This document shows positions 1 through 33,874 of a DNA stretch of 33,874 nt, one piece after another. A program made the position numbers and the translations under genes. The stretch is from Dysgonamonadaceae bacterium. Lineage in GTDB: Bacteria; Bacteroidota; Bacteroidia; Bacteroidales; Azobacteroidaceae. The notes below the pieces were generated by a model. The model was given only the letters and a program-made list of their open reading frames with translations. It was not told the origin of the DNA and made no database searches. Every line of letters begins with the position of its first letter. Position 1 is the first letter of the stretch. The stretch lies in NCBI GenBank assembly GCA_031287395.1, contig JAITTA010000287.1, positions 1 to 33,874 on the forward strand, in the 5' to 3' direction.

Positions 1-567
1 CAAAACCTGCGGGATTTTGCAAAGGAGAATATTTTTGATGTATTGGGGATGAAACATACGGATTATCAGCCTGCAGGTGAGACTTTGGAGCGGGTAGCTC
101 CTACTGAGAAGCAAAAAGACGGCAGTGTGTTGTGCGGAGTTGTTCACGATCCGTTGGCCAGAATCATGAACGGGGGGATTTCCGGGAATGCGGGCGTCTT
201 TTCCGATGCAAACGATTTAGCTATACTGGCCGCTACTCTGTTGAACGGCGGCGAATATAACGGAAGGCGTCTTTTAAGTCCGCAGGGTGTGAAAACGATG
301 CGTACCGTTCCCCGCGGCGAAGTTGGATCATTCGGGCGTACTCCCGGTTGGGATAATTTTTCCGATTATGCTTCCAATCAGGGCGATCTTCTGAGTCCGA
401 ACACTTATGGGCATACCGGATACACGGGAACCTCATTGGTGATTGATCCCGACAATGATTTGGCAGTTATCCTTTTAACCAATCGTGTGCATCCCGACGA
501 CGGCGGCGAAGCGGTACGCCTGCGGTCGATTGTAGCCAATGTTGTGGCTGCCTCCCTGATACGATAA
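1..567 (+). CDS. Serine beta-lactamase-like hydrolase, 3' end only
   Basis: This is the C-terminal 188 residues of a protein whose start lies before the window; the frame is open from base 1 (Gln-Asn-Leu-Arg-Asp). The sequence resembles the beta-lactamase/penicillin-binding-protein-like serine hydrolase family (PF00144). It has the 'LGMKHTDY' type segment that follows the active-site domain, the 'GGISGNAGVFSDANDLA' segment, and a 'GHTGYTGT' motif equivalent to the KTG/HTG strand of the active site. The SxxK nucleophile would be upstream and cannot be checked. In Bacteroidota such domains occur as lone secreted esterase or peptidase-like proteins and also as the C-terminal half of GH3-beta-lactamase fusions; the visible part does not distinguish these. 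The fold family is fairly certain, the substrate unknown. Confidence 0.8.
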   Translation, partial: QNLRDFAKENIFDVLGMKHTDYQPAGETLERVAPTEKQKDGSVLCGVVHDPLARIMNGGISGNAGVFSDANDLAILAATLLNGGEYNGRRLLSPQGVKTMRTVPRGEVGSFGRTPGWDNFSDYASNQGDLLSPNTYGHTGYTGTSLVIDPDNDLAVILLTNRVHPDDGGEAVRLRSIVANVVAASLIR

Positions 568-636
568 ACAGAAAGCGCCTGATCCGGTAAATTTTATTAT
601 TTTTGTATTTTCTCACGTTCAATAAATAGATAAAAT

Positions 637-2889
637 ATGTCGCATTTACCGGATTTAATGAAAGATTTGGCGCTTATATTGATCTCTGCCGGGATTATTA
701 CGCTTATTTTCAAGTGGTTAAAACAGCCTTTGGTTTTAGGTTATATTGTTGCCGGAATATTGGCCGGTCCTTATGTTCATATATTTCCTACGGTTACAGA
801 TACCGAGAGTGTCAATATCTGGGCGGAAATCGGGGTCGTTTTCCTTCTTTTTGCACTGGGACTTGAGTTCAGTTTCAAAAAATTGATGAATGTAGGAGGT
901 ACGGCATTGATCACTGCCACAACGGAAGTGATTTCCATGTTGGCAGTCGGTTATTTCGTCGGAATGATGTTGGGGTGGTCTCAGATGGATAGCATATTCC
1001 TGGGAGGGATGTTGTCGATGTCTTCCACGACGATCATCATCAAAGCTTTTAATGATTTGGGTTTACGCAATCAGAAATTCACCGGAATTGTATTTGGGAC
1101 TCTGGTGGTTGAAGATCTGGTGGCTATCCTGATGATGGTACTTCTATCGACGATGGCGGTTACCCGTGATTTTGCAGGGGAAGCAATGCTCGGAAGCATC
1201 CTGAAGGTAATTTTCTTCCTGATTCTCTGGTTTCTGATCGGGATTTATATTTTGCCTGTATTTTTCAAGAAAGCTAGAAAACTGATGAATGACGAAACTT
1301 TGTTGATTATTTCCATTGGATTGTGTTTGGGAATGGTGGTTCTGGCTACGAAAACAGGATTCTCGGCTGCGTTAGGCGCTTTCATTATGGGTTCCATTCT
1401 GGCGGAAACGATTGAAGCCGAGCATATCGAACACATCATCAAACCGGTAAAAGATCTTTTCGGCGCCATATTTTTTGTCTCGGTAGGGATGTTGGTTGAT
1501 CCGGCAATATTGGTCGAATATGTCTGGCCCGTTGTGATTATTACTCTTGTTACGATTATAGGGAAAGCGTTTTTCTCTTCGTTGGGCGTACTGCTTTCCG
1601 GACAAACGCTCAAAACATCGGTTCAATCCGGGTTCAGTCTGGCTCAGATAGGTGAATTTGCATTTATTATCGCTTCGTTGGGAGTGGCATTGGGGGTGAT
1701 GAATGAGTTTATTTATCCGATTGTAGTCGCCGTTTCGGTTATTACGACTTTTACGACTCCTTACATGATACGGTTGTCGGAACCGTTTGCTGTTTGGTTG
1801 TATAGGATATTGCCCGATAGAACCAAAGAATTCCTGAATACATGTACTTCGGGTTCCAAAACCGTCAACCATGAAAGTGACTGGAAAAAACTGGTGAAAA
1901 ACTATATCGGGAAAATGATTATCTATATTGTCCTTCTTGCGGCAATTGTATTATTCTCACTCGGATACCTGAGCCCATTCCTGGCTGATAAAATGCCTGG
2001 AATATCGGGTGTGGTTTTATCCGCGGCTGTTACATTGGCATGTATGGCTCCTTTCCTGATAGCTTTGATAGCTAATAAAACCAATTCCCCCGAATTGTTT
2101 ATGAGTTTATGGAACGATAATAAATACAATAGAGGGCGACTTTTGTTCCTGGTGTTGTTCCGGGTATTCATTGCCGTCTCGGCGATTACTTTCGTGTTGA
2201 TCCGACTTTTCAATTTCGGATATATTTGGGGAATTATCATTGCATTAGCAGTGTTGATACTTATTCTGGTTTTCCGTAGAGACCTGAACCAATACAATAA
2301 ATTGGAAACAAATTTTCTGAATAACCTGAATCAGAGGGAAGAAGCGGAAAAGTCCCGTCATCCTTTGAAAGCCAGTTTCAATAGCCGGTTAAACGACAAG
2401 AACATTCATATATCGACGATAGTTGTTTCTCCGGATTCCCTTTGTGTGGGAAAGACCCTGAAAGAGTTGAATTTCAGGAATGATTATGGAGTCAGTGTGA
2501 TTAAAATTACACGGGGAAGCCATCATATTTACATTCCTGGAGGTTCCGAATATATTTATCCCCAGGATAAAATTGCCGTAGTCGGGACTGATGAACAAAT
2601 TTGCTCCTTTGCAGAGAAAATTGAAATGGAGAATACTTCTCAGATTTCGCAAGAACCCAATAAGGAAGTTGATCTACAGTCATTTACTATTGATGAACAT
2701 TTCCCATACATGGGTATGAGTATCCTGGAATCCGAAATCGGGAAAAATCATAATTGCCTGATAGTCGGGATAGAACGGGAGGGCGAGTCAATCATGAATC
2801 CGGATCAATCGACGATATTCGAATCCGGGGACCTGGTTTGGGTCGTCGCTGAAAAGAATGAGATTCTTTCGATAAATCATAAAGGGTGA
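637..2889 (+). CDS. CPA2-family cation:proton antiporter with tandem TrkA-C domains
   Basis: This is an inner-membrane monovalent cation/H+ antiporter (KefB/Kef-type, PF00999) of 750 aa. About twelve hydrophobic helices fill residues 1-390. They include the typical 'FLLFALGLEFSF' and 'SMSSTTIIIKAF' segments and 'VVEDLVAILMMV', where the acidic pair is expected to carry protons. A second hydrophobic block (about 425-560) follows. The soluble end has two TrkA-C (RCK_C)-like domains, near 595-665 and 680-748, each with an 'L.V.G..I...GD...V.G' style pattern. No Rossmann-type TrkA-N domain is visible between membrane part and TrkA-C, so gating by NAD(H) or glutathione adducts as in KefB/KefC is unlikely; small-ligand sensing by TrkA-C is the inference. 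The ATG follows a 69-bp gap after the hydrolase gene. The ion (K+ or Na+) cannot be told. Confidence 0.87.
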   Translation: MSHLPDLMKDLALILISAGIITLIFKWLKQPLVLGYIVAGILAGPYVHIFPTVTDTESVNIWAEIGVVFLLFALGLEFSFKKLMNVGGTALITATTEVISMLAVGYFVGMMLGWSQMDSIFLGGMLSMSSTTIIIKAFNDLGLRNQKFTGIVFGTLVVEDLVAILMMVLLSTMAVTRDFAGEAMLGSILKVIFFLILWFLIGIYILPVFFKKARKLMNDETLLIISIGLCLGMVVLATKTGFSAALGAFIMGSILAETIEAEHIEHIIKPVKDLFGAIFFVSVGMLVDPAILVEYVWPVVIITLVTIIGKAFFSSLGVLLSGQTLKTSVQSGFSLAQIGEFAFIIASLGVALGVMNEFIYPIVVAVSVITTFTTPYMIRLSEPFAVWLYRILPDRTKEFLNTCTSGSKTVNHESDWKKLVKNYIGKMIIYIVLLAAIVLFSLGYLSPFLADKMPGISGVVLSAAVTLACMAPFLIALIANKTNSPELFMSLWNDNKYNRGRLLFLVLFRVFIAVSAITFVLIRLFNFGYIWGIIIALAVLILILVFRRDLNQYNKLETNFLNNLNQREEAEKSRHPLKASFNSRLNDKNIHISTIVVSPDSLCVGKTLKELNFRNDYGVSVIKITRGSHHIYIPGGSEYIYPQDKIAVVGTDEQICSFAEKIEMENTSQISQEPNKEVDLQSFTIDEHFPYMGMSILESEIGKNHNCLIVGIEREGESIMNPDQSTIFESGDLVWVVAEKNEILSINHKG

Positions 2890-2915
2890 AACGGATTTTT
2901 TTTCGTTCACCCTTT
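2881..2915. terminator. Bidirectional terminator hairpin between convergent genes
   Basis: The arm at 2881-2893 (AAAGGGTGAAACG) pairs with 2904-2915 (CGTTCACCCTTT) around a T-rich loop, giving a stem of about 12 bp with one bulged A. It overlaps the stop codon of the antiporter gene and sits between two converging genes, which fits a terminator shared by both strands. The T run lies in the loop rather than after the stem, so it is not a textbook intrinsic terminator. Confidence 0.55.
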
Positions 2916-2947
2916 ACGATAATTATTACTTGGAATATAAATACTTT

Positions 2948-4426
2948 TTAGTAATTTGTGTTTTGCGGATCGAAATTGGTCCATCCTTTTGTCCAGTTGT
3001 CTGCATCCGAGTCGCTTTTGAATGCTCCGATGTAATTGACATTTTCAAATCCCGATAGAAGAGGATCTGTAAAGAGTCCTGTTTTACTTGTCAGCGGACT
3101 TCCTGAAGTTGGCCCCCAGTTAGGATTAGCAGCCATACTGTTGGGCTGTTTCAACTTCATATCCGATATGGAAGTGTAGCTTTGATTGTCTAAACCCGAT
3201 GATGTGAAATAGGTGTGAGAGAAAGATTGCTGGCCGGCATTCATTGTTTTTCCTCCATCAATGGAGAGTTGATCCAACCATTTTTTGTTAGCATCACATC
3301 CGGTCAGGGTCATTCCTGCAAAATAAACATTTTTTATTTTCAGGCTGCCGTTGGTTGCCAGGCCTTGGGTGTTTCCTTTCTCGTTATCCAACAGTAAACC
3401 GATGGGATACCCTATGGCTACGGAATTGAAACAACTCAACTGAGAATAGCGGCGAATTTGCATGGCAGCTTGAAAACGGCCTGTTCTTGAATTGTTGTTC
3501 GGTTTCATGTTGCCTGCGTCAACGTATTCGTCCGTATTTTGAAAATCGGAAGCCTGGCCGACCGGACCTACTAAGGTGACGTTACTGAATACGCAGTTGG
3601 TTCTCGGTGTCGCCGTCGATCCGTCGGAGTTGTTGTCGGATTCGAATCCGTTAGAAAGAGACTGATCCCCGATTTTGGGGCTACGAACGCTCAACAGGAA
3701 CTGCATTTTCCCTGAAAATCCGTTATCCGTATCGAAATCGTCGTCCCAGGTATGATAGGAAACCAAATATTTGCAATCGACCGAACCGCCGAACCATTCG
3801 AAAGAATCATCGTTAGAATACGATACCTGCAAATGGTCTATTTTTGTTCCTTTTCCTACGGAACCAAAGGTTATACCGTTGATTTCTTTGTCTGTTTCGT
3901 AAGGAAAACCGGCAAATTCACAACGGACATAGCTCAGCACTCCGGAGTTGTCGTTTGTATCGTTTCCTCCGTGTTTAGTCCTTGGGCCGCCTTCTATCTG
4001 CTGGTTCATCACACCGTTGTTGTTCGGGGCTTTACCACAAATAACAATTCCGCCCCAATCTCCGGGTCTGCGGCTTCCTTTGGGTTGTGCCGATGTGAAG
4101 ACAACCGGTTCGGAAGAGCTTCCCTGTGCGAAAATTTTTCCCCCCGGTTCCACAATCAAGGTAGCGCTGCTTTCTTTTTCTCCCTTGATGATAGTGCCCG
4201 CCGGAATGGTAATGGATGCCCCGTCGACAATATATACCCAGCCTTTCAGCATGTAAGTCCCTTTTTGCAATACAAGGTCTGTCTTGATTTCATAAGCGTT
4301 GCTTCCGTCGCCGATTGTACCTTCTACAAGTGGTTCGGGAGTTGGGTCGTCGTCACTGTTACAACTTGAAAAAACAGCAAGCGCACAAACGGCAAACATG
4401 AGGCTAATCAATTGAAACTTTTTCAT
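2948..4426 (-). CDS. Predicted surface lipoprotein paired with the TonB receptor
   Basis: This is a 492-aa lipoprotein. The N-terminal signal peptide ends in a lipobox at Ser20-Ser21-Cys22, and the mature start Cys-Asn-Ser-Asp-Asp-Asp resembles the acidic surface-lipoprotein export signal known in Bacteroidota, so an outward-facing outer-membrane location is likely. The body is rich in Gly, Asn and short hydrophobic strands such as 'GWVYIVDGASITIPAGTII' (about 62-80), which suggests a beta-helix or other all-beta repeat fold; no catalytic motif is recognisable. It lies 61 bp downstream of the TonB-dependent receptor gene on the same strand, so the two are probably one operon, and the lipoprotein probably helps capture the receptor's ligand. 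The ligand is unknown. Similar receptor-lipoprotein pairs without SusD occur in many Bacteroidota. Confidence 0.7.
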   Translation of the reverse strand: MKKFQLISLMFAVCALAVFSSCNSDDDPTPEPLVEGTIGDGSNAYEIKTDLVLQKGTYMLKGWVYIVDGASITIPAGTIIKGEKESSATLIVEPGGKIFAQGSSSEPVVFTSAQPKGSRRPGDWGGIVICGKAPNNNGVMNQQIEGGPRTKHGGNDTNDNSGVLSYVRCEFAGFPYETDKEINGITFGSVGKGTKIDHLQVSYSNDDSFEWFGGSVDCKYLVSYHTWDDDFDTDNGFSGKMQFLLSVRSPKIGDQSLSNGFESDNNSDGSTATPRTNCVFSNVTLVGPVGQASDFQNTDEYVDAGNMKPNNNSRTGRFQAAMQIRRYSQLSCFNSVAIGYPIGLLLDNEKGNTQGLATNGSLKIKNVYFAGMTLTGCDANKKWLDQLSIDGGKTMNAGQQSFSHTYFTSSGLDNQSYTSISDMKLKQPNSMAANPNWGPTSGSPLTSKTGLFTDPLLSGFENVNYIGAFKSDSDADNWTKGWTNFDPQNTNY

Positions 4427-4487
4427 AATTGAAACTTTTCATAAATTTAACAATAATAAATAATTATTTATAAAATTTCACATTTAA

Positions 4488-7307
4488 TCAGAAATTCAAC
4501 TTGACGGACAATGAAATATTTTGTCCGGGTTTGTATAATTTCGTTATTTGTTCTCTTTTTTGTAAATTTCCCTGTGCATCGTAATATTCAGGGAATTGCT
4601 TAAATACGACGTTCTGTGCCAGTATATCACGGGCGGCAGCCGAAATTTCCCATGTTTTCCCGAATTTTTTATGAACGGACAAATCAAGGACATTACGAGG
4701 CATTTCGTACATGTCGGGAATCACGTTATTGATCGAACTGTTTTCACTGCTGTCGTTTTTCCCGATACCTACAATTCGTTTTCCAATGATATTATACAGA
4801 AAACCGGCCGTGAACCGGCATTTTTCATTTTGATAGAAAAATCCGGCATTCAACAGGTAGGGCGATTGGCCTTGCATGGGGCGGTTGTTTTCGATGCTGC
4901 TTTCCGGAAATTTGACTTTACTTTCGATGACGGAAGCATTCAAGACCAATGAAAAATCTTTCATGCCGGCAAAATCCAGGTTTTTTTTGATATCTATTTC
5001 GGCTCCGAAATTGTTGGCTTGTTCCGCATTCTCAAACGTGTAATTGCGGGCGCCTCCGCCGGTGTAGATGTAAGACCATTCTATCGGATCCTTGAAGTGT
5101 TTGTAAAAGAGCGCCACGGAAATCAGTTCCGAGGGTGAAGGATAGAATTCATACCTCAGATCCGCGTTCTGAATATAAGCTGTTTTCAAATCAGGATTAC
5201 CCATGATGCGGTTGAACAAATCAAAATCGTAGTAAGAGGCCGGGGAAATTTCCCGGAATTCGGGCCGGTTTGCCGACATTCCGTAAGCAACCCTCAACAA
5301 CTTCTTTTTATCGAAATTGTAACTCATATTGATTGAAGGAAAAATATTGGTGCACAGGTAATCCTTTTCTTTTGTCCTTTGTTCCGTTCGTGTAATGTAG
5401 TTGGTAAGTTTCATGTCGTTGTATTCGAAACGAGCTCCGGCATAGATATTCAATTTGCCTGCCGGAATATTCACCGCCAGATAACCGGCGAGTAAAAGAT
5501 TGTTTCCCTTATAATTATCGGCATTATTTGTCGTTTCATCTATTTGCAATTTGTTATATCCGTAATTTTCGGGGATCAGCACGTTTTTGATCACATCTGC
5601 ATAATACAGATTGTATCTATCCTGCAAATCGGTGCCGAACAAGTAATTGAATTGCCTGTTGTTGTATGCCCGGTCACGGAATTCTCCGTATGCTCCGGCT
5701 TTCAGTGTCGGATTGAAGTACCCGGAGTTGAATTCATGCGTGTAATTTACTCCTGCGGCATACATGTACTCATCCATTTTATAGAAATCGCGCATGATAC
5801 CGCCCGCATTGAGCGACATCAGGCCGTTGTAAGGATCCGACTCCACCGACAGGTATTGCTGACGTTTTATGATTCTTCTATCCGGTTGATTTTTATCGGC
5901 ATAGGAAAAACCGAAAGTCCAGTCCAAGTCGTCCTGTCCGGTCAGTGTATGATTTCCGGAGAACTGTCCGTTGTAAGACATCCGGCTGTTGTACAAATAT
6001 TCCGACTGTTCCTGTTTTCCGCTGTTATACTCATATCCGGTACGTTCCGTATAACGATTTTTACCGGATTGATTGAAAATATTTCTAAACTCAAACTTAT
6101 GGTTTTTATCGGATAGAAGGGAGAGGTTCAACAGAACTCCCACTTTGGAATCCGATATGTATTGGTTGTCTAAGTAATCGTTTTCCGCCTCATGTGTATC
6201 CAAAATAACATTATAAATGCCGTATTGGGTGTTTTTCATGCGGTCGTAAATGCGGTTGGAATGTGAATAGCTGAGGGCGGAAATCAGTCCCCATTGTTTA
6301 CCCGATTCCGTATTGAATTTCCGGTTTAAAGTCGCAGAGATCCGTTGGTCGGGTAGAGGCTGTTTGGTGTGTATGGTCCAGTTGTTATTGAATCCTTCTT
6401 TGCTCGTAATATCCGTTTCTGTGGGGTTATTGCCGTTCAACCGTTCCGGAACCACCCTTTTCAAATCCCTGTAACCGTTATCAAAGCCTAAAAAATCCGT
6501 TTGGCTTCCTTTGTTGTACTTGAAATCATGGAATTGGGTTTTCGTATTGAGATTCGTTCCATAACTTAACTGAAAGCTATTTTCGGAAGGCATGTTTTTC
6601 GTTTGTATCTTGATGAATCCTCCTGAAAAATCGGCCGGAAGTTCGGGTGAAGGAGATTTTACAATCACAATATTTTCGATCTGGGAACTGGGAATGATAT
6701 CGAATGAGAATGAGCGGGAATCCGCTTCGGAACTTGGAACGGCACTGTTATTGATCCACACGTTATTGTAACGTTGGGACAGTCCCCTTGCTATTACGAA
6801 TTGATCATCGATGATCGAAATTCCCGGAATCCGTTTGATTACTTCCGATGCGTCTTTATCTTGTGTACGGGTGATTTGTTGGGAAGAAACACCGCTTGTT
6901 ACGGTCAATGCTGTTTTCTGCGCCTGCAACATTGCTATTTCGGTATTGCTTCTGCGTATTCCGGTCACTACCACTTCCGTCAATTGTGTTTCCATTTCCG
7001 TCATGATGATGGCGATGGGAGTTGTCTTGTCTGCAACAACCTCGATGTCTGCTATTTCAATCGGCTCGTAAGAAAGGTAACTCGCTTTCAATGAATACTT
7101 TCCGGGTGATAATCCGTTGATTTTGAATTTGCCGTCAAAATCGGAACTGGTTCCTTTATTCAAAGAAGGAATTGATACAATGGCGCCGATGATTGTCTCT
7201 CCTGTTTTTTTATCTGTTGCAATTCCTTCGATGGTTCCGGTTTGAGCTGCCAGTTTGCTTGTAATTATAAAAAAAATGCCTAATAAAAACTGAATTTTTC
7301 TAACCAT
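4488..7307 (-). CDS. TonB-dependent outer-membrane receptor
   Basis: This is a 939-aa TonB-dependent outer-membrane transporter. A signal peptide occupies residues 1-21 (cleavage after Leu-Ala-Ala). A carboxypeptidase-regulatory-like domain follows (about 24-105, with 'GKFKINGLSPGKYSLKASYL'). Next come a TonB-box-like 'TEVVVTGI' at 110-117, a plug domain (about 135-238, with 'SEVIKRIPGISI' and 'FSGGFIKIQTK'), and a long aromatic-rich beta-barrel. The barrel ends in 'SLSVKLNF', with the terminal Phe typical of the outer-membrane insertion signal. It is not followed by a SusD gene, so it is not a SusC-type glycan importer; the partner is the lipoprotein gene downstream. Import of an iron complex, peptide, phosphate compound or oligosaccharide is possible, and the sequence does not decide. 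Confidence 0.9.
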   Translation of the reverse strand: MVRKIQFLLGIFFIITSKLAAQTGTIEGIATDKKTGETIIGAIVSIPSLNKGTSSDFDGKFKINGLSPGKYSLKASYLSYEPIEIADIEVVADKTTPIAIIMTEMETQLTEVVVTGIRRSNTEIAMLQAQKTALTVTSGVSSQQITRTQDKDASEVIKRIPGISIIDDQFVIARGLSQRYNNVWINNSAVPSSEADSRSFSFDIIPSSQIENIVIVKSPSPELPADFSGGFIKIQTKNMPSENSFQLSYGTNLNTKTQFHDFKYNKGSQTDFLGFDNGYRDLKRVVPERLNGNNPTETDITSKEGFNNNWTIHTKQPLPDQRISATLNRKFNTESGKQWGLISALSYSHSNRIYDRMKNTQYGIYNVILDTHEAENDYLDNQYISDSKVGVLLNLSLLSDKNHKFEFRNIFNQSGKNRYTERTGYEYNSGKQEQSEYLYNSRMSYNGQFSGNHTLTGQDDLDWTFGFSYADKNQPDRRIIKRQQYLSVESDPYNGLMSLNAGGIMRDFYKMDEYMYAAGVNYTHEFNSGYFNPTLKAGAYGEFRDRAYNNRQFNYLFGTDLQDRYNLYYADVIKNVLIPENYGYNKLQIDETTNNADNYKGNNLLLAGYLAVNIPAGKLNIYAGARFEYNDMKLTNYITRTEQRTKEKDYLCTNIFPSINMSYNFDKKKLLRVAYGMSANRPEFREISPASYYDFDLFNRIMGNPDLKTAYIQNADLRYEFYPSPSELISVALFYKHFKDPIEWSYIYTGGGARNYTFENAEQANNFGAEIDIKKNLDFAGMKDFSLVLNASVIESKVKFPESSIENNRPMQGQSPYLLNAGFFYQNEKCRFTAGFLYNIIGKRIVGIGKNDSSENSSINNVIPDMYEMPRNVLDLSVHKKFGKTWEISAAARDILAQNVVFKQFPEYYDAQGNLQKREQITKLYKPGQNISLSVKLNF

Positions 7308-7444
7308 ATAAATTTGTCTTGAACTTTTTTTGATGCAAAGGAAGTCCTAAATTATTACGATGTTATTTCGGAAGAATTAAGAATATATTAACGTGAATGG
7401 AACGTCGTTTTTTTGCTTTTTGACGTTTTTCTCTCCCGACGTTT

Positions 7445-7492
7445 TGAACTGCACCCCCCAAATTTTTTGTCCAACTTTTGAGGTGTAGTTCA
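7445..7492. mobile_element. Back-to-back insertion-sequence-like inverted ends (IS3-like remnant)
   Basis: A 48-bp near-palindrome. The left end begins TGAACTGCACCCCCC and the right end, read on the other strand, begins TGAACTACACCTCAAAAGTT. The two arms agree at TGAACT-R-CACC-Y-C. This resembles the terminal inverted repeats I associate with some IS3-family elements, but there is no transposase between them. It may be an excision or internal-deletion scar, or a very short hairpin of other origin. It sits about 110 bp upstream of a frameshifted gene, which fits a damaged region. Identification is by eye only. Confidence 0.35.
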
Positions 7493-7601
7493 GAAATAGC
7501 TATCGGGCATCCTAATCTTTGCCACGTGAAATAACGGTTAGCGATAAGTGTTTCGTGATTAGAAAAAATTATCTTTGTAGTTAAATTTAATAATTACTAA
7601 A

Positions 7602-7851
7602 ATGAAAAGAACAAGCCCTATTTTGACCATTATCCTGTTGTTAATGATAGGATGCGGAAAGAATATATAGACTAATAACTGATTTGGATATTTCCGGAAT
7701 GCCTGATATGTTTGAAAACAAATTGATTCAAATAATCAATGATGAGGTTTTGATTGATGAATTATTTTATTTAACAAACATTGATAATTTGTCATTGGAT
7801 CATTGTTTAACCGGTTTGGGATGGTCCTTATTGGAATTTGTGGATAAATAA
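7602..7851 (+). pseudogene. Frameshifted small lipoprotein gene
   Basis: The frame starting at 7602 encodes a clean lipoprotein signal peptide ending 'LLLMIGCGKNI' and then stops at 7668-7670. The +1 frame is open from 7651 to a stop at 7849-7851 and encodes about 66 residues of normal-looking protein (for example 'DLDISGMPDMFENKLIQ' and 'LGWSLLEFVDK'). Joining the two by a single-base change near 7650-7668 gives one lipoprotein of about 82 residues. A promoter -7-like box, TATCTTTG, lies at 7570-7577. I do not recognise the family. A sequencing error at the junction is the main alternative to a true pseudogene. Confidence 0.5.
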
Positions 7852-7917
7852 CGGAAAATAAAAATATATTTCACTACTTTTGTCCATGTCGTTTATTATT
7901 TGTGGTGAAATGAAAGT

Positions 7918-7985
7918 ACGACATCCGGACGAAACCGCAAAGCGAGACTGTTCCGGTTTTTTGTCCGGATTCATGGAAAATAAAA
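7918..7985 (+). promoter_or_regulatory. Hairpin leader upstream of the esterase gene
   Basis: ATCCGGAC at 7923-7930 pairs with GTCCGGAT at 7963-7970. Inside it, GAAACCG at 7931-7937 pairs with CGGTTTT at 7954-7960 (one G-T wobble). This makes a 15-bp stem with a two-base bulge and a 16-base loop, ending 15 bases before the esterase ATG. A shorter inverted pair, ATGTCGT (7886-7892) and ACGACAT (7918-7924), overlaps its left arm by two bases, so the two folds would compete. A -7-like box TACTTTTG is at 7875-7882, without a convincing -33 box. It could be a leader control element or a terminator for the damaged gene before it. Confidence 0.4.
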
Positions 7986-8852
7986 ATGTATAACCCGATA
8001 ACTAAATTGATTATGATTTCAAGAAGCAGTATTTTATTGGTCTTTTGCCTGTTTACTCTTAGTACCTATTCTGCTAAAACAGATACGATTACAACATACA
8101 GTCAGGTAATGCAAAAAGAGATTGAAGCGGTAGTGATTACACCGGATGATTATTCTGTTACGGAAGCTTTTCCTGTAATCTATCTTCTTCATGGATACGG
8201 CGGTAGTTCTGTAAAAGACTGGCCTGCAAAGGAGAAAGGGACCGCAGCGTTATCCGACCTTTATCATGTGATTATTGTATGTCCCGACGGAGGGATTGGA
8301 AGCTGGTATTTCGATAGTCCTGTCGATAAAAATTCCCAGTATGAAACTTATGTGGCAAAGGAACTGGTGCAACTAATCGATAGTAAATACAAAACAATTG
8401 CATCGCCCAAAGGCCGGGGCATCACCGGTTTGAGTATGGGAGGACATGGGGCTTTATACCTGGCATTCAGGCATCAGGATGTTTTCGGAACAGCTGGAAG
8501 CATGAGCGGCGGGGTGGATATCCGTCCGTTTCCGAATAATTGGGATATTATCAAGCGTTTGGGCAGTTATGCTTCAAATCCTGAAAATTGGGAAAAGAAT
8601 ACGGTAATAAATATGGTCCATTTACTGACTCCTAATTCTTTGGCCCTGATCATCGATTGCGGTTCGGAAGATTTTTTCTATAAAGTCAATTGCCGGTTAC
8701 ACGAAAAGTTGTTGGAACGGAATATCCCGCATGATTTTATTTCCAGGCCGGGTGGACATAACTGGGATTACTGGAAAAATGCGGTTAAGTATCAATTCCT
8801 GTTTATGAGCAGTTATTTCGAGAAAAACAATGACGGAAAAATGGGAAAATGA
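7986..8852 (+). CDS. Secreted esterase D-family alpha/beta hydrolase
   Basis: This is a 288-aa alpha/beta hydrolase of the esterase D/tributyrin-esterase family (PF00756), which includes S-formylglutathione hydrolases and acetyl- or feruloyl-type carbohydrate esterases. It has a hydrophobic signal segment at about 14-30, an oxyanion-hole 'YLLHGYGG' at 66-73, and the nucleophile elbow 'GLSMGG' with Ser150. An Asp at 224 or 229 ('IIDCGSEDFF') and His258 in 'RPGGHNWDYW' complete the triad. Met10 is a possible alternative start that still leaves a signal peptide. It converges on the locus regulator gene with only 25 bp between the stops. The signal peptide and the location next to a polysaccharide locus suggest it removes ester groups from the glycan or its fragments, but that is inference. 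Confidence 0.85.
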   Translation: MYNPITKLIMISRSSILLVFCLFTLSTYSAKTDTITTYSQVMQKEIEAVVITPDDYSVTEAFPVIYLLHGYGGSSVKDWPAKEKGTAALSDLYHVIIVCPDGGIGSWYFDSPVDKNSQYETYVAKELVQLIDSKYKTIASPKGRGITGLSMGGHGALYLAFRHQDVFGTAGSMSGGVDIRPFPNNWDIIKRLGSYASNPENWEKNTVINMVHLLTPNSLALIIDCGSEDFFYKVNCRLHEKLLERNIPHDFISRPGGHNWDYWKNAVKYQFLFMSSYFEKNNDGKMGK

Positions 8853-8877
8853 AGGAAATGAAAATAATAAATACTTT

Positions 8878-11634
8878 TTAGTTACTTTGAATTCCCGATT
8901 CTTTCAGAAATTCCAAAGGAGTTTGGCCGGTTATTTTTTTAAAGACATGGAAGAAAGAGCTTCGGGAATTGAATCCGCACTTTTCCGACAAAGCGGTCAA
9001 GGTATATTGATGGATTGAGTCGGTTTGAGCTTTTTTCTTGAATTCGGTTACGCGGTATTTATTGACGAAATCGGTAAAATTTGTTTTCAGGTTTTGATTC
9101 AGTACTTGAGATATCTTGGCCTGAGGATATTTTATGGCGGCGGAAGCATCGGCCAGTTTCAGTTTGGAGTTCAGATAGGGTTGTTCCCGCTCCATGTATT
9201 CGAGCAATGCGTTTCTGATCAGAATGGATTCTTCTTCTACCAATTTGGAATTTTGATATTTTTCGGAATGATCCATTCGTTTTTTTACAGGATCAACGAT
9301 TTTTTTCTTTAAATTACTTAACTTTATAAGTTGAATCCTGTAAAAATAAATTTCCGTCAAGATAATGAGGATGGAAATTCCTATCCAGAAATAAGTCGCA
9401 TAAGACTTTTTCTTGAGAATCAATATGTTTTTTTCCGGTTCGAGGCTGCCTGCTTTTCGTATATGAAGTTTGTATCTTCCCGGTTTCACATCGGTGTAAC
9501 TGATCTGGTTTTGTCCGATTAACCTATTCCAGGTGGAATCCTGTCCGTCCAATTTATATTCGTAAATTTCGGATTTGAGTATTCCGAAATCCAGACCGGA
9601 AAAACGGATATCCACGTTGTCCTGATTCGATTCGAGATGGATGATGGAGGTAAATTCGGGAGCATATTGTAAGGATGGAGTTCCGGGCTTTATTCTTTTT
9701 CCTCCGATATATACCGCTGTGACGACAATGGGTTTCTTTCCCGGATCTGTTTTGGGATTTTCCGGCGGCAGGGTATGCAATAATCCTTTTTCATTGGCCC
9801 ACCAAATGGTTCCTTCTTCGTCCTTTTGAACCGAATGGTTGAACAATAGGGCCGGTATTCCGTCGGTTAATGAGAAAAGAAAATAATTGCCGGTTTGTTT
9901 ATCAAAGCGGATTAATCCTTTTGCAGTTGAAATCCAGAGGTATCCGAAGTTGTCTTCTATCGTGCTGATGGCAAATATGTCCGGAAGCAAGTTTTTGTCC
10001 GTGTAGTGTTTTCCTGCGGACAATGATTTGTCGATCTGAACCAGACCGTTTTTTTCACTGCAAATCCAGATATCTCCCGAACTATCCTGGTAGAGGTGCC
10101 GGATCATTTTCAGATTCGGATTAAAACCGGCTGGAAAAATATCTTTCCGGATCGTTTGTGTCTTATTGTCGTATAGACAAACCCCTTCGGCCGTACCGAT
10201 CCATATCCGGTTGTCGGAATCACATAAAATACTATATACCAGGTTGTCTGTTAATCCCGAATCGGACGAAGTGTATTGTGTTATTTTCCCGGTATGGGGA
10301 TCGAAGCAGATGACCCCGCTCAATGTTCCGAACCAGATCCGTTTGTCTTTATCCGAAGTAAAAGAATAAAAGGAATTGTTCGTGAATAATTGTTCGTCTT
10401 TGAATTCGGACAAAGTCATTGTTTGAGGATTGAAAGTATATAATCCGCCACTGTATGTCCCGATTAGAAATTGATTGTTCCAGGGGAAAATACTCAGGAT
10501 GATGTTTGATTTCAAGACACGGGTATTTTCCGACGAAAAATTCCTGAAGACGGATTCTTTTTCCGAGATGAAGAAGAATCCGTTTCGTGTACCGATGATT
10601 TTCCGTCCGTCGTTCCCGATCCAGAAAGAACGGACATTCAAATCGAGCGTATTTAGTTTTCCGGGAAGAGAATAAACCCGGAAGATATCCCTTGAAATGA
10701 TATTATAATTTAAACCGGAAAAAAAAGTTCCGATCCAGAAAGTTTGATCGTCAAGTAGAAAAGAATAGATGGCATTTGAGCTGATGCTGTAAGGATTATT
10801 CGGATCGTGGGTGACGGAAGATACGGATTGGTTTTCCAAAGAGACTATTTTCAATCCGCCACCGTTTGTTCCTACGTATAATTTGTTTTGATGGAAGTTC
10901 AGATTCAGGATGCAATTGTTTCCCAGGTTCGTGAAACGGGTAAAAGTTTTGGATGGGATATCGAAAACAAGAACTCCCGTATTTTCGGAACCGATATAAA
11001 TTTTCGATCCTACCTGAATCAGGCAATAAAATTTGTTCAATATATTATTTGTGGGAGAATAGAGGTATTTTTCGTGTTTCCGGTGGTGGGGGTTATAATA
11101 AATCAATCCGTCGTCACTTGTTAACCAGCAATTGTCTCCGGAATCGATGATGATTCCCGTCAGATGTCCGGTACTGTTTATTTCGGTTTTTTCGATGGAA
11201 TTTTCTTTTTGGGTAAACAGACCATGATCCGTGCAGATATAAAGAGTCTCTTTATGAAATTTCAAGGCGCGGACGGCAATAGGATTGATGCCCGGTAATT
11301 CGACTGTCCGGATGGAACCGGATTTTCTTGATAAGACTTTAAGTCCGAAGTTTGTTCCCACCCATAACCGGTTGGAGTCTGTTTCGCAGATTGTATAGAT
11401 GGTTTCATTATTAAAATCGGGATATACTTCCACATTGATCCCGTCGAAACGATTGAATCCGTTTTGTGTTCCCAACCAGATGAATCCGGCGGAATCCTTG
11501 TAAATAGCATTGATTGTATTATTGGAAAGCCCGTTATCCGTATTTATCGTGGTGAAATGTAAATCAGGGCCGAAAGAAGAAGCGGGAAATACATTTCCCG
11601 AAAACATAAATAAAAGAAAAATTATTTTTCTCAT
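8878..11634 (-). CDS. Membrane-tethered beta-propeller sensor with AraC-type DNA-binding domain
   Basis: This is a 918-aa one-component transcription regulator spanning the inner membrane. A signal peptide (1-20) is followed by about fourteen 'two-component regulator propeller' repeats (for example 'FIWLGTQNGFNRFDG', 'RIWIGTAEGVCLYD') forming a periplasmic double beta-propeller (about 25-625). A Y_Y_Y domain ('YEYKLDGQDSTWNRL', 691-705, to about 735) comes next, then a transmembrane helix (about 745-767) and an AraC/HTH_18 domain (about 830-912, 'ALSEKCGFNSRSSFFHVFKK'). Hybrid two-component regulators of glycan loci have histidine-kinase and receiver domains between membrane and AraC domain; here only about 60 residues separate them, so both are missing. 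Signalling must be by direct conformational coupling. Divergent from susC, it probably activates the locus on binding an oligosaccharide. Confidence 0.88.
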   Translation of the reverse strand: MRKIIFLLFMFSGNVFPASSFGPDLHFTTINTDNGLSNNTINAIYKDSAGFIWLGTQNGFNRFDGINVEVYPDFNNETIYTICETDSNRLWVGTNFGLKVLSRKSGSIRTVELPGINPIAVRALKFHKETLYICTDHGLFTQKENSIEKTEINSTGHLTGIIIDSGDNCWLTSDDGLIYYNPHHRKHEKYLYSPTNNILNKFYCLIQVGSKIYIGSENTGVLVFDIPSKTFTRFTNLGNNCILNLNFHQNKLYVGTNGGGLKIVSLENQSVSSVTHDPNNPYSISSNAIYSFLLDDQTFWIGTFFSGLNYNIISRDIFRVYSLPGKLNTLDLNVRSFWIGNDGRKIIGTRNGFFFISEKESVFRNFSSENTRVLKSNIILSIFPWNNQFLIGTYSGGLYTFNPQTMTLSEFKDEQLFTNNSFYSFTSDKDKRIWFGTLSGVICFDPHTGKITQYTSSDSGLTDNLVYSILCDSDNRIWIGTAEGVCLYDNKTQTIRKDIFPAGFNPNLKMIRHLYQDSSGDIWICSEKNGLVQIDKSLSAGKHYTDKNLLPDIFAISTIEDNFGYLWISTAKGLIRFDKQTGNYFLFSLTDGIPALLFNHSVQKDEEGTIWWANEKGLLHTLPPENPKTDPGKKPIVVTAVYIGGKRIKPGTPSLQYAPEFTSIIHLESNQDNVDIRFSGLDFGILKSEIYEYKLDGQDSTWNRLIGQNQISYTDVKPGRYKLHIRKAGSLEPEKNILILKKKSYATYFWIGISILIILTEIYFYRIQLIKLSNLKKKIVDPVKKRMDHSEKYQNSKLVEEESILIRNALLEYMEREQPYLNSKLKLADASAAIKYPQAKISQVLNQNLKTNFTDFVNKYRVTEFKKKAQTDSIHQYTLTALSEKCGFNSRSSFFHVFKKITGQTPLEFLKESGIQSN

Positions 11635-11655
11635 CCGTTACCTCTCATTTAATTA

Positions 11656-11686
11656 CAAAGTTAGTAAAATCATTTCAAATTTCAAA
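11656..11686 (-). promoter_or_regulatory. Promoter of the regulator gene
   Basis: Read on the minus strand, TTTG (11683-11686) and TAACTTTG (11656-11663) are 19 bp apart, matching the Bacteroidota sigma-ABfr pattern TTTG / TAnnTTTG. The expected transcription start is around 11650, about 15 bases before the regulator ATG at 11634. Confidence 0.6.
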
Positions 11687-11812
11687 TTCCGTCACAACGA
11701 AAACCGTTTATACCTTATCCAGAATCTCCTTCCCTCAACCGTTCAATTCGAAAAAAAAAATGAAAATAAGTCCAGAATTATTATTTTTAGACTAAAAAAT
11801 CCCGGAATAACA

Positions 11813-11842
11813 ATTGTTTTAACATTTATGCCCATACTTTTG
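11813..11842 (+). promoter_or_regulatory. Promoter of the susC operon
   Basis: ATTG (11813-11816) and TACTTTTG (11835-11842), 18 bp apart, fit the Bacteroidota -33/-7 pattern with one mismatch in the -33 box. Transcription would start near 11850, about 50 bases before the susC ATG at 11901. About 125 bp separate it from the divergent regulator promoter, leaving room for a regulator-binding site; I see no clear direct repeat in that stretch. Confidence 0.5.
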
Positions 11843-11900
11843 TCATCGTTACAACGAAAAATTGAAATCACAAATTCATTTATATTAATAAACATGATTT

Positions 11901-14900
11901 ATGAAGAAATTCACAATTAACTTATCCGGAAAATCCGTTTTGTTGGCTTTTCTGATGTTTTGCGGAGGAAGCTATTACAACGGATTTGTTTATGCTGATG
12001 AAAAAGGAGAAACGAGTATTTTTCAAGGAAACCTGAAAGTAACCGGCGTTTTGAAAGACACCGGTGGAGAACCGGTCATGGGAGTTTCCGTTACTGTGGT
12101 TGGTACCGGTCTCGGAACCACTTCCGACTTGGATGGTAAATTCCAGGTTACGGTACCTAACACCCAATCTAAACTGGAATTCCGATATCTGGGATTTGCA
12201 ACGAAAGTAATAACTGTCGGAAATCAGACAACTTTTGAAATCACGATGGAGGAGGATTCCAAACTGTTGGACGAGGTGGTCGTGATAGGATACGGTTCTT
12301 TGAAGCGCTCCGACCTGACGGGAGCCGTGAGTTCGGTCTCCATGCCGACTTTGCTGCTGAGTTCGCAGACCAATGCTTTCGGAGGAATGACGGGAACCGT
12401 ATCGGGAGTTAATATTATACGTAACAATAATAAACCGGGAGGTACGTATGATATTGTCGTCCGGGGATTAAGCTCCATTTCCGGGACCAATGCTCCGCTG
12501 GTGGTAATAGACGGGATCCCGGTTCCGGCTCAAGGTTCCGGGCAAACAGGTTTTACAACCGGGTTGGAAAGTATCAATCCGGATGATATTGAGAAAATAG
12601 ACATTCTGAAGGATGCTTCGTCAACGGCTATTTACGGTTCACGAGCTTCCAACGGCGTTATCATTGTTACCACCAAGCGGGGAAACCTTGGAAAACCGAA
12701 AGTGGCTTATTCGGGATATGCGGGCTGGAGAGAATATACCCATGTTCCGGAAATGATGTCGGGTGACGAATATGTACAGTTAGCCCGTGAAGCCGCCCGT
12801 GCACAGAATAATAATGTTTATAAACCCGATGAACAGGTTTTTACCGATCCGTCCGAACTTAAAGCCGTGCAGGATCATCATTATTATGATTGGCTGGGCG
12901 CTATTTCAAATCCGGCGCTTATTACAAATCATTCCCTTCAGGCTTCCGGAGGTACGGATGCCGCAAAATATGCGCTTTCGGGAGGATATTACTTCGAAGA
13001 CGGTATGGTGAATCCGCAAGATTTTACCCGTTATACTTTCCGGTCTGTTATGGATTTGAAATTATCGGAACATGTCACGTTCGGCGGGAGCATGTATTTG
13101 ACTCATACGATACGGAATACGGGTAACAGCGATTTGTTGCAGGATGCCCTCCGTATGCGTCCCACGCAACATCCCGAAAGTCTTGTCGATGGAAGTGAAA
13201 TGTGGAAGTATGCCAGTAACGGTTTGTTTAATCCGTTGACTACGAATCAAAATGAGTTCAATCAAACCAAAACTTCCAATATTTTTGTCAATGCATACCT
13301 TGCAGTCAATCCTGTAAAAGGACTTGAATTGAAATCCTCGTTTTCACCGAGATTACAGAAAGACATGATCGGACAATACCGGGGCAAATGGACTAAAGCT
13401 AATCAGGGAACAACAGCCGGAGCTACTAATAATTACCGCAAAAATGATTATACGGACTTCGTTTGGGATAATATTGCCAATTATAAATGGTCTAAAGGGA
13501 TTCATAACCTGGATATAACCGGCGTTTTCTCCATGCAGCAGAATGTGATGGAAGGGATATACGGACAATCCCAATACCTGACATTCAATTCCTTGTGGTA
13601 TAACTTGCAAGGAGGTTCTACCAATTCGGCTCAGTCGAGTTATACCCAATCCAGTCTGATGTCTTATCTGGCAAGGGTCAATTATACCTTATTGGATAAG
13701 TATCTGATTACGGCATCTATGCGTTATGACGGTTCTTCCAAACTGGCCGAGGGCAACAAATGGGGGTTGTTCCCATCGGCTGCCGTCGCATGGCGCCTTT
13801 CGGAAGAATCTTTCCTGATGGACCTGCGATGGCTGTCTAATCTGAAACTCCGGTTGAGCTACGGAGAAACCGGTAATGATTCCGTAAGCCCGTATTCTAC
13901 CGACGGACGGATTTCCGGCTCTCAATATATTGTAATCGGAGGTTCGGGAGTCGTAGGAAATGTCCCCAACAATCTTCGTAATACCAAATTGACATGGGAA
14001 CGATCGGCAGAATATAATCTTGGCCTCGATTTCGGATTATTCGATTCCCGTATTTCCGGAAATATTGATGTATATAACAGGCTTACCACGAATTTGATTA
14101 TGCCTAGATCGGTCCCTGCTACTACCGGTTATTCTTCCGTTACGGATAACGTCGGTTCGGTACGCAACAAAGGAATTGAAGTGACGGTGAACACTTTGAA
14201 TGTGAAGAGCGGCCGGTTTACCTGGCGTACAAACATCAATCTTGCTTACAACAAAAACGAAATTGTAGATCTGGTGTTCAAAGAAGATTTGGGAGCTTAT
14301 TCCGAACAATTGGAAGGAATGGTCGGAGATTTTAACAACAAATGGTTTATAGGACAACCAATAAAGATCAACTGGGCATACCAGACATTGGGGGTATGGC
14401 AGTTGGGAGAAGAAGCCGAAGCTTTGAAACACGGACTGAAACCCGGTAACTACCGCGTTAGGGATTTCAACGACGACGGAGTGATCAGCGCTAACAAAGA
14501 TCAGTTTCTTTATGGTCATCAAACTCCCGACTGGACAGGAGGTATGACCAATATGTTTAATTACGGAAATGTTGATTTTAGCGTCAATATGTATTTCCAG
14601 ACAGGTGCCAAGATAAGAAGTCAATTCTATGTGTCGTATGCTCTGGAAAACAATAATCAGAATTTCAATAACATGAAAAAAGATTATTGGACGCCGGAAA
14701 ATCCGACCAATGCTTCCGCTCAGCCTTCCAACATGGGTTCTTACCGTGGATCGGATGCTACGCATCTGATATTCGGTACGGATTTTCTGAAAGTTGGTTA
14801 TGTTACTCTGGGATACACGGTTCCTAAAAAAATCTTATCGAAAGCCGGACTGAATCAGTTCAGGTTCTACGCAACCATGCAGAACCCGTTTACGTTTACT

Positions 14901-14999
14901 TCATTCCCGGGTTTTGATCCGGGACAGCCGAACGCAAGTATTGGAACTACCGATATGATCACACGAAATATTATTTTTGGCCTCAATTTCTTATTTTAA
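11901..14999 (+). CDS. SusC/RagA-family TonB-linked outer-membrane glycan importer
   Basis: This is a 1032-aa outer-membrane transporter that imports oligosaccharides with the SusD-like protein encoded next. It has a signal peptide (1-32), a carboxypeptidase-regulatory-like domain (about 44-118, 'GTTSDLDGKFQVTVP'), the SusC-type TonB box 'LDEVVVIGYG' (123-132), and a plug domain containing the family signature 'IEKIDILKDASSTAIYG' (230-246) followed by 'SRASNGVIIVTTK'. The large barrel ends in 'IIFGLNFLF'. Length is normal for the family. The stop is 4 bp from the first ATG of the susD-like gene, so translation is probably coupled. Upstream lie a predicted promoter and a divergent regulator. 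The glycan is not readable from this protein; the neighbouring lyase-like and GH88 genes suggest an acidic one. Confidence 0.96.
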   Translation: MKKFTINLSGKSVLLAFLMFCGGSYYNGFVYADEKGETSIFQGNLKVTGVLKDTGGEPVMGVSVTVVGTGLGTTSDLDGKFQVTVPNTQSKLEFRYLGFATKVITVGNQTTFEITMEEDSKLLDEVVVIGYGSLKRSDLTGAVSSVSMPTLLLSSQTNAFGGMTGTVSGVNIIRNNNKPGGTYDIVVRGLSSISGTNAPLVVIDGIPVPAQGSGQTGFTTGLESINPDDIEKIDILKDASSTAIYGSRASNGVIIVTTKRGNLGKPKVAYSGYAGWREYTHVPEMMSGDEYVQLAREAARAQNNNVYKPDEQVFTDPSELKAVQDHHYYDWLGAISNPALITNHSLQASGGTDAAKYALSGGYYFEDGMVNPQDFTRYTFRSVMDLKLSEHVTFGGSMYLTHTIRNTGNSDLLQDALRMRPTQHPESLVDGSEMWKYASNGLFNPLTTNQNEFNQTKTSNIFVNAYLAVNPVKGLELKSSFSPRLQKDMIGQYRGKWTKANQGTTAGATNNYRKNDYTDFVWDNIANYKWSKGIHNLDITGVFSMQQNVMEGIYGQSQYLTFNSLWYNLQGGSTNSAQSSYTQSSLMSYLARVNYTLLDKYLITASMRYDGSSKLAEGNKWGLFPSAAVAWRLSEESFLMDLRWLSNLKLRLSYGETGNDSVSPYSTDGRISGSQYIVIGGSGVVGNVPNNLRNTKLTWERSAEYNLGLDFGLFDSRISGNIDVYNRLTTNLIMPRSVPATTGYSSVTDNVGSVRNKGIEVTVNTLNVKSGRFTWRTNINLAYNKNEIVDLVFKEDLGAYSEQLEGMVGDFNNKWFIGQPIKINWAYQTLGVWQLGEEAEALKHGLKPGNYRVRDFNDDGVISANKDQFLYGHQTPDWTGGMTNMFNYGNVDFSVNMYFQTGAKIRSQFYVSYALENNNQNFNNMKKDYWTPENPTNASAQPSNMGSYRGSDATHLIFGTDFLKVGYVTLGYTVPKKILSKAGLNQFRFYATMQNPFTFTSFPGFDPGQPNASIGTTDMITRNIIFGLNFLF

Positions 15000-15003
15000 T
15001 TAA

Positions 15004-16839
15004 ATGCATACGACAATGAAATCAAATAAGTTTATTCACATCATTATTTTTGTTCTATTCGTCCGGATGTTGACTTCCTGTTCGGGTTTCCTCGATGAGG
15101 TGAACTATTCGAGCCAGTCTGCCGAGACTTATTATGCCACTCAACCGGGATATGAAAGTTTGGTCAACGGTTGTTACGCTTCGCTGAAGGATGTTTACAA
15201 TTCGCTGGATTATTTCTTCCTGGCGCAAATAGGTACCGACTTGGGGACACAAAGCTCCACGACAAGCATTTCTCCGGTCAATGCCTATACTTTGCAATAC
15301 GATGCCAATCAAGGGAATGTGTCTTCCTTGTGGAATAACCTCTATAGAGGGTTGAAGAATTTTAATGCGGCCATTACTCGCGCTTCAAAAGTGATCACTT
15401 CCGGTCCGGAAGGAATGAACGCTTCTCTCCTGGAGCAACGTGTGGCCGAAATGAAAGCGCTCAGGGCGTTATATCTTTTCGAGATTATCCGGAATTGGGG
15501 GCAGGCGCCTCTCATTACGGAAGAATATATGGCTCCGGTTACTACTGCTAAGTATAACACCGAACAGGAATTTTACGAACAAATTCTTTCGGATCTCAGC
15601 GACGCCAATCTGGAACTGTTACCCTGGAAACAAACCGGAGGCAATTATGGACGGGTGTCGAGGGCTGCCGGTAAACACCTTCGCGCCTTGGTTTATCTGA
15701 CTCGCGGATATTCTCCGGCAGCTGTTTCAGATGATTTCAAAAAAGCTTATAATGATGCTGTCGAAGTATTTAATAATTCCGGACATAAATTATTGGACGA
15801 TTACATGATGGTTCACCGCCAGGCCAATCAGACGAACGACGAGATCCTATTCAGTCTGGGGTTTGCCAATCAGGCCAATTACAATACCAATGCATGGCCT
15901 AAATTCTATCTGTTCCCTTATAGAGAAGGTTATCTCGGATTGTCGAAATCCAATATTTACAGCAATGATTGGGCCACCGTAATGCCTACCAAATGGGCTT
16001 ATATGCAATTCGACTGGATGAAAGACCGCCGTGCGTCGGTGACTTTCATGAGTCCTTTGAATTCTAATCCGGCTACTTCCACCAATGGTAATCAGTACGG
16101 ACAAAATTTCTTTCAATGTACGAGTGCTGTGGCCGGTAAGTTCGCTCTTGGAGACACCTGCCTCTATTTCCCTGTTCCGACGGATACTAAATTCCGTTTC
16201 TGGACGCAGACGGATAAAGAGGCGCAGTCGACAGGAGAACATCCTTATGTAGTGTATAATTACCCTTCCGGAGACCCGGCGGATATGTCGCCGGTTGTCG
16301 GAGAAAACGACTACTTCATCAACGGATACCAGGCTTCAAGCGGATTTTCGCGTGCCTGGAACCCGGTCTGGAAATTCAAAGATAACAACACTACATATAG
16401 TGAAGGAAATGCCAATACAGGTACTCGTAATATCTATATCTTTCGTTTGGCAGAGACCTGCCTGATTGCCGCCGAGGCTGCCGTAAAGAGTAATGATAAT
16501 GCAAATGCTTTACTGTGGATTAACAAAGTGCGTAGCCGTGCTTCCGTCAATGCTCCTCAAGCCGGATTGCCCGGCTATACGGGTACGCTGACAATAGATG
16601 ATATCCTGGACGAAAGAGGCCGTGAACTGTTGGGAGAGGGTTCGCGCTGGAACGATTTGCAACGTACGGGCCGGTTGCCTGTGCTGACAATTAAATATAA
16701 TTGGGATTTACGGAATATCGGGACAACACTTCTTACGCAAGAATCGTTTAAAAGTAAATTCAACCGGCGTCCTATACCTATTGATTGGCTGAATTCCCTT
16801 TCTAACGGACAGGAGCTTGGCAATAATCCCGGATGGTGA
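15004..16839 (+). CDS. SusD/RagB-family surface glycan-binding lipoprotein
   Basis: This is a 611-aa lid protein of the SusCD import complex, on the cell surface. The more likely start is the second ATG at 15016 (Met5), which gives a standard lipoprotein signal, 'MKSNKFIHIIIFVLFV', with a lipobox 'MLTSC' (Cys at residue 26 of the longer form). The SusD helical TPR-like part is seen in 'ALRALYLFEIIRNWGQAPLI' and the C-terminal helix block in 'AETCLIAAEAAVKSN', 'ILDERGRELLGEGSRWNDL' and 'RRPIPIDWL', ending 'GNNPGW', all typical of RagB/SusD proteins. It directly follows susC and precedes the GH97-lyase fusion by 78 bp, so all are probably one transcript. Confidence 0.95.
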   Translation: MHTTMKSNKFIHIIIFVLFVRMLTSCSGFLDEVNYSSQSAETYYATQPGYESLVNGCYASLKDVYNSLDYFFLAQIGTDLGTQSSTTSISPVNAYTLQYDANQGNVSSLWNNLYRGLKNFNAAITRASKVITSGPEGMNASLLEQRVAEMKALRALYLFEIIRNWGQAPLITEEYMAPVTTAKYNTEQEFYEQILSDLSDANLELLPWKQTGGNYGRVSRAAGKHLRALVYLTRGYSPAAVSDDFKKAYNDAVEVFNNSGHKLLDDYMMVHRQANQTNDEILFSLGFANQANYNTNAWPKFYLFPYREGYLGLSKSNIYSNDWATVMPTKWAYMQFDWMKDRRASVTFMSPLNSNPATSTNGNQYGQNFFQCTSAVAGKFALGDTCLYFPVPTDTKFRFWTQTDKEAQSTGEHPYVVYNYPSGDPADMSPVVGENDYFINGYQASSGFSRAWNPVWKFKDNNTTYSEGNANTGTRNIYIFRLAETCLIAAEAAVKSNDNANALLWINKVRSRASVNAPQAGLPGYTGTLTIDDILDERGRELLGEGSRWNDLQRTGRLPVLTIKYNWDLRNIGTTLLTQESFKSKFNRRPIPIDWLNSLSNGQELGNNPGW

Positions 16840-16917
16840 AACTCCAATCCTGTAGGAACTTAAAATTTTATGCCCTTACGGGGAGTCATTTTTACTGATA
16901 ATTATTAAAATACAGAT

Positions 16918-19863
16918 ATGAAAAAAATACTTTTTAGTGTATTATTGTCTGCGATTTGTTTGTTTGTCCGTTCGGCGGAAATCGTCGTTACATCTCCCGA
17001 TAGGAATTACAGGATGAACGTGTATGACAAGGAAGGTTGTATTTATTATTCCGTCTTATACAGAGATGAGCCGGTTGTATTGGAATCGCTGCTCGGCATA
17101 AACGGCAACGGGGAATGGAAAGACGGAATCCGGATTGACAAGTACGCCTTTTCTCAGGCAGACACGCTCTGGAAACCGGTCTATGGTGAACGTAGCGTCG
17201 TACGGGACCGGTGCAATCAATATGAAATAAATCTGGTGAAAACCGCTAATCCCCGTCAGCGACTGCAATTGGTAGTTCGCGCTTATAACGAAGGGATTGC
17301 TTTTCATTATCGCTTTCCGGGAGGCGAGTATCTCCATATCTCCAATGAATATACGGAATATGCTTTTCCGGGAGGAACAAAAGCGTGGTTTACCAGGCAG
17401 GCACAGGCTGTTTATGAATTTTTGCCGTTGCAGGAATGGAAGGGTGAAAGCGAGCGGCCTTTGGTGTTAGAATTGCCGGATAATTTGTATGTGTTGCTTA
17501 CCGAAGCTGGAGTGGTGAATTATGTACGTACCCGGTTTGTTGTGTCGAAAAATAAACCGAATACGATTACCGGTTCCATGTATGGCGCCGTAGATGATAT
17601 AGCTCCATATCAAACGCCCTGGAGGGTGGTGATGGTTGCCGATAAACCGGGAAAGCTGATAGAAAATAACGACTTGCTGCTCAATCTGAATAAGCCTTGT
17701 GAAATAAAAAATCCCCAATGGATTCGTCCGGGAAAAGTCATGCGGGAAGTGACGCTCACTACCGAAGGCGGAAAAGCTTTGGTCGATTTTGCCGTAAAAC
17801 GTCATTTACAATACATTCATTTCGATGCGGGCTGGTATGGTCCCGAAGGAGACAAATTGTCCGATGCGACTACGGTAACGCTGGATCCTGCCCGCAACAA
17901 GAAAATAGATGCCCTGAACCTGCAGGAAGTCATTGCGTATGCCAAGGAACACGGCATCGGAGTGATTCTCTACGTCAATCAACGGGCGCTGTATCGACAA
18001 TTGGATGAAATTTTGCCTTTATACAAAAGTTGGGGTGTTGCCGGAATCAAATTCGGGTTTGTACAGGTCGGATCGCAGTTCTGGACCACATGGATGCACG
18101 AGGCTGTGAAAAAATGCGCTGAATATGGACTGATGGTGGACATCCATGACGAATACCGTCCGACGGGATTCAGCCGGACTTTTCCCAATCTGATGACACA
18201 AGAGGGAATTTACGGTAATGAAGAATTTCCCGATGCGACTCACAATGTTACCTTACCGTTTACCCGCTTTACACAGGGAGCCGCCGATTATACCATCTGT
18301 TATTACCGCCGGAAATGGGACCATAGCACGCAACCCGATACCGGGTACGGACTGGTGAATGCCCGGTTACTGAAAACAACCCCGGCGCACCAGTTGGCGA
18401 TGGCTGTCGTGTATTATAGTCCGTTACAGTATTTGTATTGGTACGATAAGCCGTCCGATAGCCGGGATGAACCCGAACTGGAATTTTTTGATCGTGTACC
18501 TACCGTTTGGGACGATACCAAAGTGGTTCAGGGCGAAATAGGAAAATACATTACCGTGGCCCGCCGTAGTCGTAACGATTGGTTTATAGGTACGATGACC
18601 AACAATGAAGCCCGGAAATTAACCGTTGCATTGGATTTTTTACCGGAAGGAAAGACTTATCTTGCTCGTATTTACTCCGATGATCCGAATGCGGTGAGCC
18701 GGACGAAAGTGGGTATTAAAACGATGAACGTAACGCGCAAATCGGTCATTACCGCGGAGATGCCCGCTTCGGGCGGTCAGGCTATATGGATCCAGGAGCA
18801 AAGCGGGTTTGTTCATCCGGGGGTGCTTCATACGCAGGCAGATATAGAACAGATGCGCCGTTTGATCGGTAACCGGATTGAACCTGCATACGGCTCTTTT
18901 CTTTTATTGAAAGAACATAAGTCTTCTCAGGCGGATTACCGGATGGAAGGCCCTTTTCCCGTGATTTCCCGCGACGGGGAATATCGTCATACCAAAAGTA
19001 AAATGGAAGCCGATTTCAGCGCCGCTTATCAGAATGCTTTGATGTGGATATTGACGAATAATGAATCGCATGCCCGTAAATCGCTTGAAATACTGACTTC
19101 TTATGCCGACAGTCTGACATTGATTCCTGAAACCAACGATGCGCCGCTATTGGCCGGTCTGGAAGGATTAAAAATCATTTACGCCCTTGAGGTATTGAAG
19201 TACACTTATCCGAAAATTACGGACGGGCAACTGAATCATATTGACCGGATGTTCAGGGAAATATTTATCCCTGTGATGGATCGCTTTTACACCCGCAAGC
19301 CTTATACCAATGGGAATTGGGGACCGATTGTCTCGAAGACTTACATGGCGGCGGGTATTTATTTCGACGACCGGGAAATGTATGACAAAGGAAAGAATTT
19401 TTACCTGAATGCCCGTGATAACGGAACGATCGGCTATTACATCAGCGGCAAAACCGGCCAGATACAAGAGAGCGGACGCGATCAGGGACATTGTATGCTG
19501 GGTATCGGAGCAATGGCGACACTTTGTGAAATTGCATGGAAACAGGGAGACGATCTTTATTCGGCCCTGGATAACCGCCTGATGAAAGGTTTTGAGTATG
19601 TTGCCAAATACAACCTCGGTTATGATGTGCCTTTTGAAACCTGGAAGGATATCACGGGAAAATATTGCGAATGGACGGTTATTTCCGATAAAGGCCGCGG
19701 ACGGTTTATTCCGGTTTTCGATATGGCATACAATCATTACGTCAATCGTAAAGGAAAGAAAATGACTTATACGCAGCAGGTATTGGGAAAAATTCGCCCG
19801 GAAGGTTTTGACCGGGACCAGCCGTCGTTCGGTAGCTTGTTATTCAACGATATTAAAAAATAA
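16918..19863 (+). CDS. GH97 glycosidase fused to an alginate-lyase-like domain
   Basis: This is a 981-aa two-enzyme fusion with a signal peptide (1-19). Residues 20-627 are a GH97 protein: an N-terminal beta-sandwich ('AYNEGIAFHYRFPGG', 122-136), a TIM barrel ('YIHFDAGWYGPE', 299-310; 'VDIHDEYRPTGFSRTFPN', 407-424; 'LMTQEGIYGNEE', 425-436) and a C-terminal sandwich. Asp408 before His lies where retaining GH97 alpha-galactosidases keep their nucleophile, whereas inverting SusB-type enzymes have Glu in this loop; this suggests the retaining branch. Residues about 630-981 resemble the alginate lyase superfamily (PF05426, alpha/alpha barrel), with 'YTNGNWGP' (789-796) and 'QESGRDQGHCMLGIG' carrying the Asn/His/Tyr-rich active-site patterns. 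Each part is roughly full length, so one polypeptide may both trim alpha-linked sugars and cleave a uronic-acid backbone. The substrate is inference. Confidence 0.88.
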   Translation: MKKILFSVLLSAICLFVRSAEIVVTSPDRNYRMNVYDKEGCIYYSVLYRDEPVVLESLLGINGNGEWKDGIRIDKYAFSQADTLWKPVYGERSVVRDRCNQYEINLVKTANPRQRLQLVVRAYNEGIAFHYRFPGGEYLHISNEYTEYAFPGGTKAWFTRQAQAVYEFLPLQEWKGESERPLVLELPDNLYVLLTEAGVVNYVRTRFVVSKNKPNTITGSMYGAVDDIAPYQTPWRVVMVADKPGKLIENNDLLLNLNKPCEIKNPQWIRPGKVMREVTLTTEGGKALVDFAVKRHLQYIHFDAGWYGPEGDKLSDATTVTLDPARNKKIDALNLQEVIAYAKEHGIGVILYVNQRALYRQLDEILPLYKSWGVAGIKFGFVQVGSQFWTTWMHEAVKKCAEYGLMVDIHDEYRPTGFSRTFPNLMTQEGIYGNEEFPDATHNVTLPFTRFTQGAADYTICYYRRKWDHSTQPDTGYGLVNARLLKTTPAHQLAMAVVYYSPLQYLYWYDKPSDSRDEPELEFFDRVPTVWDDTKVVQGEIGKYITVARRSRNDWFIGTMTNNEARKLTVALDFLPEGKTYLARIYSDDPNAVSRTKVGIKTMNVTRKSVITAEMPASGGQAIWIQEQSGFVHPGVLHTQADIEQMRRLIGNRIEPAYGSFLLLKEHKSSQADYRMEGPFPVISRDGEYRHTKSKMEADFSAAYQNALMWILTNNESHARKSLEILTSYADSLTLIPETNDAPLLAGLEGLKIIYALEVLKYTYPKITDGQLNHIDRMFREIFIPVMDRFYTRKPYTNGNWGPIVSKTYMAAGIYFDDREMYDKGKNFYLNARDNGTIGYYISGKTGQIQESGRDQGHCMLGIGAMATLCEIAWKQGDDLYSALDNRLMKGFEYVAKYNLGYDVPFETWKDITGKYCEWTVISDKGRGRFIPVFDMAYNHYVNRKGKKMTYTQQVLGKIRPEGFDRDQPSFGSLLFNDIKK

Positions 19864-19866
19864 TCA

Positions 19867-20052
19867 ATGCAAAATTCTACCCTTTGGGCCGATGTGGCTC
19901 ATCCCATTTTTATCGGTATTCATGGTAATTCGGAAAATCCCGAAATATTGGAAGATTTGAATTATGTCAACATCGATATTCTGGACCATAAAGAAAAACA
20001 AGTTGATTATCAGGGATGTATGGCTATTAATGCCGGTGATGGGAATAAATGA
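19867..20052 (+). pseudogene. Fragment of a right-handed beta-helix (GH28-like) protein
   Basis: An open stretch of 61 codons encodes internal beta-helix sequence: 'STLWADVAHPIFIGIHGN', then 'DLNYVNIDILDHKEKQVDYQ' and 'GCMAINAGD'. These match the style of internal rungs of Bacteroidota polygalacturonase-like/beta-helix proteins, which are several hundred residues long. There is no signal peptide and no room for the rest, and the frame stops three codons after the conserved 'INAGD'. It begins 3 bp after the stop of the fusion gene. I read it as a relic of a larger deleted gene, not a functional small protein. Confidence 0.65.
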
Positions 20053-20065
20053 TAAAAATTATTGT

Positions 20066-20409
20066 GGAGAACCGGTAATGACTTATAAGAAACCGGATGT
20101 AGGCAAAACATTTCCTAAAGAAACTCCGGTTGAAAGTGATGAATTCAATTCCGGGAATCTTGGTTTGCAGTGGCAATGGCATGCAAATCCCGGTCAGGCT
20201 TGGGGATTTTTCGTGTCGTGGTAAAAGAAGGGGGAATATGCTCTTTTTCTTACAGTACGGACGGCCGGAAATTCAAAGAATCCGGGATGCGGTTCAATGC
20301 CCGCCGGGGAAAATGGATCGGCGCTAAAATGGGAATGTTTATCCTGAATAAAACTCCCGGTTCCGAACGATCCTGGGTAGACCTGGACTGGTTCAGGGTT
20401 GAGAAATAA
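20066..20409 (+). pseudogene. Remnant of a GH43-type beta-xylosidase C-terminal domain
   Basis: Two pieces in different frames look like the C-terminal concanavalin-like domain of GH43 enzymes. The first (about 20066-20212) has 'DEFNSGNLGLQWQWHANP', a hallmark of that domain. The second (about 20225-20409) has 'CSFSYSTDGRKFKESG', 'WIGAKMGMF' and 'WVDLDWFRVEK'. The roughly 100 residues normally between them are missing and the frame changes at the join, and the catalytic propeller is absent. It is therefore dead. With the beta-helix piece just upstream it records deletion of at least two former carbohydrate-locus enzymes between the fusion gene and the GH88 gene. Confidence 0.7.
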
Positions 20410-20435
20410 AAGAATTTCCGGATCGATCGAGTCAA

Positions 20436-21641
20436 ATGAAAATAAAAATGATGAAGATACTAATTTTGAGTTTATTAGCTTTGATAATCATGACATCCTG
20501 TTCGACAGGGAAACAGGAAGAATCCTTCGATGTGAATCGTGCTTTGAAGTATTGTGATACGCAGGTAAAAAGAACGTTGGCGGAAATAGGAGATACCGTC
20601 ATGATGCCGCGTAATATCATGGACAGCCTGAGCCATTGGTCCCTTGTCCCGGTCGAAATATCGGAGTGGACGGCCGGCTTCTGGCCGGGAATTCTTTGGT
20701 ATGACTATGAAAATACAAAAGATGAGAAGATAAAAGAACATGCGATTCACTATACGGAATTGTTAGCCCCTCTGACTAAGCTTCCGGCTTATGACCATGA
20801 TCTCGGATTTCAGATTTTTTGCAGTTATGGAAATGCCTGGCGTTTGACCGGTAAAGAGGAGTATAGGCAAATTATCCTGAATGCGGCAGATACTTTGGCA
20901 ACCCTGTTCAATTCAAAAGTCGGTACCATCCTCTCCTGGCCCCGGGAGATAGAACCTCGTAACTGGCCTCATAATGTTATTATGGATAATATGATAAATC
21001 TGGAAATGCTGTTCTGGGCAGCCAAAAACGGAGGAAACAGGAATTTGTACCATATTGCGGTGGAACATGCCGTCACCACCATGAAGAACCATTTCCGCGA
21101 GGATGGTTCCGGCTATCATGTCGCGGTGTACGATACGATCACCGGCCGTTTGATCAAAACTGTGACCCACCAGGGATATGCCGACGAAACGATGTGGGCC
21201 AGAGGACAAGCTTGGGCTATCTACGGATATACCCTGGTGTACCGCGAAACAAAGGATGTTCGATTCCTTCGTTTTACCGAAAAAATAACGGATATTTATC
21301 TGCAACGTTTACCGGAAGACTTTGTCCCTTATTGGGATTTTGACGCTCCTAATATCCCCGATGAACCCAAAGATGCATCTTCCGCTGCCATTGTCGCTTC
21401 CGCCCTTTTGGAACTATCAGGTCTGGAAGATAACAAAGAGAAAGCCGCAGAATATAAAACGGCTGCTGTGAAAATGCTGAAAAGCCTCTCATCGGCCGGT
21501 TATCAAAGCAGGGAAAGTAAGCCCTCGTTCCTGCTGCATTCCACAGGACATATGCCGAACGGTTCGGAAGTGGATGCATCGATCAATTATGCCGACTATT
21601 ATTATATTGAAGCATTGATCCGATTGAAAAGCATGCGGTAA
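20436..21641 (+). CDS. GH88 unsaturated glucuronyl hydrolase lipoprotein
   Basis: This is a 401-aa enzyme that removes the delta-4,5-unsaturated uronic acid left at the non-reducing end of oligosaccharides by polysaccharide lyases. It has a lipoprotein signal ending 'IIMTSC' (Cys22), so it is probably held at the periplasmic or surface membrane face. The GH88 (alpha/alpha)6-barrel motifs are present: 'SEWTAGFWPG' (76-85), 'YDHDLGFQIFCSYG' (119-132), 'MDNMINLEMLFWA' (183-195, with an Asp at the usual catalytic position) and 'HQGYADETMWARGQAWAIYG' (245-264). The two catalytic Asp of the family correspond to Asp122 and Asp184 by motif. ATGs at 20448 and 20451 are alternative starts. It closes the polysaccharide locus and fits downstream of a lyase-like domain. 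Confidence 0.93.
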   Translation: MKIKMMKILILSLLALIIMTSCSTGKQEESFDVNRALKYCDTQVKRTLAEIGDTVMMPRNIMDSLSHWSLVPVEISEWTAGFWPGILWYDYENTKDEKIKEHAIHYTELLAPLTKLPAYDHDLGFQIFCSYGNAWRLTGKEEYRQIILNAADTLATLFNSKVGTILSWPREIEPRNWPHNVIMDNMINLEMLFWAAKNGGNRNLYHIAVEHAVTTMKNHFREDGSGYHVAVYDTITGRLIKTVTHQGYADETMWARGQAWAIYGYTLVYRETKDVRFLRFTEKITDIYLQRLPEDFVPYWDFDAPNIPDEPKDASSAAIVASALLELSGLEDNKEKAAEYKTAAVKMLKSLSSAGYQSRESKPSFLLHSTGHMPNGSEVDASINYADYYYIEALIRLKSMR

Positions 21642-21772
21642 AATGGAATGTTTTTAATACAAAACCTGACTCCATCCCTGTTATTTACAAATATGAAGAA
21701 TAACTTCTCAGTTATTATGTTTAAGATATTTGTATATATGAAATAGATTTATTTTTATTTTTCCTTGAATAA

Positions 21773-21806
21773 TTTGCATAATTAAGAATAAATTTTATTA
21801 ACTTTG
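21773..21806 (+). promoter_or_regulatory. Putative promoter of the CRISPR-Cas operon
   Basis: TTTG (21773-21776) and TAACTTTG (21799-21806) are 22 bp apart, slightly wider than the usual 19-21 bp Bacteroidota spacing. Transcription would start near 21814, giving a leader of about 115 bases that contains the long hairpin at 21838-21894. The rest of the 289-bp gap between the GH88 gene and cas6 is AT-rich with nothing else recognisable. Confidence 0.4.
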
Positions 21807-21837
21807 ATGAATTTGATATACTTTAATATCAAAATTG

Positions 21838-21894
21838 AAAACAAAACTATAAAAATAATAATAATGTTGTTTATTATTTTTGTAGTTTTGTTTT
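21838..21894 (+). promoter_or_regulatory. 24-bp hairpin in the predicted cas6 leader
   Basis: The arms 21838-21861 and 21871-21894 are reverse complements over all 24 positions, with a single G-U wobble, around a 9-base loop (TAATGTTGT). The stem is almost entirely A/T with scattered G/C. It ends 36 bases before the cas6 ATG. It could be a leader attenuator, a terminator for read-through from the GH88 gene, an RNA bound by Cas6 or another protein, or the relic of a miniature transposon. The pairing itself is certain; the function is not known. Confidence 0.6.
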
Positions 21895-21930
21895 GACACT
21901 GATTCCTTTAACTTTTTCTTGTTAATAAAC

Positions 21931-22932
21931 ATGAACGATTTCTTAATACCGTACCATGATTTGTGTTATCATCGCTTGGATGTAAGGATTACAGCCGTGA
22001 AGGACACCATTTTCGATGCGTGGCCGGGAGCAATTATCCGGAATAATCTTTTGTTTGCTTCGGAACAAATACCGGTTGGTGGAGAAATGTCGCTGAGGGA
22101 AAAAATTAACAGGATTCCGTTGTTATCATCTCATCCGTTATACAAAGATTTGGCCGGCGGGTTTCCTCGTGGTTACCAGGTTACATTACAATCTAACCAT
22201 GATATGACTTCTTCCGTCTTTTTAAGGAAAAATGAAATCTTGTGTTTTTCCGTCATCCTGATTGGAGATATGGCTCAATATTTTAACTATTTCATTCGGG
22301 CAATCCGGTTGATGTGTCAGCGAGGTTTCGGATATCCGATGGTTCCGTTTTTGTTGATCGATGTCAATGAAAGGTCTTATTCGGGAGAATGTCAATTATT
22401 GGCAACAGAGCAATCCGGCTTGTCGGACCGGTTACAATACCCTGTACGATTAAGCGACTTTTATCCCAATCAGCCAAAGGGGAATAAAAAATCACTAAAA
22501 ATAATGTTCGAGACTCCGGTCAGCTTATTTAAACAAACCAAGAAAAAAGACACTAAAATCAGTTATCAGGATAAAACCAACGGGTTTCCGAGTTTTTATC
22601 AATTGGTACGCTCGATGGTTTTCAGGTTACAAAAACTGCACACTTTATATGTAGATCCGGATAATTATTTTGATTCGGAAGAACAGATAGAAGATTATTT
22701 GAATCATGCGCGGGAATGTTCGCTGTTGGCGGCTGATATCCGTAAAATAGTCCTGCAAAGCACTCCCAAGAAAGAAACGGAGGATCGGATTCAATTTGGC
22801 GGTTATATAGGAGAATTGTCGTTCGACGGTGATTTTTCGGGTTATATCCCGCTTTTGCGGTTTATGCAGGAATTGGGAGTGGGAGATGGTGTGGTTTATG
22901 GGATGGGGAGGTTTCGAACGAATATAAAGTGA
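21931..22932 (+). CDS. cas6: Cas6 CRISPR RNA endoribonuclease
   Basis: This is a 333-aa Cas6-type endoribonuclease that cuts the CRISPR precursor transcript within repeats to make guide RNAs for the Cmr complex. The C-terminal RAMP domain has the Cas6 pattern 'GGYIGELSFDGDFSGYIPLL' followed by 'GVGDGVVYGMGRF', which is the glycine-rich loop of the family (PF10040). An upstream in-frame TTG at 21919 is possible, but the ATG at 21931 matches neighbouring gene starts. The N-terminal domain is less conserved; a His in 'PYHDLCYH' (residues 7-14) is a possible catalytic candidate, which is not proven. It is the first gene of the operon, 28 bp before the phosphodiesterase gene. Its base composition is less AT-rich than the cmr genes. 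Confidence 0.88.
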   Translation: MNDFLIPYHDLCYHRLDVRITAVKDTIFDAWPGAIIRNNLLFASEQIPVGGEMSLREKINRIPLLSSHPLYKDLAGGFPRGYQVTLQSNHDMTSSVFLRKNEILCFSVILIGDMAQYFNYFIRAIRLMCQRGFGYPMVPFLLIDVNERSYSGECQLLATEQSGLSDRLQYPVRLSDFYPNQPKGNKKSLKIMFETPVSLFKQTKKKDTKISYQDKTNGFPSFYQLVRSMVFRLQKLHTLYVDPDNYFDSEEQIEDYLNHARECSLLAADIRKIVLQSTPKKETEDRIQFGGYIGELSFDGDFSGYIPLLRFMQELGVGDGVVYGMGRFRTNIK

Positions 22933-22960
22933 AAATTATGAATTGAAAAATTAAAGGTTT

Positions 22961-23728
22961 ATGAAACAGTTTATTTTTTTACTGGGAGGATACGACCTGG
23001 AAATGCTTGAAATCAAAAGAATACTGGAGTCAAGAGATGATATTCTCGTCTTTGATGAGCATTTGAGATGGGATAATGCGGATTTATCCATGTATAGTAC
23101 AGTCTTGAAAAAATATGGTAATAATGCGGATGTAATGATCTATGGGATCGAATTATACGAAAAGAATATTTCATCTGTTCCTGAAAATTATCATCGGATT
23201 GATCATCATAATGATTTAAATGATAAAAATTCGGCATTGGAACAAGTCGCTGAAATTCTGAGAATTAAACTTTCAAGGGAACAACAATTAATTGCGGCAA
23301 ACGATAGAGGATATATTCCGGCAATGAAGGCCTTAGGAGCTGATCCCGGCGAAATTGAAGAAATCAGGAAAAAAGATAGGAACATACAAGGTGTCACGGA
23401 AGAGGATGAACAAAAAGCAGAAATGGCCATTAAAAACAAGGTGCTTGAACAGGACATTGTTGTCGTAAAATCGGAAACCAATCGTTTTTCCCCGATTTGT
23501 GACCGGCTATATCCATACGACAAACTACTGGTTTATACCTGTAATGAACTGATGTATTATGGTATTGGAAAGGAAAAATTAGCACAACAATTTGAGAATG
23601 AGATAAAAGAAGGGAAAATGTTTCATGGAGGAGGAGCAGAAGGCTATATCGGTACGGCAAGAGGCGCTTACTCCAACAACGAGATTTTAAACATGAAAAA
23701 CAATATTATTCAACTAATCAATCAATAA
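22961..23728 (+). CDS. nrn: NrN-like DHH-family phosphodiesterase
   Basis: This is a 255-aa cytoplasmic DHH/DHHA1-family phosphodiesterase. The metal-binding motif is 'RIDHHND' (Asp81-His82-His83-Asn84-Asp85), with supporting acidic positions in 'VFDEHLRWDNADL' (30-42) and 'AANDRGYIPAM' (112-122; Asp115). The C-terminal DHHA1-type substrate loop is 'HGGGAEGYIG' (222-231). The classical N-terminal DxD of RecJ/NrnA is not seen in its usual form. In Bacteroides fragilis type III-B loci a protein of this type sits beside CorA and was reported to hydrolyse the SAM-AMP signal made by Cas10. By context this one probably switches off or tunes CorA. The stop is 7 bp before the corA-like gene. Activity on this specific messenger is inferred, not shown. 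Confidence 0.85.
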   Translation: MKQFIFLLGGYDLEMLEIKRILESRDDILVFDEHLRWDNADLSMYSTVLKKYGNNADVMIYGIELYEKNISSVPENYHRIDHHNDLNDKNSALEQVAEILRIKLSREQQLIAANDRGYIPAMKALGADPGEIEEIRKKDRNIQGVTEEDEQKAEMAIKNKVLEQDIVVVKSETNRFSPICDRLYPYDKLLVYTCNELMYYGIGKEKLAQQFENEIKEGKMFHGGGAEGYIGTARGAYSNNEILNMKNNIIQLINQ

Positions 23729-23735
23729 TAGTATT

Positions 23736-25205
23736 ATGTACAGCTATCACATTTTTTATTTTCCGTTTATATGGGAAAATCCCGAAACAAAAGGAAAATT
23801 GTTTTCCGAACAAACTAATTTGTCGGTAATTCCGGTTAATACATATACCAACTGGTTACGCAGTCCTGATATGTCGGATAAGGAAAAGGAAGATTTTTAC
23901 AATGAGCAAAACTTTTATTATAAGTATGTACACCCGGTTTTGTACGATAAAAAAGACAAAGAACCCATTGTCTGCCACTACGAAAGAAAAGAACCGCAGG
24001 AGCATGAAGTAAGTTATATCATTTCGGTAAAAGATGGAAAAACGTATAAACTGAAAGTAGATGCTATGAATCTTAACCTGTATGCTACAGGAGTGGGTAT
24101 GTTGACTTTTTATCTGAAAAACGAAAAGGAAGATCAAAAAGAACCGCAGGATATTTTAAAGATTAATCAATATGGCAGACGAATATTTCCGCCGTTTTTT
24201 GCTGATATTGGCTTTAGAAACGAAACGGCGGTATTCCTGCAAATAGAAGGATTGAATGGCGAACAAAGCAATTTCTGCGAAGATTTTTCTTCATACGGAA
24301 CGCCCAATTCCGACAATCTTTATACGGCATGGAGACCTGCATGTTTTATCAAATATTTGATTGCCGACTTGTCGGAAACAATAGAAATAAAACCCGTGAT
24401 AGATGACAGGATGTTTGTATCTTCCTGGTATAAAAACAATGACTTGACTAAAAAATTCGAGCAGACTGAAGAATCGCTCGATGATTTTTTTAGCAAGGAT
24501 GATTTTTGGTATAAATACCTTTTTGTAGATATTAACGACCCTACCTGTCAAAACGATGCAATGAAAAAAGAACTTGTTGAGAAGCATACTTACAAACGTT
24601 GGCAGAAAGGAGGTTCACTTTATGGAATTTCGCGCTATTCGTTTGTCATGCTTACAAACAATAAGTGTCCCGATTTTCTTTTGCAATACTTCCAAACAAT
24701 GTACGCCCGAATGACAGAACTTGTACTTTTACAACGCGCTTCCCGGCTGCGTTTCTCGGACGAAGTAAACCGTTTGAGCAATCTTTCGAGAAAAAACGTC
24801 CCTGACAAAAAAATGATCGAACAAATCAGTTCTTTGTATAAGGAGTATATACGTTTTATCAATCGTATTTATTTTAAAGATGTTACTGCGCAGGAACAGG
24901 GAATAGAATTATACGACATGTTTTTCAAGACAATGAATGTGAGCGAACACGTAAAAGAATTGGACGAAGAAATAAATGAATTGAATGAGTATGTAAATAT
25001 GCTTGATGATAAAATCCGGAATAAACATGCCAAGGCATTGAACACTATTGCGATTATATTTTTGCCTGCAACATTCGTGTTTAGTTGGTTCGGTATGAAT
25101 GACTATTGGGATATTCCTTTATGGAAAGGATTTCTTATTGGTTTGTCTGCTTCGGCTGTTGGGAGTGTGATATTATTATATTTGATTAATAAATTTAAAA
25201 AATAA
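23736..25205 (+). CDS. corA: CorA-family membrane effector of type III CRISPR
   Basis: This is a 489-aa CorA-superfamily protein with a long cytoplasmic N-terminal part (1-435) and two C-terminal transmembrane helices (about 436-452 and 463-485). The first helix ends in 'FSWFGMNDYW', which holds the CorA signature Gly453-Met454-Asn455. A charged helix (about 405-432, 'ELDEEINELNEYVNMLDDKI') leads into the membrane, as in CorA funnels. The protein is about 170 residues longer than housekeeping CorA and its N-terminal part looks unlike the magnesium-transporter domain. In B. fragilis, CorA beside NrN and Cmr binds SAM-AMP and is needed for immunity, presumably by disturbing the membrane. The same role is expected here. 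Ion selectivity and messenger binding are inferred. Confidence 0.88.
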   Translation: MYSYHIFYFPFIWENPETKGKLFSEQTNLSVIPVNTYTNWLRSPDMSDKEKEDFYNEQNFYYKYVHPVLYDKKDKEPIVCHYERKEPQEHEVSYIISVKDGKTYKLKVDAMNLNLYATGVGMLTFYLKNEKEDQKEPQDILKINQYGRRIFPPFFADIGFRNETAVFLQIEGLNGEQSNFCEDFSSYGTPNSDNLYTAWRPACFIKYLIADLSETIEIKPVIDDRMFVSSWYKNNDLTKKFEQTEESLDDFFSKDDFWYKYLFVDINDPTCQNDAMKKELVEKHTYKRWQKGGSLYGISRYSFVMLTNNKCPDFLLQYFQTMYARMTELVLLQRASRLRFSDEVNRLSNLSRKNVPDKKMIEQISSLYKEYIRFINRIYFKDVTAQEQGIELYDMFFKTMNVSEHVKELDEEINELNEYVNMLDDKIRNKHAKALNTIAIIFLPATFVFSWFGMNDYWDIPLWKGFLIGLSASAVGSVILLYLINKFKK

Positions 25206-25210
25206 ATAAT

Positions 25211-25678
25211 ATGGAAAGGAAAATTGACATTCAGTTATCGCCTTGGGTTTATACAGTATTTTTTGCCCTTATGGTTTGCGCAATTGTTTTCATAGAAAAT
25301 TACTGTCAGAGGGGAGTGCCGTTTTGCAAAATGATTATTGTTGCTGTTTTTATGCTCTCGCTATTTATTGTTTCGGCAGTAGTTTTATACAAATCGTTCA
25401 AAATAAATGTGGAAAACAATGAAAAACAAAAAGAGTTTGAGCGCAAAAAGGAATGGGAAACATTTCAGCACAGTCTTTATAAAGAAGAAAGAGAGGAAAA
25501 ATGGCATTACGATGCAATAAAGGCGCTTATTGAGAAATTAGACGACAAGGAAATTAAAGAGGAGTTTCCATTAAAAAAAGAAGTTGAAACATTAAAAACT
25601 GACTTGGCTGAACTGAAAAAAGAAAAAGATAAAAAATATTTCGTTGAGTTCGTAAATTCCTTAAAATCCAAAAAATAA
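25211..25678 (+). CDS. Small two-helix membrane coiled-coil protein of the CRISPR operon
   Basis: I do not recognise a family. The 155-aa protein has two hydrophobic helices (about 11-29 and 40-61) joined by a short loop with two Cys (32 and 39). A highly charged helical tail of about 90 residues follows (65-155), rich in Glu and Lys with heptad-like spacing ('LKKEVETLKTDLAELKKEKD', 121-140), probably a cytoplasmic coiled coil. The gene starts 5 bp after corA and ends 4 bp before cmr1, so it is inside the operon and very likely co-expressed with both. A scaffold, a CorA partner or a separate membrane effector are all possible. It could also carry a housekeeping role, but its position argues against that. 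Confidence 0.8.
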   Translation: MERKIDIQLSPWVYTVFFALMVCAIVFIENYCQRGVPFCKMIIVAVFMLSLFIVSAVVLYKSFKINVENNEKQKEFERKKEWETFQHSLYKEEREEKWHYDAIKALIEKLDDKEIKEEFPLKKEVETLKTDLAELKKEKDKKYFVEFVNSLKSKK

Positions 25679-25682
25679 TAAT

Positions 25683-26912
25683 ATGAATACATTAACGGTA
25701 ACATTAAAACAGCACACCCCCCTGATTCATTTTCAGCATGATCAGGAGGGCGCAACGCTTCGGGCTTCGGAAGTGAAGCCGAAGTTGGACAGGTTTATAT
25801 TGACGAAACTTGGCAATGGCGATTATGGAAAAGGTAAAACTGAAGCTAAAAAGAGTGGTTTGACAATCGGAGGTCAAGAAACAGCGTTGGATTATAAAAT
25901 GAAATTTATTGTTAATGAAGCACCTGAAATTTTCTACAACAATGAAGTTCAAAAAGACCGGCAGGGAAATGCACAAACCGTTATTCGTAAAGACGGACGG
26001 ATTATTAAGAAACTTAAACCATATCCACTTTTCTTTGCCAATTTGAATACAAACATAGACAATCCTTTGGAATACAAATGTTTCAGTATGCTTCATAAAC
26101 CTTTTGAAATGAAATTGCAAAGTTTTAACAAAGATTTATTGGATCAAATAGAGAAGCAGACCATAAACTTAGGTCAATTCTTTCAATATACAAACTTTGG
26201 CACTCGACAATCAAAGGGATTTGGTTCTTTTTATATTGAGGAAAATGATAAATTGCACGAAGATATTGAGGATTTAAAATACCGATTCAGTGTCGATGTC
26301 AGAAGTGAAAGTAAAAAGTGGCTTGATTTGTTTACTGCAATTGATCTATTTTATAAATCTTTGCGCAGTGGAATTAACATTTGTTGGGGTGATAAATTCT
26401 ATATGAAACCGGCTATTTTTCAATATGCAAAAGATAGAAATTACGATTGGGACAAAAAATTAATAAAGGATTTCTTTTTTAATAATAATTCTCCAAAACA
26501 ACAGAATGATTTTTTATTTAAGGACTTACTTGGATTATCAAGTGAAGAAAGCTGGATGTCATACGGGACAAATATCTCTAAGGAACATTCAACGTCAGAT
26601 ATTAAACGGTTTCAATCTCCAATTATCATCAAACCAATATTGAGAGATGGATATTTTGACGTTTTTGTAGATGCAAACCCAAATGCTAAAGAATTGTTTG
26701 AAAAGTATTGCGGCCAAGTATTTAATATAATACGGTCTAAGAATCCTGAAGAGAAACTTAAATTGAAAACATTTCCCAACTTTGACATTAATGATTTTCT
26801 TGAATTTGCTCTATTGAAAAATGATATTGGCAGATTGACTACGGGTATAAATCACGAAAAATTTTTAGAATTAACAAATATTTATAATGAAATAAAGAAA
26901 GAACATGAATAA
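25683..26912 (+). CDS. cmr1: Cmr1, type III-B RAMP subunit
   Basis: This is a 409-aa RAMP protein of the Cmr effector complex, at the head end near the 3' part of the guide RNA. The start 'LTVTLKQHTPLIHFQHDQ' followed by 'GATLRASEVKPKLDRFI' is typical of the Cmr1 N-terminal RAMP fold. 'FTNFGTRQSKGFGSFYI' style glycine-rich loop sequence lies near 174-188 ('FGTRQSKGFGSFY'), and 'RFQSPIIIKPI' marks the second RAMP domain. Its stop overlaps the cas10 start by 8 bases (ATGAATAA), suggesting coupled translation. It is strongly AT-rich. No catalytic role is expected. Confidence 0.87.
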   Translation: MNTLTVTLKQHTPLIHFQHDQEGATLRASEVKPKLDRFILTKLGNGDYGKGKTEAKKSGLTIGGQETALDYKMKFIVNEAPEIFYNNEVQKDRQGNAQTVIRKDGRIIKKLKPYPLFFANLNTNIDNPLEYKCFSMLHKPFEMKLQSFNKDLLDQIEKQTINLGQFFQYTNFGTRQSKGFGSFYIEENDKLHEDIEDLKYRFSVDVRSESKKWLDLFTAIDLFYKSLRSGINICWGDKFYMKPAIFQYAKDRNYDWDKKLIKDFFFNNNSPKQQNDFLFKDLLGLSSEESWMSYGTNISKEHSTSDIKRFQSPIIIKPILRDGYFDVFVDANPNAKELFEKYCGQVFNIIRSKNPEEKLKLKTFPNFDINDFLEFALLKNDIGRLTTGINHEKFLELTNIYNEIKKEHE

Positions 26913-28437
26913 GTATTTTGCTATCACAATTGGGCCGGTCATCAGGACATTATCCATGGCTAGAAAACCTCGTGAGCTATGGTCGGCGAGCTATATGTTT
27001 TCAAAATTGATGGAAAAATTAAGAGCCGAAATTCCGGAAGACGCAATCATATCTCCGGCAACAAGAGGAAACAAGGATATTGGCGACGTAGGGCTTTATC
27101 CTGATCGGATATATTTTAAAAATCCTGGAAATGGCTGGGATATAAACAAAGTAATTGACTGTGTAAAAGTAAATTATGCTGATGAAATTGTAATTTGTGC
27201 CGATTATTTTAGAATTTATGCTGTTGAGATTGAAGCGGACGGTGATGAGGATATTATTAAAAAATTGAATGAACGTTTGGATTGTTTGGAATTATGCAAT
27301 ATAGCTCTTCCTCAAGATACAGAAAATTCTGTATTTAATTCCATTATTGGGAATAAAATATGGACAAAATATCACAAATCCGGAAAACAGATTGAGACGT
27401 TAGCCGAAATTGCCTCTGCGCAATTAGAGCAAATAGATGAGAATGGCTATAAAAAATGTTTGAGTCAAAATAAGGGACAAGACAACGAGGATAAACTTAT
27501 AAAAGAACTCAAAAATAAATTTCCTGAGAAATTCATAACGCCTCATAAGTATATTTGTATTGTACATGCCGACGGAGATAATATAGGTACAATTGCAGGA
27601 TCCGTTACAATTGAAGAATTGAAGACTTTATCCCAACGATTACTGAAATTTGGAGACAAGGCATGCGAATCTATCAAACAATACCAAGGTTTCCCTATTT
27701 ATGCGGGTGGAGACGATTTGCTTTTCATTGCTCCTGTTGTTTCCGGAAAAGAAGAAACCAGGACAATTTTTGATTTGATAAAGCAAATTGATGATGATTT
27801 TAAAGAGACGAAAGTTTCGGAAATAACCGGAAAGGATAATAAAGGAAATACATTAGTTCCTGCCATGTCATATGGAATCTCAATTACCTATTATAAATAT
27901 CCTTTATATGAGTCCTTGGAAATGTCAAGAAATCTTTTATTTGGCATCTCCAAAGAACTAAAGAAAAAGGATGAAAAGGGAAAAGATACAGATGAAAAAT
28001 TGAAAAATGCAATTGCATGGACACTACAGAGAGGAAGTGGTGCCACAGTAACTGGAGTTTTTTCTAAAGGTTCTGAAAATTCTAAAGATTCTGAAAAGTT
28101 ATATGAGGCATATCAATCTCTGATAAAAAGTATTAACGTGAAGACTGATAAAAATTTAGTTTCGGCTGTCGCTCACAAAATTAAGAACAATGAAGAATTG
28201 CTGGGTTTATTTATGGGGACAGCTAATCAAGATGAACGGTTAGTTGCCTTTTTTAAAAATTATCTTGAATATGAAACAAAAAAAGCAGATGAAAAAATAT
28301 ATCTGGATGCCGTAAAAGGATTATTTAAAGTATTACAATCGACAACAAATAATATCAAAGAAACAACAAAAATAATTTATGCGATGCTTCGTACGGCAAA
28401 ATTTATAAAAGGTTTGGAGGACGATAAAGATGAATAG
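26905..28437 (+). CDS. cas10: Cas10 (Cmr2), HD-less signalling subunit
   Basis: This is the 510-aa large subunit of the Cmr complex. When target RNA is bound it converts nucleotides to a second messenger. The palm domain carries 'HADGDNIG' (221-228) and the intact cyclase motif 'YAGGDD' (266-271, GGDD at 268-271). No N-terminal HD nuclease domain is present: the protein starts directly with the palm-like region ('YFAITIGPVIRTLSMARKPR') and is much shorter than HD-containing Cas10 proteins. So single-strand DNA cutting is not expected and immunity must rely on signalling and RNA cutting by Cmr4. With the CorA and NrN neighbours, the product is probably SAM-AMP as in B. fragilis, though cyclic oligoadenylate cannot be excluded from sequence. 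The gene overlaps cmr1 and cmr3 by 8 bases each. Confidence 0.92.
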   Translation: MNKYFAITIGPVIRTLSMARKPRELWSASYMFSKLMEKLRAEIPEDAIISPATRGNKDIGDVGLYPDRIYFKNPGNGWDINKVIDCVKVNYADEIVICADYFRIYAVEIEADGDEDIIKKLNERLDCLELCNIALPQDTENSVFNSIIGNKIWTKYHKSGKQIETLAEIASAQLEQIDENGYKKCLSQNKGQDNEDKLIKELKNKFPEKFITPHKYICIVHADGDNIGTIAGSVTIEELKTLSQRLLKFGDKACESIKQYQGFPIYAGGDDLLFIAPVVSGKEETRTIFDLIKQIDDDFKETKVSEITGKDNKGNTLVPAMSYGISITYYKYPLYESLEMSRNLLFGISKELKKKDEKGKDTDEKLKNAIAWTLQRGSGATVTGVFSKGSENSKDSEKLYEAYQSLIKSINVKTDKNLVSAVAHKIKNNEELLGLFMGTANQDERLVAFFKNYLEYETKKADEKIYLDAVKGLFKVLQSTTNNIKETTKIIYAMLRTAKFIKGLEDDKDE

Positions 28438-29605
28438 ATATTTAATAACATTGACCCCGATAGATAAATTCTTTTTCGGGGGCGAGGCTACTTTCACAAG
28501 AGGGAAGAATAGCGACAATAAAGATTTAAAAAAATTTGACGAATTATATAGTAGTTATGTGGTAAAGTCCAATTTATTACCGCAGCAAACATCTTTACTT
28601 GGTATGTTGAGATTCTTGCTTTTGTCGAATAACAAAGATTTATTTGTGGATAATAAAATTAACGCAGAGAAGAAAAACGATGTTATCGAGTTGATCGGTC
28701 CAACAAGTTTCAATGTTGATGAAAATAATTTTAGCGAAATGAAATTTGGTAAAATTAAATTTGTTTTTCCTTGTTTTATTCAACGTAAAAAAGAAGGGGA
28801 CACCGAATGGGAAAATTTGATTTATGCACCGTTAGATTATTCTTTGAGAAAAGTTTCTTTTGAAAAAGGGAAGTCTTTATTAGATAAAGAAAATAATTTA
28901 ACTCCTATAATTGAGGGTTATGACGCAAAAAAAGGGTTACCGTCTCAATATATCGGATGTAAAACAAAATGGATAGACGAATCCTGCCTATTTAAAAAAG
29001 ATGTGAGAATAGGAATAGACCGGGATATTAAAGGAAAAACAAAAGAAGGGGCTTATTATAAACAAATTTTTTACCGTTTCTCGGATAAATATCCAATCTC
29101 AAAAGAAGAATGTAAATCACATTGCCTGAGATTTGCATTTTATGCAGATTTGGATTATGATATATCTTCAGATCAAAAATTCATTGTTTCGTTAGGCGGC
29201 GACAATTCACAATTTATACTTCAGGCGGAGAAAACAACAGATAATTCTGAAATTCAATTGCCTGAAGCATACTGTAATACAACAAATTTTGATAATTGTT
29301 ATGCTAAAATTGTTCTGATTTCAGATGCTCTTATCAAAAAAGAAACTGTCAATGAATCAATTTTCGGGATAAATGATACCATTATTTTTCGTTTTCTCAC
29401 TTCTGATCTGGATACCGAAAATTACTATAAATTTTCAGGAAATAAGCATTTGAAAAGAAATGAAAAGAAATACAATCTTTATAAGCGTGGTTCTGTTTTT
29501 TATTTCAAAGGTGAAGAAGATGTGAAACATTTTGAAACTGCATTAAAAGAAAACAAACGTTTTCGTCAAATAGGATATAATTATTATCAAACAATTAAAA
29601 AATAA
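28430..29605 (+). CDS. cmr3: Cmr3, type III-B RAMP subunit
   Basis: This is a 391-aa RAMP protein that, with Cas10, caps the 5' end of the guide RNA in the Cmr complex. The N-terminus 'LITLTPIDKFFFGGEATF' and 'LLPQQTSLLGMLRFLLLSN' (about 46-64) match the Cmr3 pattern, where an exposed loop follows the first strand and a P-x-x-[ST]-LLG-x-LR segment replaces the usual RAMP 'GSSLKG'. The C-terminus 'FRQIGYNYYQTIKK' contains a weak version of the closing glycine-rich loop. The start codon overlaps the end of cas10 in ATGAATAG, and cmr4 starts 5 bp after its stop. Confidence 0.85.
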   Translation: MNRYLITLTPIDKFFFGGEATFTRGKNSDNKDLKKFDELYSSYVVKSNLLPQQTSLLGMLRFLLLSNNKDLFVDNKINAEKKNDVIELIGPTSFNVDENNFSEMKFGKIKFVFPCFIQRKKEGDTEWENLIYAPLDYSLRKVSFEKGKSLLDKENNLTPIIEGYDAKKGLPSQYIGCKTKWIDESCLFKKDVRIGIDRDIKGKTKEGAYYKQIFYRFSDKYPISKEECKSHCLRFAFYADLDYDISSDQKFIVSLGGDNSQFILQAEKTTDNSEIQLPEAYCNTTNFDNCYAKIVLISDALIKKETVNESIFGINDTIIFRFLTSDLDTENYYKFSGNKHLKRNEKKYNLYKRGSVFYFKGEEDVKHFETALKENKRFRQIGYNYYQTIKK

Positions 29606-29610
29606 AAATC

Positions 29611-30393
29611 ATGGAAAATAAAGTATGGTTAATAACCACAAAAACAAATTTGCATGTAGGGAATGAAAATACATCAAATTACGGCTTGATTGATAAATCT
29701 GTTCAACGCGATGTTCTTACCGGATTGCCTTGTATTAATGGCAGTTCCTTGAAAGGCGCGTTAAATGAGTTTTTTGCCGTAAAGAAAACCGGGAAAATAA
29801 ATTTAGTAAAAGTATTTGGAGCCGATAAAATGGACAATAGCAAAGATAAAGAAACGAGAAAAGGCGAATATTCCTTTTTGGACGCACAATTATTGTCTAT
29901 TCCGGTACAGAGCAATAACCGCTTGTTCTATCGGGCAACTTCGCCGGGTATATTGAAAAAATTTGTTGAGCAACTGAATTTATTTGGAATAAAATATGAC
30001 GCCTTCAACTTGGGTTTTGACCTTTCCTCTCCAATCGTTTTTACGGAAGATGGGACAAAGTTAGGTGATTTCGATGCAAAAAAAGAAATTGTAAACGATA
30101 CGGTAAAAAGAATTGAAGAATTGATAGGTAAAGACATTGCCATTTTTAATGATGAATACTTTAAAGAATTATGTGGCGATGATAATTTACCTATAATCGC
30201 TCGGAATAAATTAGATAATGGTAAAAGCGAAAACCTTTGGTACGAACAGGCGCTTCCTCAAGAAACTATTTTCTACTCGTTGTTTTTGTCGCTTGAAAAT
30301 GATATTACAAAAGAAATATTGAGTGGAGAAATCGTTCAGATAGGAGCCAATGCAACTATCGGATTCGGATATTGCCAATTCAAACAATTATAA
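29611..30393 (+). CDS. cmr4: Cmr4, backbone and target-RNA-cutting subunit
   Basis: This is a 260-aa Cas7-type RAMP protein that forms the filament backbone of the Cmr complex and cuts the target RNA at 6-base intervals. The N-terminal 'TNLHVGNENTSNYGLIDKSV' carries Asp28 at the place of the catalytic Asp known in characterised Cmr4 proteins, so RNA cutting is probably retained. 'TGLPCINGSSLKGALNEFF' (37-55) is the RAMP signature, and 'IGANATIGFGYCQF' is the closing glycine-rich loop. It lies 10 bp before the cmr5 start. Confidence 0.92.
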   Translation: MENKVWLITTKTNLHVGNENTSNYGLIDKSVQRDVLTGLPCINGSSLKGALNEFFAVKKTGKINLVKVFGADKMDNSKDKETRKGEYSFLDAQLLSIPVQSNNRLFYRATSPGILKKFVEQLNLFGIKYDAFNLGFDLSSPIVFTEDGTKLGDFDAKKEIVNDTVKRIEELIGKDIAIFNDEYFKELCGDDNLPIIARNKLDNGKSENLWYEQALPQETIFYSLFLSLENDITKEILSGEIVQIGANATIGFGYCQFKQL

Positions 30394-30403
30394 TTTTACA
30401 GCC

Positions 30404-30790
30404 ATGAGTAAAAAAAGAAATAACGAATTGCTGAAAAAAGCGGAAGAAGCTTTGAGAAAGACGGAATATGTCGATATTCTTAACAACGAAACCATCAAGG
30501 ATTCATATAAAGGTCAAACCGCAGCTTTGGGTGTGACTATTGCCATGAGTGGATTAAGACCTGCTTTGGCAATATACCAGAAGAAAACGGATGAATGTGA
30601 TAAATTGCAGATTTTAAATGCCATTGCCGTAATGATGGGTATAAATCAAATAGATGCAGGAAAAAAACTATTTAGTGATGTGATGAAATGTGATGATGTA
30701 AATCAATTGAATAATTATAAAAGGAATATTATTGACTGTTCCATCGCATTGAAACAGATAATTCAAACTTATAAATTAGTTAAACTATGA
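30404..30790 (+). CDS. cmr5: Cmr5, small subunit
   Basis: This is a 128-aa all-helical small subunit that forms the inner filament of the Cmr complex and contacts target RNA. The start chosen is the ATG at 30404 ('MSKKRNNELLKKAEEAL'); an upstream ATG at 30350 in the same frame lies inside cmr4 and would add 18 unlikely residues. The central 'YKGQTAALGVTIAMSGLRPA' followed by 'LAIYQKK' is the diagnostic Cmr5 segment. The stop overlaps the cmr6 start by four bases (ATGA). Confidence 0.92.
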   Translation: MSKKRNNELLKKAEEALRKTEYVDILNNETIKDSYKGQTAALGVTIAMSGLRPALAIYQKKTDECDKLQILNAIAVMMGINQIDAGKKLFSDVMKCDDVNQLNNYKRNIIDCSIALKQIIQTYKLVKL

Positions 30791-31575
30791 AAAATATCAG
30801 TTGGTTGTTTTACAAAGAATATTTTCAGGAAATTGATTTTTCCGGTATCAAGGATATAAATAAAGACATCAAAAATAAGGAACTTATTAAGTCGAGGAAT
30901 TTAAAAATTACGAATGCGGAATTATGTAAAATCGATAATCCTGTTGCAAATCAACGAGTACAGATGCAAATTGAATATCCTGGATTGGCAACAGGGATAG
31001 GAATTAATCATGAAGCATCTGTTGAGGGAGAATTTAAACTGGGTATGCACTTCGATTATACTTATGGTATGCCCGTAATTCATGGTTCTTCCGTCAAAGG
31101 ATTGTTACGTAATGCTTTCCCTGAAAATGAGATAAAAGAGAAAGAAAGGGAAACGGAAGCCGAAAAAGAAAATAGAATCCGGAAAAATAGAATCCGGATT
31201 TGTAAAATAGACCAAATCAGAGAATATCTTGAAAAAGTATCTGAGGATTTGGATATTGATAAATTACGGGATGAAATTTTTGAAAGCGTTGGTTCTATCT
31301 ACAATCGTGACATTTTTTACGACGCTGTAATTGTGAAATCAAACAAGAAAAATAAAATTTTGGCTTCGGATTCTATCACTCCTCATAAGAATCCATTACA
31401 AGAGCCTAATCCGATTACATTCCTGAAGATTGCCTCCGGTGTTACTATAGAATTTCGATTCGATTTGAAAGATGGTATTATTTCTGCAGAAGAGAAATGT
31501 AATATTTTCAAACGTATTCTGTTGGATTATGGCGTCGGAGCTAAAACAAACGTTGGATACGGACAACTAACTTAG
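30787..31575 (+). CDS. cmr6: Cmr6, type III-B RAMP subunit
   Basis: This is a 262-aa Cas7-like RAMP protein at the 3'-guide end of the complex, between Cmr4 and Cmr1. It has 'GMHFDYTYGMPVIHGSSVKG' (86-105) followed by 'LLRNAF', the Cmr6 RAMP signature, and the C-terminal 'DYGVGAKTNVGYGQL', which is its glycine-rich loop. A charged insertion (about 112-135, rich in Glu, Lys and Arg) separates the two halves. It is the last canonical cmr gene, followed after 15 bp by the DUF2971 gene on the same strand. Confidence 0.93.
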   Translation: MKNISWLFYKEYFQEIDFSGIKDINKDIKNKELIKSRNLKITNAELCKIDNPVANQRVQMQIEYPGLATGIGINHEASVEGEFKLGMHFDYTYGMPVIHGSSVKGLLRNAFPENEIKEKERETEAEKENRIRKNRIRICKIDQIREYLEKVSEDLDIDKLRDEIFESVGSIYNRDIFYDAVIVKSNKKNKILASDSITPHKNPLQEPNPITFLKIASGVTIEFRFDLKDGIISAEEKCNIFKRILLDYGVGAKTNVGYGQLT

Positions 31576-31590
31576 TGAATAGTAGCTGTT

Positions 31591-32994
31591 ATGGATACAT
31601 TGATGAATGAATTATCATATAAAGTTGATATGTTGATCTCAGAACAAAGAGCCTCGAAAAATCGGAGTCGTGTAAAAAATGAAAAAACGAAAAATACAGA
31701 GGATATCCAAAAAGTATTATCCATCTGTGATCAGATAATTAATTTAGATTGTAAAGACAAGCTTTCGGAAAAATATGCAAGGTTCATCAGAGCTGTTTGT
31801 TATTCTGAAAAAGAAAAGTGGTATGATGCATTTAAGGATTTGAAAGATTTGGGTTATGAGGATTATTGGATATACAAACAAAAACGTAAATATACAGGGC
31901 TTTATGACGAGATGATTTCTTGTAACCTTAAAGATTGTGACATAGAAGAAAACAGTGATATATTTCATACTTATCTTTCTAATTGCCATAAGATTTATGA
32001 TTGTATTTTTAAAATTATGGATTTCTTAATTGTAGAAGATGAAAATTTGCGAATAAGCCATTACACAACAAAGAAAACTGTTGAAAAATTATTATTTGAC
32101 AATAGTCCGCTCCGGATGTGTTCAATGGCAACTGCAAATGATCCAAGTGAAGGAAGAGTAATTTATGAATTTTTGGAACATCCTGAATGGTATGATGCAG
32201 TAATTGGAAAAAATAAACTTCAATGTTTTGTTACCTGTTTTACTTTCGATTCAAATTGTCTGAATCATTTTCGTCTTTATGGGAAAGAGAATGAGAAAGA
32301 AGCTACGGGCGTAAGTTTAGGTTTCGAGGCTGAAGCATTTGACTGTTTAATATCAGATCAATTAAAATTTGAAGAAAAGACCCTTTTTTTTGAAAAATAC
32401 AAAAAAGCACATTTGTTCAGATGTCTTTATATTTATCCTGTAACGAAAGATATAATATCTATTGGGCATACAGAATATGAAGAAATAAAAGAAGATTGGG
32501 AGGTTCTAACAAAAGATAAAATGTGTACAATGTTTGAGAAAGAAAAGAAGATAGTATCAGAAGAGAATATGAAGGAAATAAGAACGAAGATGAATGAAAT
32601 GCAAAAAAATATTAATAACTTTATTAATATAGAAGAAAACAAAATTAATATAGAAGAAAATAAAATTATTATAGATGAAAACAAAGCGAAAAGAATAGAA
32701 ATTGTTTCCAAAATGTTGCTGAATTTGAGTTATATTGTTAAACATGCAGCTTTTAAAGAAGAACAGGAGAGTAGATTGTTTTATATTGTAAAACTTAACA
32801 GTACAAAAAGCTATATTAAATTTTGTGATAATTCTCGGAAAATGTATGTGGAGTACGATTTACCAATGGAAAAACTCAAAAAAATTACTTTTGCTCCAAA
32901 AACGACTGAATATTTGCTATTGAAAGACAGGTTAGAATTATTTGATGGTTTTGAAACGGTAGAATGCGTTCAAAGTAAATTACCTATTGCATAA
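31591..32994 (+). CDS. DUF2971-family protein linked to the cmr operon
   Basis: This is a 467-aa protein. Residues 155-450 resemble the uncharacterised DUF2971 family: 'RISHYTTKKTVEKLL' (154-168), 'TANDPSEGRVIYEFL' (181-195), 'CFVTCFTFDSNCLNHFRLYG' (212-231), 'GVSLGFEAEAF' (240-250) and 'FKEEQESRLFYI' (388-399). The order of HY, NDP-E, WxxYG-like, GV-GF and ExExR-like motifs is the family hallmark. The first 150 residues are helical and look TPR-like. A family insertion (about 315-370) is coiled coil and holds a 7-residue repeat. No signal peptide or membrane helix is seen. It is 15 bp after cmr6 and shares the AT-rich composition, so it is probably co-transcribed. Its job is unknown: candidate CRISPR-linked effector, regulator or a separate defence gene. 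Confidence 0.7.
   Translation: MDTLMNELSYKVDMLISEQRASKNRSRVKNEKTKNTEDIQKVLSICDQIINLDCKDKLSEKYARFIRAVCYSEKEKWYDAFKDLKDLGYEDYWIYKQKRKYTGLYDEMISCNLKDCDIEENSDIFHTYLSNCHKIYDCIFKIMDFLIVEDENLRISHYTTKKTVEKLLFDNSPLRMCSMATANDPSEGRVIYEFLEHPEWYDAVIGKNKLQCFVTCFTFDSNCLNHFRLYGKENEKEATGVSLGFEAEAFDCLISDQLKFEEKTLFFEKYKKAHLFRCLYIYPVTKDIISIGHTEYEEIKEDWEVLTKDKMCTMFEKEKKIVSEENMKEIRTKMNEMQKNINNFINIEENKINIEENKIIIDENKAKRIEIVSKMLLNLSYIVKHAAFKEEQESRLFYIVKLNSTKSYIKFCDNSRKMYVEYDLPMEKLKKITFAPKTTEYLLLKDRLELFDGFETVECVQSKLPIA
32626..32688 (+). repeat. Three tandem 21-bp coding repeats in the DUF2971 gene
   Basis: Units at 32626-32646 and 32647-32667 differ by one base and both encode NIEENKI; a third, more diverged unit at 32668-32688 encodes IIDENKA. 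Because 21 bp is 7 codons, each unit adds one heptad to a predicted coiled coil (residues 346-366), so copy number could change the length of this segment without breaking the frame. Confidence 0.85.
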
Positions 32995-33017
32995 ATTAAA
33001 TTATTAATTTAGATATA

Positions 33018-33874
33018 ATGCTCACCCCTCTCTTCCGCACTCTCTGTCTTCCCGTCACGCTCCACAGCGCCTGGAAGCTCGTCAAATCGAAAAACTCCGC
33101 CGGAGGAATCGACGGACTTTCCATTGTGCAGTTTGAGGAGAATCTGGCGGAAAACCTGGCGGATTTGCGGCAGGAATTAATTCATAAAACCTGGAATCCC
33201 GAACCGTACCTGCGGGTGGAAATTCCAAAAAAAGAAACGGAAATCCGCCGGTTAGGCTTGTTAAGCATCCGGGATAAAATCGTGCAGCAGGCAATCAAAA
33301 CGCTGATTGAACCGAAGATGGAGAAACTGTTCCTGAATAACAGTTACGGTTATCGTCCCGGAAAAGGGCCTGCAAGAGCGATTCGCCGGGTGATGTATAT
33401 CTATAATCAGGTGAAGCGGGGTTGGGTAGCTAAGCTGGATATCGATGATTATTTCGATACCATCAAGCAGGAACAACTGTTTATCAGCCTGCAAAACTTG
33501 TTGAAAGACGAGGAAATCGTGCGGCTGATTGAGCTTTGCCTGAAAACGGGAGTGGTTACGAAGCAATTGAAATGGAGCGAAACCGGCAAAGGCCTGCCGC
33601 AGGGAGCGGTTTTGTCCCCGTTGCTGGCTAATTTTTATTTGCATCCTTTCGATCAATTTGTGGTAAACAAAATCCCAAACTATGTCCGTTACGCCGATGA
33701 TTTCTTGGTAATTTCGGGCAATAGAGAGGAATTGGAGACAACTGTCCGGGATATTGAAGCTATATTGGAGAGCAAATTTTCATTGAAGCTGAACACCCCC
33801 GTCATTACCGACCTGGAAACGGGAACGGAGTTTTTAGGGATATGGATCAAGCGGTCGGGGTTAACATTGACCGA
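33018..33874 (+). CDS. Reverse transcriptase, 5' part (probable RT-Cas1 fusion)
   Basis: The frame opens at ATG 33018 and is still open at the window end, giving 285 residues. Reverse-transcriptase blocks appear in order: 'GGIDG' (29-33), 'YGYRPGKGPARAI' (110-122), block A 'KLDIDDYFDTI' (139-149) with Asp141, 'GKGLPQGAVLSPLLANFYL' (190-208), block C 'YVRYADDFLVI' (222-232) with the catalytic YADD, and 'EFLGIWIK' (271-278). It is of the group II intron-like type. Only 23 bp separate it from the previous stop, so there is no room for the intron RNA of a mobile group II intron. Next to a complete Cmr operon, the most likely identity is the RT half of an RT-Cas1 protein that acquires spacers from RNA. 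Cas1 itself is beyond the window. Base composition is much richer in GC than the cmr genes. Confidence 0.8.
   Translation, partial: MLTPLFRTLCLPVTLHSAWKLVKSKNSAGGIDGLSIVQFEENLAENLADLRQELIHKTWNPEPYLRVEIPKKETEIRRLGLLSIRDKIVQQAIKTLIEPKMEKLFLNNSYGYRPGKGPARAIRRVMYIYNQVKRGWVAKLDIDDYFDTIKQEQLFISLQNLLKDEEIVRLIELCLKTGVVTKQLKWSETGKGLPQGAVLSPLLANFYLHPFDQFVVNKIPNYVRYADDFLVISGNREELETTVRDIEAILESKFSLKLNTPVITDLETGTEFLGIWIKRSGLTLT

Follow-up and report, generated by a model that had tools for sequence, protein, structure and literature searches.

Organization of the locus

The analysed stretch of DNA, in the following called the window, is a whole contig (G000:C130) of 33,874 bp and stems from an assembly of 332 contigs that is 75% complete. 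It carries an operon in which cas6 is followed by nrN, corA, an open reading frame (ORF) for a protein of 155 aa, the genes cmr1 to cmr6 and a gene for a protein of 467 aa, before a reverse transcriptase (RT) frame runs into the end of the contig. The following features were assigned.

21919..22932, plus strand: cas6 (Pfam PF10040, E 3.8e-10; PADLOC Cas6, E 1.1e-28)
22961..23728, plus strand: NrN, SAM-AMP phosphodiesterase of the DHH family (PADLOC DHH_CorA, E 8.6e-79; NrN of PDB 9lq9, E 4.3e-67; DHH at aa 81, GGG at aa 223)
23736..25205, plus strand: CorA, CRISPR-associated membrane effector (PADLOC CorA, E 5.3e-125; Pfam CorA, E 2e-8; GMN at aa 453)
25211..25678, plus strand: membrane protein of 155 aa, hydrophobic towards the N-terminus and charged in its tail, no family found
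25683..26912, plus strand: cmr1 (PADLOC Cmr1, E 7.7e-81)
26905..28437, plus strand: cas10/cmr2 (Pfam PF22335, E 2.5e-25; Cas10 of PDB 9lq5, E 6.2e-36)
28430..29605, plus strand: cmr3 (Pfam PF09700, E 3.1e-22)
29611..30393, plus strand: cmr4 (NCBIfam TIGR02580, E 4.5e-42)
30350..30790, plus strand: cmr5 (Pfam PF09701, E 1.8e-5)
30787..31575, plus strand: cmr6 (NCBIfam TIGR01898, E 2.3e-33)
31591..32994, plus strand: protein of 467 aa with weak similarity to DUF2971 in its C-terminal part (Pfam DUF2971, E 0.98)
33018..33874, plus strand: RT domain, N-terminal part of a predicted RT-Cas1 fusion, cut by the contig end (RVT_1, PADLOC Cas1_IIIb, relatives and tree)

The cas10/cmr2 product is just 510 aa long, and a motif scan identified the GGDD cyclase motif at aa 268 but no HD dipeptide. 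Judged from these sequence features, the operon is a SAM-AMP (CorA/NrN) type III-B system, because NrN, CorA and a GGDD-containing Cas10 without HD occur together, and its Cas10 would be expected to produce SAM-AMP. An earlier reading of the sequence alone had placed the RT beside a Cmr operon and had not pointed out the CorA/NrN signalling genes in it. The complete set Cmr1-6 does exist (25683-31575), however, the immediate neighbourhood does not, because the 467-aa gene, which is not a cas gene, separates cmr6 from the RT. No CRISPR array was detected in the window.

Two genes of the operon were less expected. A small ORF directly 3' of corA, encoding 78-196 aa whose N-terminal part is hydrophobic and whose tail is charged, was found in 9 of 11 CorA type III-B loci of Bacteroidales (the window, L112, L113, L114, L115, L116, L118, L119 and L121); in L116 it is split into two frames. 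The next gene is cmr1, except in G431, where cas6 follows. The copy in the window did not match any family at E 1e-3 in Pfam, NCBIfam, PADLOC or PHROGs. The small membrane protein encoded at this position may act together with the CorA channel.

The 467-aa gene is tightly packed, with 15 bp to cmr6 and 23 bp to the RT. Distant relatives of its product occur in four other Bacteroidales genomes, all of them outside cas loci; in some cases TPR repeats lie within or next to the relative. The fold predicted from a five-row alignment was poor (pLDDT 36), and our literature search revealed no paper that links DUF2971 with CRISPR. Its close packing at the junction of the effector and the adaptation genes makes an accessory gene the most likely reading, and a passenger gene is the alternative. 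It is possible, albeit rather doubtful, that the locus harbours two parts of SAM-AMP immunity that have not been described before, namely the membrane protein 3' of corA and a recruited DUF2971-like protein.

The reverse transcriptase frame at the contig end

ORF analysis of the window revealed that the RT frame opens at the ATG at 33018 on the plus strand and stays free of stop codons up to the last base at 33874, which corresponds to 285 aa. The Pfam profile RVT_1 is covered over its full length (positions 1-204 of 205, E 5.7e-31), and the catalytic motifs identified by the motif scan are intact, comprising the Asp in DIDDYFD (aa 141; DID at 141-143) and YADD (aa 225-228). Hence, the previous statement that the RT motifs including YADD are complete holds for the fingers and the palm, while the thumb and all later residues fall past the contig end, so that only the N-terminal part can be read. 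On the basis of these motifs the protein is predicted to possess RT activity. The best-scoring profile was PADLOC Cas1_IIIb with E 1.3e-100, and the RT corresponds to the N-terminal part of that model. PADLOC matches to DRT and retron RTs were discarded, because their scores were far below that of Cas1_IIIb.

Cas1 was not found elsewhere in the 75%-complete assembly, and no Cas2 scored above the cut-off; given that a quarter of the genome is missing, both absences are uninformative. A weak second Cas1 match on contig C251 contained eight internal stops and was rejected as noise. The 22 terminal bases of the contig do not occur again in the assembly, hence, the break cannot be walked; a stretch of 32 bases near the contig end was also absent from the viral contigs. 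Contigs that stop just 3' of RT-cas1 have been described for Bacteroides fragilis, too, where nearby transposases were held responsible (PMC5704556).

Relatives and phylogeny of the RT

The search across the order covered 393 genomes. At the cut-off for close relatives (E <= 1e-55), all six non-self genomes contained open frames of 763-777 aa, in which RVT_1 is followed by Cas_Cas1 in one frame. Single-sequence scans of the genome contigs and viral contigs gave no match, probably because a single divergent sequence yielded overly specific query patterns; relatives among the genome contigs were recovered by searching with an alignment instead. These included fused proteins in L018 (Bacteroidia), L020 (Bacteroides heparinolyticus), L021, L023 and L024 with 55, 53, 46, 44 and 39% identity, respectively. 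Taking the order-wide and genome-contig searches together, all close and undisturbed relatives (39-55% identity), mostly from Bacteroidota, are RT-Cas1 fusions of 760-787 aa. Among the disturbed ones, the frame of L019 runs into a contig edge just where Cas1 begins, and the frames of L025 and L046 break inside the RT with Cas1 still present downstream. In a contig from a Nitrospira MAG (L022, 7988-9284) the RT continues in frame into the C-terminal portion of Cas2 and Cas1 is missing, which reflects either a deletion or an assembly error.

Where the contigs of relatives run on, cas2 is the next gene after RT-Cas1, and CRISPR arrays with a spacing of about 70 nt are located near RT-Cas1 genes. 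In L018 the RT-Cas1 gene follows cmr6 in the same direction after about 20 bp. Another CorA/NrN RT-Cas1 locus (L014) contains a gene on the minus strand between cmr6 and cas6 (4307-5179), whose product appears by eye similar to the receiver domain of response regulators. The spacers from the arrays of two relatives (L018 and L011) were compared with phage records without any match and hence give no evidence on whether spacers originate from RNA or DNA; this agrees with the known difficulty of tracing RT-linked spacers (PMC5513706).

Phylogenetic analyses were done with a first tree of 81 rows and a careful tree of 38 rows. In both, the window RT falls in a clade of nine rows, with an SH-aLRT support of 98 in the larger tree and a support of 100/99 in the smaller one, and all other members of this clade are RT-Cas1 proteins or the contig-cut L019. 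The smaller tree has a single branch (100/96) that parts all fusions from the stand-alone, intron-type RTs, among them the RTs of this type from the host's own family. When the window RT was constrained to the stand-alone side, the log-likelihood dropped by 51 units, and the AU test rejects this placement (p 0.00034). The phylogeny therefore places the RT within the Bacteroidota RT-Cas1 clade, and together with the Cas1_IIIb match and the fused relatives it lends strong support to the suggestion of the sequence-only reading that an RT of the RT-Cas1 type is present. The branch of the window RT is rather long (0.52), and no relative found exceeds 55% identity. Fusions from Campylobacterota form the branch next to the Bacteroidota RT-Cas1 proteins. 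This arrangement resembles the published RT-CRISPR clades, in which clade 2B comprises Bacteroidetes including B. fragilis, while the adjoining clade 2A contains Epsilonproteobacteria (PMC6013744). The window RT appears to match clade 2B; this label derives from the host phylum and from the B. heparinolyticus and Prevotella members of a tree built without published clade 2B sequences.

Composition and variability of the adaptation genes

The GC content at third codon positions (GC3) is 0.59 in the RT gene, 0.44 in cas6, 0.25-0.33 in the cmr genes and 0.24 in the 467-aa gene, so that GC3 rises sharply, from 0.24 to 0.59, where the 467-aa gene gives way to the RT (32994/33018). Differences in GC3 among relatives are mostly smaller than in the window. 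The adaptation genes also vary between genomes. Ten other genomes of the order bear CorA, and four of these (G151, G156, G254 and G431) also have RT-Cas1. In the one-contig genome G336 (L123, G336:C1:2805000-2824900) CorA-Cmr-cas6 is accompanied by a few decayed repeats, and an RT of this clade was not found; it is possible that this genome has lost adaptation. The presence of a CorA-Cmr locus is therefore not sufficient to predict RT-Cas1. Yet another arrangement exists in a CorA type III-B locus of G095 (L125, 12747-14805), where cmr6 is followed by a separate RT-like gene of 351 aa and a stand-alone Cas1 of 336 aa; the RT-like protein is weakly related, its identity to an RT-Cas1 being 23% across some 200 residues. 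The different composition, the relatives without RT-Cas1 and the one with separate RT and Cas1 collectively suggest that operons of this type can exchange their adaptation and effector modules.

Interpretation of the contig end

The most plausible explanation for 33018-33874, to which we assign a probability of roughly 0.9, is that it represents the RT part of an RT-Cas1 of the Bacteroidota lineage (clade 2B), with the thumb, the linker, Cas1, cas2 and the array just past the contig end. The presence of Cas1, cas2 and an array in this genome is extrapolated from the organization in the relatives. The fusion as such lies outside the window, hence, the RT could also be a stand-alone protein with cas1 as a neighbouring gene of its own. 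Some type III loci are arranged in this way, and L125 provides an example after cmr6 in a CorA type III-B locus. For the window we regard this as improbable, since the RT-like protein of L125 is only distantly related and all undisturbed members of the clade to which the window RT belongs are fused. Equally improbable is a descendant of RT-Cas1 in which Cas1 is broken or lost, so that the locus no longer adapts. Such decay might be exemplified by L022 without Cas1, by the frame breaks in the RT of L025 and L046, and by G336, which lacks the module and has decayed repeats, however, the RT part in the window is conserved and shows no damage at all, and the majority of the relatives are intact as well.

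Two further explanations are much less probable. The NCBIfam model TIGR04416 (group_II_RT_mat) matched the RT with E 3e-74, which could point to a group II intron maturase inserted by chance beside the operon, but the match stays under the cut-off (250 vs 300 bits) and is expected for CRISPR RTs, too. Moreover, the RT starts only 23 bp after the stop of the upstream ORF at 32994, and this ORF is complete up to the C-terminus common to its relatives. Therefore, no room is left for the domains I-III of a group II intron 5' of the RT, in line with what had been concluded from the sequence before. No intron RNA from Rfam was detected in the window, where the region of domains V/VI would fall past the contig end, and the intron-type RTs of the host family are only 33% identical to the window RT and lie on the opposite side of the tree, as described above. 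It is similarly hard to believe that the contig is chimeric, with an RT-Cas1 fragment of another genome joined to the operon by the assembler. The GC3 step and the frame ending at the contig edge would fit such an artefact, but the position after cmr6 and the same direction correspond to the RT-Cas1 of L018, and the RT belongs to the lineage that is found with CorA/NrN Cmr loci, which a random join is unlikely to produce.

Comparison with known systems and possible function

The preferred reading, an RT-Cas1 cut by the contig end, makes the locus similar to the type III-B Cmr-CorA-NrN system of B. fragilis, which has been shown to make SAM-AMP (PMC10600005). Both share cmr1-6, cas6, CorA, NrN and a cyclase Cas10 without HD (PMC5704556, PMC10600005). 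Adaptation in B. fragilis uses an RT-Cas1 fusion, a protein of 756 aa (PMC5704556) that belongs to clade 2B (PMC6013744), whereas its counterpart in the window is known from the RT part alone. The window RT likewise groups among Bacteroidota RT-Cas1 proteins with Campylobacterota fusions adjoining, as in clade 2A (PMC6013744). Unlike in B. fragilis, cmr6 and RT-Cas1 are separated in the window by the 467-aa DUF2971-like gene, and a gene for the NYN nuclease of the B. fragilis system was not identified in its operon. Hence, the combination of RT-Cas1 with CorA/SAM-AMP type III-B is already documented in B. fragilis, and the window is a new example.

By its predicted components, the locus could work as follows. 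As in the RT-Cas1 of Marinomonas mediterranea (PMC11014452), the fusion together with Cas2 would insert short pieces of foreign DNA or RNA into the array and complete them by reverse transcription, and RT activity would let RNA fragments serve as spacers. The crRNA would be processed by Cas6, and transcripts matching it would be recognized by Cmr1-6 with the HD-less Cas10. SAM-AMP made by Cas10 would then open the membrane effector CorA, while NrN would degrade the signal. For the RT-Cas1 of Marinomonas mediterranea biochemical data exist, whereas the RT in the window is known here from its sequence. The M. mediterranea RT presumably belongs to a different CRISPR-RT lineage. It is encoded beside a type III-B system and described as able to take up RNA (PMC11014452). 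In the literature consulted, we found no published test of RNA capture for the clade of the window RT. By analogy with the relatives and the M. mediterranea protein, capture of spacers from RNA by the locus is likely.

Collectively, our data extend the occurrence of CorA/SAM-AMP type III-B systems with RT-Cas1 to another lineage of Bacteroidales. If the proposed reading is true, a memory derived from RNA would be tied to a membrane signalling that is triggered by RNA, which makes this operon type useful to test.
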